Assembly: GCA_944323425.1 (NCBI GenBank)
Contig: CALUSL010000008.1
Coordinates: forward strand, 1 to 64,000
Reading direction: 5' to 3'
Source: Candidatus Gastranaerophilales bacterium
GTDB lineage: Bacteria; Cyanobacteriota; Vampirovibrionia; Gastranaerophilales; Gastranaerophilaceae
DNA length: 64,000 nucleotides
The notes under the pieces were generated by a model. It did not search any database, was not told the DNA's origin, and saw only the letters and a list, made by a program, of their open reading frames with translations. Below, one piece after another: positions 1 through 64,000 of this stretch (positions within the stretch are counted from its first letter, which is position 1; each line of letters begins with the position of its first letter). Made by a program: the position numbers and the translations under genes.

Positions 1-49
1 CATCCCTTTCACGGATGCGACAGGGGTTCAAATCCCCTTGGGAGTACCA
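1..49 (+). tRNA. tRNA-Glu (TTC), 3' part only
   Basis: The window begins inside a tRNA gene. The visible part has an anticodon stem catcc/ggatg around a 7-base loop with anticodon TTC, a T-arm aggggttcaaatcccct, an acceptor 3' strand tgggagt, discriminator A and an encoded CCA at 47-49. Anticodon TTC reads glutamate codons. The D-arm and acceptor 5' strand lie before base 1, so acceptor pairing cannot be checked. Confidence 0.9.
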
Positions 50-78
50 TTTTAAAAGAGCCGAAAGGCTCTTTTTTT
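45..78 (+). repeat. 34-bp direct repeat, left copy (tRNA 3' end plus terminator)
   Basis: Bases 45-78, covering the last five tRNA bases, a short spacer and the whole terminator, are repeated without mismatch at 1280-1313. A direct repeat that includes a tRNA 3' end is the usual footprint of tyrosine-recombinase integration. No integrase is visible in the 1.2 kb between the copies, so an att role is only inferred. Confidence 0.6.
54..78 (+). terminator. Rho-independent terminator of tRNA-Glu
   Basis: A 9-bp perfect stem (aaaagagcc / ggctctttt) with a GAAA tetraloop runs into seven Ts. It starts five bases after the tRNA CCA end. The same hairpin recurs at 1289-1313. Confidence 0.9.
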
Positions 79-357
79 ATGAATATACTTGTCATCCATA
101 CTATAACCGTCGCTTTAAATTGTTTATATGTGATGCTGTAATTAGCTCTGTTTTCTAGTCACTAAATTACATAAGTTTATCTGATTCTTCTGTGATAATA
201 ATTAATGAGTCATTTCCATCAGTAACAGGTGTTATTTTTTGTATATGGTTTGTTGTAACTTTTTTAATAAATCTTTGCCGGTTAATTACAGAGGCTTTGT
301 TTTTATCTAAAATGAAAAAATATCAATAAGATAAAACTCCAATTAAAATCTTTAATT

Positions 358-708
358 TTATACTAATTTGCCACCGTCTGCGCATTCATAGCAATGTAAT
401 ACTATTGCTATTATGTCAATTAACCACCATATTAGAAATCCACCAAAAGATACGCATTGTAGAATACCTATCCCAAAATATCCGGTATAAAATCTATGAA
501 GACCCAAAATTCCACCAAATATTGCTAATATAAGAGTAACTAGCCAGCTTCTGTTCCTAACATTTACTCCATTCATTGTGTTGGAATTTACTATGGTTAT
601 ATTTCCTTGATTGTGTGCTGCTTGTCCATAATTTCCTACAGCACAGCCACAATGTACGCAAACAACGGCTTTATCATCAACTTCTTTTCCACAATTGCTA
701 CAAAACAT
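358..708 (-). CDS. Zinc-ribbon TM2-domain membrane protein
   Basis: A 116-residue protein. Residues 3-22 form a zinc ribbon with two CxxC pairs (CSNC, CVHC). About 30 polar residues follow, then a TM2 domain from roughly residue 55: two hydrophobic helices joined by a short turn with the family's GLHRFYTG-type motif. TM2 proteins are small membrane proteins of mostly unknown function; a zinc ribbon plus TM2 is a common architecture. The start is supported by AAAAGGAG just upstream of the ATG. It is transcribed divergently from the XRE regulator at 867, so the two may be co-regulated through the shared intergenic region. Both lie between the 34-bp repeats and may be cargo of a small integrated element. 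Confidence 0.85.
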   Translation of the reverse strand: MFCSNCGKEVDDKAVVCVHCGCAVGNYGQAAHNQGNITIVNSNTMNGVNVRNRSWLVTLILAIFGGILGLHRFYTGYFGIGILQCVSFGGFLIWWLIDIIAIVLHCYECADGGKLV

Positions 709-740
709 ACTTAACTCCTTTTACGTAAAACATAGATTAG

Positions 741-789
741 GGTAACAAATCATTACCTATTTCACATATTACATTACCTTATAAGTAAT
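741..789. promoter_or_regulatory. Paired inverted repeats, candidate XRE operator
   Basis: Two inverted repeats share the half-site GGTAAT/ATTACC: ggtaa-caaatca-ttacc at 741-757 and attac-cttataa-gtaat at 773-789. They sit between the divergent TM2 and XRE genes, where an autoregulating XRE repressor would bind. Binding is inferred from position and symmetry only. Confidence 0.4.
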
Positions 790-866
790 CGTTAGTCAAT
801 AAAGACTATGTAATTTCTTGTTTAGATTGCGAGTACTGTAGTTTAAACTTGAAATGAGGCATTGAT

Positions 867-1184
867 ATGGACTTAAAAAAGCAATTAGGCAAACGTATAA
901 GAGAGATAAGGGTTAAAAAGGGCTTAAAGCAGGCTGAACTCGCAGAAATGGTCGGCATTGATCCGAAACATCAAAGCTGTGTTGAAAATGGTCGCAATTT
1001 TCCTTCTGCAAATCTTTTAGAAAACTATGCTCAAAAACTCAATTTGCAGTTATCAGACTTGCTGCTATTGACAGAATACAACAGCAAAGAGGACATTCAA
1101 GAAGAAATCATTAGAATGGTAAAGTCAGCGGATGAAGAAACAACTAAACTTCTTTATCGTGTCGTCACAGCAATTATTATTTAA
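867..1184 (+). CDS. XRE-family helix-turn-helix regulator
   Basis: A 105-residue protein whose first ~65 residues form a Cro/C1-type helix-turn-helix (RIREIRVKKGLKQAELAEMV followed by the expected second helix and an S-x-x-E-N-G-R recognition turn). The remaining ~40 residues are charged and probably helical. Such proteins are usually transcriptional repressors, often of the operon they are divergent from. Here that is the TM2 gene, with paired inverted repeats between them. Its place between two copies of a tRNA-end repeat suggests it came in with, or is left from, an integrated element. The target is unknown. Confidence 0.85.
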   Translation: MDLKKQLGKRIREIRVKKGLKQAELAEMVGIDPKHQSCVENGRNFPSANLLENYAQKLNLQLSDLLLLTEYNSKEDIQEEIIRMVKSADEETTKLLYRVVTAIII

Positions 1185-1279
1185 TACGAAGTTTTTAAGT
1201 TAAACAGAAGTATAATTTTTTCATCTTACGTTTTTATTTTCAACTGGTGACAATTTGGTTCCAATAATTTTCTTTCGGC

Positions 1280-1313
1280 TACCATTTTAAAAGAGCCGAA
1301 AGGCTCTTTTTTT
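1280..1313 (+). repeat. 34-bp direct repeat, right copy (att-like)
   Basis: This is the exact copy of 45-78. It brings a duplicate of the tRNA terminator that could stop transcripts from the XRE gene ending at 1184. The bases just before it (about 1250-1279) do not fold as a tRNA body, so it is either an attR-like scar or a relic of a decayed tRNA gene. Confidence 0.6.
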
Positions 1314-1457
1314 TCTTAAATTTTCAAGCTATTACTGGTTTTGGCTTGTTTTATATTATTGGATATTGTTGTGAAATACTTTATACCAGGCATGTACACG
1401 GTAAAATATTTTATATGTTTGAAAATCTTATTTTAAGAGAATTATAATAATTGGTAT

Positions 1458-2501
1458 ATGATTATTAATAAACAGACAACAAAAACAATCACTGATGTCC
1501 GTTCACTTGAAGAAAAGAAAAAGACATCTTTTTTTAGAGCACTTGATGCTATATCTTTTAAAAGCTCTGAGTTTTGTCATCTTAATCTTAAACATCCGGA
1601 TTTTAAGCTAACAATCAAATATCCCAGAAATAATTTTATTAACGATATTCAACAGATAATAGAAAATATTGATAAAAATGATTCTGAGAAAATATGGGAT
1701 TTGGTGGGCTTTCAATTAAAAATAAGGGATTCCGGAGAAATTGTGTTGTATGGTTATCCGGTATGTATTGATAGTTATGAGAGTGTTTTTGAAAAAAATT
1801 CAACACATTTGATGCCTATAATAGAAAAAATAGAATCTATAGTAAAAAAGTTTACTGTTGAAAATAGAGTTTTGAGTGATGGAAAATTTGTTTCTGACAG
1901 TATGGCAGATGTTTTTACGGATATGTTTAATGCTTTGCCCGAGTTTTATTCTGTTGTTGGTAAAAAACAGCACAAAACGCATAGTTATACGGTTGATATC
2001 CATACTTTTAATGTTATTCGTGAGTGTATTCAGGATTCTTTTTTTGAAAAATTGAACGTGCAGCAGAAGTATGAGTTGCTTATCAGTGCTCTTTTACATG
2101 ATATTTCTAAGGAAGAATATAGTATAGACAAGGCTCATCCGACAAATTCTGCTAATGATGCGTATTGTATTTTGAAAAAGTTTAATTTGCCAGAAACTAT
2201 GCATTCAAGAATTTATCTGCTTATTAAAAATCATGATATGTTAGAACAGTGTAATAAGCAGGTTTTAGATGTACATACAGGAGAGAAAAGACCGGTAAGT
2301 GATATAGAACAAAATAAAATAGTTATGCAATATGCTGATGAACTTGGTTTTGATAATAATATCATAAAGTTGGCTTGTATTTTAACTGGGGCAGACCTGA
2401 AAAGCGTTAAACGTGACGGCAGTTTTTTTCTAAAATATCGGGATGCATTATGTATTGTAAGCAAAAAGCTTGATACAATTGTGCAAAGATACACAAAATA
2501 A
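1458..2501 (+). CDS. HD-domain phosphohydrolase-like protein
   Basis: A 347-residue protein. The C-terminal half has the spaced metal ligands of an HD domain: a first His in KTHSYTVDIHTFNVI, the HD doublet in LISALLHDISKE, then AHPTNSANDA and IKNHDML, with a later conserved Asp in TGADLKSV. HD proteins are metal-dependent phosphohydrolases, often acting on nucleotides. The N-terminal ~170 residues match nothing I recognise, but residues 32-36 (AISFKSS) resemble the F-K-G motif near the start of several other hypothetical proteins here. No strong ribosome site precedes the ATG. It converges on the glycosyltransferase at 2513 with an 11-base gap. The substrate is unknown. Confidence 0.65.
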   Translation: MIINKQTTKTITDVRSLEEKKKTSFFRALDAISFKSSEFCHLNLKHPDFKLTIKYPRNNFINDIQQIIENIDKNDSEKIWDLVGFQLKIRDSGEIVLYGYPVCIDSYESVFEKNSTHLMPIIEKIESIVKKFTVENRVLSDGKFVSDSMADVFTDMFNALPEFYSVVGKKQHKTHSYTVDIHTFNVIRECIQDSFFEKLNVQQKYELLISALLHDISKEEYSIDKAHPTNSANDAYCILKKFNLPETMHSRIYLLIKNHDMLEQCNKQVLDVHTGEKRPVSDIEQNKIVMQYADELGFDNNIIKLACILTGADLKSVKRDGSFFLKYRDALCIVSKKLDTIVQRYTK

Positions 2502-2512
2502 ATACATTCTCG

Positions 2513-3493
2513 CTATTCATTTATCAGTTCAATTGTTTTATTACAAATATTTTCAGCTGTATAGTTTTTATCAATTATTATTGTGTGCGGATAAAGTGAT
2601 TTCCTTGGTGCCCATTTTTCTATCATTTCTGTTTTGTAAAAAATACAGACAGTTGGTACACCTGTTGCATACGAAAGATGCATTGTTCCGGTATCTATAC
2701 TGATAACAGCTTTACAAATTTGCATTATGCCTGCAAGCTGACTAATTGTTGTTACATTTGTCAAATCTACAAAATTTCTGCAGCCTCTTTTTTTCAGTTC
2801 ATTTGCATAATCTCTACATTCTTTACCGGCACCGAAATAAAAAACTGTTTTGTCTTGTGATGCTAATTTGTTTATAATCTCTATGGCTGTGTCTACAGGC
2901 ATGTCCTTTGCTTTTTGTTTGCTTACTGTACAAAGCCCGATAATTTCTTTTTCCGAAAACTGTTTTTTAATTTTTTCAATCAGTTCATCATTCTCCTGAT
3001 TCGGCTGATATTTAATGGGTAGTATCTCACCGTTTTTTCCGGTGAGAGTTCTTATGAAATCACCGTTAATGTCCTGCATATGTACAAGTTCATTTTTTCT
3101 TTCCCAATGAATATCTGTCAGAAGCCATTTGAAGATTTTGTTTGGACCGGAGATTCTTTTTCGGGAATTTAAAAGAGTGGAAATTAATATTCCTCTTTCA
3201 TTATCATACATAATAAATGAGGCATAAATTTTGTTTTTGTATTTACAGCCAATTACGAATTTTAATAAACCTAAAAGACCTTTATTTTCTCCTTTTTTAT
3301 CAAAGTATATTGCTTCATCAACACAGTATTGATATTTTGCTGCTTCATAGAAAGATTTGTCTACGAGCATTACTGTTTTTGAGTCCGGATAGTTAAGTTT
3401 TATGTTTTGACATAACGTATTGGTCAACAAAACATCACCAAAATATGAAAGGTTTATTATTAGAAATATTTTTTGATTTTCTCTGTTTTGCAT
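2513..3493 (-). CDS. Glycosyltransferase family 9 (heptosyltransferase-like)
   Basis: A 326-residue cytosolic enzyme with two Rossmann-like halves. The N-terminal half begins with the family pattern (IINLSYFGDVLLTNTLCQNI). The C-terminal half carries the GT9 nucleotide-sugar signature SIDTGTMHLSYATGVPTVCI. GT9 enzymes transfer heptose or related sugars to the lipopolysaccharide core or other envelope glycans, which suggests an outer membrane, though the sugar and acceptor cannot be told from sequence. It stands alone, convergent with the HD gene and divergent from the NifX-like gene, so no LPS cluster helps define its role. Confidence 0.85.
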   Translation of the reverse strand: MQNRENQKIFLIINLSYFGDVLLTNTLCQNIKLNYPDSKTVMLVDKSFYEAAKYQYCVDEAIYFDKKGENKGLLGLLKFVIGCKYKNKIYASFIMYDNERGILISTLLNSRKRISGPNKIFKWLLTDIHWERKNELVHMQDINGDFIRTLTGKNGEILPIKYQPNQENDELIEKIKKQFSEKEIIGLCTVSKQKAKDMPVDTAIEIINKLASQDKTVFYFGAGKECRDYANELKKRGCRNFVDLTNVTTISQLAGIMQICKAVISIDTGTMHLSYATGVPTVCIFYKTEMIEKWAPRKSLYPHTIIIDKNYTAENICNKTIELINE

Positions 3494-3649
3494 AAAACTG
3501 ATATGTTCACACTGCCTAAATAATTAGTTTATTATATGCGGTTTTTGAAACCAACCAACTTATAAGTATAAATTAGCCGTTAATTATCTGATTTTTTTGT
3601 TGATTTTGATGTATTATAAATTTTGTTAGTTTATTTTAAGGAGAGAAAA

Positions 3650-4036
3650 ATGAAAATAGCTGTTACTTTTGACAAAAATGGTGATGTATTTCAGCATTTT
3701 GGACATACTGAACAATTTAAAATTTATGAAATAGAAAACAATAATATTGTTTCATCACATGTTTTGTCATCTGATGGCGAAGGTCATAGTGCGCTAGCAC
3801 AGCTTTTAGAGTCTGAAAATATTGACAGACTAATCTGTGGCGGTATTGGCGGATGTGCAGTAAGCGCCCTGTCAGAAGCTGGTATTGAAATTTTTGCAGG
3901 TATTACCGGCAATGCTGATAATGCTGTTAAAGCTTATTTAGAGGGAACGCTGGAACAAACAACTTCACCGAATTGCAATCATCATGGAGAACATCATCAC
4001 GGTGAAGGACATTCTTGCGGACACAGCTGTCATTAA
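3650..4036 (+). CDS. NifX/NifB-C-like cofactor-binding protein with His-rich tail
   Basis: A 128-residue member of the dinitrogenase iron-molybdenum cofactor family. The core (MKIAVTFDKNGDVFQHFGHT at the start, then ICGGIGGCAVSALSEAGI) matches the NifX/NafY ribonuclease-H-like fold that carries Fe-S or Mo cofactors. The last ~20 residues are a metal-binding tail rich in His and Cys (HHGEHHHGEGHSCGHSCH). The ATG at 3650 is chosen over an upstream TTG at 3623 because AAGGAG lies just before it and the family starts with MKIAV. No nitrogenase gene is in the window; stand-alone relatives are common in anaerobes and probably handle metal clusters. Confidence 0.85.
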   Translation: MKIAVTFDKNGDVFQHFGHTEQFKIYEIENNNIVSSHVLSSDGEGHSALAQLLESENIDRLICGGIGGCAVSALSEAGIEIFAGITGNADNAVKAYLEGTLEQTTSPNCNHHGEHHHGEGHSCGHSCH

Positions 4037-4141
4037 TGAATTGAAAGAGCTATAAATTCTAAATTTTTCAAGTTTTTCTTTATTTAATAAGAAAAATATG
4101 AGAGAATGTACGGGTAAATATAATTAAACGGGGGTATATGA

Positions 4142-5290
4142 ATGAAAGATAAAAATTTTTTAATGATTCCGGGACCTACACCTGTTCCGGAGAGCGTGCT
4201 TCTTGCAATGGCAAAGCATCCAATAGGACACAGAAGTTCTGAGTTTTCGGCAATCTTAGAAGAAACATATGCTGATTTGAAATGGTTATTTCAAACTCAA
4301 AATGATGTTTTTATTTATACATCCAGCGGTACAGGCGCAATGGAAGGTGCACTTTCTAATCTTGTCAATGAAGGTGACAAAGTTCTTTCGCTTGTTATTG
4401 GCAATTTTGGTGCAAGATGGGCAAAAATCGCAAAATCTCTTGGTGCTGAGGTTGAAAAAATTGAGGTTGAACCCGGAAAGGCTATTGACCCAAAAGTTTT
4501 GAAAGAAAGACTTGACGCTGATGTAAATAAAGAAATAAAAATAGTTACATTGACTCATAACGAAACTTCGACAGGGGTTACAAATCCATTGAAAGAACTT
4601 ATATCAATAATAAAGGAGCATGGAGCCGTTTCTGTTGTTGATGGTGTTACTTCGGTCGGAGCAATTGAGTGTAAAATGGATGAATGGGGAATTGATGTAC
4701 TTGTTTCCGGTTCACAAAAGGGCTTTATGATTCCTCCGGGATTGGCATTTTTGGCTGCAAGTGAAAAGGCATTCAAAATGCATGAAGAATGCAAACATCC
4801 CTCATTCTATTTTGATTGGAGCGCATACAGAAAGTCGGTAAGAGCAAATTCTACTCCGTATACACCGGCAGTAAATCTGATTGTTGCATTGCATGAAGCT
4901 CTAAAAATGATAAAAAAAGATGGACTGGAAAACACTTTGGACCGTCATGCAAAACATGCTAAAGCTTTGCGTGCAGCCATAAAGGCAATGGGATTAAGAC
5001 CTATGGTGGAAGATGATTCTATTGCATCTAATGCAATTACCTCTATCTATCCTCCTGAAGGAATTTCTGTTCCTGATATCAGAAGTACACTCAAAAAAGA
5101 TTTTGATATTGAAGTTGCAAACGGACAGAATGACCTGAAAGATAAAATTTTCAGGATGGGTACACTCGGGTTTGTTTGTGATAGAGATGTACTTGCTGCT
5201 GTTGCGTCTCTTGAAGCCAGCCTGTACAAACTCGGACACAAATTTGAAGTCGGTTCGGGTATAAAAGCGGCAATTGAAAATCTTGTTTAA
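4142..5290 (+). CDS. Class V PLP aminotransferase (alanine-glyoxylate / serine-pyruvate type)
   Basis: A full-length 382-residue fold-type I PLP enzyme. It opens with MIPGPTPVPESVL, typical of the alanine-glyoxylate/serine-pyruvate aminotransferase family, has the cofactor Asp in SVVDGVTSVGA, and the Schiff-base lysine at about residue 193 in SGSQKGF. The cyanobacterial members are annotated as the 42 kDa 'soluble hydrogenase' subunit but are aminotransferases. The likely reaction is amino-group transfer between small amino acids and glyoxylate or pyruvate in the cytosol. It has its own leader (about 105 bases after the NifX-like gene) and ends at a strong terminator. Confidence 0.9.
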   Translation: MKDKNFLMIPGPTPVPESVLLAMAKHPIGHRSSEFSAILEETYADLKWLFQTQNDVFIYTSSGTGAMEGALSNLVNEGDKVLSLVIGNFGARWAKIAKSLGAEVEKIEVEPGKAIDPKVLKERLDADVNKEIKIVTLTHNETSTGVTNPLKELISIIKEHGAVSVVDGVTSVGAIECKMDEWGIDVLVSGSQKGFMIPPGLAFLAASEKAFKMHEECKHPSFYFDWSAYRKSVRANSTPYTPAVNLIVALHEALKMIKKDGLENTLDRHAKHAKALRAAIKAMGLRPMVEDDSIASNAITSIYPPEGISVPDIRSTLKKDFDIEVANGQNDLKDKIFRMGTLGFVCDRDVLAAVASLEASLYKLGHKFEVGSGIKAAIENLV

Positions 5291-5310
5291 TTATTGATAA
5301 ATCAATAAAA

Positions 5311-5344
5311 AAAAGAGGTCTGATTGAAAAATCAGACCTCTTTT
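5311..5344. terminator. Bidirectional Rho-independent terminator
   Basis: A 15-bp perfect stem (aaaagaggtctgatt / aatcagacctctttt) with a GAAA loop and A/T runs on both sides. It lies between the converging aminotransferase and SLH genes and should end transcripts from both. Confidence 0.95.
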
Positions 5345-5372
5345 TTGCTTTATGTATTTTATCTAATATCAA

Positions 5373-6797
5373 TTAGAATACAATGCGCATTTGTTCACCG
5401 GGGTTCAAGCTTGATTCGTTAGATTTGCTCGGAAGAATGAGGTAAACAATTTCGTCGCCTACTTCATAAACTACACCGAATACACCGCTAACAGCGAGCT
5501 TGCAGATGTCGTAAACACCTTTACCGATAGTAACAATACTCCAGCCGTAATCTTTAACGCCTGCAACAGGCTGTAAAGAGAGGAGTTCAACTGTTCCGTT
5601 AGAAAGTTGATCACCGAACTGTTCAAGTCCGTTGCCTACAACATTTACACCTGACGCACCTGTACGACCTGCAACACCAACGACTCTTGCTGCTGTAGAA
5701 AGCGGAGCACCGATGAGTCTTGCAAGGAAGTTCGGGCTTTTGATTTTTTCTGCTGTTGCATTAGAAATATTTTTCGGGAAGTCAACACAAGTTTCTTTAT
5801 CCTTGATGCTTAAGAATTTAACTTTTACATATCCGGGATTTTTGAAACCGGGTCTTTTCACTGCAACAACTTTACCGTAAACTTTTGAGCCTGCAGCGAA
5901 AGTATGTCCGCCTACAGTTACATCGTTAACCAGTTTTGCTGTGAATCTGTCGCCGATGTTAGAATGTTTTGCGCTGATTCTGTTTGCCAGTTTGATATCA
6001 AGGCAAGTTGGTTTGTAATTTTTGATAGCGTCAGGTGCATTCGGGTCAGTTGCAACATTTGAGTTGTTCAAATTGCTTCTTAACCAGCCAACGAGATAAG
6101 CAACCTGTTCTTTTGAAAGATATTCGTCATCATTAACTTTTGAAGGGTTTGGAACCTGTTCAAGAGCCTGTGAATTTACGACTTCTTTTGTAGGAGCAAT
6201 AGCCCATTTCGGAATGTACTTGATTTCTTTACCCTGAAAATCAGGTACTGTCAAACTTCTGTCTGTTGGTACAGCAATCATCTGTGCTACTGTAGCAAAA
6301 ACTTCTGCTTTAGTAATGGGTTGGTCAGGCTGGAATGTTTTGTTCGGATAGCCTATCATAACACCGGCAGAAGCTGTTTTGTCTATCCATTGTTTTGCCC
6401 AATAGTCAGACGGGATGTCTTTAAAGTTTTTTGTTCCTTTTTGATCAAGAGAAAAACCTTCAGCTATGATAATAGCGAGCTCTGAACGAAGGACAGGGAG
6501 TTTCGGGTTAAAGTTGGGGTTTTTGCTTTTGTCTTTAATTAAAGACATAACATCTTTTACCCATGAATCAACAAGAACACTGTCTTTGTTTTCTACAGAA
6601 ATCTGGTTTTTGGATTTTTCAGCTTTTGAACCGACAATGTAGACATCAGTGTCGTTTACTGTTGCCTGAGATTGAGCGCCGAAAAATGTAGGGTGAGCAT
6701 AAGCCTCTGTTTTGGGGGTTTTGCATCCCGCAAAAGCTGCACTTCCTATGCAAGCACAGACTAACGAGAGTGCAAACAGTTTTTCGATTTTTTTCAT
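5373..6797 (-). CDS. SLH-domain envelope protein
   Basis: A 474-residue exported protein. Residues 1-24 form a signal peptide ending in AFAGCK; the Cys could be a lipobox, but Phe at -3 makes this weak. A recognisable SLH unit is seen around residues 105-170 (FKDIPSDYWAKQWIDKTA, then GYPNKTFQPDQPITKAEVFA), with flanking stretches like partial SLH repeats. The C-terminal half has a beta-rich segment (GDRFTAKLVNDVTVGGHTFA) and a Gly/Val-rich tail. SLH domains anchor proteins to wall-linked polymers, and in cyanobacteria link the outer membrane to peptidoglycan. A structural envelope role is inferred. It is monocistronic and shares a terminator with the aminotransferase gene. Confidence 0.8.
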   Translation of the reverse strand: MKKIEKLFALSLVCACIGSAAFAGCKTPKTEAYAHPTFFGAQSQATVNDTDVYIVGSKAEKSKNQISVENKDSVLVDSWVKDVMSLIKDKSKNPNFNPKLPVLRSELAIIIAEGFSLDQKGTKNFKDIPSDYWAKQWIDKTASAGVMIGYPNKTFQPDQPITKAEVFATVAQMIAVPTDRSLTVPDFQGKEIKYIPKWAIAPTKEVVNSQALEQVPNPSKVNDDEYLSKEQVAYLVGWLRSNLNNSNVATDPNAPDAIKNYKPTCLDIKLANRISAKHSNIGDRFTAKLVNDVTVGGHTFAAGSKVYGKVVAVKRPGFKNPGYVKVKFLSIKDKETCVDFPKNISNATAEKIKSPNFLARLIGAPLSTAARVVGVAGRTGASGVNVVGNGLEQFGDQLSNGTVELLSLQPVAGVKDYGWSIVTIGKGVYDICKLAVSGVFGVVYEVGDEIVYLILPSKSNESSLNPGEQMRIVF

Positions 6798-7018
6798 ACA
6801 CTTCTCCTAACTACTTCAGAAAACAATTTTTCGTCAAATTGTTCGTGTAATAATTATCCATATTATCTTTCCAATCGTCAAGACCCTATGAAAAATCTTA
6901 ATTATTTAGTCTTTGAGATTAATAAAGATAGTACTCTTTGTTAATGTTTAATTTTTTGTGGATGTTTAAAATGAGATGTTCGATAAAATTAAATCAATAT
7001 ATAAGGAGTTATTTTATT

Positions 7019-7561
7019 ATGGCTGAAATGGTAAACAGATTTTGCAGAAGTTTTCTTGTAGAAAGCGTTTTTCTGATGATAGTGGGAATTTTGCTTATAA
7101 TAATGCCAGGATTTTCAACTGTAACCTTGAGTTTTTTGATTAGCATGAGTTTGATAGTTGTAGGTATCTATAAGTTAATCAATTCTATTGTTAGACGTGA
7201 TGAAATCGAAAAATTCTGGCTTCAAATGATTATAGCATTACTTTTGATTATTACAGGGATTTATATGACTATGTATCCTTTATACAACCTTCTGGTATTG
7301 ACTATGGGTGTTGCGTTATATTTTATTCTGGATGGTATTAATTATATAACCATGTCCGTACAGTCAAGAAAAATAATGAAATACTGGTGGATGGGTATTT
7401 TGAGTGCAATTGTACAGTTTATACTTGCATTCATTATTATTTACGGCATGCCTGGAACAGCGCTTGTGACTGTTGGTATTTTGCTGGGAATTAATCTCAT
7501 TTTTGGCGGTATAGCAATGTTATCAGTTTATGCTAGTTCAATCTGCCAGAGAGATTATTAA
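7019..7561 (+). CDS. DUF308/HdeD-like membrane protein
   Basis: A 180-residue integral membrane protein with about six hydrophobic helices in three pairs, the pattern of the HdeD/DUF308 family. Residues such as SLIVVGIYKLINSI and ILLGINLIFGGIAML fit the repeated G-rich hairpins. HdeD in enterics is linked to acid resistance at high cell density; here the role is unknown. The ATG at 7019 is preferred over one at 6938 because AAGGAG lies 10 bases before it and the extra upstream residues are not family-like. Transcription runs out into the repeat-rich region at 7.6 kb. Confidence 0.8.
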   Translation: MAEMVNRFCRSFLVESVFLMIVGILLIIMPGFSTVTLSFLISMSLIVVGIYKLINSIVRRDEIEKFWLQMIIALLLIITGIYMTMYPLYNLLVLTMGVALYFILDGINYITMSVQSRKIMKYWWMGILSAIVQFILAFIIIYGMPGTALVTVGILLGINLIFGGIAMLSVYASSICQRDY

Positions 7562-7837
7562 AATTTTTGGGGGCTAATTTGAGCGTCTGTTTGTTTTTAC
7601 GGGCAGACGTTTTTGTTTTTTATTGCACCCTCTCCACCCAAAGTATGAGAAAAATCCAACTAAATAAGAATAGAAAAAGGGTCGAAAAGAGTATAAACTA
7701 AAAGAGAAACAGGGAACATGAGAAATTGCGCAAAAGTTCCCTGTTTTCAAGAAAAAGCGAAATCGTCGCATTTGGAAAACAAGGTGAAAAAGCACCATTG
7801 TAAAAAATTGAAAAGTGAATAGAACCAAAGTCGAACA

Positions 7838-8562
7838 GTCATCCTGAAGCACAAAATTAGGAATGATACGCGAAACGAGAGATTTCAGGATCTTACAAGC
7901 GTGGTATATAGTAAAAAACGCCGAGCCAGTAAGATGCTGAACACAGACGATGATAATGGAGCTCCAAAATTATCGCTTCAGCATGACATGGCGTGTAGAT
8001 TGTAGAGACATGCGGCGCCGGCTGACTGGATTGCTTCGCGCCTTTCAGGCACTGTCTTGGATTTCCTTCTCGCTCAGCTCTGCCGCTCATTTGGCTTCGC
8101 CAGTACTCGCTTCGAGCTTCGCTCCCCGGGTTTCACCCGTCCGGAAATCCGCCGCAATGACGGAGAAAAAATGCGACAAGTAGTGCGTCATTGCGAGGGA
8201 GTCCGAAGGACGACCGCGGCAATCCATAAAAACATCTCAAGGTGTCATCCTGAACTAGTTTCAGGATCTTACGGACGCGAAAGGTAGCGCAAAACACCAA
8301 GTAGGTAAGATGCTGAATACAGACGATAATAATGGCGCTCCGGAATTAGCGCTTCAGCATGACATGGCGTATAGATTGTAAAAACAAGCGACACTGACAG
8401 ACCGGATTGTTTCGTGCCTTTCAGGCACTCTCAATGACGGCGAACGAAAGCGCAAAATGACACGTCATTGCGAGCGAACGGAGTGAGCGCGGCAATCCAT
8501 AAAAACAACCCAAAGTGCTATAAAAACAACCAAGTGTCATCCTGAACTTGTTTCAGGATCTT
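7838..8562. repeat. Mosaic of interspersed repeats (three families)
   Basis: This stretch has no supported gene and is visibly richer in G+C than its neighbours. Family a is the short palindrome GTCATCCTGAAC/GTTTCAGGATCTT at 8244-8270 and 8536-8562, plus a copy at 7838-7894 whose arms are separated by a longer insert. Family b is an 82-base unit at 7929-8010 and 8305-8386, beginning gtaagatgctgaa and ending in gattgta(g/a)a(g/a)aca. Family c begins cgtcattgcgag and ends gcggcaatccataaaaaca at 8186-8234 and 8463-8507. A further block at about 8022-8163 ends aaatccgccgcaatgacgg and has a relative near 47.3 kb. Such mobile palindromic elements are common in bacterial genomes; the ORFs through them look fortuitous. 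Confidence 0.8.
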
Positions 8563-8610
8563 GCACGCAAGGAGTATAGCATAAACTCAGAGATAGAATC
8601 GTGATTTTAT

Positions 8611-8787
8611 GCCCCTACCTGGTGTTTTAGGAGCTTAATATAGGCGTGTAGGGAGTAGGTCTGGCATACGCCCTACAGAAACCAGCATCAGATGTTGTTG
8701 GGGTATTAACACCCAACCTACTCCTAAAAATATTATTCTATGTTTTTGTTTTTATACGTAAAAGGACAGCTTGTGCTGTCCTTTTTT
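8611..8787 (+). ncRNA. Candidate structured RNA with its own terminator
   Basis: A non-coding stretch with several long complementary segments. TTTTAGGAG (8625-8633) pairs perfectly with CTCCTAAAA (8721-8729), while GGAGTAGGT (8652-8660) pairs perfectly with ACCTACTCC (8716-8724). The two pairings share bases, so they exclude each other. GTAGGG can also pair with either of two CCCTAC segments. A strong terminator with a T run on the plus strand follows at 8760-8787 and no plus-strand gene ends before it, which suggests a plus-strand transcript. It does not match tmRNA, RNase P or SRP RNA motifs that I know. It could also be another mobile repeat. Confidence 0.35.
8760..8787. terminator. Rho-independent terminator
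   Basis: An 11-bp perfect stem (aaaaggacagc / gctgtcctttt) with a TTGT loop and six or more Ts on the plus strand. The minus strand has only four Ts. It can close the candidate RNA (+) and, less efficiently, the small ORF at 8813-8968 (-). Confidence 0.85.
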
Positions 8788-8812
8788 AAAAAAACTTATT
8801 TAATTTTTTACT

Positions 8813-8968
8813 TTATTGTTCCCAGACTATTTTGTTTTTGAACTTTTTCTCCTTTTTTCTTGTCTTTAAAAAACTCTTCTCGTTGAACATACATTTGAGA
8901 TCCCGGAGATCTTCCTCCAATTCTTCAATTGAAGTGTCCATCCCATAGTACTTGTTTTTTGAAATCAC
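8813..8968 (-). CDS. Small charged hypothetical protein (51 aa)
   Basis: A 51-codon reading frame with a GTG start preceded by GGAGG at an 8-base spacing. The predicted peptide is very polar: an acidic segment (TSIEELEEDLRDL, probably a helix) is followed by a lysine-rich one (KTRKKEKKFKNK) and ends IVWEQ. No membrane segment or known motif is seen. The good ribosome site, the acidic-then-basic composition and a terminator about 25 bases after the stop favour a real gene. The function is unknown. Confidence 0.55.
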   Translation of the reverse strand: MISKNKYYGMDTSIEELEEDLRDLKCMFNEKSFLKTRKKEKKFKNKIVWEQ

Positions 8969-9141
8969 GAAATACGCCTCCTATAATGTAACTACACACA
9001 AACCGCATATCTTTGGTTTGATATTCTATATTTCGGCATTTTTTTTCAAAACTTGAGTAAAGTTTTGTTAAAAAATATAAAATGCTTTTAATTTGGCAAA
9101 AAAGACTATAGAATGTTTAATGGAGGAGAGTAATTTACTTT

Positions 9142-10248
9142 ATGGAAAATACATTGAATATAAACGATTTTTTAACAAAAGCTGTTAAAGAAGGCGCTTC
9201 TGATGTGCATTTACGTATAGATGAAGCTCCGGCAATAAGAAAAAACGGGAAAATTATCAGAACTACACTACCGCCCGTTACAGAAAAAGATTTGTCTCAT
9301 GTGTTGAATACTGTTTTGCCCAAATATTTGAAAACTAAAGTGCAATCAGCGTTTGATCTTGACTTTTCTTATGAAATTAAAGGTGTATCAAGATTCAGAA
9401 TAAATCTGGCAAGACAGCTAGGTCATACAGCACTTGTTTTCCGTATAATTCCGTATGAAATACCTTCTATTGAAGAATTATTGCTACCGCCAACGTTAAA
9501 AGGATTTGCAAATTTTCATAACGGTATTATCCTTGTTACAGGTCCGACCGGCTCCGGTAAAACGACTACAATTGCTTCCCTGATTGACCTTATCAACCAG
9601 AATGAGCAAAAACACATAATAACGATAGAAGATCCTATTGAGTTTATCTATACTAACAAAAAATCAATTATAACCCAGAGACAGGTTGAAATCGACACAA
9701 TGTCTTTCCCTGATGGTGTAAAATATGCACTACGTCAGGATCCTGATGTTATTCTAATCGGTGAGATAAGGGATGTGGAAACATTGACCAGCGCTATGAA
9801 AGCTGCTGAAACAGGGCATCTTGTTATATCCACGCTTCACACAAACGATGTTATTCAGACTGTAAACAGAATCGTTAACATGTTCCCACCTCAGGACAGG
9901 GATCACATCAGAAAGCAGCTTGCCAATACTTTACGCGGTAGTATCTCTCAGAAACTATTGCCTAAAAAAGACAAATCCGGTCGAATCCCTGCTTGCGAAA
10001 TTATGGTTGTTACTCCGACAATCAAAGACTTTATTGTTAAGGATGAGCTTGAACAGGTTTATGACCTCGTCAAAAAAGGTTCATACAATGACATGATTAC
10101 AATGAACATGTCATTGATTAAACTGCTTAAAGCAGGTCTTATAAGTCAGGAAACGGCTATCGAAGTCAGTGACAACAAAGTTGAAATTGAACAGATGCTC
10201 AGGGGCGCTTATCAAGGCACTGTTGAGAAAATTAATATCCAGTTTTAG
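9142..10248 (+). CDS. pilT: Twitching-motility ATPase PilT
   Basis: A 368-residue hexameric secretion ATPase. The N-terminal PAS-like domain (EGASDVHLRIDEAPAIRKNG) is followed by Walker A GPTGSGKTT (residues 134-142), an Asp box (TIEDPIEFIY), Walker B (VILIGEIRDVETL) and a His box (GHLVISTLHTND). The EIRD and STLHTND forms and the length fit PilT, which retracts type IV pili from the cytoplasmic side, rather than the larger extension ATPase PilB. No pilin or other pil gene is in the window. GGAGGAG precedes the start. recO begins 9 bases after the stop, so pilT-recO-deoC look like one operon. Confidence 0.92.
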   Translation: MENTLNINDFLTKAVKEGASDVHLRIDEAPAIRKNGKIIRTTLPPVTEKDLSHVLNTVLPKYLKTKVQSAFDLDFSYEIKGVSRFRINLARQLGHTALVFRIIPYEIPSIEELLLPPTLKGFANFHNGIILVTGPTGSGKTTTIASLIDLINQNEQKHIITIEDPIEFIYTNKKSIITQRQVEIDTMSFPDGVKYALRQDPDVILIGEIRDVETLTSAMKAAETGHLVISTLHTNDVIQTVNRIVNMFPPQDRDHIRKQLANTLRGSISQKLLPKKDKSGRIPACEIMVVTPTIKDFIVKDELEQVYDLVKKGSYNDMITMNMSLIKLLKAGLISQETAIEVSDNKVEIEQMLRGAYQGTVEKINIQF

Positions 10249-10257
10249 AGGTTTTTA

Positions 10258-11019
10258 ATGCAAAACTTTGTCACAAATGCTATTAACCTGAAATCCTACA
10301 ATCTTAGTGAATCTGACAAAATTATAGTCATGTATTCAAAGGATAAAGGCATAATAAGGGGTGTGGCAAAGGGCGTAAAAAAGACGACCAGTAAACTTGG
10401 CGGCAGAATGGATATGCTTATTGCGAATAAGCTTATGCTGCATAAGGGCAAAAATCTTGATACAATATGTCAGGCTGAAGCCATAAACACCTTTAAAAAC
10501 ACTCGTAACGATATGAACAAGCTGTTCTATTCGATTTATTGCTCCGAGATAGTTCATAATTTCGGAATAGAAAACGACCCTAACAGTTCTGAAATATACG
10601 ACCTTTTTTATACAACGCTGCAAAGCATTTCACAGTCCAAAAATAAAGTCGAGCTTCTGATTTCTGTTCTAAAATTCCAGTTAAAGCTTATGCATATAAC
10701 AGGATACTCTCTGGAGCTTGAGAATTGCGTTGAATGCGGCTGCCCTATAGACAAAGAAAATATATATTTTTCTGCCGAAAAAGGTGGTATTGTATGTCCG
10801 AAATGCAAAATCAAATCACTTCATGCAGCTAAACTTCACTACAAACTGCGTGATTTTATGATTACTCTTCTACAGCTTGATTACAAAACTAAAAGCAGGT
10901 ATGAAGAACTGGCAAACGAAAAGGTTTGTGAATTTTGCTTTAATCTTATGAAATCTTACGTTGAGCATTTTTCGCCAAAAAAATTCAAATCAACGGAAAT
11001 ACTTAGTATTATCGAATAA
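10258..11019 (+). CDS. recO: DNA repair protein RecO
   Basis: A 253-residue protein with the RecO layout: an N-terminal OB fold (residues 1-80, ending in GGRMDMLIANKLML), a helical middle, and a zinc site formed by C157/C160 and C180/C183 (CVECG ... CPKC). RecO works with RecR to load RecA onto SSB-coated single-stranded DNA in gap repair. recF and recA are also in this window. GAGG lies 6 bases before the ATG. It is the second gene of the pilT-recO-deoC run. Confidence 0.92.
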   Translation: MQNFVTNAINLKSYNLSESDKIIVMYSKDKGIIRGVAKGVKKTTSKLGGRMDMLIANKLMLHKGKNLDTICQAEAINTFKNTRNDMNKLFYSIYCSEIVHNFGIENDPNSSEIYDLFYTTLQSISQSKNKVELLISVLKFQLKLMHITGYSLELENCVECGCPIDKENIYFSAEKGGIVCPKCKIKSLHAAKLHYKLRDFMITLLQLDYKTKSRYEELANEKVCEFCFNLMKSYVEHFSPKKFKSTEILSIIE

Positions 11020-11031
11020 AGGAAGCTAAAC

Positions 11032-11682
11032 ATGCAAAATATTGAACAGCATATTGAACATACACTCCTGAAACAGGACGCAATAAAAGAAGAGCTAAAG
11101 AAACTTTTTGAAGAAGCTAAAAAATACAATTTTAAAGGTGTTTGCGTAAACCCGTGTAATGTAAAATTTGCAAAAGAGGAGCTTAAAAACTCTGACGTAA
11201 AAATAGTCACTGTCGTGGGTTTTCCACTCGGAGCAAATGTGTCTGATGTGAAAGCTTTTGAAACAAAACTTGCAATTCAAGACGGTGCCGATGAGATAGA
11301 CATGGTCATAAATGTTTCTGCGCTAAAAGACTGTGATTATGAACTTGTAAAATCTGATATCAAGAAGGTAAAAGCGGCATGCGGTACACACACACTGAAA
11401 GTCATTCTGGAAACAGACCTGCTGACAAAAGAAGAGATTAAAAAGGCTTGTGAAATCTGTGTTGAAGCAAATGCGGACTTTGTAAAAACTTCTACAGGTT
11501 TTGTAAAAAACGGTATTGGGGCAAAAACAGAAGATGTTGAGCTTATGTACAAAACGGTTGCTCCTCACGGTCTTAAAGTGAAAGCATCAGGCGGTATCAG
11601 AGACAAAGAAAAGGCAATACAAATGCTCCAGGCCGGTGCGGAACGACTCGGTACAAGCTCCGGTGTCGCTATAGTTTCTTAA
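11032..11682 (+). CDS. deoC: Deoxyribose-phosphate aldolase
   Basis: A 216-residue TIM-barrel class I aldolase that splits 2-deoxyribose-5-phosphate into glyceraldehyde-3-phosphate and acetaldehyde in deoxynucleoside breakdown. Family signatures are GADEIDMVINVSAL with the catalytic Asp, the Schiff-base lysine in ADFVKTSTGF, and the phosphate-binding KASGGIRD. AAGGAAG precedes the start. Its last four bases overlap the end of the convergent aroB gene. Confidence 0.95.
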   Translation: MQNIEQHIEHTLLKQDAIKEELKKLFEEAKKYNFKGVCVNPCNVKFAKEELKNSDVKIVTVVGFPLGANVSDVKAFETKLAIQDGADEIDMVINVSALKDCDYELVKSDIKKVKAACGTHTLKVILETDLLTKEEIKKACEICVEANADFVKTSTGFVKNGIGAKTEDVELMYKTVAPHGLKVKASGGIRDKEKAIQMLQAGAERLGTSSGVAIVS

Positions 11683-12767
11683 AACTCAATACACTCTTTT
11701 ACCAGTGTTTCATCTATATCCGTAACCATTTTGACTGAAAAATCGGAATCCGGTAGTATAAACCTGATTTTGTCGGCATCCGCTTTTTTATCTAAGCGCA
11801 TTGCATCAAAAAATTTGTCTTTATCAAATTCCGGCATTTCCGGTACTAATTCATATTTGTTTATCAGTGAATTAATATTTACAAAATAATTTCTATCAAT
11901 TAAATTAAGCTTTAATGCCAGCTTTGACGCCATTAGCATGCCTGCGGCAACCGCTTCTCCATGGGTATATTTTGTATAATTCGTAAGATTTTCAATAGCA
12001 TGGGCAAATGTATGCCCAAAATTCAAAATAGCTCTTAATCCTTTTTCTGTTTCATCCTTTTCTACGACTGAAGCTTTTAACGTACAGCAAATCAAAATTA
12101 GTTTTTCTAAAATATCATAATCGAGTTCAAAAATATTACTGTCATAAGCATCTAAAAAATCATAGAATCTGTAATTCAAAGCAGCTCCGCAGGATTTTTC
12201 GATAAATGCGTATTTCAAAACTTCAGCAAGACCCGTTTTCAGCTGCCTGATATCAAGTGTTTTCAACAGATTTATATCAGCAAGAACAGCTCTTGGCTGA
12301 TAAAATGCACCTATCAGATTTTTTCCTTTTTCATGGTTAATTGCAACTTTACCGCCGACAGATGAATCTACCTGTGCAAGTAATGTCGTTGGTATTTGAA
12401 TAAAATCAATTCCACGCAAATATGTTGCCGCCGCAAATCCCGTTATATCTCCTATTACTCCGCCGCCAAATGCGACCATGCAATCCCGCCTTTCAAGTCT
12501 ATACTCTATCGCGGCATCTATAATTTTCTTTAAAGAATCAAAATTTTTATATTCCTCGCCATCTTCAAGAACTACATAATGCATATTTTCAGATTTCAAT
12601 TTTTTTTCATATAACGAAAAGATTGTTCTGTTTGTAACAACAAGAATCTTACCGGCTTTTGTATACTCTTTTATGTATCCGGAATAATCCATATCCTGCC
12701 CTATAATTATTGGATATGAATATGAAGATTTTTCGGGGATATTTATAGTCAAAATATTACTTTTCAT
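11679..12767 (-). CDS. aroB: 3-dehydroquinate synthase
   Basis: A 362-residue enzyme of the shikimate pathway that cyclises DAHP to 3-dehydroquinate using NAD and zinc. Visible signatures are the NAD-binding MVAFGGGVIGDITGFAA, PTTLLAQVDSSVGGKVAINH, and the metal ligands in LNFGHTFAHAIE and YTHGEAVAAGM. It overlaps the end of aroK by 11 bases and is the last gene of aroC-aroK-aroB, three steps that lead to chorismate. Confidence 0.96.
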   Translation of the reverse strand: MKSNILTINIPEKSSYSYPIIIGQDMDYSGYIKEYTKAGKILVVTNRTIFSLYEKKLKSENMHYVVLEDGEEYKNFDSLKKIIDAAIEYRLERRDCMVAFGGGVIGDITGFAAATYLRGIDFIQIPTTLLAQVDSSVGGKVAINHEKGKNLIGAFYQPRAVLADINLLKTLDIRQLKTGLAEVLKYAFIEKSCGAALNYRFYDFLDAYDSNIFELDYDILEKLILICCTLKASVVEKDETEKGLRAILNFGHTFAHAIENLTNYTKYTHGEAVAAGMLMASKLALKLNLIDRNYFVNINSLINKYELVPEMPEFDKDKFFDAMRLDKKADADKIRFILPDSDFSVKMVTDIDETLVKECIEF

Positions 12768-13272
12768 AACTTTTATACTTTTCTAAAATTTCATCCGTTA
12801 TTTGGGAAACTTCTTTATCTAATGTTTCAATTTCAAAATCTGCCATTTTATAGTATGGAACACGTCTGTTGAGAAGTTCTTTAATTTTAGCATACGGGTT
12901 AGGATTATCAAGCAGCGGTCTGTGCGTTGTGTGTTTTATACGCTCGAAAAGTTCTCCCGCCGGCGCACTTAAATAAAAAATAACACTATTTTTCTTTATT
13001 ATTTCAATGTTTACTGCTCTTTCGACTATTCCCCCGCCCGTAGAAATAACTAAATTTTCTTGAGCACAGTATTTCTTTAAAAATTCTGTTTCAATATCGC
13101 GAAAATAAGACTCGCCATGCTCTTGAAATATTTTCGAAATAGTAACGCCCTGATTTTTTTCTATGTCGCTATCCATATCAATGAAAGAAAAATCCTTCAG
13201 ACATGCTGACAATTTTTTGCCTACAGTAGTTTTTCCGGCACCCATCATTCCAATAAGTACAATATTCTTCAT
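12757..13272 (-). CDS. aroK: Shikimate kinase
   Basis: A 171-residue P-loop kinase that phosphorylates shikimate at the 3-OH. It has Walker A GMMGAGKTTVGKKL near the start, the DxD of the shikimate site (FIDMDSDIEK), FRDIETEFL, and the STGGGIV loop. It is directly after aroC (3-base gap) and overlaps aroB, so translation is probably coupled through the operon. Confidence 0.95.
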   Translation of the reverse strand: MKNIVLIGMMGAGKTTVGKKLSACLKDFSFIDMDSDIEKNQGVTISKIFQEHGESYFRDIETEFLKKYCAQENLVISTGGGIVERAVNIEIIKKNSVIFYLSAPAGELFERIKHTTHRPLLDNPNPYAKIKELLNRRVPYYKMADFEIETLDKEVSQITDEILEKYKSYEK

Positions 13273-13275
13273 GTC

Positions 13276-14463
13276 CTACCTTTTTTTCATATAATTCTGG
13301 TAGTTATCAAAATTACAACGGATTTCACCATAACTATCTCCGGAAAATTTTTCCAGAAAAGCATCGGCAAGAACAATTGCGACCATAGCCTCCGCAACAA
13401 CAGCACATGCAGGCACCGCACAGACGTCAGAACGTTCAAAATGCGCCTTGTAGCTTTCATTAGATATAATATCTATAGAATCTAACGGTTTTTTCATTGT
13501 TGGAATAGCTTTCATCGTTCCTTTAACAATGAGATTTTCACCGTTTGTCATTCCGCCTTCTAGTCCGCCGGCATTGTTTGTTCTTCTTACATATTTCCAA
13601 TTTTCATAGAATACTTCGTCATGCATTTCCGAACCGAAAAGTTGTCCGGATTCTTTTCCTCTTCCTATCTCAACAGATTTTACGGCAGGAATGCTCATTA
13701 CCGCCTGTGCAAGAAGACCATCCAATTTTCTGTCCCAGTGTACAAATGAACCAAGCCCCACAGGTATATTTTCAAAAACTACTTCAAAATCTCCTCCGAG
13801 AGTATCTCCGTTTTCTTTAGCTGTATCAATTTCTGCTTTCATTTTTTCATAAGCAACATCATCAGCACACCTGAGATCAGAGTTTTCTGCTTTTAGTTTT
13901 AGCGTTTGAAACATCAAATCTTTGTTATCCGCTTCTATCTTGCCTATTCTTGTAACATGTGAAAATCCGTTAATACTGAAAGCAGAAAGTATACTTTTTG
14001 CAATAGCTCCAACAGCGACTCTTGTAGCTGTTTCGCGTGCACTGGAGCGTTCCAGTACGTTTCTGATATCAAGATGACCGTATTTTATTGCTCCTGCAAA
14101 ATCTGCATGCCCGGGACGTATACGCGTAATTTCACGACTTTTTATAATATTTTGAACATATCCATCGTTCAAATCTACCGGAGCCGTAGACATAGAAATT
14201 TCCCAGTTTTCCCAATCTTTATTTTGGATTTCCAGAGAAATCGGAGCACCTGTTGATACGCCAAATCTCACACCTGATAATATTTCGGCAGCATCTTTTT
14301 CTATAGCCATTCTTCCGCCGCGGCCGTATCCTACCTGACGACGGGTCAGTTCGTTGTCAATAAAGTTTTTATTAATAGCAAAACCTGCTGGAACACCTTC
14401 TACAATAGCATTTAGGCATTTTCCATGTGATTCTCCAGAGGTTAAAAATCTGAATTTTGTCAT
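13276..14463 (-). CDS. aroC: Chorismate synthase
   Basis: A 395-residue FMN-dependent enzyme that makes chorismate from EPSP. It opens with the family motif RFLTSGESHGKCL and contains VGYGRGGRM, RPGHADFAGAIKYG, SSARETATRVAVGAIAK and GLEGGMTNGE. It leads the aroC-aroK-aroB operon. The order in the operon does not follow the pathway order. No attenuator is seen in the short upstream gap. Confidence 0.96.
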   Translation of the reverse strand: MTKFRFLTSGESHGKCLNAIVEGVPAGFAINKNFIDNELTRRQVGYGRGGRMAIEKDAAEILSGVRFGVSTGAPISLEIQNKDWENWEISMSTAPVDLNDGYVQNIIKSREITRIRPGHADFAGAIKYGHLDIRNVLERSSARETATRVAVGAIAKSILSAFSINGFSHVTRIGKIEADNKDLMFQTLKLKAENSDLRCADDVAYEKMKAEIDTAKENGDTLGGDFEVVFENIPVGLGSFVHWDRKLDGLLAQAVMSIPAVKSVEIGRGKESGQLFGSEMHDEVFYENWKYVRRTNNAGGLEGGMTNGENLIVKGTMKAIPTMKKPLDSIDIISNESYKAHFERSDVCAVPACAVVAEAMVAIVLADAFLEKFSGDSYGEIRCNFDNYQNYMKKR

Positions 14464-14553
14464 ATTTACTCTCTAAAAAATAATTGTGAATTCAATAAAA
14501 TTATAACAAACAACGAAAAAAAATAAAATAAAAACTCCCCAAACACAAGAGAG

Positions 14554-14578
14554 GCGCCGATAGATAACCTACCGGCGC
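14554..14578 (-). terminator. Hairpin after flagellin gene 1
   Basis: A 10-bp stem (gcgccgatag / ctaccggcgc on the plus strand, one G-T pair) with a 5-base loop follows the flagellin stop. The T-rich tract on the minus strand comes only about 20 bases later, so it may stabilise the 3' end rather than terminate strictly. Confidence 0.6.
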
Positions 14579-14634
14579 AGAGAGATCCTTTTTAGGGACT
14601 TTATAAAATTATATTTAAACCTTAGAAAAGGTCA

Positions 14635-15567
14635 TTATGCTCCAAGAAGTGTCAATGCAATTGACGGAATCTGGTTTGCCTGTGACAACATTGTTGCTGA
14701 TGTTTGCTGGAGAATTTGATACTTAACCATATTTGCACTTTCTTCTGCCATATCAACGTCCATAATTTGAGATTTACTTTGTTCATAGTTTTCGTTCATT
14801 ATGGTCAGGTTGTTGCTTGCAGAAGTAAGACGGTTCTGATAAGCACCTAAAGATGATCTGTTTTCTGAAATCAGGTTAATAGCATCATCGAGTTTTGCAA
14901 TATATGCACGAACCATGTCGCTGTCCCAGTTGCTACCATTGATAGCTGTTCCGACAACACCATTTTCGGTATATGTCATATTACCTACAGATACGGTCGT
15001 ATCAACTGTTTCAGTAATTGCAACGATATTTAGCTTAACTCCAAGAGCTGATGTTAACATGTTGGTCAAAGCAGGTGCAATGTTAATTGAGTTGTTTACT
15101 TCATCAGATCCGCATCCTGACTGGATTGTCATTTTTTCCGGATTTGTTCCGTTTGTAAGAACAACACCGTTGAATGAAGTGGTATTTGCGATAACATCGA
15201 TATCCTCGAGTCTTTGCTGAATTTCGTTCATCAGTGTTTGTTTCTGTTCAGGTGAATAAATATCACTTGCTACCTGAATACACAATTCACGAATTCTCTG
15301 TAAGTCCTCTGTTACACCTTCCATACCGCCTTCTGCGATATACATCATATTCAAGCCGTCTTGAATATTTAACTTAGCTCTGCTGTTACCTCTGATAAGA
15401 GTTTCAAGACCTTGAGCTACGCAAAGACCTGCAGCATCATCGCCTGCGTGGTTTACTCTAAGACCGGTTGAAAGCCTGGTAATTGCATTCTGCATATTAG
15501 TAGTTGCACTTGTCAAGCTTCTTTGTGCGATCAGGGAGTTGATGTTAGTGTTTACATAAATTCCCAT
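14635..15567 (-). CDS. Flagellin (divergent copy)
   Basis: A 310-residue flagellin with the conserved N-terminal D0/D1 helices (IYVNTNINSLIAQRSL, then RLSTGLRVNHAGDDAAGLCV) and C-terminal D1/D0 (MDVDMAEESANMVKYQILQQ). The middle ~80 residues are short and beta-rich, presumably the exposed domain. It is exported through the flagellar type III system and polymerises into the filament. It differs clearly from the pair at 44.7 and 45.9 kb and has unusual Cys residues (GLCVAQ, LCIQVAS, GCGSD). A good sigma-28 promoter lies upstream. It is transcribed away from rsmE. Confidence 0.93.
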   Translation of the reverse strand: MGIYVNTNINSLIAQRSLTSATTNMQNAITRLSTGLRVNHAGDDAAGLCVAQGLETLIRGNSRAKLNIQDGLNMMYIAEGGMEGVTEDLQRIRELCIQVASDIYSPEQKQTLMNEIQQRLEDIDVIANTTSFNGVVLTNGTNPEKMTIQSGCGSDEVNNSINIAPALTNMLTSALGVKLNIVAITETVDTTVSVGNMTYTENGVVGTAINGSNWDSDMVRAYIAKLDDAINLISENRSSLGAYQNRLTSASNNLTIMNENYEQSKSQIMDVDMAEESANMVKYQILQQTSATMLSQANQIPSIALTLLGA

Positions 15568-15619
15568 TTGTTCTCTCTCTTTCTCTCTTTCTGTAATACT
15601 GAATCTTTGAACACTTAAT

Positions 15620-15646
15620 ATATCGAAATTTATTTCTCATACTTTA
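15620..15646 (-). promoter_or_regulatory. Sigma-28 (FliA)-type flagellar promoter
   Basis: Reading the minus strand, TAAAGTAT, 11 bases, then TTCGATAT. The enteric FliA consensus is TAAAGTTT-N11-GCCGATAA, so the spacing is exact and the CGATA core is kept. It lies about 50 bases before the flagellin ATG. Confidence 0.75.
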
Positions 15647-15735
15647 GTATAGTTTTTTTAAAAAAATCTTTCTAAAATCCCTGAAAAGTATTGATATAAA
15701 TAGATTTTAAGTGTATTATACTTTAGTATGAGAAA
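15632..15735. promoter_or_regulatory. Two oppositely oriented flagellin-locus dyads (site A)
   Basis: The cores ACTTTAGT at 15641-15648 and 15720-15727 sit in the near-palindromes catactttagtata and tatactttagtatg, and the flanks form an inverted repeat (tttctcatac ... gtatgagaaa). One lies over the flagellin -35 region and the other 46 bases before the rsmE start. The same core occurs upstream of the other three canonical flagellin genes. Confidence 0.5.
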
Positions 15736-15773
15736 TCATCCGTTCAGAGTAGGTAAAAGGTCAAAAACAGCTT

Positions 15774-16511
15774 ATGCCGCATTTTTTCATTGGTACTAAA
15801 GACATAAATAACGATTTAATCTGCATTTCAGACGATGCGAATTTTCATCATCTTGTTCGCGTTTTGAGAATAAAAATCGGCGAAACTCTCTATTTGATTG
15901 ATGAAAACGGGATTCAATATAAAACTGAGGTGATTGAGATTTCTTCTCATACCATTACAACTAAAGTTGTAGAAAAATATAAATCTAATCATAGCTTAAA
16001 TCTAAACCTCTATCTTGCCCAGAGCGTTCTTAAAACCGATGCTCAAAACTTATTAATACAAAAAGCGACAGAACTGGGTGTTAAGGGGATTATACCCTTT
16101 ATAAGCGATAATTGCGTAATAAAAGAAAACGTTGCTGATTCTAAAACTGATAAATGGCAAAAAATTGCTGATGAAGCGTCTAAACAGTGTGAAAGGGCTG
16201 ATAGACCGGTTATTTTCAAACTAAATAGTTTAAAGGAAATACTCGAAAATCAGGAATATAAGATAAAAATAGCCTGCATTGAGCGCTCTCAGGACACGAC
16301 ATTAAAGGATTTTTTACAGAATCATAATGAATTTAAGAAAGAGAAAATTCTTGTTATTGTCGGACCGGAGGGAGGTTTCAGCGCGGAAGAAATAAAGATG
16401 TTTGAACAATACGGACTGCCAAAAGTCAGCATAGGAAAACTTATTCTACGTGCGGAAACCGCCGTTATAAAAGCACTTTCAAATGTCATTTATGAGTGGG
16501 AAGATGAATAA
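15774..16511 (+). CDS. rsmE: 16S rRNA m3U1498 methyltransferase RsmE
   Basis: A 245-residue SPOUT-class methyltransferase that methylates N3 of U1498 in 16S rRNA. The N-terminal part (MPHFFIG, then HHLVRVLRIKIGETL) is the PUA-like domain. The C-terminal part has the knotted SAM site (LVIVGPEGGFSAEEI and SIGKLILRAETAVIKALS). It overlaps the start of cca. It is divergent from a flagellin gene with shared dyads between them, which is an unusual pairing. Confidence 0.93.
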   Translation: MPHFFIGTKDINNDLICISDDANFHHLVRVLRIKIGETLYLIDENGIQYKTEVIEISSHTITTKVVEKYKSNHSLNLNLYLAQSVLKTDAQNLLIQKATELGVKGIIPFISDNCVIKENVADSKTDKWQKIADEASKQCERADRPVIFKLNSLKEILENQEYKIKIACIERSQDTTLKDFLQNHNEFKKEKILVIVGPEGGFSAEEIKMFEQYGLPKVSIGKLILRAETAVIKALSNVIYEWEDE

Positions 16512-17916
16512 TATAATAGAAAAAATACAAAATCATCATTTAATAAAAAAAATCAACCCTTACATCAATGAAGAAGCATACATAGTGGGTGGTTTTTTAA
16601 GAGATTTTTTTCTTGGAAAAGACAGCTCAGATATAGATCTGGCGGTCAGACCTGGCAGAGCAAAAGAACTTGCAAAATACATTGCTGACAGCATAAAAGG
16701 ATATTTTGTAACACTGGATGATATTAATAATATCTATAGAGTTGTATTTGAAAACAAAAAAGATTACATCGACATAGCAGATATTGAGGGAGAAAATATA
16801 TCGGACGATCTGGCACGCAGAGATTTTTCTATGAATGCTCTTGCTTTTAATCTTCAGAGTCACGATATTATTGATTTATACGGCGGTATTGAAAGTATAA
16901 AAAATAAAATTGTTAAAGAAATCTCGGCAAAAAATATGTCCGATGATCCGATACGACTGCTCAGAGCATTCCGATTCGAAAGCGGGCTTGGTTTTAGACT
17001 TGATGAAAACTTGCAAAAAATAATTAAAGACTGTGTTCATTTAATAAAAACAACAGCTCCGGAAAGGATAAATGCAGAATTAATAAAACTTTTCCTCGGT
17101 AGGAATTGTGTAAATGCATTGAAGCAAATGGATGAATACGGAATGCTAGAACTGATATTTCCGGAAGTCGCGGAAATAAAAAAAATTCCTCCGAATTCGC
17201 ATCATCATTTGTGCCTGATTGAACACTGTTATAGCGTTGTTGATAATGTTCAAATTTATTATGACAAAGCGAATAATGAAGTCAAAAAACATTTTGATGA
17301 AATTCTATTCGGAGCAACTCCACGGCTTGCATATCTGAAACTCGCTGCATTTTTACATGACATAGGGAAACCCGCAACCTGGGAAATAGAGGAGTCAACC
17401 GGAAGACACAGGTTTATAAAACATGACGATGTCGGCTCAAAAATAGTTGAAAAACCATTGAAAGATTTAAAATTTTCAAATAAACAAATAGATTACATAA
17501 AAAAAATAATTAAATATCATCTTTATCCGGCAAATGTTGCGACTCTGGATATTACCAATGAAAAAGCCATATTAAGATTTTTTAGAAAAATGGAAAATGA
17601 AGTTATAGACCTTATTGCCATTGCATATGCAGATAGACTTTCAGCAAAAGGTCCCGATATTACAGAAGAAATGATAGAAAAAAATATAAACGGGCTTAAG
17701 ATATTATTGGAAAAATATTTAGCTTCCAAAAACACTCTAAAACCTCTGCCCAAACTTCTTAGCGGCGACGAAATTATGCAAATTTTGGAAATAAAACCGT
17801 CACCTGAACTCGGACAAATTGTGAATTTGCTGAAAGAAGCGCAAATTTCTTCTGAAGTGACAACAAAAGAAGAAGCTGTGAATTTTGTCAAAAATATTAA
17901 AAAAACATCTTTGTAA
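16504..17916 (+). CDS. cca: CCA tRNA nucleotidyltransferase with HD domain
   Basis: A ~470-residue class II polymerase-beta-type nucleotidyltransferase. The head has YIVGGFLRDFFLGKDSSDID with the two catalytic Asp residues, DDLARRDFSMNALAFNL and DPIRLLRAFRFESGL. An HD domain follows (LAAFLHDIGKPATWE, later KYHLYPANVA). It adds or repairs the 3' CCA of tRNAs, although the tRNA-Glu in this window encodes CCA. The ATG at 16504, overlapping the rsmE stop by 8 bases, is preferred to 16483 since the domain starts soon after; coupled translation is likely. Confidence 0.9.
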   Translation: MNNIIEKIQNHHLIKKINPYINEEAYIVGGFLRDFFLGKDSSDIDLAVRPGRAKELAKYIADSIKGYFVTLDDINNIYRVVFENKKDYIDIADIEGENISDDLARRDFSMNALAFNLQSHDIIDLYGGIESIKNKIVKEISAKNMSDDPIRLLRAFRFESGLGFRLDENLQKIIKDCVHLIKTTAPERINAELIKLFLGRNCVNALKQMDEYGMLELIFPEVAEIKKIPPNSHHHLCLIEHCYSVVDNVQIYYDKANNEVKKHFDEILFGATPRLAYLKLAAFLHDIGKPATWEIEESTGRHRFIKHDDVGSKIVEKPLKDLKFSNKQIDYIKKIIKYHLYPANVATLDITNEKAILRFFRKMENEVIDLIAIAYADRLSAKGPDITEEMIEKNINGLKILLEKYLASKNTLKPLPKLLSGDEIMQILEIKPSPELGQIVNLLKEAQISSEVTTKEEAVNFVKNIKKTSL

Positions 17917-17988
17917 GCAATTTTTTTAAATCTCATGTTTTTATATATATAAGGTATATTGAGAGATAAAGAGAGGAATAATTGAGGG

Positions 17989-18819
17989 ATGAGTTTTGAA
18001 CTGACACCGCTTGCAAAACGCATTTTCTTGAAGGGTTATGAAGAAAAAACAACACCGCGTCAGCAGCAATCTTATGACCAAACACCTATGTTTAATACCG
18101 GATTTTATCAAATGCCGGCTTTTAACCCGGGATTTGGATATGATTCTTTTTATTCAATGCTCTTTACTATGCAAAATATGATGAATGCATTTAATATGCC
18201 GTATATGCAGCAGCCCTCCTTTGATTTCAGTGGTTTTAACACTACTATTCCTGATTACAGTTATTTGTTTCAATTACCTGATTTTAATTTTGATACCAGT
18301 ATCAAAACTAATTCTGCGCAGCCTGATGCAACAGATAAATTCGTACCAAACGGTAATGTAAAATCATATGACAATCATAAATATTCGAATATGTCAGTAA
18401 CTACTCCTTATACGGGTACTGCCGAAGAACTCAATAAACAATTACAAGGCAAAGGGCTTCTCGAAGGCAAAGGGGAAAAATTACTTGAATTGCAGAAGAA
18501 ATACGGAGTCAATGCCGCATTTATTGCTGCTATAGCAAGAACTGAATCCGGCGGCAAAAGCAAACTTGCCAGAGAAAATAATAATCTTACCGGAATTACA
18601 AATCCCGGCGGACATGGTTTCAGAAAATTTAATAGTGTTGATGAATGCCTTGAATATACGGCGAAACTGATTAAAACAAACTATATAGACAAGAATTTGA
18701 CAACTATTGCCCAAATCCACAAAAAATATTGTCCAATCGGAGCAAACAATGATCCGAATAAAATAAATAATAACTGGGGATTTGTTGTAGGCAGCTGTAT
18801 GAATCAGATGATGGCATAG
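17989..18819 (+). CDS. Glucosaminidase-domain protein with Met/Phe/Gln-rich N-terminus
   Basis: A 276-residue protein in two parts. Residues ~150-276 form a lysozyme-like glucosaminidase fold (KYGVNAAFIAAIARTESGGK with the probable catalytic Glu, NNLTGITNPGG, FNSVDECLEYTAKLI). Residues ~20-115 are low-complexity and rich in Met, Phe, Pro, Gln and Tyr (for example GFYQMPAFNPGFGYDSFYSM). There is no signal peptide, which is odd for a wall hydrolase; export by another route, or action during cell lysis or flagellar assembly, is possible. The next gene is a paralogue of the enzymatic half. Peptidoglycan hydrolysis is inferred from the fold. Confidence 0.7.
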   Translation: MSFELTPLAKRIFLKGYEEKTTPRQQQSYDQTPMFNTGFYQMPAFNPGFGYDSFYSMLFTMQNMMNAFNMPYMQQPSFDFSGFNTTIPDYSYLFQLPDFNFDTSIKTNSAQPDATDKFVPNGNVKSYDNHKYSNMSVTTPYTGTAEELNKQLQGKGLLEGKGEKLLELQKKYGVNAAFIAAIARTESGGKSKLARENNNLTGITNPGGHGFRKFNSVDECLEYTAKLIKTNYIDKNLTTIAQIHKKYCPIGANNDPNKINNNWGFVVGSCMNQMMA

Positions 18820-18907
18820 TAATAAATTTTGTAAAAATTTTCAAAAAATATCAAAAAAAATTTTTCAGCGTCTTTAGCATATAATGGAAGAACATGGAGA
18901 TGCTGAA

Positions 18908-19687
18908 ATGAAAGTGTTTAATAACATAATTAATACAAATTTTAATTTTAAAGGTAAAGAAAAAAATACAACACATAGAAGAATGCAGATGATAAGGGTT
19001 TTGCCTGTAGCGGTTGCACTATCTATTGCCCAACCTCAGACTAGACCATCAAGACTACAGACAGATACTTTTGATATAAAAAATATCAAACTCACAAATG
19101 AACCGGATTATATTGCAAAACGCGACGAAACATATATTAACCGTCCTTACTATTATTCATCCAACGAAATATCAAAAAAGTATGAACTGCTGCTTAAAAA
19201 ATTTAAACAAGAACAAACAAAGGCAAGAGCTCTTGCACTTGGCACCTACGGCAGAGTGAATACAAAACTCAATGTTTCAAAAACCAGATATGATGGCAGA
19301 GCAGATATTTTTAACAAATATTTTGAAGGCGGAGTACTTGAAGGTAAAGGTAAAAAATTAATTGAACTACAGGATAAGTATGGCATAAATGCATTATTCC
19401 TTGCAGCTGTTACTCTTGTTGAGTCCGGCGGCGGAAAAAGCAAAGCTGCAAAAACAAAAAACAATGTCGCAGGTATAAGAACACGCCAGAATGGCAAATA
19501 TGTTATTAAAAAATTCAATAATGTTGATGAATGTTTAGAATATCTGGCAAAAAATATAAGTAAAAACTATATAAATAAAAATATTGAAACAATTGAAAAT
19601 ATAAATAAAAAATACGCTGAATCACATGCCTGGGCAGATAATATTGTTTACCATATTAACAAAATGATTCAAGATGCAAAAGTATAG
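18908..19687 (+). CDS. Glucosaminidase-domain protein, paralogue
   Basis: A 259-residue protein whose last ~125 residues match the domain of the preceding gene (LEGKGKKLIELQDKYGINAL, LVESGGGKSKAAKTKNNVAG, FNNVDECLEYLAKNI), including the Glu of the T/V-E-S-G-G motif. The N-terminal half differs: it has an early N-F-N-F-K-G motif and a weak hydrophobic stretch (VLPVAVALSIAQP) that might act as a poor signal anchor. The ATG at 18908 is chosen because GGAG lies 8 bases before it; 18884 lacks a site. A TATAAT-like element at 18880-18885 suggests a separate promoter. Likely a tandem duplication with diverged N-termini. Confidence 0.7.
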   Translation: MKVFNNIINTNFNFKGKEKNTTHRRMQMIRVLPVAVALSIAQPQTRPSRLQTDTFDIKNIKLTNEPDYIAKRDETYINRPYYYSSNEISKKYELLLKKFKQEQTKARALALGTYGRVNTKLNVSKTRYDGRADIFNKYFEGGVLEGKGKKLIELQDKYGINALFLAAVTLVESGGGKSKAAKTKNNVAGIRTRQNGKYVIKKFNNVDECLEYLAKNISKNYINKNIETIENINKKYAESHAWADNIVYHINKMIQDAKV

Positions 19688-19786
19688 TCCTATATCCAAC
19701 AGGGTAATTTCTTTATTTTTATTGGCTTTAATTTATTTTTTTTGTTAAAATAATGAAGTCAAATTACTAGATTTAGGGGCAAGGCT

Positions 19787-21094
19787 ATGAAAAATAAAAA
19801 AATTATGTTTTGGGCTATAATGCTGCTTGTTATTGCAGCCGTTATTGTTATATTACACAAACCAACTAAACTCGGTCTTGATCTTGTAGGCGGCTCCAGA
19901 CTAATTCTTGAGGCTCAAACTACTGAAACAATAGCAAAAATTACGCCTGAAATGATGGATAGTTTGCAATATGCAATAGAAAACCGTGTTAACGCTCTCG
20001 GTGTTTCTGAAACTACTGTCCAACAAATTGGTGAAAAACGTTTAATGATAGAAATTCCAAGTATCAAAGATCCGGCAAAAGCTAAAGAATTTCTTGGTGA
20101 AACAGCAGAACTTGAGTTCAAAAAAGAAGCACAGGGCTTTAATGGAACTACCAGCTGGGTTTCTACGGGCTTGAGCGGTAAAGATGTTTCCAAAGCAATG
20201 GTTTCAACAAGCAACAACGGTCAGTGGGTTGTCTCACTGGAATTCAAACCGGATGGTGCTAAAAAATTCGGAAAATTAACTCAGGAACTGGTCGGAAAAC
20301 CTATGGCAATTTTCTTTAACGGTGAAATGCAATCTGCTCCTGTAATCCAAGAACCTATTCTCGGCGGACATGCACAGATTTCAGGCGGAGATAGCGGATT
20401 TGCTTATGAAGAAGCTAAAAAAATGGTTGACCTGATTAATGCAGGTGCTCTTCCGGTTCCGGCTAAAATTATTGAAGAAAGTCTTGTAGGACCGACTCTC
20501 GGTGCGGATAGTATTGCAAAAAGTAAAACAGCAGGTGTGATAGGTATCAGCATTGTTATGTTGTTTATGCTTTTATATTACAGATTACCAGGTTTGATTG
20601 CGGATATGGCATTAATCATATACAGTCTTATTGTATTTGCCATTTTCAAAATTGTTCCTGTTACATTAACTCTTGCAGGTATTGCAGGTTTTATACTCAG
20701 TATTGGTATGGCAGTTGATGCTAATATCCTGATTTTTGAAAGAACGAAAGAAGAATTGAGATCCGGCAGAACATTATTTACTGCGATTAATGCAGGATTT
20801 GACCGTGCATTTACAAGTATTTTCGATTCAAACATGACAACAATTATCACCTGCGTAATATTGTATTTCCTTGGAACAAGTATTATCAAAGGTTTTGCGC
20901 TAACTCTTGTCATAGGTGTTTTAGTCAGTATGTTTACAGCTATTACGGTAACAAAGAACTTTATGCACCTGATGTTCGGCGCAGGTCAACTCAAACACCC
21001 TGGCTGGTTTGGTCTTAAACAGAGTGACATCGGAAAAGCTTATGAAGTTCAGGAAACAAAAAGAGAAAAAGCTAAATTCGGTGTATTAGACTAA
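19787..21094 (+). CDS. secD: Protein translocase subunit SecD
   Basis: A 435-residue RND-type membrane protein that works with SecF to drive the late steps of Sec export using the proton gradient. It has the N-terminal helix and KLGLDLVGGSRLILEA motif, the periplasmic P1 region (residues ~35-230), and five C-terminal helices with the conserved GIGMAVDANILIFERTKEEL. It is shorter than E. coli SecD (615 residues), as is common outside the gamma-proteobacteria. It is 34 bases upstream of secF; no yajC is next to it. Confidence 0.95.
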   Translation: MKNKKIMFWAIMLLVIAAVIVILHKPTKLGLDLVGGSRLILEAQTTETIAKITPEMMDSLQYAIENRVNALGVSETTVQQIGEKRLMIEIPSIKDPAKAKEFLGETAELEFKKEAQGFNGTTSWVSTGLSGKDVSKAMVSTSNNGQWVVSLEFKPDGAKKFGKLTQELVGKPMAIFFNGEMQSAPVIQEPILGGHAQISGGDSGFAYEEAKKMVDLINAGALPVPAKIIEESLVGPTLGADSIAKSKTAGVIGISIVMLFMLLYYRLPGLIADMALIIYSLIVFAIFKIVPVTLTLAGIAGFILSIGMAVDANILIFERTKEELRSGRTLFTAINAGFDRAFTSIFDSNMTTIITCVILYFLGTSIIKGFALTLVIGVLVSMFTAITVTKNFMHLMFGAGQLKHPGWFGLKQSDIGKAYEVQETKREKAKFGVLD

Positions 21095-21128
21095 TCAGAC
21101 TAAAAAATTATTAAGGAGAATATAAACA

Positions 21129-22160
21129 ATGAATGAAACAATCCTGCATGATAAAAAAATAATAGACGTTGTAAAATACAGATGGGTATGGTTTGGACTT
21201 TCGCTGCTACTGGTCGTTCCGGGATTAGTAGCTATGGGATATTCAATCCTTAAATACCCGACCCATTTTCCTGTAAAGGTTGGTATTGATTTTACGGGCG
21301 GTACGATTACCCAGTATACTGTTTCTGATAATGTCAGCAATGAAGAAATGGGAAAAATAAGAACCAATCTGGAAAAAGCTGGGATTGAGAATCCTGTTAT
21401 TCAGATTCTAAAATCAAACAATGCTATAACAAAAAATACTGACAAAGAAAACAATATCGGCAGTATTATTTCTATAAAAACAGCTTTTCAAAGTAATGAC
21501 AAACAGTCAGAACAAAAAATCGGCAATGTAATCAAACAGGACTATCCAAATGCAGAGCTGGTTCAGGTAAGTTCTATAGGACCGACTCTTGGAAGCGAAC
21601 TGTTTAAAAATTCAATGTTTGCACTGATACTTGCATTCGTAGGGATTGTTGCATATTTAACCTTGCGTTTTCAGCTTGACTATGCAGTAATTGCGCTGAT
21701 TTCACTTGCGCATGACGCATTGTTCGTACTAGGTGTATTTTCTATTCTGGGCATTTTGTTCGATGTACATATTGACGCATTATTTATAACTGCGGTATTG
21801 ACTGTTATCGGTTTTTCAAACCATGACACAATTGTTGTATTTGACAGAATAAGAGAAAATTGCAGATTTCTTGCTAAAAAAGCTTCTTTCCCGGAAATAG
21901 TTAATGCCAGTGTTAACCAGACTCTAGCAAGAAGTATAAACACTTCTTTAACTACACTTATCACGCTGCTCGCTTTATACTTTTTCGGTGGAGAAACCAC
22001 AAAAGAATTTGTATTCGCAATGATTGTCGGAATTGCTATAGGTACATATTCAAGTATTTTCTTTGCCAGCACATTACTTGACTGGTGGAGAGAAAAGCAG
22101 GACTCAAAGAACGGTAAATCATCCGGTTCATCAAAACCAAAAGAAGGAGCGCTTGCTTAG
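21129..22160 (+). CDS. secF: Protein translocase subunit SecF
   Basis: A 343-residue partner of SecD with six transmembrane helices. Family motifs are VGIDFTGGTI, SIGPTLGSEL, LTVIGFSNHDTIVVFDRIRE and RSINTSLTTLITLLALYFFG. AAGGAG precedes the ATG. The Ser/Lys-rich C-terminal tail (SKNGKSSGSSKPKEG) is cytoplasmic. The next gene starts three bases after the stop. Confidence 0.95.
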   Translation: MNETILHDKKIIDVVKYRWVWFGLSLLLVVPGLVAMGYSILKYPTHFPVKVGIDFTGGTITQYTVSDNVSNEEMGKIRTNLEKAGIENPVIQILKSNNAITKNTDKENNIGSIISIKTAFQSNDKQSEQKIGNVIKQDYPNAELVQVSSIGPTLGSELFKNSMFALILAFVGIVAYLTLRFQLDYAVIALISLAHDALFVLGVFSILGILFDVHIDALFITAVLTVIGFSNHDTIVVFDRIRENCRFLAKKASFPEIVNASVNQTLARSINTSLTTLITLLALYFFGGETTKEFVFAMIVGIAIGTYSSIFFASTLLDWWREKQDSKNGKSSGSSKPKEGALA

Positions 22161-22163
22161 AGC

Positions 22164-22604
22164 ATGTCTACGGAGAAAAAGATTAAAAAATCTGATATGT
22201 CTCTTGCTCAATTTGTTTCAGAAACACGGGAGAAAATAGGTCTTTCGCAAACCGGTTTGGCAAAAAAGAGTAGCTTGCCAATAAAAACCATTGAAGAAAT
22301 AGAAAGCGGAGAAGAGCTATTTTTGGCATCAACAATCAGACAAAAACTGGCAAGAGGTTTAAAGCTTAATCCCGCAGATATTAAAATTCATGAAAAACAT
22401 CCTGATTTATCGTTGCTTCCGGAAACGGAACAGATTTCCATAATAAAACAGCGAATACTTAATCACGATGTGGAAGATTTGAGATGCCCTGTTTGTGACT
22501 CAAAGTTAGTTACAAGAATCGCAAAAATGTATGACCTTGAGGACAATCTGATACTTGTACCAAAGGCAAGATGTGAAAAATGTCCTTTTCAGATTAAAGG
22601 TTAA
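22164..22604 (+). CDS. XRE-type HTH protein with C-terminal zinc ribbon
   Basis: A 146-residue protein. Residues 12-75 form a helix-turn-helix (LAQFVSETREKIGLSQTGLA, then TIEEIESGEELF). Residues ~107-143 form a treble-clef or zinc ribbon with two CPxC/CxxC pairs (RCPVCDSKL, RCEKCPF). It looks like a DNA-binding regulator with a structural zinc. It is transcribed directly after secF (3-base gap), so its level may follow that of the Sec translocase. No target is evident. Confidence 0.75.
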   Translation: MSTEKKIKKSDMSLAQFVSETREKIGLSQTGLAKKSSLPIKTIEEIESGEELFLASTIRQKLARGLKLNPADIKIHEKHPDLSLLPETEQISIIKQRILNHDVEDLRCPVCDSKLVTRIAKMYDLEDNLILVPKARCEKCPFQIKG

Positions 22605-22642
22605 TAATTGTATAAAACCGCATTATATAGTAATATTGATGT

Positions 22643-23029
22643 ATGTTAAACGTACTGGCAGTATTTTTTGGAGGCGGCTTAGGGTCGTTAATGAGATATC
22701 TGGTTAACACATTATTTACCAGATATACTTCCTTGAACTTTCCTTATGCAACTCTGCTGGTTAATATCACAGGTAGTTTTATTCTCGGCTTATTATTTGT
22801 ATTTTTTATACAAAAAACAAATATTCATCCCGCATGGCGTCTGGCTTTAACAGTAGGTTTCTGCGGTGGACTTACAACTTTTTCTACATTTTCAGTCGAG
22901 GTATTTAATATTTTAAGAAACGGACAAATTCTGACTGCATTAATATACATGATTGTCAGCATTGTGACCTGTATTATTGCAGCAGGTGCGGGATACTATA
23001 TTGGAGGCTGTTTTGGAAAGTATGTATAA
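22643..23029 (+). CDS. crcB: Fluoride channel CrcB/Fluc
   Basis: A 128-residue membrane protein with four helices, forming a dual-topology dimer that exports fluoride. Signatures are GGGLGSLMRYLVN, NITGSFILGLL and VGFCGGLTTFSTFSVE with the Na+/phenylalanine-box region. No fluoride riboswitch is seen in the 38-base leader. Its end overlaps the start of the formyltransferase gene. Confidence 0.93.
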   Translation: MLNVLAVFFGGGLGSLMRYLVNTLFTRYTSLNFPYATLLVNITGSFILGLLFVFFIQKTNIHPAWRLALTVGFCGGLTTFSTFSVEVFNILRNGQILTALIYMIVSIVTCIIAAGAGYYIGGCFGKYV

Positions 23030-23951
23030 AACGAAAATTTTATTTTTCGGAATGCCGGATATGGCACTCGTTTGTCTGAGCAAGCTTGTGCAGGAAGAAC
23101 TGAATATCGTCGGAGTAGTTCCTCCGCATCGTTCTGATCCCACATATAATCTTATGTGCCAGTATACAAACAGTTGCGGTTTGAACATTATTAATTATGA
23201 AAAATCACTGGATGAACCGGATTTTTTAAATAAAATAAAAATCTTAAATGCCGATGTTAGTATTGTTTGTTCATATAACAGAAAATTTCCTCCTGCTTTA
23301 TTAAATATAGTAAAAGGCGGAATAATAAACTGTCATCCTTCATTGCTTCCTGAGTATAGAGGAGGGAATCCGTATTCAAATGTAATTTTAAATGGTGAGA
23401 AGGAAACAGGTATAACTCTTCATTATATGGATGAAAATTTTGATACCGGAAATATTATATGGCAAAGAAAAGTAGCTATATCCCCAAAAGAAACAATGGG
23501 GACACTTTTTAACAAACAGAATTATATCGCTGCAGATATGATTGCAGAATTTTTCAAAAAATATGAAACAAATCCGCATCCGGCTTCTACACCGCAGCCG
23601 CAAGGCGATTTTAAAAAAGCACCAGTGATAGACAATAAAAATTACAAAAATTATATTAATTGGGAAAATAGTGCAGAACAGATAGAAAGATTTGTGCGTG
23701 CACTAAATCCTTTTATTTCAGCAATGGCGACATTTAGAGGAATTTTTGTAAAAATCTATTCGTCAGATGCAGTACATAAAAAAACAAAATACCCTCCCGG
23801 CTCAGTATGCTATGCAAAAGATGTACTCGGTGTTTCCACAGGTGACGGTATTTTAGAAATCAAAACACTCCAATTCGGGTCATATATGATAACTGATGCA
23901 AAAGAATTTATAAATACATTTAAACCACAGCCGGGAGAAACATTAGGATAA
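23022..23951 (+). CDS. Formyltransferase family protein (Fmt/ArnA-like)
   Basis: About 309 residues with the N-terminal formyl-transferase Rossmann fold (KILFFGMPDMALVCLSKL) and the catalytic pattern GGIINCHPSLLPEYRGGNP, with the downstream Asp in LHYMDENFDTGNI. The C-terminal ~100 residues resemble the OB-like domain of methionyl-tRNA formyltransferase. It may be the housekeeping Fmt or a relative that formylates an amino sugar; identity is too hard to judge by eye. The start could be the ATG at 23022 or the TTG at 23013, which has GGAGG at a 5-base spacing. It overlaps crcB and is followed at once by the endonuclease IV gene. Confidence 0.75.
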   Translation: MYKTKILFFGMPDMALVCLSKLVQEELNIVGVVPPHRSDPTYNLMCQYTNSCGLNIINYEKSLDEPDFLNKIKILNADVSIVCSYNRKFPPALLNIVKGGIINCHPSLLPEYRGGNPYSNVILNGEKETGITLHYMDENFDTGNIIWQRKVAISPKETMGTLFNKQNYIAADMIAEFFKKYETNPHPASTPQPQGDFKKAPVIDNKNYKNYINWENSAEQIERFVRALNPFISAMATFRGIFVKIYSSDAVHKKTKYPPGSVCYAKDVLGVSTGDGILEIKTLQFGSYMITDAKEFINTFKPQPGETLG

Positions 23952-24781
23952 TGGATAAACTTAGATTTACTACGGCCGGTCAGCCAATCTGCACGGAAGG
24001 TGCCGGTTATGAAAAAGCTTTTAATATATTAGAAGAATTAAAACTGGATGGTATGGAGCTTGAATTTGTCCATGGTGTCAGAATGTCTCCCCCTAATCAA
24101 AAATTGGTCAGAGAAACTGCTGTAAAAAAGAATATGGTTTTAACTGCGCACGGTCCGTATTATATAAATTTAAATTCTAAAGAAGAAGAAAAAATTGAAG
24201 CAAGTAAAAAACGCATTATTGATACGGCAAAAATGGCAGCATCATTAGGCGGGTATAGTATAACATACCATGCAGCATTTTATATGGGTATGCAAAAAGA
24301 TGATGTTTATAAAAAGATTGAAAAATCTATGGCAGAAATCATCGAAACTCTGCAAAAAGAAAATATAGAAATATGGGTCAGACCGGAAACAACAGGAAAA
24401 GCTACTCAATGGGGTGACGTCGATGAAATTGTAAAACTTTCAAAAACGTTTGAACAGGTGCTTCCCTGTGTAGATTTTTCTCATCTTCATGCAAGAACAA
24501 ACGGCAAGTATAACACATATGACGAATTTGCCAGAGTGTTTGAAACTATAGGAAATGAAATAGGTTCATATGCGCTGGAAAATTTCCATGCACACATCGC
24601 CGGTATAGAATACGGAGAAAAGGGCGAAAAGAAACATCTATTGCTCGAAGAAAGCGACATGAATTATAAAGATTTGATGAAAGCCTTTAAAGATTTTTCA
24701 ATAAAAGGTGTTGTTGTTTGTGAAAGTCCAATAATGGAAAAGGATGCAGTACTGTTAAAAACATATTACGAAAGCTTATGA
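23951..24781 (+). CDS. Endonuclease IV-like TIM-barrel protein
   Basis: A 276-residue AP endonuclease 2 family protein. Residues matching the zinc ligands and barrel motifs are ELEFVHG, LTAHGPYYINL, GGYSITYHAAFYMG, VRPETTG, PCVDFSHLHAR, NFHAHIAG and VVCESP. Endonuclease IV cuts 5' of abasic sites in base-excision repair; some family members are sugar isomerases, but the ordered His/Glu/Asp set favours a nuclease. The start overlaps the previous stop (ATAATG context), so the two are probably co-translated. It converges on the HNH gene with a 6-base overlap. Confidence 0.82.
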   Translation: MDKLRFTTAGQPICTEGAGYEKAFNILEELKLDGMELEFVHGVRMSPPNQKLVRETAVKKNMVLTAHGPYYINLNSKEEEKIEASKKRIIDTAKMAASLGGYSITYHAAFYMGMQKDDVYKKIEKSMAEIIETLQKENIEIWVRPETTGKATQWGDVDEIVKLSKTFEQVLPCVDFSHLHARTNGKYNTYDEFARVFETIGNEIGSYALENFHAHIAGIEYGEKGEKKHLLLEESDMNYKDLMKAFKDFSIKGVVVCESPIMEKDAVLLKTYYESL

Positions 24782-25279
24782 TGCCCACTGTTCCCAATAT
24801 CCGGAATCATCAGAATACTTTTGCATTTCGAATTTTATATAGTCTTTAGGTCTGCAAGGTCTTTTCATAAGTTTCATACCGGCTTCTTTAGGTGTTTTAT
24901 CAGCTTTATACTGGTTACACTCCTTACAGCATGTGACTATGTTTTCCCATATATCAGGTCCGAGACGTGATTTTGGATATACATGGTCGAGAGTAAGTTC
25001 TTTTGCATTGAACTTTCTGCCGCAATACTGACAGGTGTATTCGTCTCTCGCAAAAATATTTTCCTTACTAAAAGGCAGCTCCAACGGTGGAACTGCAACT
25101 TCATAGTTTAACTTTATTACTCTCGGTATAAGGGTATTGTCTATATTAATCATATCCTCAATGTTCCTTATACTCTCATCCCATCTTGCTTTACCCTTTA
25201 TCAACAGAACAAGCGCCCGTTTCCAGCTGCAAATCCGTAACGGTTTGTTTTCAGAACTCAACAAAAGCACTTTGCTCAT
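24776..25279 (-). CDS. HNH nuclease, cyanobacterial type
   Basis: A 167-residue protein with a C-terminal HNH domain: CQYCGRKF, the LTLDHVYPKSRLGPDIWENI core with the catalytic DH, and CCKECNQYKADKTP. The N-terminal ~70 residues (VLLLSSENKPLRICSWKRAL) are the leader of a family frequent in cyanobacteria. Its role is unknown; the four cysteines likely bind structural zinc. No methylase or other restriction gene is adjacent, so it is not an evident restriction enzyme. Confidence 0.85.
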   Translation of the reverse strand: MSKVLLLSSENKPLRICSWKRALVLLIKGKARWDESIRNIEDMINIDNTLIPRVIKLNYEVAVPPLELPFSKENIFARDEYTCQYCGRKFNAKELTLDHVYPKSRLGPDIWENIVTCCKECNQYKADKTPKEAGMKLMKRPCRPKDYIKFEMQKYSDDSGYWEQWAS

Positions 25280-25403
25280 AATCTATTTTCCTTTATTACA
25301 TTTGTAGTATAACATATTTTTATAAAAAAATTAACCCCTAAAACCCTCTCTATTAAACTTTCTTTACGTATTTTTTAAAGAATTTATGATAAAATAACGC
25401 ATA

Positions 25404-26228
25404 ATGAACAAGATATTAAAAATTACGGGTTATATTATACTAATCACTGGTGCAATCTCAATGATTGCGCCGTTTTTGTGGATGATAAGTGTTTCTTTTA
25501 TGACAGAAGGACAAATATTTGCTCAACCTCCTAAAATACTGCCTCAACCCGTTATTTTTTCAAATTACATCAATATTTTTCAAAAAATTCCGTTTGCCGT
25601 ATATTTTTTAAATAGCGCCATTGTTTCTGCAGCTACGACATTCTTTCAGGTATTATTTTCGGCGATGGCAGGATATGCATTTGCAAAGGCAAATTTCAGA
25701 TACAAAAATGCATTATTTTTTTTATTTCTTGTAACAATGATGATTCCGCCACAGGTGAATATTATCCCGCTATTTTTTCTTATGAGAACATTTAACTGGA
25801 TAGATACTTATCAGGCACTTATATTGCCGGGTTTGTTCGGAGGTTTCGGTGTTTTTTTGATGCGTCAATGGTTTTTGGGTACAGGTAAAGAAATTGAAGA
25901 TGCCGCAAAAATAGACGGTTGCAGCTTTGTACAGGTCTTTTTTCAAATCGCTTTACCATCAGCGCTGCCTGCACTGGTGACACTGGCAATATTTACTTTT
26001 ATTACATCCTGGAACAGTTTTATGTGGCCGTTAATTGTAACAAACTCAGAATCAGTTATGACTCTGCCTGTTGCTCTGGCGCAATTTAAAGGAAGTTTTA
26101 GAGAAGTAATCCAATGGGGTGACTTGATGGCGTGCTCGGTTATCCTCTCTGTACCCGTGCTTTTAATATTTATTCTGGGGAAAAAATATTTTATTAACGA
26201 TATAATGTCCGGAGGATTAAAAGAATAA
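25404..26228 (+). CDS. Carbohydrate ABC transporter permease, MalG-type (orphan)
   Basis: A 274-residue inner-membrane permease with six helices and the EAA loop EIEDAAKIDGCSFVQVFFQI that contacts the ATPase. The sequence around MMIPPQVNIIPLF and FGGFGVFLMRQWFL is typical of the MalG/UgpE class for sugars or glycerol-3-phosphate. The partner permease, binding protein and ATPase are absent from both sides, so they must be elsewhere or lost. The ATG follows a TATGATAAAAT-like -10 by about 10 bases and has no ribosome site, so the mRNA may be nearly leaderless. Confidence 0.85.
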   Translation: MNKILKITGYIILITGAISMIAPFLWMISVSFMTEGQIFAQPPKILPQPVIFSNYINIFQKIPFAVYFLNSAIVSAATTFFQVLFSAMAGYAFAKANFRYKNALFFLFLVTMMIPPQVNIIPLFFLMRTFNWIDTYQALILPGLFGGFGVFLMRQWFLGTGKEIEDAAKIDGCSFVQVFFQIALPSALPALVTLAIFTFITSWNSFMWPLIVTNSESVMTLPVALAQFKGSFREVIQWGDLMACSVILSVPVLLIFILGKKYFINDIMSGGLKE

Positions 26229-26354
26229 TTACCCGGGTGGGGAATATAAAAATTTTAAAATAAGAATTACAATTTATAGTCCGGGGCTAAGAATAACATG
26301 CCCGAAAATTTTTCCTTTTAAAGTATCGACATTGCTATCCTAATCTATAACAGT

Positions 26355-27788
26355 ATGAAAGAAATTTGTATGAAAAAAAAGCCAAACAAAATTCTTATTG
26401 TTGACGACAATAGTTCCATTGCTCTTCTTGTAAAACAGATTTTTCAAGATGAGAATTACAACATATATTCATACACAAACCCTATGGAAGCACTTGCTGC
26501 GACTAAGAATAAAAAATATGATTTACTATTGCTTGATATAGTAATGCCGGAAATGAGCGGTTTTGATTTCGCAAAACAGTTTACAAAGAGTCATCCAGAA
26601 ACTCCTATAATTTTTATAAGCGGATATGGAAATACCGAAAAAAATCAAGTGAAAAGCTATGATATGGGTTCTTACGGATATATAGAAAAACCAATTAATG
26701 CGAAAACAATAAAAGCAAAAATTAAAAATATTATAAAAATAAAACTTTTAAAAGACGAACTTCTCAGAGAAAAAGAAAAATTGGATAATATTTTTAAATT
26801 TTCTGACGATGAAATTGTTATGACAGATGAAGAGTTTAATGTAGTTTCAAGAAATAATCGTTTTTTTCCGGTTGATATGAAAAATTTTCTTGGAACATTA
26901 GACTACCTCGGACTAAAAAAAGAAATATCTCTTATATCAAATTTTATAAGCTCTGATGAACAACATATTCTACTAAACATAAATATTCCTGGACATTATA
27001 CAAATGCAAATATTTCAAAAATCTATGACCCGGAAGGTGACAAAATCGGTTTTTTAATAATTATTAGAGATGTAACTGCATCCGTAAAAATAGAACGTCA
27101 AAAAAAACAATTTATAGCGACTCTGACGCACGATCTGAAAACACCTGTAAGAGCAGAAGAAAGAGCGTTGCAGATGCTTCTTAACGGTGATTTTGGAGAA
27201 ATAAAACCTGAACAAAGAGAAATTCTGAAAGAAATTCTTGCATCCTCAAAATTTATGGGCAGAATGACAGACAATCTACTCACAAAATATAAAATTGAGA
27301 GTGACAATTTAAAAATAAGAAAAGAATACAATTCACTAAAAAAAACGATTGAAAAATGCGTGGAACGCATAAAATATATTTTGGAATCAAAAAATCAAAT
27401 ATTAGAAATAAACTACAAAACAGAGAATGATTATTTTTTATATGATGATATTGAACTTAGCAGAGTTCTAATAAACCTAATCTCCAATGCATCTGAATAT
27501 TCAAAAATCAATAAAAAAATCATATTAACAATTTCAGAAAAGGAAAACCAGATAATGTTATCCATAAAGGATAATGGTTTTGGTATACCGGATGATGAAA
27601 TAGAACATATTTTTGATGAATTTCATTCGTCTGCAAAGAGGTTTAAAAAAGTCGGCTCCGGTCTGGGACTGTTTATTACAAAAAAAATAATAGAAGCTCA
27701 TGACGGCTCAATTTCTGTAACATCTACCTATGGAAAAGGTAGCGAATTTATAGTTTTAATTCCTCAGAAAAACTTATCGCAGGTATAG
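26355..27788 (+). CDS. Response regulator-histidine kinase hybrid
   Basis: A 477-residue soluble signalling protein. Residues ~10-125 are a receiver domain (KILIVDDNSS, phospho-acceptor Asp in LLLLDIVMPEMSGFDF, switch Lys in GYIEKPI). A coiled coil and a PAS-like segment follow (to ~245), then a HisKA domain with the H-box FIATLTHDLKTPVRA and a HATPase domain (NLISNASEYS, IKDNGFGIPDDEI, GSGLGLFITKKIIEAHDGS). No membrane segment is seen, so it senses a cytosolic or relayed signal. No DNA-binding output gene is adjacent. Confidence 0.9.
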   Translation: MKEICMKKKPNKILIVDDNSSIALLVKQIFQDENYNIYSYTNPMEALAATKNKKYDLLLLDIVMPEMSGFDFAKQFTKSHPETPIIFISGYGNTEKNQVKSYDMGSYGYIEKPINAKTIKAKIKNIIKIKLLKDELLREKEKLDNIFKFSDDEIVMTDEEFNVVSRNNRFFPVDMKNFLGTLDYLGLKKEISLISNFISSDEQHILLNINIPGHYTNANISKIYDPEGDKIGFLIIIRDVTASVKIERQKKQFIATLTHDLKTPVRAEERALQMLLNGDFGEIKPEQREILKEILASSKFMGRMTDNLLTKYKIESDNLKIRKEYNSLKKTIEKCVERIKYILESKNQILEINYKTENDYFLYDDIELSRVLINLISNASEYSKINKKIILTISEKENQIMLSIKDNGFGIPDDEIEHIFDEFHSSAKRFKKVGSGLGLFITKKIIEAHDGSISVTSTYGKGSEFIVLIPQKNLSQV

Positions 27789-27848
27789 AATACACCATTG
27801 TGTCATAAATATAATTTTTAAGTATATTTTGTTTTTTATTAAAAAAAA

Positions 27849-27890
27849 CAGATGTTTTATTGTTGTAACTTTCAACAACCCCAACATCTG
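27849..27890 (-). terminator. Hairpin with T-tract on the minus strand
   Basis: CAGATGTT and AACATCTG arms with an inner TTGTTG/CAACAA stem are followed on the minus strand by eight Ts. It looks like a terminator but no supported minus-strand gene ends here. A 55-codon minus frame (27748-27915) runs through it and lacks a ribosome site. Confidence 0.4.
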
Positions 27891-28034
27891 CAGCATATGT
27901 TATTCTCTCACTCATAACTTTTATTTATTCCATTTGATTACTTTAACAATATCTGATTAAATGTTGTAAAATACCTTGCTCTTTTGGGAGGTTTTAAGGA
28001 TACTTAATATATGGATTTGAATTAGATGTTTTAA

Positions 28035-30140
28035 ATGAAAAAGAATAGTATGCGGGATTGGAAAAAAATATTAAAGTTTATAGTTATAACAGCTGCATTT
28101 GCGATTTTAATTTTAATTGCATTTTATAAGGTCTATAATATGTCCGTAATTTCGGATAAAGACTTTATCACTTACCATCAAGGTCTTGAATATCTAGAAA
28201 AAAAAGACTATGAAAATGCATATTTTAATTTCAGCAATGTTTCAAAAACATCAGCCTTATATGAAATTGCTCTTTTAAGACAGGCACTCTGTGCAGATGA
28301 ACTAAAAGATACGGAAACTGCAGTAAAAAAATATCATTTTTTCATTGAGCGTTTTCCGGAATCAATGTTTATAGAAAAAGTATACTATGCACTTGCACAG
28401 AATTACTTTCGTCAGGAAGAATTTAAAAAAGCAGAAAAAACTTTTAATGCTATTCTAAAAAATTATCCAGAAAGTGATTACAAAACAGCATCAAACTATT
28501 ATCTGGGACTGATTAGCAAAGAAAAAAATCCTCTCAGAGCAAAAATGTATTTCCTCTCATATATAAAAGATGCACCTGACGGCAGATATGCTATAAACAG
28601 TCTGCAGGAGCTATTAGCGCTTAAAATACCGGTAACAAAAGAACCTGAAAAAAATCAAACTCTTTTTGAAAATTTAACTCTCCAAAAAGAAGAAAATTCA
28701 ACACAGGAACAAAATACAGAAGAAATTAAATTTACACAGTATGAAAATAAGTTAATAGGCAGAGCCTTTTTTATGAACGGTATGTATAATGATGCGCTGG
28801 AGTTTCTTAATCTTGCTGATATGAAAACCAACTGGCATTATTTGTATATAATTTATAAAAATTTAAAACAAAATGAAAAAGCAAACGAAATTTTCATAAA
28901 CGGATATATGAATTTTTCAATAAATATAGAAGATAAAGAACTGTATAAAACTCTGGATACATTTGCCGCCTCATATCCTGCAGGTGAAAAACATGGATGG
29001 TACAGAGCACTGGAGCTTGCTAAAGAGAATAAAGCAAAAGGCTGCGATTACATTCTATATAAACTATCTTTGCTTGAGGATAATTCTATAAAAAACATAT
29101 TTTATAAAGAAATATTCACAGATTTTCCAAACAGCAAATTTGCCCCTGAATCACTGGCAAATTTGTTCTGGAATGAATACCAAAAAGGTAACTACCAGGA
29201 GGCATTAAAAATAGGACGGGTTCATCTTAATCACTATAGCGACTCCCTGTCTGCACCAAGAGTAACCTACTGGATGGGAAAAATATCAGAAAAGACTAAT
29301 AACAGAAATATGGCAAAAACATATTATCAAAGAGTTATGTCCAAATATCCTGATACTTATTACGCATTTCGCGCCCATAAAAAACTCGGTTTTCACAAAT
29401 CACACGGCTGGGCAACAAAGCCATACAGACGTCTGCCCGAAGAAGAAATAGACATACATTTCCCTATCGAATATACAAGTTTAACTAACGATAAATCTAC
29501 ATTGATTAACACTATATTGAAAACAGGTGATTTTGAGCTTTTGAATGGCATAGAAGATGATAATAAAGTTTTACAAAGCTGGTTAAATTATAAAAGGGGT
29601 AAATTTGCTACATCCGGCACGCTCGCAAGAGATGCAATAGAAGAAATGCCTGAAAAACCTTCATTTTCGGATAATATATATAAACTTGCCTATCAGTTGC
29701 ACTATCAAGAATTGATTAACAAATATGGTCAGCTGTATAACATAGATTCATATCTAATTGCAGCATTAATAAGAGAGGAAAGCTATTATAACGCAAAAGC
29801 CGGAAGTGGTGCTGGTGCAAAAGGACTCATGCAACTAATGCCGTCTACAGCAAATTATATTGCACATAAGTCCGGCATAAGATACAATTACCTGCTGGAT
29901 CCAGAGGATAATATAAAACTCGGCTGCGCATATATTGATTATCTGAAAAATTCTCACAAACATAATGATTTGTTTGCTATTGCATCATACAACGGAGGTC
30001 CTAACGCCGTCAGCAGCTGGAAAGAGAATTTAGATTATGAAAACTTTGATGAATTTGTTGAAAATATCCCCTACCCTGAAACAAGAGATTATGTAAAAAA
30101 AGTTTTCAGAACATATTGGATTTACACAAACATTTATTAG
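28035..30140 (+). CDS. Lytic transglycosylase with TPR repeats
   Basis: A 701-residue protein. Residues 12-32 are a hydrophobic signal anchor. Residues ~45-470 are TPR-like helical repeats (for example YYALAQNYFRQEEFKKAEKT and YWMGKISEKTNNRNMAKTYY). The last ~140 residues are an SLT domain of the Slt70 class: catalytic Glu in LIAALIREESYYN, GAKGLMQLMPSTA and IASYNGGPNAV. It cleaves peptidoglycan glycan strands with 1,6-anhydro ends on the outer side of the inner membrane. It converges on the murC-murB-ddl-ftsQ operon with a 4-base gap, so synthesis and turnover genes meet here. Confidence 0.9.
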   Translation: MKKNSMRDWKKILKFIVITAAFAILILIAFYKVYNMSVISDKDFITYHQGLEYLEKKDYENAYFNFSNVSKTSALYEIALLRQALCADELKDTETAVKKYHFFIERFPESMFIEKVYYALAQNYFRQEEFKKAEKTFNAILKNYPESDYKTASNYYLGLISKEKNPLRAKMYFLSYIKDAPDGRYAINSLQELLALKIPVTKEPEKNQTLFENLTLQKEENSTQEQNTEEIKFTQYENKLIGRAFFMNGMYNDALEFLNLADMKTNWHYLYIIYKNLKQNEKANEIFINGYMNFSINIEDKELYKTLDTFAASYPAGEKHGWYRALELAKENKAKGCDYILYKLSLLEDNSIKNIFYKEIFTDFPNSKFAPESLANLFWNEYQKGNYQEALKIGRVHLNHYSDSLSAPRVTYWMGKISEKTNNRNMAKTYYQRVMSKYPDTYYAFRAHKKLGFHKSHGWATKPYRRLPEEEIDIHFPIEYTSLTNDKSTLINTILKTGDFELLNGIEDDNKVLQSWLNYKRGKFATSGTLARDAIEEMPEKPSFSDNIYKLAYQLHYQELINKYGQLYNIDSYLIAALIREESYYNAKAGSGAGAKGLMQLMPSTANYIAHKSGIRYNYLLDPEDNIKLGCAYIDYLKNSHKHNDLFAIASYNGGPNAVSSWKENLDYENFDEFVENIPYPETRDYVKKVFRTYWIYTNIY

Positions 30141-30144
30141 AACT

Positions 30145-31008
30145 TTATTCTTCTAATTTAATGTAAGGTGTATCCTCCCAGCTAAGATCAATGTATTTGA
30201 CTTTTTTATTCAAAGTTTTTACTTCAGGTAAAATAGAAGTAATTCTTGTAATTCTTTGCAAAGTAGTACTGTTCATCTCGCCTATTCTAACTTTGACCGA
30301 TTGTAGCTGCGCATATATATCTTTTGGGTTTCTGAAATCCAAATATTTTACTTTCTCATGACTGTATAACTCAAGCGCTTTTGCAAGAGTTTCAATTTTC
30401 TTTATTTTGGCAATATCCCATGTTTTATAGTCATCACCTTTTGTACCGTATGAAAGCACAAGAATTGTTTTGTAAGCAGGGTCTAATGGCATATATTCTC
30501 TGCCTATAAGTTTTCCTCCTTCTGCAAAAAATGCTATCGGTGCAACGTTTTCAGCAGGAGATATAGAAAGAATCGGTGTTCTTTCTATGATTATAATGTC
30601 AAGACGTGCAGGAAACCAGAATCTTCTGATATAAACTTCTTTAACAGGGTCAAGTGTTTCAAGCTCTTTTTCCAGTTTTTTTGTATTAAACAGATAAATA
30701 GGGCGCTGCGGCACCGGTGTACGTTGTAGTACAGACATAATTCGATAGGTTGGAGTTATTCTGTTACCAACAATTTCAAGTGCACGGTTGTGCGGATTAT
30801 TAAAAGCTCCTTTATCAAGATACCACTGCGGCAATTTGTAAACCTTATAACCGGCAAATATCAACAACAAAACTATAATCAGTCTGATTAGCATGCGAAC
30901 GCGTCTCAGAGTTATCTGGCTGCGGCGAACATGACGCTGCATCTGATTAATTTTGACTCTTCTGTCAATATTTATGTTATTGTCATATTTTTTCAGTCGT
31001 TTCTTCAT
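30145..31008 (-). CDS. ftsQ: Cell division protein FtsQ/DivIB (POTRA)
   Basis: A 287-residue bitopic membrane protein: a basic cytoplasmic tail, one helix (residues ~42-60, LIVLLLIFAGYKVY) and a periplasmic POTRA plus beta domain (the region with PVKEVYIRRFWFPARLDIII is FtsQ-type). FtsQ links septal peptidoglycan enzymes with other divisome parts. The position after ddl is the classical dcw order. ftsA and ftsZ do not follow; the operon ends against the convergent transglycosylase gene. Confidence 0.85.
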   Translation of the reverse strand: MKKRLKKYDNNINIDRRVKINQMQRHVRRSQITLRRVRMLIRLIIVLLLIFAGYKVYKLPQWYLDKGAFNNPHNRALEIVGNRITPTYRIMSVLQRTPVPQRPIYLFNTKKLEKELETLDPVKEVYIRRFWFPARLDIIIIERTPILSISPAENVAPIAFFAEGGKLIGREYMPLDPAYKTILVLSYGTKGDDYKTWDIAKIKKIETLAKALELYSHEKVKYLDFRNPKDIYAQLQSVKVRIGEMNSTTLQRITRITSILPEVKTLNKKVKYIDLSWEDTPYIKLEE

Positions 31009-31010
31009 AT

Positions 31011-31970
31011 TTATTTATTCAGACCGGCACCGTTTAAAATAATTTGTACAAGGTTTTCATAACTTATCCCCATTGCTTTTGACTGTGCAGGCAAATCGCT
31101 TAAATCAGTCATTCCGGGGCTGGTATTTATTTCCAGCACATAAGGAACGTTATCGCTGACCAGAAAATCTACTCTGCTGACACCGCGGCATCCGCAAGCT
31201 TTAAAAGCTTTTACGGCTATGTCTTTTACTTTTTGGGTCATGTCGTCTGAAAGTTTGGCAGGTATAATAAACTCTGTCATTCCCGCAGTATATTTAGCTT
31301 CATAATCATACCATTCTGTTTTGGTGTTGAATTCAATAATTTCTGTTGCAAACAGTTCATCTCCATCTTCCAAAACACCAACGGTCAAGCTTTTTCCATC
31401 CAGATATTCTTCGACGAGTACATCCTGATTGTATTTTAAAGATTTTTTAAAACATTCTTCCATTTCTTTTTCATCAGAGACTTTAAACATACCCAGACTT
31501 GAGCCTTCTGATACCGGTTTTAGCATCATCGGATATTTTAGTTCTTTGATTTTTTCGCAGTAATCCTCATTTTTTTTGATTAGAACAGATTTTATTAAAG
31601 GAATATCAAAGTTTCTTAAAACGTTTTTTGTATAATCTTTATTCATACAAACAGAACTTGCTGTCACTCCGCAACCGGTATACGGAATTTCTAAAATTTC
31701 CAGAAGTCCCTGTATACAGCCATCTTCTCCATAACGACCATGCATAGCATTGTATACAACTTCTATTTTTTTATCTATTAATACCTTTGATATGTTCTTG
31801 TCTATATCTATAAGTTCTACATTTTTATAGCCCAACTTTTTTAAAGCCTCGAAAATATTTTTTCCGGAGCGTAGAGAAATTTCTCTTTCGCTTGAAGGAC
31901 CGCCGCAGATTACTGCTATTTTTTTATTTTCATCTATTAACTTTTTTATTTTTTTAACATCGTATTCCAT
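31011..31970 (-). CDS. ddl: D-alanine--D-alanine ligase
   Basis: A 319-residue ATP-grasp ligase that makes D-Ala-D-Ala for the peptidoglycan stem. Motifs are AVICGGPSSEREISLRSG, AMHGRYGEDGCIQGLLEI, YPMMLKPVSEGSSLGMFKV, RGVSRVDFL and VLEINTSPGMTDLSDLPAQS. It overlaps murB by 25 bases and ftsQ starts 2 bases after its stop. alr, which supplies D-alanine, is at 53.8 kb. Confidence 0.95.
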   Translation of the reverse strand: MEYDVKKIKKLIDENKKIAVICGGPSSEREISLRSGKNIFEALKKLGYKNVELIDIDKNISKVLIDKKIEVVYNAMHGRYGEDGCIQGLLEILEIPYTGCGVTASSVCMNKDYTKNVLRNFDIPLIKSVLIKKNEDYCEKIKELKYPMMLKPVSEGSSLGMFKVSDEKEMEECFKKSLKYNQDVLVEEYLDGKSLTVGVLEDGDELFATEIIEFNTKTEWYDYEAKYTAGMTEFIIPAKLSDDMTQKVKDIAVKAFKACGCRGVSRVDFLVSDNVPYVLEINTSPGMTDLSDLPAQSKAMGISYENLVQIILNGAGLNK

Positions 31971-32860
31971 AGTTCTTCTTCTTCTCTGTCTTTTATCCCA
32001 ATAAATTTAACTTCAGGCTCTAATTCTATTGTGTATTTCTCTTTAACCATATTATACATTTTATTCATAATATGTGAAATATCTTTAGAAACCGCATTTC
32101 CCGTATTTATGACAAAATTGGCATGTCCATTCCACACCTTTGCTCCACCGTAAGACAATGTTTTTGCACCTGCAAGTTCAAGCAAACGACCTGCCGAATC
32201 ATTCGGCGGATTTTTAAATGTGCTGCCGGCATTCGGAAGTGTAAGATTAGGCTGCTTGTTTTTTCTAAATTCTGTATTCCTACCCATTAAAGCTCGAATT
32301 TTTTCTTTGTCATCAGATTTTAATTCAAATTTAGCCTGCAAAAGAATATAATCTTTTTTGTCCAAAATCGAACTTCTATAGTTGAACTCAAGCTCCTCTT
32401 TGTTTAAGTTCAAAACAGTTTTACTATTCATATCAAAAACTTTTGCGCCTATGCAGGTATCAGAAACAGCTTGACTGTGCGCTGATGCATTCATATGAAC
32501 AATACCGCCTACTGTCCCAGGAAAACCAATCATAAACTCAAAACCGCTCAAACCGTGTTTTTGTACTTCCTGGGAAAGAAAAGGTGCTTTTACACCGCAT
32601 TCAGCGGTAATAACCGTACCGTTTATTTCATAATTTCTCAAATCCGTTGTTATTATCACATCACCATCTACTCCCTTAGAGGATATTAAAACATTTGAAC
32701 ACCCCCCAAGGATAACAGGATTTTCGAGTGTTGTGAGCAAATATACAAATTCGTTCTCAGTTTTGGGAAACCAGACCTTTTTTGCACATCCACCGATTTT
32801 AAAAGTCGTATGACGTTTTAGTTCATAATTTTCAAAACATTTGATATTATCTATATCCAT
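31946..32860 (-). CDS. murB: UDP-N-acetylenolpyruvoylglucosamine reductase
   Basis: A 304-residue FAD enzyme that reduces the enolpyruvyl group to give UDP-MurNAc. Signatures are ELKRHTTFKIGG, VILGGCSNVLIS, SGFEFMIGFPGTVGG, AGSTFKNP with the catalytic Ser, GRLLELAG and the terminal LEPEVKFIG. It begins one base into the end of murC (A of the start shared with the stop). Confidence 0.95.
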   Translation of the reverse strand: MDIDNIKCFENYELKRHTTFKIGGCAKKVWFPKTENEFVYLLTTLENPVILGGCSNVLISSKGVDGDVIITTDLRNYEINGTVITAECGVKAPFLSQEVQKHGLSGFEFMIGFPGTVGGIVHMNASAHSQAVSDTCIGAKVFDMNSKTVLNLNKEELEFNYRSSILDKKDYILLQAKFELKSDDKEKIRALMGRNTEFRKNKQPNLTLPNAGSTFKNPPNDSAGRLLELAGAKTLSYGGAKVWNGHANFVINTGNAVSKDISHIMNKMYNMVKEKYTIELEPEVKFIGIKDREEEELWNTMLKK

Positions 32861-34251
32861 TAAACACCTGCTTTTCTTGAAGATTCTATAGCCTTTCCTA
32901 TTTTGGTGATATCTCCAGCTCCCAGCGTAATAACAAAATCTCCGCTTTTTAATTCCGGTGCAATCTTTAAAGCAGCCTCATCAACAGAACCAGAAATATA
33001 TTTTGCATTATTACTGTTCATAGCCTGCACAAACTTTTCAGAATTAATGCCCTCAATCGGATCCTCTGATGCTGCATAAACATCCAGAACAAACAATTTA
33101 TCCACAGAATCGAAACACTTTAGAAAATTGTTCCACAGACCTTTCAAACGCGAGTATCTATGAGGCTGAAATATTGCGACAAGCCTTCCTGTTGATGCAT
33201 TTTTTGCGCTTTCAAGTGTTGTTTTTATTTCTGACGGATGGTGAGCATAATCATCGATTATTTTTATGCCCTCAAATTCTGAAACCTTCTGAAAACGCCT
33301 TCCCATGCCAGAAAAATGTTCAAAATGGGGTTGAATTAAAGAAAACTCAACTCCGCTTTCCAATAATGCCGCGCAAACAGCTACTGAATTGTATACATTA
33401 TGTTTGCCTGGTATAGTCAATTTTATATTGCCAATTATTTGTCCGTCTTTTTGTAAACAGAATTCTGAACCAAACTCATGGTATTCAATATTTACTGCCA
33501 TGTAATTTGCATCTTTTAATCCAAATGTTACAAATTTATATTCAGGATTTTGTTCCATTAATTTTTTGATTCCATTGCAATCATTGTTCACAATAACCTT
33601 TCCACTTTTCTCAACATGTGAAAGATGGATTTTAAATGTATCAAGCAATTCTTGAAAGCCATCTTTGTAAAAATCTACATGGTCTATCTCAAGATTGTTT
33701 ATTACACTGATATATGGTGAATATTTTACGATAGTACCGTCTGATTCATCGAGTTCTGCGACAAAATAATCTCCATCAGATGCTTTGGCATTTGTATTTA
33801 ATTCCGGAATTATTCCTCCTACACAGTATGAAGGCTGTAATCCTGCTTTTTCCAATACATACGTGGATAAACCGCTTGTTGTTGTTTTGCCGTGCGTTCC
33901 TGAAAAACCCAAAAATTTCTGTTTTTTCTCTCTTCCAAAACCTTCTGAAATCATTTTCAAAATGTCAGAGCGATGATAAATTTTCAGTCCAAGTTCTTTT
34001 GCTCTGACTTTTTCCGGATTTGTTTCTCTGATAGCAGTAGATGCAACAACAATCATATCAGATTGAATATTTTCAGCGCTGTGACCTATAGTTATTTTTG
34101 CACCTAATTTTTCCAGTTCTTTTACATATTTGCTGTCCTTTATATCGGATCCGCTGACTGTACATCCTAATTCAAGCAAGTATTTTGCCAATCCGCTCAT
34201 TCCAATTCCACCGATGGCAATAAAGTGAAATTTTTTATTTTTCATATCCAT
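32860..34251 (-). CDS. murC: UDP-N-acetylmuramate--L-alanine ligase
   Basis: A 463-residue Mur ligase that adds L-Ala to UDP-MurNAc. It has the N-terminal FIAIGGIGMSGLAKYL, ATP loop GTHGKTTTSGLSTYV, NLEIDHVDFY, HNVYNSVAVCAAL, DDYAHHPSEIKTTL and FQPHRYSRL. It leads the murC-murB-ddl-ftsQ operon and is divergent from the flagellin-like gene at 34.4 kb. Starts at either of two in-frame ATGs two codons apart are possible. Confidence 0.95.
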   Translation of the reverse strand: MDMKNKKFHFIAIGGIGMSGLAKYLLELGCTVSGSDIKDSKYVKELEKLGAKITIGHSAENIQSDMIVVASTAIRETNPEKVRAKELGLKIYHRSDILKMISEGFGREKKQKFLGFSGTHGKTTTSGLSTYVLEKAGLQPSYCVGGIIPELNTNAKASDGDYFVAELDESDGTIVKYSPYISVINNLEIDHVDFYKDGFQELLDTFKIHLSHVEKSGKVIVNNDCNGIKKLMEQNPEYKFVTFGLKDANYMAVNIEYHEFGSEFCLQKDGQIIGNIKLTIPGKHNVYNSVAVCAALLESGVEFSLIQPHFEHFSGMGRRFQKVSEFEGIKIIDDYAHHPSEIKTTLESAKNASTGRLVAIFQPHRYSRLKGLWNNFLKCFDSVDKLFVLDVYAASEDPIEGINSEKFVQAMNSNNAKYISGSVDEAALKIAPELKSGDFVITLGAGDITKIGKAIESSRKAGV

Positions 34252-34402
34252 ATTTATAACTCTTCATTCCGTTAGCTATTTTCTTTTATTTTATTACAAA
34301 AAAGCTTTTTTATAAGGATAAATTTAGAGTTTAGAATTGTAACAGTGTTTGTTTTTTTAGCTTAAAAGTTATTTAAATTGGGAATATAAGACATGTACTA
34401 TA

Positions 34403-35233
34403 TTGAACGAGATTCTTGCTATGTCATTAAGCGCAGTAATGCCAATATATATTGCCCAAACAGGGATTACCAGAGCGCAGGAAGCCCAACAGGAGGCGAT
34501 ACAGGAAATCGCCAGCGGATTACTTGCGAACGTAAATCCTGCTGATGAGTACATCTCGCAAAAGCTGGAAACAGAAATTCGTGCAGCAAATCAAGCAATG
34601 TCAAATGCCCAAACGGGTATTAACGTAACGGCTGTTGCCGACGCAGCACTGAATAATGTTTCCCAGTCACTGGGCAGAATTCGCGAGCTGGCTGTTCAGG
34701 CTTCTAATGGTGTATATTCTGACAGCCAGCGTAACGCCATTCAAATGGAAATAAATCAAAATGTAGAACAAATCAGACAAACTCTTGGCAATGCTACTTT
34801 TAATGGGAAAAATGTTTTAAATGTAGTTCCAACAGGGGGAAATCCGGCAGCCAGTATTAATTTTCAGGTAGGCACCGGATCTGGTTCGGAGTCAACGATT
34901 TCGTATGACCCGAACATTGCCCTTGATGAATTAAATTTTGATGTTACGACTCCTGATGGTGCACGTGCAGCACTGGATTCTATAGACAGCCTTATGGGAG
35001 ACATAAATTCCAAAAGGGGAGAACTCGGAGCAACAAATGCAAAACTGCAAAGCTCAATTGAACAGCAGATGACAAACATGATGAACTCCACAGCTTCAAA
35101 AAGTTCCATGTCCGACGCAGATTACCTGAGCGCATTCCTGAAATTTAAACAGGCAGGAATCACTCAAGAAAGCCTAATTCAGGTAATAAAGTCGTCAATG
35201 CAGTCACAGGAATATCTGCTTAACTTGATTTAA
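34403..35233 (+). CDS. Flagellin-like protein with atypical ends
   Basis: A flagellin/FlgL-family protein (276 residues from TTG at 34403, or 270 from ATG at 34421, which I prefer). The helical D1 core is clear (ELAVQASNGVYSDSQRNAIQ, TFNGKNVLNV, INSKRGELGATNAKLQSSIE). The usual VNTN-type start is replaced by MSLSAVMPIYIAQTGITRAQ, the canonical RLSSG motif is degenerate (EIASGLLANVNPADEYISQK), and the C-terminus lacks the usual QILQQTS box, ending in SSMQSQEYLLNLI. It may be a hook-filament junction protein or specialised filament protein. It has none of the flagellin-locus dyads and sits alone beside murC. Confidence 0.75.
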   Translation: MNEILAMSLSAVMPIYIAQTGITRAQEAQQEAIQEIASGLLANVNPADEYISQKLETEIRAANQAMSNAQTGINVTAVADAALNNVSQSLGRIRELAVQASNGVYSDSQRNAIQMEINQNVEQIRQTLGNATFNGKNVLNVVPTGGNPAASINFQVGTGSGSESTISYDPNIALDELNFDVTTPDGARAALDSIDSLMGDINSKRGELGATNAKLQSSIEQQMTNMMNSTASKSSMSDADYLSAFLKFKQAGITQESLIQVIKSSMQSQEYLLNLI

Positions 35234-35296
35234 CAACGGTTTTGTCCTTGTAAAGAGAGTTGGCATCCTCATTACGATTGCAGTTCGACTAGCACT

Positions 35297-35331
35297 AAGT
35301 CCAAATTAAAGAAAATTAATTCGGACTTTTT
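35297..35331 (+). terminator. Terminator after the flagellin-like gene
   Basis: Arms aagtccaaattaa and ttaattcggactt (one mismatch) with a short A-rich loop run into Ts. It lies about 60 bases after the stop of the flagellin-like gene. Confidence 0.7.
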
Positions 35332-35369
35332 CCTTTGCTGTAATGATTGATAATTATATAGAAATCTAT

Positions 35370-36005
35370 TTATTCCTGTGCCAGATATCTCAAAGCTTCT
35401 TTCAAGATTTCTTCAGATGAATTTATTTTTTCTGCAGTATTAAGAGCAAGCTTTATTGCCTTTTTCGTTTCATCAGGAGAATATCCAAGCGATAGAAGCA
35501 CAGCCTGTACTTCAGAAACAGATTCATTAGAAATACTTTCCTGATTCTCTGTATCTTTTATGTCAGATATATCCACAGGAGCCGTTTTCTGCCAGTTTAT
35601 CAATTTATCTTTCAGCTCTATTACTATTTTTTGAGCCATTTTAGGACCGACACCTTTTGCACGGGATAGTTCTTTATAATCTCCCCGAATTACTGCAGAA
35701 ATAAGGTCATAACCGGAAAATTCATCGAGTAATACAAGCGCAACTTTCATACCCACTCCGGAAACGCTTAGTAAAATATTAAAGATATCTCTGTCTTCCC
35801 GGTTTAAAAATCCGCATAAAGTCATAGAATCCTCTCTGTGAATAAGGGTTGTATAAACTTTTATCTGCGAATTTTCTTCACCCGCAAGGTTTACTGTTCT
35901 CAGCGTTGTATTAATTAAATAGCCTATATTTCCACATTCTACAATAATTGAAGCATTTTTTGCGGTTTGTTTTGAAACAAGTGTTCCCTTTATATAGTCG
36001 TACAT
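35370..36005 (-). CDS. ruvA: Holliday junction helicase subunit RuvA
   Basis: A 211-residue protein with the three RuvA domains: OB fold (MYDYIKGTLVSKQ, TLIHREDSMTLCGFLNRED), tandem helix-hairpin-helix (LLSVSGVGMKVALVLLDEF and AKGVGPKMAQKIVIELKDKL) and a C-terminal helical domain (EVQAVLLSLGYSPDETKKAI) that contacts RuvB. It binds four-way junctions during branch migration. The 5' end overlaps the end of bioB by 16 bases. No ruvB is in the window. Confidence 0.94.
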   Translation of the reverse strand: MYDYIKGTLVSKQTAKNASIIVECGNIGYLINTTLRTVNLAGEENSQIKVYTTLIHREDSMTLCGFLNREDRDIFNILLSVSGVGMKVALVLLDEFSGYDLISAVIRGDYKELSRAKGVGPKMAQKIVIELKDKLINWQKTAPVDISDIKDTENQESISNESVSEVQAVLLSLGYSPDETKKAIKLALNTAEKINSSEEILKEALRYLAQE

Positions 36006-36907
36006 AATAATGTTTTCCCCAGTTTTTTTACTGTTTTTATGTCATCTTCGGGTTTTTTCCCGGTTGTCGTAAGATAATTTCCGGTTAAAATACCTTCAAC
36101 ACAATATTTTAAAGCAAGTTCCTGATGTTTTTCCGACAGTCTCATCCTGCCTCCGCAAAAACGCAAAACTGATTTCGGATTAGCAATTTTAAATATTGCA
36201 AGTGTTCTTAATATATTTTCTTCATCAATTTTGTCATGATAATTTTCAAATGGAGTTTCAGGTATTGGCATAAGTATATTAATAGGGATTGAATCCGGTT
36301 GAATTTCCGCCAGCTCAATCGCCATTTCAACCCGCTGTTCAACAGTTTCACCCATGCCCAAAATCACACCACAGCACAATTCCATTCCGTATTTTTTTAC
36401 AAGTCTACACGTATTCACACGCTCATCATATGTGTGCGTGGTACAAACTTCAGGATAATAAGATTTGCATGTATTTATATTGTGATGAAATCTCGTTAAG
36501 CCTGCATCGGCAAGGATTTCAGCCTGTTCTTCATTCAAAATGCCAATAGAAGCACAACTATTCAGCCCATCAATTTTATTTATTTCTTTTATCATTTCAA
36601 CTATACGGTCAAAATCACTCTCATCCGGAGTTTTTCCCGATGTCACTATAGCAAACCTCGATGCACCATGCTTTTTAGCGTCAATTGCCGCATTTTTTAC
36701 CGTTTCTGTGTCCAGCAAAGGAAATGCATCGATATTTGTTTTGTAATAAGAACTTTGTGCACAGTATTTACAGTTTTGGGAGCATTTACCGTTTCTTGCA
36801 TTCACAAGCGAGCAAAATTCTATGTTATTTGTCATAAAATCCGCTGATTTTTTTAAAAGCTCCTCAAGCTCCAGATTGTACAGATTAAGTAAATCGCTTT
36901 TGTTCAT
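35990..36907 (-). CDS. bioB: Biotin synthase (radical SAM)
   Basis: A 305-residue radical SAM enzyme that inserts sulfur into dethiobiotin. The CxxxCxxC cluster site is in KCSQNCKYCAQSSYY. Further signs are SGKTPDES, LTRFHHNINTC, CCGVILGMGET, INILMPIPETPFE and RFCGGRMRLS with the Arg that ligands the 2Fe-2S cluster. It is co-transcribed with ruvA. The rest of the biotin pathway is not here. Confidence 0.92.
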   Translation of the reverse strand: MNKSDLLNLYNLELEELLKKSADFMTNNIEFCSLVNARNGKCSQNCKYCAQSSYYKTNIDAFPLLDTETVKNAAIDAKKHGASRFAIVTSGKTPDESDFDRIVEMIKEINKIDGLNSCASIGILNEEQAEILADAGLTRFHHNINTCKSYYPEVCTTHTYDERVNTCRLVKKYGMELCCGVILGMGETVEQRVEMAIELAEIQPDSIPINILMPIPETPFENYHDKIDEENILRTLAIFKIANPKSVLRFCGGRMRLSEKHQELALKYCVEGILTGNYLTTTGKKPEDDIKTVKKLGKTLLCTTI

Positions 36908-36933
36908 AATTCTATATTATAACAAAATTAGAT

Positions 36934-37563
36934 TTAAGCAGAGACCTTTCTGTTCAACAGGAGTTTAGCAAGTTCTGTATTATTTTTTTCCTTAACATAA
37001 TCCAGCTTCCAGATTTTTCTGTACATAGCAGAACGAGTCAAAAGATCTTCTATAACCTCGAGAGGTGTTTCCTTGCTAAGTGCTATTTTAAGATGATCTC
37101 TCAACGACATTGCGCTTTTACTTTTAGATTTCATCATGCTGGAAGTATCTTTTATATAGTTCAAACTTTCATCATTCAGCCCGTGTCCCTGCAAAATATC
37201 GAATATTTTTTCTTCAGAACCGGGATATTTTTTATATTTGGCAATAATAACTTTTTCTTCTTCTAAAAATTTTGGAACATCCGGAGTTGTCTTTTTTAGA
37301 TTTGCAAGAACCTCATTTCCTGTTTTTTGTAAGGCTTTAGTTATTTTCAGGACAATAATTTCCACATTTTTGTATAAAGCAGAAGCCGCAATTTTATTAC
37401 GCATAAAAATAGCTGAAGTCGCTAAAACAGCAATAGAGCTTTTTGTTGCAACACGAACAGGTATTGCTGCAGCTTCCTGACCGAATGTAATATTTTTATT
37501 ACCGGGATTCTTTTGTTTAGTTATATTCACATCACTATAACTTACTGCTCTGATTCTGCTCAT
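36934..37563 (-). CDS. Hypothetical protein with N-terminal F-G motif
   Basis: A 209-residue protein with no family I recognise. Residues ~20-30 hold the motif NKNITFGQEAA, resembling the F-K-G motif in other unknowns of the window. A hydrophobic stretch follows (residues ~38-55, SSIAVLATSAIFMRNKIAAS), then mainly charged helical sequence (KFLEEEKVIIAKYKKYPGSE, SLRDHLKIALSKETPLEVIE). The ATG at 37563 is preferred because GGGA lies just upstream; an ATG at 37593 lacks a site. It has its own transcription unit just upstream of bioB. Confidence 0.6.
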   Translation of the reverse strand: MSRIRAVSYSDVNITKQKNPGNKNITFGQEAAAIPVRVATKSSIAVLATSAIFMRNKIAASALYKNVEIIVLKITKALQKTGNEVLANLKKTTPDVPKFLEEEKVIIAKYKKYPGSEEKIFDILQGHGLNDESLNYIKDTSSMMKSKSKSAMSLRDHLKIALSKETPLEVIEDLLTRSAMYRKIWKLDYVKEKNNTELAKLLLNRKVSA

Positions 37564-37645
37564 AATAAATCCCTTTCGACTGTTGATGAACATAAATACA
37601 GAAAGATTAGATAAATCCGTAGTTGGGGGTAATTGATTATATTAA

Positions 37646-39025
37646 TTAACTAACACTAACTTCGATTTCAAATAGTCTTTGCCAAGGAAAATTATACCTT
37701 ATTTCTTCAAATTTTGCATCAAATTTTTTTATTAATATTTTTTCGTATGGTTTCATTTCTTGAAAAACAGAATTTATATCAGTTCCTTTTTCACGTTTTT
37801 TCAGTATGCCTCTTACGTTTGCCTGATATGCCCAATCATCCAAAAATCGAATTAGCTGTAATTTATTAAATGAAGAAACATTAAGATTCATTGCGAAATG
37901 TTTCGCTATTGCACCACATAAAACACTGCCTAATGTATTACCTGTTGTATTCCATCCTGCATAACCAAGAAAATTATTCATGTCAATATTTTGAACAAGC
38001 AATTTTTCAACAAAACTGTTATCAGCTCCGTTTGCATTAAGAATATCCGCTATCAAATAAGGTTTCTCAGGAAGTTTAAGCTCTCCGGTGTATCCTTCAA
38101 CCTCAACCCCCATCACAAGTTCACCCTGCTCATCCTTAAAATTGTTGACAAGCAAAATTATGTCAGCCTGCATTTCATCAGTACACTCACAGCCGGCCAA
38201 TTCTATTTGTCCTTTTACAGATTCAAACACAGAAACATCTTCATATTTAGAAATTTTATCAATGTAATTTTTCTGTGTGAAAACAGGAGCGATTTTTAAA
38301 TTTCGTCCTGAAGTAATTGCGCGGGACATCAAACTCAGCGGGATTTCATCTGCTCCGGTTTTTACCAGAGCATTAAGTTGTTTTTCTTTTATAAGTTTTT
38401 CAAGCTGTTGGGCTTCAATTACATTAAAACCGAACTGTGCGCAGTCATCTTTTGAGTACACAAGAGTATCAATCAGACCATCTTCTGCCCACTTAAGATA
38501 CAGTTTGTTTATTTCAAAATTTCTCTTTCTTGTTTCTAAATAGTCTTTTAAAATATTTTGCGGAATATCTGTTGTAACTAGCCCCTTTTTATGACAGTCA
38601 TAAGAATATTGAAATATTTTTTTTCCGTATTCCCGCCAGTATTCTTTTTCTTCTTCATTTATATTGTTATTTGAAATGCGCATAATACTTGAAAACGCAA
38701 AAACTTTTGAATCTTTTGTTTCAAGAATATCTCTCAGTTCCTTAAGACGTACTTCTATCTCATCCTTTGTTTCATTTGAGCGTCTTGATGGAATAAGACC
38801 GCCATATGCAACTGTATCCAAAGAAATTATTATTGCATCAATATCTGCGGGCAATGATTTCAGCCAGTTCAGAATAGCTCTGGTATTCGCTGTTTTTTTC
38901 AAATCTCCCAGCAATTCTCTTTCCGGCAAAAAAAGTTCAATATCATTATCAACATTCGCAATCTGCTCTGGAAGAGTATAACAGACAGGACGATTATCTA
39001 TAGGAACAAGTGCAATTTTTTTCAT
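37646..39025 (-). CDS. DUF4127 family protein
   Basis: A 459-residue soluble protein with the opening ALVPIDNRPVCYTLPEQIA and the conserved DTVAYGGLIPSRRSNET that characterise DUF4127. Also visible are SSIMRISNNN, KTGADEIPLSLMSRAI and YAGWNTTGNTLGSVLCGAIA. The conserved polar motifs suggest an enzyme, but no biochemical function is known to me. It lies 5 bases after the ilvN stop, so it may share the ilvB-ilvN transcript. Confidence 0.75.
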   Translation of the reverse strand: MKKIALVPIDNRPVCYTLPEQIANVDNDIELFLPERELLGDLKKTANTRAILNWLKSLPADIDAIIISLDTVAYGGLIPSRRSNETKDEIEVRLKELRDILETKDSKVFAFSSIMRISNNNINEEEKEYWREYGKKIFQYSYDCHKKGLVTTDIPQNILKDYLETRKRNFEINKLYLKWAEDGLIDTLVYSKDDCAQFGFNVIEAQQLEKLIKEKQLNALVKTGADEIPLSLMSRAITSGRNLKIAPVFTQKNYIDKISKYEDVSVFESVKGQIELAGCECTDEMQADIILLVNNFKDEQGELVMGVEVEGYTGELKLPEKPYLIADILNANGADNSFVEKLLVQNIDMNNFLGYAGWNTTGNTLGSVLCGAIAKHFAMNLNVSSFNKLQLIRFLDDWAYQANVRGILKKREKGTDINSVFQEMKPYEKILIKKFDAKFEEIRYNFPWQRLFEIEVSVS

Positions 39026-39030
39026 ATTTA

Positions 39031-39531
39031 TTAAAGATTTTTGATATTACTAAACTGGTTTTCTCTTGAAATACCGACTTTTCCGGAACGAACAAGTTCT
39101 TTTATTCCAATAGGTCTTAATAATTCAATCAATGAACGTATCTGGCGTTCATCGCCTATTGCTTGCAGGGTGTAAGATTTAGGTGATACATCGATTATTT
39201 TTGCATTAAATATTTCAGCAATTCTCAATATTTCAGATCTGTCCTCATCTTTTGCATTGACCTTGCAAAGAATCAATTCACGCTCAATAGATTCAACTGT
39301 AATTAAGTCAACGACCTTTATTACAGGTATGAGCCTGTTGAGCTGTTTTATGATTTGTTCAATAACAGTTTCATCACCGCTTGTAACTACTGTAAGTCTC
39401 GCATAATCCCTGTCGAGTGTCGGCGCTGCCGTAATACTTTCTATGCTGTAACCACGTCCGCTAAAAAGACCGCTTACTCTTGACAGGATACCTGCATCAT
39501 CTTTTACCAAAATTGAAATTATATGATTCAT
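39031..39531 (-). CDS. ilvN: Acetolactate synthase small (regulatory) subunit
   Basis: A 166-residue regulatory subunit. Residues 2-75 are an ACT domain (HIISILVKDDAGILSRVSGL, GRGYSIESITAAPT) that binds valine; the C-terminal domain follows (FNAKIIDVSPKSYTLQAIGD). It restores feedback inhibition and full activity to IlvB. It is 20 bases downstream of ilvB. The length is of the IlvH/IlvN long type. Confidence 0.94.
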   Translation of the reverse strand: MNHIISILVKDDAGILSRVSGLFSGRGYSIESITAAPTLDRDYARLTVVTSGDETVIEQIIKQLNRLIPVIKVVDLITVESIERELILCKVNAKDEDRSEILRIAEIFNAKIIDVSPKSYTLQAIGDERQIRSLIELLRPIGIKELVRSGKVGISRENQFSNIKNL

Positions 39532-39551
39532 TGATACTTCCTTATAGCTTA

Positions 39552-41282
39552 TTAATTAATCGGTGAGTCATTAGACAAAAGAATTTTGTTTAATGGATTA
39601 CCTGCAAGCACCCACGGATAAACCATTTCAAACTCTTCAACCACAAAATCTATAAATACGGGTTTTCTACAGTTTATTGCCTGTTCAAGAACAGGAATAA
39701 TCTCTTCTTCTCTGGTTACCCTGAAGCCTACAGCCCCGTATGCTTCCGCAACCTTAACAAAATCAGGGCCTGAAATTTTTGTTTCCGAATAATGTTTGTT
39801 GAAAAGTTTTTCCTGCCATTGTCTGACCATGCCAAGATAACCATTGTTTATTATCGCAACAATAACCGGCAGTTTGTATTCTACACATGTTGCAAGCTCT
39901 TGAATATTCATTTGGATGCTTCCGTCACCTGCAATATCAAAAATTATTTTTTCAGGCTTTGCAACGGCAGCGCCTATTGCAGCAGGGAATCCAAATCCCA
40001 TAGTACCAAGACCGCCTGACGTAATGAAACGTCTCGGTTCCGTAAATTTAAAGGTCTGGGCAGTCCACATTTGATGCTGACCTACCTCTGTCGCAATAAT
40101 TGCATCTTTATCCTTTAAAAATTCATACATTTTTTCGATAACAGTATGCGGATTGAGTTTGTCCGATTGAACAGAAGGCAGAGTGCGTTTCTTTTTCCAC
40201 TCATCAATTTGTTCAAACCACGCCTGCTTTACATCTTTATTTGTTTCGTAATTTTTATTATTTAATTCTTCTATCATTGCAGTAAGAACATTTTTGGCAT
40301 CTCCAACGATAGGAATGTCTACAGAAACATTTTTACTTATTGAACAAGGGTCTATGTCAATATGTATAACCTGTGCATCTTTAGCAAATCTCTTCAAACA
40401 TCCGGTAATTCTATCATTAAAACGTGTTCCGATAGCAAACAGTACATCACAGTTGCAAACAGCATGATTTGCCCAAAAATTTCCATGCATACCCAGCATA
40501 CCGAGGGACTTCTCATGGGTTGCCGGATAAGCCCCCATACCCATTAATGTATTTGTAACAGGAATATTCAGCCTTTCCGCTAACTCTGTCAATTCTTTAC
40601 AAGCATCAGCAGCAATAACACCGCCGCCGGCAATAATAACAGGGCGTTCTGCTTCGCATAACAGTTCCAGAGCTTTTGAAATTTGTCTCGGGTGTCCGAA
40701 ATAGTTTGGATTGTATCCGGGTAATTTTACTGTTTCCGGATATTCAAATGCAATTCTGGCAGTTAAAATATCTTTTGGCAAATCAACTACAACCGGACCC
40801 GGTTTTCCCGTAGTTGCGATATGAAATGCTTCTTTTATAATTCTTGGCAATTCTTTTATACTTTTTACGAGATAGTTGTGTTTACAGCACGAACGGGTAA
40901 TACCTACTATATCAGCCTCCTGAAAGGCATCATTCCCAATCTGATTTAATCCTACCTGACCTGTAAAAACAATTATCGGGTAACCGTCATAGTATGCATT
41001 AGCAATACCGGTAATAGCATTAGTTGCACCCGGTCCCGAAGTAACAAGCGCAACTCCGGGTTTTCCCGTTACACGCGCAAACCCTTCGGCAGCATGTATA
41101 GCAGCTTGTTCATGTCTAACAAGATAGTGTTTTATTGATTTATCGTGATAAAGCGCTTCATATATAGGTATTATTACACCGCCCGGATAGCCGAATATTT
41201 CTTTTATTCCCTCTTTTTTTAGACACTCAAGGAATATTTGAGCTCCGGACATCAATTCTTTTTCTTCTCTGGTTTCAATCAT
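39552..41282 (-). CDS. ilvB: Acetolactate synthase large (catalytic) subunit
   Basis: A 576-residue ThDP enzyme for the first common step of branched-chain amino acid synthesis. The catalytic Glu is in YLVRHEQAAIHAAEGFARVT; SGPGATNAITGIANAY, GLGTMGFGFPAAIGAAV and the ThDP/Mg motif FDIAGDGSIQMNIQEL are clear, as is NNGYLGMVRQWQE specific to acetohydroxyacid synthases. No leader peptide or T-box is seen in the ~115 bases upstream. Confidence 0.95.
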   Translation of the reverse strand: MIETREEKELMSGAQIFLECLKKEGIKEIFGYPGGVIIPIYEALYHDKSIKHYLVRHEQAAIHAAEGFARVTGKPGVALVTSGPGATNAITGIANAYYDGYPIIVFTGQVGLNQIGNDAFQEADIVGITRSCCKHNYLVKSIKELPRIIKEAFHIATTGKPGPVVVDLPKDILTARIAFEYPETVKLPGYNPNYFGHPRQISKALELLCEAERPVIIAGGGVIAADACKELTELAERLNIPVTNTLMGMGAYPATHEKSLGMLGMHGNFWANHAVCNCDVLFAIGTRFNDRITGCLKRFAKDAQVIHIDIDPCSISKNVSVDIPIVGDAKNVLTAMIEELNNKNYETNKDVKQAWFEQIDEWKKKRTLPSVQSDKLNPHTVIEKMYEFLKDKDAIIATEVGQHQMWTAQTFKFTEPRRFITSGGLGTMGFGFPAAIGAAVAKPEKIIFDIAGDGSIQMNIQELATCVEYKLPVIVAIINNGYLGMVRQWQEKLFNKHYSETKISGPDFVKVAEAYGAVGFRVTREEEIIPVLEQAINCRKPVFIDFVVEEFEMVYPWVLAGNPLNKILLSNDSPIN

Positions 41283-41397
41283 TTATTTCTCCGAAAAAAG
41301 TGTTCTACATACAATGTACCATTTCTTCTATTATTTTGAAAGAAAATCATTAAAAACGGTTTACAATTGATTTGCTTTGTTTTTTACCATAAACAAA

Positions 41398-41423
41398 TGA
41401 ACCGAACAAAATTGTTCGGTTCA
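41398..41423 (-). terminator. Hairpin after recA
   Basis: An 11-bp perfect stem (tgaaccgaaca / tgttcggttca) with an AAAT loop. On the minus strand it is followed by a T-rich but interrupted tract. It separates recA from ilvB. Confidence 0.7.
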
Positions 41424-41442
41424 CTAATATATTTTTTAATGT

Positions 41443-42465
41443 CTAATCTTTGGCAGCCAGCTTCTCTCTTACCTTTGTCTCTATTTCAGCGAGCAATTCG
41501 GGATTGAGCTCAAGAAACTCTTTAGCCTTTTCTCTGCCCTGTCCGAGTTTTTCATCATTATAGCTAAACCAGGCACCTGCTTTTTTGACAATATCAAAAC
41601 TTACTGCCACATCAAGTATACAACCGAGTTTGCAAATACCCTTGCCGAAAATAATATCAAATTCAGCTTGTTTAAACGGAGGAGCTACTTTGTTTTTGAC
41701 GACCTTGACTCTAACACGGTTACCAATATCTTTGTCCTCTTTTTTGATTGTTTCTATTCTTCTGATATCAAGCCTTACACTGGCATAATATTTCAAAGCA
41801 TTACCGCCGGTTGTAGTCTCAGGGTTTCCATACATAACCCCGATTTTTTGACGCAGCTGGTTAATAAAAATAACCGTAGTATTGGTTTTCCCTACTATAC
41901 CTGTCAATTTTCTCAACGCTTTACTCATCAATCGAGCCTGCAGCCCCATTTGTTGATCTTCCATAGCGCCTTCTATTTCTGCTTTCGGAACAAGTGCTGC
42001 AACAGAGTCAATTACAACGACATCTACAGCAGATGAACGTACAAGCTCTTCGGCAATTTCAAGAGCCTGCTCACCGGTATCCGGCTGAGATATAAGGAGT
42101 TCATCTACATTTACACCGAGATTTCTGGCATATTCCGGATCCAGCGCATGTTCTGCATCAACGAATGCGGCAATACCGCCCTTTTTCTGACATTCTGCAA
42201 CAATATGCTGTGCCAGCGTAGTTTTACCGGATGATTCAGGACCATAAACTTCGATAACTCTTCCTCTCGGTACACCGCCTATTCCCAAAGCGATATCCAG
42301 AGATAAAGCACCTGTCGGAATTACTTCACATGCAACGGCTGTTTTGTCGCCGAGCTTCATTATGGAACCTTTACCAAAATCTTTTTCTATTTTTTCAATA
42401 GCCATTTTTAGGGCTTTACTTTTTTCCTCAGAAACAGAAACTTCTTCTTTTTCCTTAACTGCCAT
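41443..42465 (-). CDS. recA: Recombinase RecA
   Basis: A 340-residue recombinase. Walker A is [14 protein letters not shown]; Walker [11 protein letters not shown]; loops L1 and L2 ([36 protein letters not shown]) and the C-terminal domain are intact. It forms filaments on single-stranded DNA for repair and drives the SOS response. It is a single-gene unit. I see no clear LexA box in its 160-base upstream region. Confidence 0.97.
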
Positions 42466-42628
42466 ATTTTCTCTCCTTGTCTAGCTTTAAATATAATCAT
42501 AGCTTATTTATGCATTTTATTCAAACTATTTATTTTGTAAATAAAAGTAAATATTAAAATTCTAAAACAACAAAAAATTTTTTGTCCAATTTTAAAATGA
42601 ATAATGCAAAACATAGGAGCAATAGTAT

Positions 42629-43420
42629 ATGCATATACCTCCCGTATCATTTAAGGGAACACTTAGTGTTTACAGATTCACACCAAATCATCAAACAGTA
42701 ATAGAAAATTACCATACAACAAAACAACAGGATAACGAACTTGTTGAACTGGCTCAGGAAAATATGAAAAAAAATATGACTAAGCCAGTTATCTATACTA
42801 ATGACATCATCGAATTTAAAAATAAAATTGAGGATATAACCGGTAAAGAACTAATAGACTATAATCCTGGCAAACCCAAGGTTTTAATGCTCGGAGGTAT
42901 TCCTGAAGATTATAGAGATTTTGAAAGATACAACTCTGCAAATAATAAAATTTTCTACAGAGATACCAATCATGACTACATGCCAAAATACACTAAAGTA
43001 ATTGTGGATACATTAGAGCCTGAAGACAGAAAAAAACTGGCAGATGTCGCAATGAAAAGAATACAAAAAACGCTCAAAGAAGATTATAGAATACAGGAAG
43101 ATAAAAGACTTGATGCTGATTTAATAGGTTTGTCCAACAAACAAATTACTGATTTTTCAAGAATAGAGAAAATATTAGCTAAAACATTATTTTATCTTGA
43201 TGGAAATATAGATAGACCGGATCCGATAAAAGATGCGCCCAAACTCTATAATGCAAGACAGGCATATCTTGCCCTGTTCAACAGATTACAGAAGGTGATA
43301 GGCACAAATCTCCCTGAAAAAGAAAACGAAGAAGCTATTGCAGTATTCACAGATGAAAAAATGGAATACATGAAAAGAGCTGTAGGATATCTTGTTAATG
43401 TGGAATATGGTTACGATTAG
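42629..43420 (+). CDS. Hypothetical protein with N-terminal V-S-F-K-G motif
   Basis: A 263-residue soluble protein of unknown function. It begins MHIPPVSFKGTLSVYRF, and the S-F-K-G motif at residues 7-10 recurs near the start of other hypothetical proteins here. The rest is charged and mixed alpha/beta (VLMLGGIPEDYRDFERYNSA, EPEDRKKLADVAMKRIQKTL). There are no membrane segments and no catalytic motif I recognise. AGGAG lies 9 bases before the ATG. It sits between divergent recA and convergent recF, as a single-gene unit. Confidence 0.65.
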   Translation: MHIPPVSFKGTLSVYRFTPNHQTVIENYHTTKQQDNELVELAQENMKKNMTKPVIYTNDIIEFKNKIEDITGKELIDYNPGKPKVLMLGGIPEDYRDFERYNSANNKIFYRDTNHDYMPKYTKVIVDTLEPEDRKKLADVAMKRIQKTLKEDYRIQEDKRLDADLIGLSNKQITDFSRIEKILAKTLFYLDGNIDRPDPIKDAPKLYNARQAYLALFNRLQKVIGTNLPEKENEEAIAVFTDEKMEYMKRAVGYLVNVEYGYD

Positions 43421-43447
43421 AAACTAATGGATTTTTCAAGGAAATAT

Positions 43448-44575
43448 CTACTTTACAGCGCCATTTTCTACATTAAAAATTTCAACGTCTTTAAGATATT
43501 CGCCGGTGAAAAGTACAGTATCAACAGATGTTATAATTGTCTGTGTTTCATTACCTATAGCATTTAAGAGATAGTTCTGTCTATTGTTATCAAGTTCAGC
43601 GAGAACATCATCGAGGAGCAAAACGGGATTGTCCCCAATCTTCTCTTTAATTAATTCAAGCTCAGCAAGCTTTAAACTAAGAACAATAGTTCTTTGCTGC
43701 CCCTGCGACGCAAATTTTTTCGCCTCTATATTATTAATAAAAAAGGATACATCATCACGATGAGGACCGACAAGAGCCTGAGCTCTAATAATTTCTTCCA
43801 GTTTTCTTTCTTCAAGCTTTCTTTCGAAAGATTCTGCAATTTTTTCTACTGTTAAATTCAACGTACCGTCAAAATTTATATCGCCGAGAACTGTAGAATT
43901 GTATAAAAGTGAAAAATACTCATCTTCTGCAATCTGAAAATGTTTTTCTATTGCAATCCTTTGCAGTTCATTCAAAAATTTCAGCCTGAGATAAATAATA
44001 TTGCTGCCTGCGATACATAATTGCGCATTCCATACATCGAGAAGTTTCGTGTCAGCATTAATATTCCCCTTTATTTCTTTAAGATAATTATTTTTCTGGG
44101 TACGGATTTTATTATATTTAGATATTCTATCGGGATAAGCCGGATAAATCTGGCTTATTGCCATATCAAGCCAACTTCTTCGGTCCTCCGGAACACCTCT
44201 TAGAAGCAGAAGGTCATTCACAGAAAATGAAACCACAGACAAATTTGAACAGAATTCAGAAGATTTTGATTTTTTTACCTGATTTACCTTTAGCTCTTTC
44301 CTTTTAGGCGGATTTATTTTTACCAGCAGTTCTGTCTCATAATCTGATTTTTGTATAACAGCACAAAGTTTTGCTGTATCCTCTCCCCATTTGATAATTT
44401 CAGATTCAGTCTTTGCTCTCGGAGAGCCCAGACAAGAAAGGTAATAAACAGATTCAAGTAAATTTGTTTTTCCCTGAGCATTTTTTCCGATAAACAAAAT
44501 TTTTCTCGAATTAAACTCAAGGTTTAACTCACTGTAATTTCTATAATTTTTTAAATTAAGAGACTTTACAAACAT
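43448..44575 (-). CDS. recF: DNA replication/repair protein RecF
   Basis: About 375 residues. The SMC-like ATPase has Walker A LFIGKNAQGKTNLLES, signature FASQGQQRTIVLSLKLAE and Walker B NPVLLLDDVLAELDNNR. RecF helps RecO/RecR load RecA at gaps. The start is placed at the ATG at 44575 (MFVKSLNLKNYRNYS), the family N-terminus; the open frame extends 29 codons upstream through the flagellin terminator and that extension is not RecF-like. It follows flagellin 2 on the same strand after a terminator. Confidence 0.93.
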   Translation of the reverse strand: MFVKSLNLKNYRNYSELNLEFNSRKILFIGKNAQGKTNLLESVYYLSCLGSPRAKTESEIIKWGEDTAKLCAVIQKSDYETELLVKINPPKRKELKVNQVKKSKSSEFCSNLSVVSFSVNDLLLLRGVPEDRRSWLDMAISQIYPAYPDRISKYNKIRTQKNNYLKEIKGNINADTKLLDVWNAQLCIAGSNIIYLRLKFLNELQRIAIEKHFQIAEDEYFSLLYNSTVLGDINFDGTLNLTVEKIAESFERKLEERKLEEIIRAQALVGPHRDDVSFFINNIEAKKFASQGQQRTIVLSLKLAELELIKEKIGDNPVLLLDDVLAELDNNRQNYLLNAIGNETQTIITSVDTVLFTGEYLKDVEIFNVENGAVK

Positions 44576-44622
44576 AATACTAATTCTATATAAAAAGCCA
44601 TAATGGTACAAATAAAAACACA

Positions 44623-44649
44623 AAAAAAAGCCCGAAGTTTCCCTCGGGC
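44623..44649 (-). terminator. Rho-independent terminator of flagellin gene 2
   Basis: GCCCGAGGG and TTCGGGC arms on the minus strand (44630-44649) are followed by eight Ts. It lies 65 bases after the flagellin stop and separates it from recF. Confidence 0.85.
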
Positions 44650-44713
44650 AAGTTGCCATCACCTATTATTGTAAACTTATCTACTATATTTAAAATGTCT
44701 CTTATCTTATTAA

Positions 44714-45589
44714 TTATTGAATCAAGTTCAAAGCCAATGAAGGCAGCTGGTTAGCCTGTACCAGCAATGTTGCTGATGTCTGCTGCAGAATCTGCGCTTT
44801 CGTGTAGTTTGCACTTTCTTCAGCTATATCTGCGTCCATAATCGTTGATTTCGCTGATGTTGCGTTTTCTACTGTTGTTACCAGTGAATCTGCTGCTGAA
44901 TTCAGCCTGTTTTGTACAGCACCGATTGTTGCTTTTCTTGTTGTTACTTCCTGTAAAGCCGTATCTACACTTGCTATAAATTGGGCAGCTGCTGACGCAT
45001 TTGCAAATGCTTTTTCAACAGTATCAACATTTGTGTTACCAAATAATCCCAAAGTGGCTGCTGACGCACTTGCAAATACATTTGCTTCAACATAAATAGC
45101 ATTTGTATCAGCCTCTGAATTTGCACCTACCTGTAGTCTCAACCCATTAGGGCTTTCTTGAGCTATTGAACCGTCTAACAGATTCAATCCGTTAAAATTT
45201 GAAGCATGAGCAATTCTGTCAATTTCTGCTACACGGGCATTTACTTCGTCTTCCATTGCTTTTAATGATTTTGTGTCATAAACTCCGTTCGCTGCCTGAG
45301 TTGCCAGGTCTCTGATACGAAGAAGGTTGTCTTCTATTACTCCATAGTCGCCTTCTGCTGTCTGCAATACGTTTATCCCCGTTGCTACGTTATTCTGTGC
45401 TACTTTTGAACCCCTAATTTGTGTGTTTAAGTTTGATGCTACGAACATACCGGCTGCATCATCTGCTGCCGAGTTGATTTTCAAACCTGTTGACATTCTA
45501 TTCAACGCTGTGTTCAGTGAGTTTGTAGCACTGTTTAAGTTTGCCTGCGTTTTCAACGCAGACATATTGGTGTTAACGATAATTGCCAT
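44714..45589 (-). CDS. Flagellin, tandem copy 1
   Basis: A 291-residue flagellin. The N-terminal D0/D1 (IIVNTNMSALKTQANLNSAT, LNRMSTGLKINSAADDAAGM) and C-terminal D1/D0 (TIMDADIAEESANYTKAQIL, ending LALNLIQ) are complete. The exposed middle is short (Ala/Val-rich, YVEANVFASASAATLGLFG), giving a minimal flagellin. It is nearly identical to the next gene; differences cluster around residues 106-116 and 145-160 and at the last residues. It has its own terminator and upstream dyad, so the copies are separate units. Confidence 0.95.
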   Translation of the reverse strand: MAIIVNTNMSALKTQANLNSATNSLNTALNRMSTGLKINSAADDAAGMFVASNLNTQIRGSKVAQNNVATGINVLQTAEGDYGVIEDNLLRIRDLATQAANGVYDTKSLKAMEDEVNARVAEIDRIAHASNFNGLNLLDGSIAQESPNGLRLQVGANSEADTNAIYVEANVFASASAATLGLFGNTNVDTVEKAFANASAAAQFIASVDTALQEVTTRKATIGAVQNRLNSAADSLVTTVENATSAKSTIMDADIAEESANYTKAQILQQTSATLLVQANQLPSLALNLIQ

Positions 45590-45719
45590 TGTCGTACTCC
45601 TTTCGACTTTTATCTATTACGTCCTGTAATTTTTCCTATTCAATTGTTAGTTTTTTAACTTTTATTTTTTGTATAACGACGAATTAATGAATCATCCTTA
45701 CACATACATAATAACCCCG

Positions 45720-45790
45720 TATCGAAAATAACTTAATTCTTATTTAGTATGGAATTTTCCATACTAAAGTTTGAACTTTTTCAAAATTCT
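45720..45790 (-). promoter_or_regulatory. Flagellin promoter region with perfect 12-bp dyad (site B)
   Basis: On the plus strand tttagtatggaa-tt-ttccatactaaa (45743-45768) is a perfect 12-bp inverted repeat, extended by a second half ACTAAAGTTTGAA. Reading the minus strand away from it gives TAAATAAG followed by TTTCGATAC, with 18 bases between TAAA and CGATA (the FliA consensus has 17). So a sigma-28-like promoter overlaps the dyad, about 130 bases before the ATG. Confidence 0.6.
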
Positions 45791-45875
45791 GAGAGTAACT
45801 CTCAAGATTTAGGAAGTTTAATTTATAAAAATCAAGAAAATATTTCTTTAATTTGGCATGAAAAAAACAAAAATT

Positions 45876-45910
45876 TCAAAAAAAACGACTCTGAATTTTT
45901 TCAGAGTCGT
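45876..45910 (-). terminator. Rho-independent terminator of flagellin gene 3
   Basis: ACGACTCTGA and TCAGAGTCGT form a perfect 10-bp stem around a T/A-rich loop, with a run of Ts on the minus strand. It starts about 22 bases after the stop of the upstream flagellin. Confidence 0.9.
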
Positions 45911-45931
45911 AGTACCTGTTTGGAAAAATTA

Positions 45932-46807
45932 TTATCCGATTAAGTTCAAAGCAAGAGCCGGCAGCTGGTTAGCCTGTACCAGCAATGTTGCTGATGTCTG
46001 CTGCAGAATCTGCGCTTTCGTGTAGTTTGCACTTTCTTCAGCTATATCTGCGTCCATAATCGTTGATTTCGCTGATGTTGCGTTTTCTACTGTTGTTACC
46101 AGTGAATCTGCTGCTGAATTCAGCCTGTTTTGTACAGCACCGATTGTTGCTTTTCTTGTTGTTACTTCCTGTAACGCCGTATCTACACTTGCTATAAATT
46201 GGGCTGCGGCTGACGCATTTGCAAATGCTTTTTCAACAGTATCAACATTTGTATTACCGAATAATCCCAAAGTAGCTGCCGACGCACTTGCAAATACATT
46301 TGCTTCAACATAAATAGCATTTGTAGCAGCTTCTGAATTTGCACCAACCTGAAGTCTCAATCCATTAGGATTTGTGTCTGCTATTGAACCGTCTAACAGA
46401 TTCAATCCGTTAAAGTTTGAAGCATGAGCAATTCTATCTATTTCTGCTACACGGGCATTTACTTCATCTTTCATTGCTTGTAATGATTTGTCGTCATAAA
46501 CTCCGTTAGCTGCCTGAGTTGCAAGGTCTCTGATACGAAGAAGGTTGTCTTCTATTACTCCATAGTCGCCTTCTGCTGTCTGCAATACGTTTATCCCCGT
46601 TGCTACGTTATTCTGTGCTACTTTTGAACCCCTAATTTGTGTGTTTAAGTTTGATGCTACGAACATACCGGCTGCATCATCTGCTGCCGAGTTGATTTTC
46701 AAACCTGTTGACATTCTGTTCAGTGCTGTGTTCAGAGAATTTGTAGCACTGTTCAAGTTTGCCTGCGTCTTTAAAGCAGACATGTTTGTGTTAACGATAA
46801 TTGCCAT
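45932..46807 (-). CDS. Flagellin, tandem copy 2
   Basis: A 291-residue flagellin almost identical to the copy at 44714, with the same domain layout. Visible differences are YDDKSLQAMKDEV for YDTKSLKAMEDEV, a few residues around the variable loop (IADTNPNGL for IAQESPNGL) and the end QLPALALNLIG. The near identity at DNA level across most of the gene indicates recent duplication or ongoing gene conversion. It is a separate transcription unit with its own terminator and dyad. Two copies may raise filament subunit dose or give minor antigenic variants. Confidence 0.95.
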   Translation of the reverse strand: MAIIVNTNMSALKTQANLNSATNSLNTALNRMSTGLKINSAADDAAGMFVASNLNTQIRGSKVAQNNVATGINVLQTAEGDYGVIEDNLLRIRDLATQAANGVYDDKSLQAMKDEVNARVAEIDRIAHASNFNGLNLLDGSIADTNPNGLRLQVGANSEAATNAIYVEANVFASASAATLGLFGNTNVDTVEKAFANASAAAQFIASVDTALQEVTTRKATIGAVQNRLNSAADSLVTTVENATSAKSTIMDADIAEESANYTKAQILQQTSATLLVQANQLPALALNLIG

Positions 46808-46899
46808 CGTCGTACTCCTTTCGCATATCCTAATTTACTTCCCTGTGAAAATAAATGTTTTTTCGTATTTTTATAATAAAGGATAAAATGCGTTAAGAG

Positions 46900-46955
46900 A
46901 ATTCTTATTTAGTTGGAAAAATTCCATACTAAAGTTGGAATTTTTCCAAAATTGA
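46900..46955 (-). promoter_or_regulatory. Flagellin upstream region with dyad (site C)
   Basis: On the plus strand tttagttggaaaaattccatactaaagttggaatttttcc carries ACTAAAGT at 46928-46935 with imperfect dyad symmetry, closely related to site B. The minus strand has TAAATAAG as in B but no CGATA at the expected distance, so the -10 is not identified. Confidence 0.45.
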
Positions 46956-47039
46956 ACATAAAAAGTATAAAAATAAAAATTAATACGAATTTTATGTTAG
47001 GAAAATTTGCCCATCAATATCTCAGGCTGTGAAGTATAG

Positions 47040-47310
47040 ATCTATGTATTGCCCCGGTGGTCATGCGCTTCTGGATTATTGGCAGCTCGAAGTTCTACCA
47101 CTCGTTCTTTTTTGCATTTGCAAAAACTCACTCGTATCGAACTTCTACGCAGGACGTGCTGGGTGCTTTTCAAGCACACGGCGCACTTGCCAAGTCACTA
47201 TTTACAGACCAGAGCATATTTGTTTGTCTGTTACTTAGTCGTGACGCCATTTTTCAGGCTTCGCTATAGCTCAGCCGAAAAAGAAGGCAAATCCGCCGCA
47301 ATGACGTTTC
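47040..47310. repeat. Degenerate interspersed repeat block
   Basis: Between the promoter of flagellin 3 and the GLUG flagellin, the composition shifts to higher G+C. The block starts near tctggattattggcagctcg and ends aaatccgccgcaatgacg, the same end as the block at 8022-8163. Several short plus-strand frames run through it (47029-47333), none with a ribosome site or a recognisable product. It is best read as another copy of the mobile repeat family, or a decayed gene inside one. Confidence 0.5.
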
Positions 47311-47371
47311 TCTCTGTCATTATGAATGTCTGAAGACGCGAAGTAATCCGGTCAACCGGTGCCGTCTGTGT

Positions 47372-49461
47372 CTATTGTATCAATGACAGGACAATAGAGG
47401 AGTGAATGTTTTGAGACTGTGCAAGGAGAGCGGAGGAGGTTTGCTGTAGAATCTGACTTTTCACAAAGTCAGCAGATTCAGTAGCAATATCCGCATCCAT
47501 AATAGTGGATTTAGCTGCAGTGTAGTTTTGAATAGTAGTAGTTTGCGATTCAAGAATGGAGTTCAGACGGTTGATAGCAGCACCGAATTCAGCGCGTTTA
47601 GTATTAATTTGTTCAAGCACCGAGTCAATCTCATCAATAGCCTGAGCACAGGAATTGGCAGAGGTGAAGTCGACATTGAATTCACCAAGGTCAAAAGATG
47701 TGTCGACATAGATAGCAGAGTTTTCGGAAGAATCCGCGCCTATCTGAAGTCTAATAGAACCTAAGGGAGCCGGTTTGTCCGGATTATTCGGATCATCAGG
47801 GTCAGTTCCTCCACTGGGATTGTCAGGGTCTGTCGGGTCTTGTAGTTTATAAAGCTTGAATGTCGGGGGGAGTGTGGACATATCCCAGATATTTGTATCC
47901 CATCCGTTCCAGTTTGTAATGTCTTGCATTTGGGCAGATGTTAAACCTTTATTAGATGTATTTGTGCCGCTGTTATAGCCAAAGCCGTCTGCCTGTCCGG
48001 TTTTTTCTTTATCCCATATAGAATTCGAAATAAAGGCGTTTTCATTTCCTCCAATTAGTCCGCCGATATAGCTATTTCCTGTAATGTTACCTGTTGCATA
48101 TCCATTGGATATACGACTGTCTGTTGTGTTATAACCGACGAGTCCGCCAACTCCATAATCACCTTTGACGTTACCGGTAGCATAGACATTTGATATATTA
48201 CTGGTGTTGCTTCCGGCTGCTCCGACTAATCCTCCTACGTATGTGCTTCCTGTAACATTGCCTGACGCAAAGGAGTTAGTTATCTGACAATTGGTAATAG
48301 GTACCTGTATGCCTCCCGGTAGCGTTGGTTTTGTATTATACCATCCGTTTACTGCAACCAGCCCCCCTGCAGTATCTCCGGAAACAGTAACGGTTGAATA
48401 GCAGCTCTCTATTACTCCTCCGTTTCCTCCGACGAGTCCTCCTGAGACATCTCCTGATATCGTACCTGTCGTATAGCAGTTGGATATTACGGTATCGATG
48501 CTAATAGAAGCAATTGGACCTGAATAATAACTTGCGTTTTCTATATCGACATTTTCAAAACCAAGGTTTTTTATCTCTGCCTGATATGTTTGTCCAAAAA
48601 ATCCTGCTCCTCCGGTATTCTGCATTTTAAAATTTTGTATTGCGTATCCGTTGCCGTCAAATGTTCCGACAAAAGCAAGTCCGTTTTGGTATATTTCTTT
48701 ATTAGTTTCATACCAGTTATCATAAGCAGACAGGTCAATATCATTCATGAGAATAAATTTCCCGTCAACAAATCCGTTTGAATCCATATTGTCTATATTA
48801 AAAACTTTATCAATCAAATCCTGAGCGGATTTGATAACAGTATAGCCCTGAGCAATCGCCTCCTCTTCAGATAACCTGTTGACCTGCTGAATAAACCCCT
48901 GAGAACTTTTGGCATCGGGAGTGTTACTGAAAGTGTCTATACCCTGTAAACCCGCTTCCTGAGCTGAGTTAGAGCCTTTTTTGGGGGGGCTGAAAGTGAA
49001 GCAGTAGCTATGTCTGCACCAGCTAAACTCCACGTTGCATTAGCTGACCCAAAAATAGCCCTGCCGTTAAAACTCGTCCCCTCTTGAATCTGCCTCAACT
49101 GTGCAACAAGAGAATCAGCCTCATCCTGCATAGCTCCCAGAGAACTTTCATCATAAACCCCGTTAGCACCCTGAACGGCAAGATCCCTTAGCCTGTTAAG
49201 AATATCAGTCATATTAGCCAAACCTCCCTCAGCAGTGTTCAAGAGAGAAATGTCATCCTGAGCATTCTTCTGAGCCTGCCTGAGTCCCCTGATATTAGCG
49301 TTAAGGTTAGAGGCAACAAACAACCCTGCAGCATCATCAGCAGCACAATTAACCTTATACCCCGTGCTCATTCTGTAAAGAGCAGTATTAAGGCTGTTTG
49401 TAGCATTATTCAGATTACGCTGCGTCGTTAAAACCGACGGGTTGAAGTTCGTGGTAATCAT
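47372..49461 (-). CDS. Flagellin with large GLUG-repeat insert, split by a -1 frame change
   Basis: Two overlapping frames make one flagellin. Frame 1 (49461 to the stop at 48937) holds the N-terminal D0/D1: NFNPSVLTTQRNLNNATNSL, YRMSTGYKVNCAADDAAGLF, TSFNGRAIFG. Frame 2 (ending at 47372) holds about 5-6 GLUG-type repeats (GGLVGGNGG, VGGLVGAAGSN, VGGLVGYNTTDS, IGGLIGGNENAF), an Asp/Pro linker, then C-terminal D1/D0 (KSTIMDADIATESADFVKSQ). A -1 shift after codon 162, at A_AAA_AAG (48982-48976), joins them exactly into about 696 residues. Without it, a 174-residue truncated product results. GLUG repeats occur in adhesins and surface beta-helices, so the exposed domain may be adhesive. Decay or assembly error remain possible. 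Confidence 0.8.
48976..48990 (-). other. C7-A6 tract with A_AAA_AAG slippery heptamer
   Basis: On the coding strand the sequence is g-CCCCCCC-AAAAAA-gg. In the flagellin frame it reads gcc ccc cca aaa aag, so the heptamer A AAA AAG is in the phase used for -1 slippage in E. coli dnaX. The zero frame stops 12 codons later at 48937. Adding one C or A to the tract would also restore the full frame. No strong downstream stem or upstream Shine-Dalgarno stimulator is visible. Confidence 0.6.
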
Positions 49462-49654
49462 GATACCTTAGAAGTTTATACGTACGTTCTGTTTTCAATT
49501 GCCACAGTTGTTCACCGGACAAATCCCTATTTTTGGCTGATGAATCCGCCAATACGCAAATCACTCAATCGGGAATTGAGTAATGATATTAATATACTGC
49601 AGTGGGTGAAAATCCACCCGATTATATTATGACGCATTACGTGATAAAAATGAA

Positions 49655-49695
49655 TTGAACTAAAGTTTGAAAAAACTCATACTTTAGTTGGAAAA
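49655..49695. promoter_or_regulatory. Flagellin-rsmD intergenic dyad (site D)
   Basis: ACTAAAGT at 49659-49666 and ACTTTAGT at 49681-49688 form an inverted repeat (actaaagtttga ... tcatactttagt, 11 of 12 matching, 6-base gap). The site is about 200 bases before the GLUG flagellin start and about 52 bases before the rsmD start. No CGATA element is seen at sigma-28 spacing. A separate inverted repeat (actcaatc-ggg-aattgagt) lies near 49563-49582. Confidence 0.45.
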
Positions 49696-49739
49696 TGAAG
49701 TTTTCAATAGATATATGCTGTTTGTGTTAAAATCTGTTT

Positions 49740-50279
49740 ATGCAAATTACCGGCGGTTATTTAAAATCAAGAAGAATTAATTCACCAAAGGGCGCAAATG
49801 TGCGGCCTACACTTTCGCAGGTAAGAGAGAGTGTTTTTAGTATTTTGAAAAGTTTGATGGATGATTTTGATGACAGGTTGTTTCTTGATGCATTTGCCGG
49901 TTCCGGTATAATGGGATTCGAAGCCGTATCACGCGGTTTTAAAAATGTTGTATTTATTGAAAAAGATAGAAAAACATTTTTTTTATTAAAACAAAATGCT
50001 GAGATATTAGGGTTAAATCCTGTATTTTATGCTGGAGATACGTTAAAAGTTTTGAATCGTATTGATATAGATTTTGACGTTATATACATTGATCCTCCAT
50101 ATAGAGACGGGTATTACGGGAATGTTATAAATACTATTCATCAAAGAAAACTTTTAAAGCCGGACGGATTTATTGTGCTGGAGCATTTGAAAGAAACTGA
50201 GATTGATTTCAATGTATTTAAAGCTGTAAAACAAAAAATATACGGTGAAAAGGTGATTACGATTTTAAATTTAGCTTAA
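49740..50279 (+). CDS. rsmD: 16S rRNA m2G966 methyltransferase RsmD
   Basis: A 179-residue Rossmann-fold methyltransferase that methylates N2 of G966 in 16S rRNA. Signs are MQITGGYLKSRRI, VRPTLSQVRESVFSIL, SAM motif LDAFAGSGIMGFEAVSRG and catalytic YIDPPYRDGYY. It is divergent from the GLUG flagellin, just as rsmE is divergent from flagellin 1. It ends at a strong terminator. Confidence 0.93.
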   Translation: MQITGGYLKSRRINSPKGANVRPTLSQVRESVFSILKSLMDDFDDRLFLDAFAGSGIMGFEAVSRGFKNVVFIEKDRKTFFLLKQNAEILGLNPVFYAGDTLKVLNRIDIDFDVIYIDPPYRDGYYGNVINTIHQRKLLKPDGFIVLEHLKETEIDFNVFKAVKQKIYGEKVITILNLA

Positions 50280-50300
50280 TTGTAAAATCGGTCAATTAAA

Positions 50301-50326
50301 AAACCGGAAAAATATTTTTCCGGTTT
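50301..50326. terminator. Terminator between rsmD and apt
   Basis: A perfect 12-bp stem (aaaccggaaaaa / tttttccggttt) with a TA loop. It lies between the converging genes and can act on both strands. Confidence 0.85.
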
Positions 50327-50349
50327 CTATGTGTTTATGTTGGTAATTC

Positions 50350-50877
50350 TTAGTATTTAATCATAGAGACGATTTCGATGTCTTCAGGCAATTTTTCTCT
50401 GCCGTGCAAGTCTGTCAGTTCTATTACAAAGGCTGCACCGATTATATTTGCACCGGTTTTTTTCAAAAGTTTAATGCTTGCATCAACTGTTCCGCCTGTT
50501 GCAAGAAGGTCATCTATAATCAAAACATTTTTCCCTGCTTCAACTGCATCAGCGTGCATTTCTATTTTGTCTGTGCCGTATTCAAGCGTATATTCCTGAG
50601 ATATCGTTTTTGCTGGAAGTTTGCCGGGTTTTCTTATTAAGACGAGTCCTGCTCCGAGATTGTAAGCCAGTGCAGAACCGAAGATAAATCCTCTTGATTC
50701 AATACCGACAACGTAGTCAATATTTTTGTTTTCAAATTGAGTTGTAAGGTAATCTATGATTAGTTTTAGTGCTTTTGCATCTTTTATTGCTGTTGTAATA
50801 TCACGAAATACAATACCCTTTTTTGGAAAGTCTACTATATCCCTGATTCTTTCTGCAACGTAGTTTGTCATTTTCAT
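50350..50877 (-). CDS. apt: Adenine phosphoribosyltransferase
   Basis: A 175-residue type I phosphoribosyltransferase that salvages adenine to AMP. The PRPP loop is VLIIDDLLATGGTVDASI. IRDIVDFPKKGIVFRDITT near the N-terminus, GIESRGFIFGSALAYNLGAG and VLIRKPGKLPAKT are Apt signatures. It is 14 bases downstream of metY on the same strand. Confidence 0.95.
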   Translation of the reverse strand: MKMTNYVAERIRDIVDFPKKGIVFRDITTAIKDAKALKLIIDYLTTQFENKNIDYVVGIESRGFIFGSALAYNLGAGLVLIRKPGKLPAKTISQEYTLEYGTDKIEMHADAVEAGKNVLIIDDLLATGGTVDASIKLLKKTGANIIGAAFVIELTDLHGREKLPEDIEIVSMIKY

Positions 50878-50891
50878 CCTCTCTATTCTAA

Positions 50892-52154
50892 TTATTCTAA
50901 TGACTGATTCAAATCTTCAATTATGTCATCCGTATCCTCAAGTCCGATGGAAATACGCATGAAATTGTCGGAAATTCCGCATGCTTCAAGCTGTTGCGCA
51001 TTTAACTGTCTGTGTGTCGTGAGTGCGGGATAGGTAATAATGGTTCTGGCATCACCTATATTAGTCGCGTGAATAAGCAATTTGGCTTTTTCAATGAATT
51101 TTATCCCTGCTTCTTTTCCGCCTTTTAAGCCGAAACTTACTATCGATGAAGCACCTTTAGGCATATATTTTTGTACCAGCGGATAGTATCTGTTTGACTC
51201 AAGTCCCGGATAGTTCACCCAGGAAATCGCCGGATGGGTTTCTAAAAATTTTGCGACTTTAAGAGCAGAATCACAGTGTCTTTGCATTCTTAAATGTAGT
51301 GTTTCTAACCCGAGAAGTGTTAAATAGGCATTAAACGGACTCATACATGTACCAAGATCTCTTAAAAGCTGTGCACGGGCTTTTACTATAAATGCAGCTT
51401 TGCCAAAAGATTCTGTATATATGGTGCCGTGATAACTTTCATCCGGTTCTGTTAAACCTTTGAATTTTCCTGATTTTTCCCAGTCAAAATTTCCGGAATC
51501 AACAATTATACCTCCCATCGCATTTCCATGACCGGATATATATTTTGTTGTGGAATGTACAACAATATCCGCACCGAATTCAAATGGTCTGAAGAGATAG
51601 GGAGATGGGACAGTATTGTCCACAATTAAAGGAATATTATTTGCATGTGCAACTTTTGCAAGTGTTTCGATGTCCGAAACGTTCAGCTTAGGATTGCCGA
51701 TAGTTTCAGTAAAAATACATTTTGTTTTTTCTGTGATTGCTTTTTGATAATCTTCCGGATTTTCTGATTCAACGAAAATAGTTTTGATTCCGAGCTTTTT
51801 AAGTGTGCTGCCAAGAAGATTGAATGTTCCACCGTACAGGGTTGCCGAAGCTACTATTTCATCTCCCGCTTCTGCAATGTTCAAGACTGATATTAATGAA
51901 GCTGACTGACCTGAAGAAACAGCAAGCGCGCCTACTCCACCTTCAAGCATTGCTATTCTTTCTTCCAGAACCTGCGTTGTAGGATTGGATATTCTTGTAT
52001 ATATATCTCCGTCTGTTTTCAGATCAAATAAATCCGCAGCATATTGTACATTGTCAAAGTCAAATGCTGTGGTCTGATAAATCGGTACCGGGATGCAATG
52101 TCTGTTATTTTTCGCTTTGTGTGCTCCCTGAACCAGAATTGTATCAAACTTCAT
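50892..52154 (-). CDS. metY: O-acetylhomoserine sulfhydrylase-type PLP enzyme
   Basis: A 420-residue Cys/Met-metabolism PLP enzyme. The opening FDTILVQGAHKAKNNRHCIP, PIYQTTAFDFDN, TRISNPTTQVLEERIAMLEG and the PLP lysine in VVHSTTKYISGHGNAMGG are typical of O-acetylhomoserine aminocarboxypropyltransferase, which makes homocysteine directly from sulfide. The length (~420) favours MetY over cystathionine synthase (~380). No SAM riboswitch lies in the short gap upstream. Likely co-transcribed with the Tic20-like gene before it and apt after it. Confidence 0.88.
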   Translation of the reverse strand: MKFDTILVQGAHKAKNNRHCIPVPIYQTTAFDFDNVQYAADLFDLKTDGDIYTRISNPTTQVLEERIAMLEGGVGALAVSSGQSASLISVLNIAEAGDEIVASATLYGGTFNLLGSTLKKLGIKTIFVESENPEDYQKAITEKTKCIFTETIGNPKLNVSDIETLAKVAHANNIPLIVDNTVPSPYLFRPFEFGADIVVHSTTKYISGHGNAMGGIIVDSGNFDWEKSGKFKGLTEPDESYHGTIYTESFGKAAFIVKARAQLLRDLGTCMSPFNAYLTLLGLETLHLRMQRHCDSALKVAKFLETHPAISWVNYPGLESNRYYPLVQKYMPKGASSIVSFGLKGGKEAGIKFIEKAKLLIHATNIGDARTIITYPALTTHRQLNAQQLEACGISDNFMRISIGLEDTDDIIEDLNQSLE

Positions 52155-52170
52155 TTGGTGTATTCCCTCT

Positions 52171-52599
52171 TTATCTTATGTTTTGTTTAATTATATCAGA
52201 AACTACCGGCAGGTATGAATATTTTCCAAGGACAGCTCCTATTGCAAGATACACTAAAATCAGGAAAATAAATGCCTGAATTACAGAATATCCGAAAAAT
52301 ATCTGCAGGTTTGTTGTGAAAAAATTAAAAATGATATTTACTATTCTGTTGATAAAGGGAATATAATTTATAAGACTCATTATAAGATTCAGCCCCATTT
52401 GTATAATAAATAGAGCAAAAGCAATAAAAATAGACTGAAATATGTGATATCTCAAAAAAGGTTTTATTTCTTTTTTCAGTATTGCTGCAATAATAAGCCA
52501 TATAAAACCTATCCAGCAATTTAGATATGTAAGCATTGCTATGATTTTTTCCACAGGTGCGGGATTATAATAGTAGGTGTTATTATTATAGTTTGGCAA
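52171..52599 (-). CDS. Tic20-like four-helix membrane protein
   Basis: A 142-residue membrane protein with a polar N-terminus (Asn/Tyr-rich) and four hydrophobic helices (around residues 17-43, 51-75, 80-100, 105-128). KPFLRYHIFQSIFIAFALFI and the end GKYSYLPVVSDIIKQ resemble the cyanobacterial Tic20-type family, where a charged loop leads into an F-x-x-x-Q-S/A helix and the tail has a P-x-x-S-D motif. Chloroplast Tic20 is part of the import channel; bacterial relatives have no settled role. DUF4870-type proteins are an alternative. It lies between the TPR gene and metY on one strand. Confidence 0.55.
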   Translation of the reverse strand: MPNYNNNTYYYNPAPVEKIIAMLTYLNCWIGFIWLIIAAILKKEIKPFLRYHIFQSIFIAFALFIIQMGLNLIMSLINYIPFINRIVNIIFNFFTTNLQIFFGYSVIQAFIFLILVYLAIGAVLGKYSYLPVVSDIIKQNIR

Positions 52600-52615
52600 T
52601 TTTTGCTCCGGCGTT

Positions 52616-53686
52616 TTATTTTTTTGTTTTTACTTTTTCTTCTTTTCTTTTTATATAATCTTGAACCATATCAAGATAAACCAGTTTGTTTTCCTGATTA
52701 TTGCTATCAATATTTATTGCTTTTCTGTATGTTAGAATTGCTTTTTCAAGATTGTCCATCATAAAATATGTATTGCCGATGAATGTATATGTTTTTGCAT
52801 CATCAGGTTTTAGCTCTGCAGCTTTTTCGTATAATTCTACGGCTTCTTTCAGTTTGGACTGTTCTACGTAAATATTTGCAATCAGAATATATGCATTTGG
52901 CATTTGCGGATTAATCGAAATAGCTTCTTCGTATTTTTTCAGAGCCATATCCGTATTGCCTGCATCAGAATAGCTGATACCGTGGCATACATATACCTGA
53001 TAGAATTTTGGATCTATTTCATAGCATTTATTAAAGTATTTTTCTGCATTCGCAAAATCTCTAATGGATGAATATGAATTTGCTATACAAAGACAAGCTT
53101 TAACATTTTTTTTGTCAGCCTGCATTGCTTTTTTCAGTGCGGTAATTGCATCTGTATACAGATGCATACTCATAAGAACACTTGCTTTACTGATATAATT
53201 TTCCGGATCATCAGGGTTCAGCGCAATAGCTTTGTCATAATAGATATTGGCTGAAATATAATCTTTATTGTCCTGATATAAAAGACCGATTGCATTATAT
53301 AATTGTGCATTATCCGGATTTATTTCCAGAGCTTTTACATAATTTTGCATTGCGAGTGTAAAGTTTCCCAGCTCTGCATAAGCATTACCGAGATTCAAAT
53401 GAATAGAAAAATTTTCTGTTTCAATTTCAGATGCGCGTGTATAGTAATTTATTGACTTGTTGATATCCTCAAAATAGAAATACAAACTTCCGGCATTTAT
53501 TAGTGCCTGAACTTCATTAGGATTGATTTTCAAAAGTTTTTCATAAACATCCAGTGCTTCTTTGTAAAGTTTGTGGAGGATATAAAATTTTCCCAACTCA
53601 ATATAGTTGTCCTGATTGTCAGGATCGGCTTCTATTTTTTTTATTAACTCTTCTCTGATATCATTTTCTCTGCTAATTTTATCCAT
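52616..53686 (-). CDS. TPR-repeat protein
   Basis: A 356-residue protein made almost wholly of about nine 34-residue TPR units (for example YIELGKFYILHKLYKEALDV, IHLNLGNAYAELGNFTLAMQ, AYILIANIYVEQSKLKEAVE). There is no signal peptide or membrane helix. The basic end (IKRKEEKVKTKK) is cytosolic. TPR solenoids bind peptides or build complexes; the partner is not evident. It probably heads the transcript that continues into the Tic20-like gene, metY and apt (gaps of 16-17 bases). Confidence 0.85.
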   Translation of the reverse strand: MDKISRENDIREELIKKIEADPDNQDNYIELGKFYILHKLYKEALDVYEKLLKINPNEVQALINAGSLYFYFEDINKSINYYTRASEIETENFSIHLNLGNAYAELGNFTLAMQNYVKALEINPDNAQLYNAIGLLYQDNKDYISANIYYDKAIALNPDDPENYISKASVLMSMHLYTDAITALKKAMQADKKNVKACLCIANSYSSIRDFANAEKYFNKCYEIDPKFYQVYVCHGISYSDAGNTDMALKKYEEAISINPQMPNAYILIANIYVEQSKLKEAVELYEKAAELKPDDAKTYTFIGNTYFMMDNLEKAILTYRKAINIDSNNQENKLVYLDMVQDYIKRKEEKVKTKK

Positions 53687-53833
53687 ACTAGTATATTACT
53701 ACAATTTTTTGAAAAATCCAAATTATCCGCCAAATTATCCTTTTTGATATAAAATGTAATAGCGCACAGGTTGGTTTTACTAACCCGACAACGATACACT
53801 CCGGACTATGAAAACAGAAAAGGAAAAGACAAA

Positions 53834-54964
53834 ATGCAGTTTAATCGTGCCTCATATCTAAATACACGTCGTGATGCGTGGGTAGAAATAAATCTTGATA
53901 GTATTGAAAAAAACATACTGGAATTTAAAAAATATTTGAAATCCGGTGCAAAACTTTTTGCGGTTGTTAAGGCTGATGCATACGGGCATGGAGCTGTTAT
54001 GATTGCGCCTATTTTACTTGCTTCCGGTGTGGATTTTCTGGGTGTTTCTTCAATTGATGAGGGTATGCAGCTTAGAGAAGCAAAGATTGATGCACCTATT
54101 CTTGTGCTCGGTGCTGTGCCTGTATGGGCTGTGGATTGGGCTGCGACAAACAACATATCTATTTCTGTCTTTTCTGATGAACATATTGAGGCATGTAAGC
54201 TGTCATATGAAAAAACAAAAATAAAACCGAAAGTTCATGTAAAGATTGATACAGGCATGAATCGTATAGGTGTAAGACCGGATAGGGCTGTAGATTATAT
54301 TAGAAAAATACAAAATTGCGATTTTATTGAACTGGAAGGGATTTTTACGCATTTTGCCAGTGCCGAAGAAGACGGAAGAACCAGAGAGCAGTATAGAAAA
54401 TTTCGCAGCGTAATTGATAATGTCGATACGAAAGGATTGTTAATTCATTGCTGCAATACGGCTGCTGTCGCTTCTTACAACTATATGGATTACAACATGG
54501 CACGTGTGGGTATAGGTATTTACGGGCTTCAACCGGATTTGCCGTCCGGTGTTGTTCCGCCGGAGTTGCATCAGGCAATTTCATTGAGGGGACGTATTAC
54601 TAATATTCATGAAGCAGAAAAAGATGAAGGTGTCAGCTATTCTCATACTTTCATAACTAACTGTCCGACCAAAATAGCAACTATTCCTATGGGATATGCT
54701 GACGGGGTTCCGAGAAAACTTTCTAATAAAATTTACGGAATAATTAACGGTAAAAAAGTTAAACAAATCGGCAATATTACAATGGATCAGATGATGTTCG
54801 ATGTTTCGGGCTGTGATGTCAATGAAGGTGATATTATCACTCTTCTAGGGCAGGACGGCGCTGAATTTATTCCGGTTGATGAATGGGCAAATATTCTCGG
54901 CACAATAAACTATGAGCTTACCTGCGCACTAAAAGTCAGGCTTGCGAGAGTTTATACAAGATAA
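53834..54964 (+). CDS. alr: Alanine racemase
   Basis: A 376-residue PLP enzyme of fold type III. The PLP lysine is in LFAVVKADAYGHGAV (K46); the second catalytic residue is in the YSHTF region; VHVKIDTGMNRIGVRP and MARVGIGIYGLQPD are conserved. It supplies D-Ala for Ddl. The ATG at 53834, preceded by AAGGAAA, is preferred to a TTG at 53771 because the enzyme's first strand (AWVEINLDSI) then lies near the N-terminus. It converges on fliI with a 2-base gap. Confidence 0.94.
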   Translation: MQFNRASYLNTRRDAWVEINLDSIEKNILEFKKYLKSGAKLFAVVKADAYGHGAVMIAPILLASGVDFLGVSSIDEGMQLREAKIDAPILVLGAVPVWAVDWAATNNISISVFSDEHIEACKLSYEKTKIKPKVHVKIDTGMNRIGVRPDRAVDYIRKIQNCDFIELEGIFTHFASAEEDGRTREQYRKFRSVIDNVDTKGLLIHCCNTAAVASYNYMDYNMARVGIGIYGLQPDLPSGVVPPELHQAISLRGRITNIHEAEKDEGVSYSHTFITNCPTKIATIPMGYADGVPRKLSNKIYGIINGKKVKQIGNITMDQMMFDVSGCDVNEGDIITLLGQDGAEFIPVDEWANILGTINYELTCALKVRLARVYTR

Positions 54965-54966
54965 TT

Positions 54967-56280
54967 TTAAACTTTTTCTGCCAGAGATATAAGTTTATCT
55001 ATTGTTTCGTCATACGCGGTTTTTTCGTCAATAGACTGCTGTAAAAATGCATTAATGTCATTCATGTATTTTATTGCTTTGTCTGTGACGGGATCGCTGC
55101 CGTTCACGTAGGCACCTATATTGATTAAATCTTCATTCTTTTTGTATGCTGCAAGAAGGTTTCTTATTTTACCGGCAGCTTTGATATGTTCTTTTGTTGT
55201 GACCTCTTTCATTACACGGCTAATGCTTTCTAATACGTCAACTGCCGGATAATGGTTTTTATGGGCAAGATCTCTGGAAAGCATTATGTGACCGTCCAGA
55301 ATACTTCTTGCTGTGTCAGAAATCGGCTCGTTGAAGTCGTCACCTTCGACAAGTACTGTATAAAGACCGGTAATAGTGCCGAATTCATTGCTTCCTGCTC
55401 TCTCCAAAAGTTTGGGCATAAGTGCAAAAACAGAAGGTGTGTATCCTCTTGTTGCCGGCGGTTCTCCTACGGCAAGCCCTACTTCTCTCTGTGCCATTGC
55501 AATACGTGTTACACTATCTAACATAAATAATACGTCTTTGCCCTGGTCTCTAAAATATTCGGCAATGGCTGTAGCGACAAAGCCTGCTTTGATTTTTACA
55601 AGAGAGGGCTGTTCTGATGTAGCAACTACCACGATTGAACGTTTCATTCCTTCGGGTCCTAATGTGCTTTCAATAAATTCTCTTACTTCTCGTCCGCGTT
55701 CTCCAATCAAGGCTATAACGTTTAAGTCCGCATTCGTGTTTTTTGCCATCATTGCGAGTGTTGTACTTTTGCCCACACCGGAACCCGCAAAAACTCCGAG
55801 TCTCTGACCTTTTCCTGCTGTTATAAATCCATCTATCGCTCTTATGCCCAGAGAAAGAGGTGTTCTTATAAGCTGCCTGTTTAGTGGATTTATTATTTCG
55901 GCGTGAGTTGAATACGTGGTTTCTGTGTTGACGTCTCCAAGGCTGTCAATCGGCTGTCCGAGTCCATCCAAAACACGTCCTATAAGCTGGGGACCGACTT
56001 TGATTTGCATTGGTGCACCGGTATTTGTAACTATTGCCCCCGGTCTTAGCCCGTCCATAGATCCAAGCGGCATAAGCAGCAATTTTTTTGTTTTAAATCC
56101 AACGACTTCTGCCCACATAGGTTTTTCGTTGAGGTCGTTATAAATATAACAAAGGTCGCCAATACTGGCTTTCGGACCATCAGATTCTATTATTAACCCT
56201 ATAATCTGGGTAACCTTCCCTACTTCGACCGATGGTTTTGTTTCATTAATTATTTTTTTGTATCTAGTTAAGTTTATCAT
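54967..56280 (-). CDS. fliI: Flagellar export ATPase FliI
   Basis: A 437-residue F1-beta-like ATPase that powers unfolding and entry of flagellar type III substrates. Walker A is GVFAGSGVGKSTTLAMMAKN; further signs are VIALIGERGREVREFIE, DVLFMLDSVTRIAMAQREVG and GEPPATRGYTPSVFALMPKL. It is the last gene of fliF-fliG-fliH-fliI; the usual fliJ does not follow. It overlaps fliH by 17 bases. Confidence 0.94.
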   Translation of the reverse strand: MINLTRYKKIINETKPSVEVGKVTQIIGLIIESDGPKASIGDLCYIYNDLNEKPMWAEVVGFKTKKLLLMPLGSMDGLRPGAIVTNTGAPMQIKVGPQLIGRVLDGLGQPIDSLGDVNTETTYSTHAEIINPLNRQLIRTPLSLGIRAIDGFITAGKGQRLGVFAGSGVGKSTTLAMMAKNTNADLNVIALIGERGREVREFIESTLGPEGMKRSIVVVATSEQPSLVKIKAGFVATAIAEYFRDQGKDVLFMLDSVTRIAMAQREVGLAVGEPPATRGYTPSVFALMPKLLERAGSNEFGTITGLYTVLVEGDDFNEPISDTARSILDGHIMLSRDLAHKNHYPAVDVLESISRVMKEVTTKEHIKAAGKIRNLLAAYKKNEDLINIGAYVNGSDPVTDKAIKYMNDINAFLQQSIDEKTAYDETIDKLISLAEKV

Positions 56281-57052
56281 TGTTTATATTCATATCACTG
56301 ACTTCACGGACAAGTTCGGCTTCCGGAACGGAGTTCATTTCATTTATTAGTTTTTGATAAATTTGTTCGATTTGACCGCTCATTCTTGTGTCAATTCTTG
56401 AATCAATGCTTTCTATGATTGTGCCGTCAGCGGATACAGACGGATCTTCCTGAATTTTTATGGTTTTAAGTCCGTGTATTTTACTTTTCATATCATCTGC
56501 AATAGCATACATTTTGTTAATCATTTCAGGATTTGCAATTATTGTTATTTCTTCTTTTTCGCTGAGCTGGTTTATTGCTTCTTCCACAAGTGTTCTTAAA
56601 ATTTTCGGATTTTGTATAAGTTCCTGTTTACAAACTTTTTTCGCAATATCCGTGATTAAGTCAAGAATATCAAGATGAGCTGATTTGATAATTTTATTTT
56701 TCAGCTCGAATGTACACTTTGCAAACTCATCAACATTTTGTATTCTGTCTTCAAGTTCGGTTGTGATTTTTTCTTTGCCTTCTGCGTAACCTGCATTAAA
56801 ACCTTCTTCTTTTGCTGCTTCTGTGATGGTTTCTGTTTGGGATTCAGCTTCGAGCTGTGCCTGTTTTATGATATTTTCTGCCTGCGTGCGTGCCTGTGCA
56901 ATTATGCCCTGAGCTTCAAGTTTAGCATCGGCAACTATTTTTTCTGCTATTTTTTTTGCTTCGACTACTTCTTTGTTTAATATTTGATTTCCTTCTGTGT
57001 TAATGGTGAAGGAGTTTCCAAAATTTATTTTGTTGCTTTCAATTCTACTCAA
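56264..57052 (-). CDS. fliH: Flagellar assembly protein FliH
   Basis: A 262-residue regulator of FliI. Residues ~25-90 form an Ala/Glu-rich coiled coil (AKKIAEKIVADAKLEAQGII) typical of the FliH/V-ATPase-E stalk. The C-terminal domain contains EDPSVSADGTIIESIDSRID, the conserved second half. Its position between fliG and fliI confirms the call. The start has SNKINFGNSF, a chance or lineage-specific match to the F-G motif of other proteins here. It overlaps fliG by 8 bases. Confidence 0.87.
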   Translation of the reverse strand: MSRIESNKINFGNSFTINTEGNQILNKEVVEAKKIAEKIVADAKLEAQGIIAQARTQAENIIKQAQLEAESQTETITEAAKEEGFNAGYAEGKEKITTELEDRIQNVDEFAKCTFELKNKIIKSAHLDILDLITDIAKKVCKQELIQNPKILRTLVEEAINQLSEKEEITIIANPEMINKMYAIADDMKSKIHGLKTIKIQEDPSVSADGTIIESIDSRIDTRMSGQIEQIYQKLINEMNSVPEAELVREVSDMNINNDKLN

Positions 57053-58076
57053 TGTATTCGTCCTCTTGAGAATCTCTGGTTATGATGATTTCGCCTGCAG
57101 CTTCAAGTGCACGGATTATGCCGACAATTTTTGTTTGTTTTTCCTGAACTTCTTTTGCACGGACAGGACCCATGTATTCAAGTTCTTCTTTCAGCATAGC
57201 CTGAGCACGTTCTGACATGTTTGAATATATTTTTTCTTTGATTTCGTCTCTTACGCCTTTGAGTGAGATGGCGAGGTCTCTCATATCGACTTCTCTGATA
57301 ATACGTTGAATAGCATTATCTTTAAGCTGTATAATATCTTCAAATACGAACATAAGTTCTCTTACCCCCTCTGCAAGGGCAAGGTTTTTAAGTTCAAGAT
57401 ATTCAAGAACATTTTTTTCTGTGGCACGGTCAGAACGGTTAAGAATGTTCGCCAGTGAACCGACACCACCGGCTTTTGAAAAGTCCTGAGCAACAACTGA
57501 TGAAAACTTGCTTTCTACGATTTTTTCTATTTCTGAAATAATTTCAGGATTCGTGGAATTCATGTCAGCAATTTTGAACGCAACCTGTGCCTGAACATCA
57601 GGAGGTAAACTGTTTAGAACTTTGGCAGAGTTTTCCGGTTTTAAATAAGCAAGAATAAGTGCAATCAGCTGCGGGTTTTCATTTTGAAATGACGTTGCAA
57701 GCTGGGACGGATCAGCTTCATTGAAAAACTGAAAGGGGTTTGTTGTGAGCATTGTTACCAGTCTGGAAAGCATATTCTGAGCCTGTTCAGCGCCATAGGC
57801 TTTTTCTAACAATGTTCTTGCGTAATTTGTACCGCCTGATGCCAGATAATCGCTTGCGAGAAAAAGAGAGTGAAATTCTTCCAGTATCTGATTCAAAATT
57901 TCATTAGGCACTTTATTCAAACTTGCGATATCAAATGTTAATTGTTCCAAAATTTCTTCTTCTTTTATGTTTTTAAGAATTTCAGATGCCGTAGTCGGAC
58001 CGAGAGCAATAAGCAGCGCTGCTACTTTTTGTCTTGTGGTCATTGTTTCATATGTAAATGCGACTTCTCCTGCCAT
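57045..58076 (-). CDS. fliG: Flagellar motor switch protein FliG
   Basis: A 343-residue rotor protein that joins the MS ring (FliF) to the C ring and takes torque from the stator. The N-terminal domain (TRQKVAALLIALGPTTASEI), the middle domain with the EHPQ-like ENPQLIALILAYLKPE, and the C-terminal torque helix (DIIQLKDNAIQRIIREVDMR, MSERAQAMLKEELEYMGPVR) are all present. It starts 4 bases after fliF. Confidence 0.95.
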   Translation of the reverse strand: MAGEVAFTYETMTTRQKVAALLIALGPTTASEILKNIKEEEILEQLTFDIASLNKVPNEILNQILEEFHSLFLASDYLASGGTNYARTLLEKAYGAEQAQNMLSRLVTMLTTNPFQFFNEADPSQLATSFQNENPQLIALILAYLKPENSAKVLNSLPPDVQAQVAFKIADMNSTNPEIISEIEKIVESKFSSVVAQDFSKAGGVGSLANILNRSDRATEKNVLEYLELKNLALAEGVRELMFVFEDIIQLKDNAIQRIIREVDMRDLAISLKGVRDEIKEKIYSNMSERAQAMLKEELEYMGPVRAKEVQEKQTKIVGIIRALEAAGEIIITRDSQEDEYIE

Positions 58077-58080
58077 TTAT

Positions 58081-59658
58081 TTAGTCCTTAATATAAGAGA
58101 TTAATATTTTTGCTGCTTCTGATGGGTCAGCCATAATTGTATCCGTCAAATCAGTTTTCAATTTGTCGAGTTCCGGATTCAAACGGGCTTCAATTTGCGG
58201 TAATGATTCTACTTCAAATTTGTCAATCAGGTTGTCCGTGATAGTCTGCGGCGGTTCTTCATAATCTTCAAATTCTTCTTCTGCTGCTGTTTTTCCGAAT
58301 AGCGAACGGAATACAAACAGAGCTGCAAGTCCCAGAATCAAAATTATTAACATCGGAACGATTTTGTTGACAACCATTTCCTGCTGTTTTTCCTGTGCAA
58401 TTGCTTTAGAAACAGCAGCTTCCTGGGCTTTATTTGCATCAACTGCGGCAAATTGTAAGCTTGTGACATTAATTATATCACCGCGGTTCAGGTCTGCACC
58501 GCTTGCAGATATGATGAGTTTTTCAAGTTCTTCTTTTTCCTGAGTTGTTAGAATTTTGTTTACAGCAACAGCTATTGTCATCCTTTTGACGGTGCCCGGA
58601 GCATATATTATTTGTTTAACTTCTTTTGATACACTGTAATTAGTAGCTGTTTTTTGTTTTTGATAATTCAGATTTTTATTTTGTCCTGCCTGTGTTGTCG
58701 GAGCGGGAGGATTGTTTGTACCGGTTGTTGCGCCTGCTGTATTCGGGTTGGGGTTTTCATAGTTTTCCATCTCTGTCTGGGAGGATGTTAAAACACCCTG
58801 TTGAGAACCCTCTACCGGAATATAGCTTTCTATCGTAGAACGTGTACTGTTAAAATCAATGTCTGCGCTTACCTGTACAGACGCATTGTCTCTGCCCATA
58901 ATTTTGTCCAGTACATCCTGAATTTTTTGGGCAGTTTGGTTTTCGAAATTTGTTTTGTAACTTTCTATATCACTCGAACTTTTTTCGGTTTCGTCGGAAA
59001 GATTATTGCCTGACTGGTCAGTCAGAAAGACTTTTTCCGGTTTTAATCTGGGGATTGAGTATGCAACCAGATTTTTTATTGCTTTTACTTGAGAAGTTTT
59101 TAATTTGTATCCCGGTTCAAGTATAAGCATTACAGATGCGGATGGAGACTCATCTTTGTCCATAAATACAGAGCGTTCAGGGTCTGCTATCTGGACCCGA
59201 ACTTTTCTTACTCCGTTCATTTTTTCAATAGAACGTGTGAGTTCACCCTGATAAATTCTTTGTTTTGTCAATTTGTTTTTGAAATCCGTGGATCCGAGCT
59301 GCATATCATCCAGCAGTTCAAAGCCGGGTGCTGAATCTTGTATCAGGTCATTTTCTGCAACATAAATTCTGAGTTCATCAATTTTGTCAGCCGGAACGAG
59401 AACAGATTTTTTGTCGCTGCTGACTTTGTACGCATATCCGCTTTTTTTCAAACTTTCTGTAATGGCAATGGAATCTTGTTCAGAGAGGTCTGAATATAAT
59501 ACTGACCAGTTTGGTTCAAGAGATTTTGTAATAAAAAATCCTGTGACGACAAGTGTTATCGCACTTAGTATTACAATACCGAATTTTTGACCGAGTTCTA
59601 AGCCGTTCCAGAGCTTTATTAAATCATCCATAAACAGCTTAAAATAATTAGTTTCCAA
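58081..59658 (-). CDS. fliF: Flagellar MS-ring protein FliF
   Basis: About 525 residues. Two membrane helices flank the periplasmic ring-building motifs: one near the N-terminus (VILSAITLVVTGFF) and one near residue ~430 (VPMLIILILGLAALFVF). Between them are YscJ/FliF signatures (ALKIAE-like SEQDSIAITESLKKSGYAYK, TRSIEKMNGVRKVRVQIADP). The acidic C-terminal tail binds FliG. The start is uncertain: TTG at 59658 has AGGGG 5-7 bases before it; ATG at 59631 and an upstream ATG at 59724 lack a site. It heads the fliFGHI operon; fliE and flgBC are not upstream. Confidence 0.92.
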   Translation of the reverse strand: METNYFKLFMDDLIKLWNGLELGQKFGIVILSAITLVVTGFFITKSLEPNWSVLYSDLSEQDSIAITESLKKSGYAYKVSSDKKSVLVPADKIDELRIYVAENDLIQDSAPGFELLDDMQLGSTDFKNKLTKQRIYQGELTRSIEKMNGVRKVRVQIADPERSVFMDKDESPSASVMLILEPGYKLKTSQVKAIKNLVAYSIPRLKPEKVFLTDQSGNNLSDETEKSSSDIESYKTNFENQTAQKIQDVLDKIMGRDNASVQVSADIDFNSTRSTIESYIPVEGSQQGVLTSSQTEMENYENPNPNTAGATTGTNNPPAPTTQAGQNKNLNYQKQKTATNYSVSKEVKQIIYAPGTVKRMTIAVAVNKILTTQEKEELEKLIISASGADLNRGDIINVTSLQFAAVDANKAQEAAVSKAIAQEKQQEMVVNKIVPMLIILILGLAALFVFRSLFGKTAAEEEFEDYEEPPQTITDNLIDKFEVESLPQIEARLNPELDKLKTDLTDTIMADPSEAAKILISYIKD

Positions 59659-59724
59659 AGTCTCCCCTCTCTTTTGACAGAAAAATCCACTTTTACCTAA
59701 TAATAAAGATAGACTATTTTTCAT

Positions 59725-60110
59725 TGTATTTCAAATATGTTAATTTACGTTAAATTGGCTGCGGATATTTAAGTTTTACAATTCTTAATGTAAGTAAAAT
59801 GTCATGGAAACATGCTGTATTACATGGTTTGGACGATGGGAATTCATGGAAACCATGATTTTGTTTGTGTTTGGAGTTCGTGAAATGCTTGTGTTTCTTG
59901 ATATTAACGGGATACAGGCTGTTGAAACATCTTGTAACATTTCGCCATGATTGGCTTGTAAAAAGCGTCGTTGATTATATAATAAAAAGAAGGATGTCGA
60001 AATTGGCTCTGGGAGCTGAAAGACAACATGGGGAAGACCAGATATGTCTAAATTCTGGTAAAGTAGTGAATTTGATTGATTAAAAATCAAATGTTCGAAG
60101 ACAAATCGTC
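59725..60110. other. Intergenic region with inverted repeats, no supported gene
   Basis: About 390 bases between fliF and the next gene. It holds the hairpin CATGG-AAA-CCATG (59845-59857) inside a larger inverted repeat CATGGTTT (59823-59830) / AAACCATG (59850-59857). A 34-codon plus frame (59846-59950) and a longer frame ending at 60083 lack convincing ribosome sites or family features. It may hold the fliF promoter and an unknown RNA or decayed gene. Confidence 0.4.
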
Positions 60111-60122
60111 GGGGAGGACTTA

Positions 60123-60341
60123 GTGTTGAGAAGCAGAGACATGGGAAGGGCAATTGCTGTTAGACGATGGACTAATACGGCTCTGGAATGTTATAAAAGA
60201 GGGTGTATGTGCGAAGGTTGTTTTTATGCAGACTTTTTTAGCGGTACATCTCAGAAATGCCAGATGAAAGCTTCTGTTTTGGAGTTGGTTAGAGTTTTAG
60301 GCAAGCCGGATGTGGATATGCCTCAGGTTTTGGCAGATTAA
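60123..60341 (+). CDS. Small Cys-rich hypothetical protein
   Basis: A 72-residue protein from a GTG start with GGGGAGG five bases before it. Four cysteines are arranged as CYKRGCMCEGC with a fifth in QKCQMK, consistent with a metal site or a compact zinc-binding fold. The C-terminal part (KASVLELVRVLGKPDVDM) looks like a short helix. The N-terminal AVRRWTNTAL resembles a DNA- or RNA-contact segment, but this is speculative. The strong ribosome site and Cys pattern favour a real gene. It is followed after 39 bases by another small Cys protein. Confidence 0.65.
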   Translation: MLRSRDMGRAIAVRRWTNTALECYKRGCMCEGCFYADFFSGTSQKCQMKASVLELVRVLGKPDVDMPQVLAD

Positions 60342-60380
60342 CAGAAAAGTACTATAATATTACATTGGGAAATGTAGTTT

Positions 60381-60566
60381 ATGTATGAAAACAAATCTGT
60401 TAAAAATTTTGTAGGTATTATTTTTACTTGCTGTAATGTATACGGACGTTTGTATAAAAACAAGGACGGTACAGCTTACGTAGGAAGATGTCCGAAGTGT
60501 ATGAAATCATTGCGGTTGAAAATAGGACCGGGCGGATGTCATTCAAGGTTTTTCTATGCCGGCTAG
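60381..60566 (+). CDS. Small zinc-ribbon-like protein
   Basis: A 61-residue protein with FTCCNVYGRLY and GRCPKCMKSL, spaced like a rubredoxin-type or zinc ribbon with a loop of about 20 residues (CC ... CPKC), then GPGGCHSRFFYAG. Similar short proteins are, as far as I recall, widespread in bacteria, without known function. The ribosome site (GGGA) is weak. It overlaps the end of the convergent metallopeptidase-like gene by four bases. It may be co-transcribed with the Cys-rich gene before it. Confidence 0.65.
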   Translation: MYENKSVKNFVGIIFTCCNVYGRLYKNKDGTAYVGRCPKCMKSLRLKIGPGGCHSRFFYAG

Positions 60567-61642
60567 GTATTAAATAATTTTTCTATTGAGTTGGGGAATA
60601 AAGATTTGAGATATTCTGAGGATTTTGTATATTCCTTCAGTGCTTTTTCGCCGTATTTTCTTGCATCAATTTCAAGAAAATTATCATAGTATTGTGCTCT
60701 GTTTAAGCTGTTAGGATTGTAAAAAATATCTGCTATGTAAAATTTGCGGGCAAGGTCTATTTCTCTTTTTGAAAGATTTGAGTTTTTGGGTATTTTACCA
60801 AATAAAAAATTAAAAAATCCCAATTGTTTTTTCAAAAATTTCTGGTACTGATGTCTTATTTCATGATTTATAGTATTTACCAGATTTTCTTTTTTAGCAT
60901 TTAATTTTGTGTTGATAGATATGCAGTTAGAAAAAGCAAAACCCTTTGTAGCCGGAATGTTGATAAATTTTAGCTTAATTTTCTGGTTTTCGAGATTATG
61001 ACTTTTTTTTGCGGATTCAAAAATTTCTTTCACAAAATCTATACTGTTATAATTTCTAATAAACAGGAAAGGGTCATTTTTCAGTTTTTCAATATTGGCA
61101 GTGTTTGTTAGTATTGTTTTTTCAATGAATTTTTCATTACTATTTTTTGCAGCTATTGTTTCTATATATTTTCTGTTTTTATTTCTTTTGCTAAATTCTT
61201 CATAGCACTGTTTTTCTATTGATGAGCCGTCAGAGAATTTTTTAATATCTAATTTTACACGGGTTATAATATTGCGGTCATTTTGTTTTTTTACGAATAA
61301 TTTTTCAGTGATATTCTGTGTTTTTTGCTCTTGTTGAAATCTTTGTCTTTTAATTTCTCTATATTTGTGTTGATTGAAAGGAATATCACTGTACTCACTT
61401 ATCTCTGTAATATTGTTATTCTTGTCTTTTGTTATTCTTTTTATCAGTGTATTGTTTTTTGTTCTGTATGAAGAAATTATTTTTTTTCCCGCACCAAAGT
61501 CTGTTTCAATTTCTGTTATGTCCATTGATGTGGCGTGTTCGGGGATATTATGGTTAAATAATTTTTTTAATCCGGAAATTTTGATTCCTGTTTGTTTTGA
61601 TAAAAGTCTGCAGCCTGCCGGAGTATAAATATTTTTTATCAT
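60563..61642 (-). CDS. HExxH-motif protein, putative metallopeptidase
   Basis: A 359-residue protein of unknown family. Residues 250-254 are H-E-I-R-H within NTINHEIRHQYQKFL, the HExxH zinc site of gluzincin/metzincin-type peptidases, in a helix and preceded by a beta strand as expected. A candidate third ligand lies in NFLEIDARKYGEKAL about 80 residues later. The N-terminal ~190 residues are Lys/Asn-rich and unlike any fold I know. No signal peptide is seen (start MIKNIYTPAGCRL). Proteolytic activity is a hypothesis from the motif alone. It is divergent from the pepT-like gene. Confidence 0.6.
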   Translation of the reverse strand: MIKNIYTPAGCRLLSKQTGIKISGLKKLFNHNIPEHATSMDITEIETDFGAGKKIISSYRTKNNTLIKRITKDKNNNITEISEYSDIPFNQHKYREIKRQRFQQEQKTQNITEKLFVKKQNDRNIITRVKLDIKKFSDGSSIEKQCYEEFSKRNKNRKYIETIAAKNSNEKFIEKTILTNTANIEKLKNDPFLFIRNYNSIDFVKEIFESAKKSHNLENQKIKLKFINIPATKGFAFSNCISINTKLNAKKENLVNTINHEIRHQYQKFLKKQLGFFNFLFGKIPKNSNLSKREIDLARKFYIADIFYNPNSLNRAQYYDNFLEIDARKYGEKALKEYTKSSEYLKSLFPNSIEKLFNT

Positions 61643-61739
61643 AATTTGTATTCTAGTTTTATTTCAATTAATTAAAAACGGTGATTTACAAAATTTGCTA
61701 AAGTATTTATCATATTTATGAAAAGTAAAGGAGTTTGAT

Positions 61740-62984
61740 ATGACTGATATAAATAATTTACGGAGAGAATACGATTTAATTGATACATTTTGTACACTTG
61801 CCGAGATACCTTCACCGTCAGGTAAAGAAGATAAAGTTGCAGATAAAATTGTTGAAATTTTGACAAAAAACGGTATAGATGCTGGTAAAGATTCTTTTGG
61901 TAATGTCAGGGCATATATAGAACCGACGGATAGCTCTAAAAAACCGTTGTTGTTGTCATCGCATATGGATGTTGTCGGTGATTCTTCTCCTGTCAATATA
62001 AGGATATCTGAGGATGGAAAATTTATAGAAACAGACAAAACGAGAACACTGGGCTCTGATGACAAGGCCGGAGATGCTGCTGCAATCAAGCTGGCACTGG
62101 AGATTGTAAAAAGTGATATAAAGCATGGCGGGTTGGAGCTTATATTTACAAAAGATGAAGAACAGACAATGACAGGTATAAATAATGTTGAATTTGACAA
62201 AATAAATTCAGAATATGTTCTGGTTCTTGACGCTGACAAAATGGGGCAGGTACAAATTTCCGGAGCAAGTTATACGAACGGAACACTTATTGTTAAAGCT
62301 CTCAAAGGCGGCCATTCCGGTATTGATATAGGAGACAAAACCAGACTCAATGCAGTAAAACTCATTGGTGAATTAATAAATGAAATTCCTCAGGGAGAAT
62401 ATAAACGTGATGACTACGGTACGGTAACTTCTATAAATCTGGGAGCTGTTATCGGCGGCGGAGTGGAAGCGGTTATTCAAAGAATATCGCAGGAAGGCAT
62501 AAAGGCTGATAGTTATATAGATTATGTTTCTGAAAATTCTATGACTAATATTATAAATACAAAAGCCATTGCAAAATATTCTATCAGAAGCTCTGAGGAG
62601 GCTAATGAAAATCAGCTGATTGAGGATATAAAGGCTATTGTGGATAAATTTAATAAAAAATATAACGGTCTTGCTAACGCTGAATTTATAGCTAAATCAA
62701 AGATGAAGGCTTTTGAAAAATCCGGAGATGAGACAATACAAAATATCGGACTGGAAGCCGGAAAAAAAGTAGGTATTAATGTAGAAGTTTCTTCTTTTCA
62801 TGCCGGTGCTGAGACACATATTTATGCACACAAAAAGAACAGGTATGGTAAATCTTTCAAACCTTATTTGATAGGACTTGCTGATATTTATAATATGCAT
62901 TCATCCGATGAAAAAATGGATTACAATTCATATCTTAAAGGTTATGAATTTTTGAAGGAACTTTTTTTGATATTCAATGCATAG
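61740..62984 (+). CDS. M20 family peptidase, PepT-like
   Basis: A 414-residue di-zinc aminopeptidase. Zinc motifs are LLLSSHMDVVGD, TLGSDDKAGDAAAIKLAL, LIFTKDEEQTMTG with the catalytic Glu pair, and VLDADKMGQ. The dimerisation lid runs ~ residues 190-310 (SYTNGTLIVKALKGGHSGID), and the last His ligand lies in NMHSSDEKMD. The order fits tripeptide aminopeptidase (PepT) or the related PepD-like clade. It is probably cytosolic and cuts imported peptides. AAAGGAG lies just upstream of the ATG. Confidence 0.87.
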   Translation: MTDINNLRREYDLIDTFCTLAEIPSPSGKEDKVADKIVEILTKNGIDAGKDSFGNVRAYIEPTDSSKKPLLLSSHMDVVGDSSPVNIRISEDGKFIETDKTRTLGSDDKAGDAAAIKLALEIVKSDIKHGGLELIFTKDEEQTMTGINNVEFDKINSEYVLVLDADKMGQVQISGASYTNGTLIVKALKGGHSGIDIGDKTRLNAVKLIGELINEIPQGEYKRDDYGTVTSINLGAVIGGGVEAVIQRISQEGIKADSYIDYVSENSMTNIINTKAIAKYSIRSSEEANENQLIEDIKAIVDKFNKKYNGLANAEFIAKSKMKAFEKSGDETIQNIGLEAGKKVGINVEVSSFHAGAETHIYAHKKNRYGKSFKPYLIGLADIYNMHSSDEKMDYNSYLKGYEFLKELFLIFNA

Positions 62985-63074
62985 CAAATAAAATTTTTTT
63001 CCGTTTTTGTTTCTGTTATATTATTTGTTAATAGGGTACATAATAATGCTGTTAATAGCTGAACAGGAATAACA

Positions 63075-64000
63075 ATGGAAAATACAAAGTTAAGAAATAT
63101 CGCGATTATTGCACACGTTGACCATGGTAAAACTACGCTGGTCGATTGTATGCTAAAACAGTGCGGTGTTTTCAGAGAAAACGAACAGGTGCAGGAACGC
63201 GTACTGGACAGTAACGACCTTGAACGTGAAAGAGGAATTACAATTCTGGCAAAAAATGTTTCAGTGCACTATAAAGATTACAAAATAAATATCGTGGACA
63301 CTCCCGGTCACGCGGACTTTGGTGGAGAGGTTGAGCGTGTTCTCGGCATGGTTGATGGAGCGCTTCTTATTGTCGATGCTGCAGAGGGCCCGATGCCCCA
63401 GACAAGATTCGTTCTATCAAAAGCATTAGAACTTGGTATTAGAGTTATTGTTGTTATCAATAAAATAGACAAACCTGCGGCAGATCCGGATAATGCGTTG
63501 AATAAAGTTTTTGATTTGTTTACAGAATTGACGGAAGATGAATATTTACTTGATTTCCCGGTTATATATTCAAGCAGTCTGAACGGATATGCAAAAAAAG
63601 AGCTGGAGGATGAATCAAAAGATATTATACCTCTACTAGATTCTATTATTGAAAATATAAAACCGCCATTGGGCGACAATACAAAGGACCTGCAGTTTCA
63701 TGTAACGACACTGGATTATAATGAATATGTCGGAAGAATTGCAATAGGAAGAATTGTGAACGGTGCAATTCATTCTCAAGAACAAGTTAGTCTGATGAAA
63801 GCCGACGGTTCTATAGTCAAAGGCAAAATAGTAAAACTATACGGTTTTGAGGATTTAGGACGTGTTGAAATAAAAGAAGCTCAGGCAGGAGATATTGTTG
63901 GCATTGCGGGATTTGCTGATATACAGATAGGAGAAACTATTGCCTGTCTGGAAAATCCGAAGGCTTTGCCTCTTATCAAGATTGATGAACCTACATTGCA
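63075..64000 (+). CDS. typA: Ribosome-associated GTPase TypA/BipA (3' end outside window)
   Basis: About 308 codons of an open frame that continues past the window. G1 is IAHVDHGKTTLVDCML, the switch I region has LDSNDLERERGITILAKNV, G3 is VDTPGHADFGGEVERVLGMV, G4 is INKIDKPAADP. LERERGITI with the following domain II start (LQFHVTTLDYNEYVGRIAIG) separates TypA from EF-G and LepA. TypA aids 50S assembly and stress or low-temperature growth. Roughly half the protein (usual length ~600) is visible. Confidence 0.95.
   Translation, partial: MENTKLRNIAIIAHVDHGKTTLVDCMLKQCGVFRENEQVQERVLDSNDLERERGITILAKNVSVHYKDYKINIVDTPGHADFGGEVERVLGMVDGALLIVDAAEGPMPQTRFVLSKALELGIRVIVVINKIDKPAADPDNALNKVFDLFTELTEDEYLLDFPVIYSSSLNGYAKKELEDESKDIIPLLDSIIENIKPPLGDNTKDLQFHVTTLDYNEYVGRIAIGRIVNGAIHSQEQVSLMKADGSIVKGKIVKLYGFEDLGRVEIKEAQAGDIVGIAGFADIQIGETIACLENPKALPLIKIDEPTL

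Follow-up and report, generated by a model that had tools for sequence, protein, structure and literature searches.

Enlarged flagellin genes of Candidatus Gastranaerophilales probably act as homopolymer contingency loci

In a 64,000-nucleotide stretch of a Candidatus Gastranaerophilales genome (hereafter, the window), an enlarged flagellin gene is divided between two minus-strand open reading frames (ORFs) that overlap in different frames, 49461 to 48937 (174 aa) and 49033 to 47372 (553 aa). The features of the locus, all on the minus strand, are as follows.

44714 to 45589, minus strand: second ordinary flagellin (291 aa), nearly identical to the next
45932 to 46807, minus strand: ordinary flagellin without insert or tract (291 aa)
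47372 to 48982, minus strand: downstream half (linker, GLUG beta-solenoid, C-terminal flagellin domain), 536 aa past the tract in the -1 frame
47390 to 47638, minus strand: Flagellin_C domain (PF00700; E = 2e-16)
47849 to 48886, minus strand: GLUG beta-solenoid insert, residues 50 to 395 of the 553-aa ORF (PF07581; E = 1.5e-16)
48976 to 48982, minus strand: A_AAA_AAG heptamer in the frame of the N-terminal half, proposed as a slip site in the preliminary description
48977 to 48989, minus strand: C7A6 tract between the N-terminal half and the insert (C7, 48989 to 48983; A6, 48982 to 48977)
48937 to 49461, minus strand: N-terminal flagellin half (D0/D1), 174 aa (Flagellin_N, PF00669; E = 2.3e-33)

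The matches to the Flagellin_N, GLUG, and Flagellin_C profiles bear out the preliminary description of this gene as a flagellin with a GLUG beta-helix insert and two intact halves. Its account of the joint also holds: on the minus strand the sequence reads TCA GCC CCC CCA AAA AAG GCT, the two frames meet at the C7-A6 tract, the C-terminal half lies in the -1 frame, and A_AAA_AAG is in frame. The N-terminal half reaches a stop codon 14 codons past the tract, the C-terminal half contains no stop codon, and joining the two requires either one more C (C8) or two fewer (C5). With C7, the window copy is out of frame (OFF) in the present assembly, and the 174-aa N-terminal half is its product; C8 would put it in frame (ON). 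The Flagellin_C domain, which is required for flagellin polymerization, is present only in the joined product. The two short, tract-free flagellins beside the window copy (44714 to 46807) probably form the bulk of the filament. A dispersed intergenic repeat (ggattattggcagctcgaagttctaccactcg... / ...aggacgtgctgggtgc) occurs close to flagellins and elsewhere (window, 47049 to 47333; L009, 6584 to 6901; L091, 1609 to 1890; L132, around 1690 to 1920).

The AlphaFold2 (AF2) model of the window insert has a pLDDT mostly above 85, and its Foldseek matches include a GLUG protein of Bacteroides ovatus (3n6z; E = 1.5e-9) and an IgA1 protease (6xja; E = 9e-5). As modeled, the fold of the insert resembles the N-terminal region of IgA1 protease. 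The model of an in-frame relative, L069, has helices at both ends and a beta-solenoid insert with a pLDDT of 80 to 90; it is moderate overall (mean pLDDT of 66.6), with poorly placed end coils, and by fold it matches IgA1 proteases and flagellins. Residues 139 to 195 of L069 form a linker that is predicted to be disordered and contains the tract, and extra Gly or Pro codons should therefore be harmless at this position. No peptidase catalytic domain was found in the inserts by Pfam, which returned only GLUG, M26_N (noncatalytic), Flagellin_IN, RTX, and DUF3060 matches.

The genome containing the window has ten Flagellin_N matches. A second insert flagellin, L009 (contig C1), is likewise split, at a pure C11 run without A_AAA_AAG. 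Its N-terminal half ends in HLPPPPKP at the C11 run, and the next frame encodes 1166 residues with RTX-like repeats and Flagellin_C. Repairing the frame of L009 takes one C fewer (or two more), a shift in the direction opposite to that needed by the window copy. The genome has a third insert flagellin, apparently broken across the ends of contigs C7 and C24 (L010 and L142). The insert ends of L142 and of L055 from genome G003 are nearly identical in protein and 88.6% identical in DNA over 579 bases, an identity above that of the other pairs compared; judging from these sequences, insert cassettes may have passed from one species or copy to another.

We collected insert flagellins from three other species of the window's genus (g1) and from related genera; a plasmid DNA search for relatives gave no match. 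In twenty insert flagellins, an uninterrupted G or C homopolymer sits where the N-terminal domain meets the insert; as they appear in draft metagenome bins, where long G/C runs can be miscounted, these tracts are 7 to 13 nt long. Four species of g1 carry such genes, and a single one, L099 (RTX-type, G12, OFF), comes from one species of a second genus, g6. A C7 run is by itself ordinary in the window (1 found versus 0.87 expected by chance); the joint is significant because 19 more genes have a G/C tract, 8 to 13 nt long, in the corresponding place. The window C7 is the shortest of the 20 tracts, and the window copy may be slow to switch or fixed in the OFF state. Distances of the tract from the start codon are mostly about 455 to 476 bases, with extremes of 424 and 537.

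Both ON and OFF alleles occur. The tract is out of frame in 13 of the 20 genes and in frame in 7 (L041, C11; L048, G11; L051, G11; L052, G13; L055, C11; L056, G12; and L049, G11), compared with an expectation of one-third ON under random slippage. L048 (G11, ON) and L045 (G12, OFF) differ at only 2 of 81 flanking bases. In every OFF gene (13/13) the break is located at the G/C tract, and the OFF classes run into a stop about 2 to 14 codons past it. Downstream of the tract the frames are open in all genes, for 432 to 1474 aa, except in L049, in which just 24 aa are open before the contig ends; the downstream frames of L044, L057, and L058 are likewise cut by a contig end, making four truncated genes. 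By pattern search, 12 of the 15 distinct G/C tracts of at least 9 nt in genome G003 lie at a flagellin joint (P of ~1e-30 under uniform placement). In the ON form, Flagellin_N and Flagellin_C fall at the two ends of a single protein, and both were found within one ORF in L061, L069, L074, L075, and L083. Enlarged flagellins that lack a tract are unsplit, including GLUG flagellins of a neighboring genus. The sole exception is L116 (G126:C25), an RTX-type insert flagellin split by two frameshifts without a tract, which we attribute to decay or assembly error and do not count as a family member.

The preliminary description proposed that the two halves are joined by -1 ribosomal frameshifting at A_AAA_AAG, and with transcriptional slippage as a variant, such a mechanism would yield the two products at a fixed ratio in every cell. 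The window joint shares an in-frame A_AAA_AAG with the dnaX programmed -1 frameshift. The frame and direction of this canonical heptamer suit the proposal, as does the open -1 frame of the downstream half, and both C_CCA_AAA and A_AAA_AAG, heptamers of the X_XXY_YYZ type, lie in the zero frame ahead of the stop. Unlike in dnaX, the site has no stimulators and is not conserved in relatives. Downstream RNA folding was no better than that of shuffled sequences (z = +0.14, +1.23, and -0.47), and no Shine-Dalgarno-like stimulator was seen upstream of the window joint when the sequence was inspected by eye. The heptamer is missing from all 19 other tract-bearing copies, so that neither the slip site (1 of 20) nor the split frame (7 of 20 are unsplit) is the conserved feature that the proposal would predict. 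Some copies need a shift in the opposite direction, among them L009, which points away from -1 ribosomal slippage since an A-rich heptamer cannot supply it, and seven are already in frame; L041 is an unsplit relative, open for 1160 aa with C11 and no heptamer, the kind of gene that the preliminary description itself named as refuting its proposal. On the basis of conservation, RNA folding, and comparison with the paralogue, we reject ribosomal frameshifting as the main mechanism and consider this explanation improbable, with a low-level frameshift leak possible in the window copy itself.

A homopolymer error in assembly or sequencing, with the true gene being C8 in all cells, is more improbable still. 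One more C would restore the frame, and the sequences do come from draft bins; however, C7 is short for a short-read error, out-of-frame tracts are also present in three other genomes, their lengths are as expected for random frames, and those of G003 fall mostly in the insert-flagellin family.

Selection on these genes was assessed from substitution ratios. In G003, dN/dS among OFF copies was 0.09, as it was among ON copies, both in the N-terminal domain and in the C-terminal domain past the break, compared with 0.29 in the insert among OFF copies. For the C-terminal domain, the ratio was 0.090 among OFF copies versus 0.098 among ON copies, and it was 0.05 between the window copy and L052. 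As judged from these ratios, purifying selection on OFF copies persists beyond the break. That the window flagellin is a decayed pseudogene now being lost, inactivated by its frameshift, is the least probable reading of all: ordinary translation of the assembly as it stands cannot yield the complete protein, and the doubly frameshifted L116 illustrates decay of an insert flagellin, but the window copy has no second lesion, constraint extends past the break, and all OFF genes are broken at the tract rather than elsewhere. The preliminary description had likewise argued against an old pseudogene, from the absence of further stops, and its suggestion of a mixture of truncated and enlarged products is likely to be right.

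Taken together, the recurrent tracts, the ON and OFF alleles, the open downstream frames, the constraint past the break, and the unsplit tract-free copies lead us to propose, with a probability of roughly 0.87, that the window gene and its relatives form a Candidatus Gastranaerophilales family of insert flagellins acting as homopolymer contingency loci. In the flexible linker that separates the N-terminal flagellin domain from the large beta-solenoid insert, a run of 7 to 13 G or C residues would be altered by one base at a time through replication slippage. One length class in three would then give the full enlarged flagellin, which could enter filaments made mainly of short flagellins, and the two other classes would give a truncated N-terminal product missing the C-terminal half. 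As several copies are present per genome, cells would come to carry different combinations of filament decorations. Switching would presumably be reversible within a clone, and the decorations, once incorporated into filaments, may have an adhesive or antigenic role. MutS and MutL are present, which rules out missing mismatch repair as the cause of the long tracts; these proteins usually dampen mononucleotide slippage, and their presence counts against slippage to that extent.

Contingency loci of this kind might go further in G003, where we give about even odds to a combinatorial coat of up to about 15 independent phase-variable flagellins with differing beta-solenoid inserts, from which a gut symbiont could build thousands of flagellar surface types. 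Such a coat would have near-invariant polymerization domains, with copy-to-copy recombination diversifying the inserts while homogenizing the ends. Among eight core copies, protein identity is 98% at the ends versus 56% in the inserts, and mean dS in the inserts is about twice that of the ends, which suggests that the ends may have been homogenized by gene conversion.

Tracts were also seen in other genes, among them surface genes of the genome containing the window, some of them split at the tract, which adds to the case for contingency loci. An orthologous gene for an AlgX/DHHW-like protein (about 490 aa plus a 110-aa N-terminal part) is split at G/C runs of 10, 12, and 13 in three species (L095, G000:C12:6824; L128, G003:C2:121136; L131, G001:C1:162739) and is likely another phase-variable surface-modifying gene. 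In two species, an Acyl_transf_3 gene carries a G tract of 11 bases close to the 3' end (L092, G000:C9:41393; L129, G003:C14:25932). The sequences of the AlgX/DHHW-like and acyltransferase genes point to a wider switchable gene set in the genus. The product of L087 (G000:C1:87663), about 900 aa long, is autotransporter-like and has Chlamydia-PMP repeats, and the gene contains an in-frame G9 run. Of 192 genomes sampled from the order, 129 contain G runs of 11 or more by pattern search, mostly within this one family, and genus g10 gave hundreds of overlapping G-run matches per genome. Order-wide, the genes with G runs may form a large and possibly unstudied set of switchable genes.

Slipped-strand phase variation is familiar in genes for flagellar modification or for the control of flagellar assembly, and flagellar phase variation in Salmonella is due to Hin/fljBA inversion. 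A poly-T tract in flhA causes flagellar phase variation in Campylobacter coli, as cited in PMC2831843. As in both of these systems, flagellin expression here would be stochastically ON or OFF; unlike in them, there is no invertible DNA, motility would not be all-or-none, and the switch lies within individual enlarged flagellin genes while tract-free short flagellins remain. The closest parallels are the homopolymeric-tract contingency loci of Campylobacter jejuni, such as cj1295 and the maf genes (PMC6321876, PMC3025981), which share coding-region G/C tracts of about 8 to 13 (PMC3025981) with one length class in three ON, and which are multicopy, surface-related genes, some of them acting on the flagellum. 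In C. jejuni, however, the tracts lie in flagellin-modifying enzymes, whereas here the filament subunit itself would be switched. Giant and enzymatic flagellins (PMC6248924; flagellinolysin, PMC5595980) also carry a large domain between conserved N- and C-terminal flagellin halves, but the present proteins have a GLUG or RTX-like solenoid with no protease catalytic domain by Pfam, and their expression would be gated by a tract. The insert shares its fold and GLUG repeats with the N-terminal region of M26 IgA1 proteases (PDB 6xja and 7uvk; also 3n6z), although it lacks the M26 catalytic domain and sits inside a flagellin.

Tract-driven phase variation (PMC6321876, PMC3025981, PMC2831843) and giant flagellins (PMC6248924) are thus each already known. 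Our search of the open-access literature found no report of slipped-strand phase variation inside flagellin structural genes and none of phase variation in Gastranaerophilales; as far as the papers searched show, the combination of tract switching and giant flagellins in one multigene family is unreported. If our interpretation is correct, flagellar display varies at random in a gut lineage that is represented here by metagenome bins alone, with inserts shaped like part of IgA1 protease, and the changing display would face host immunity, phages, or mucus.
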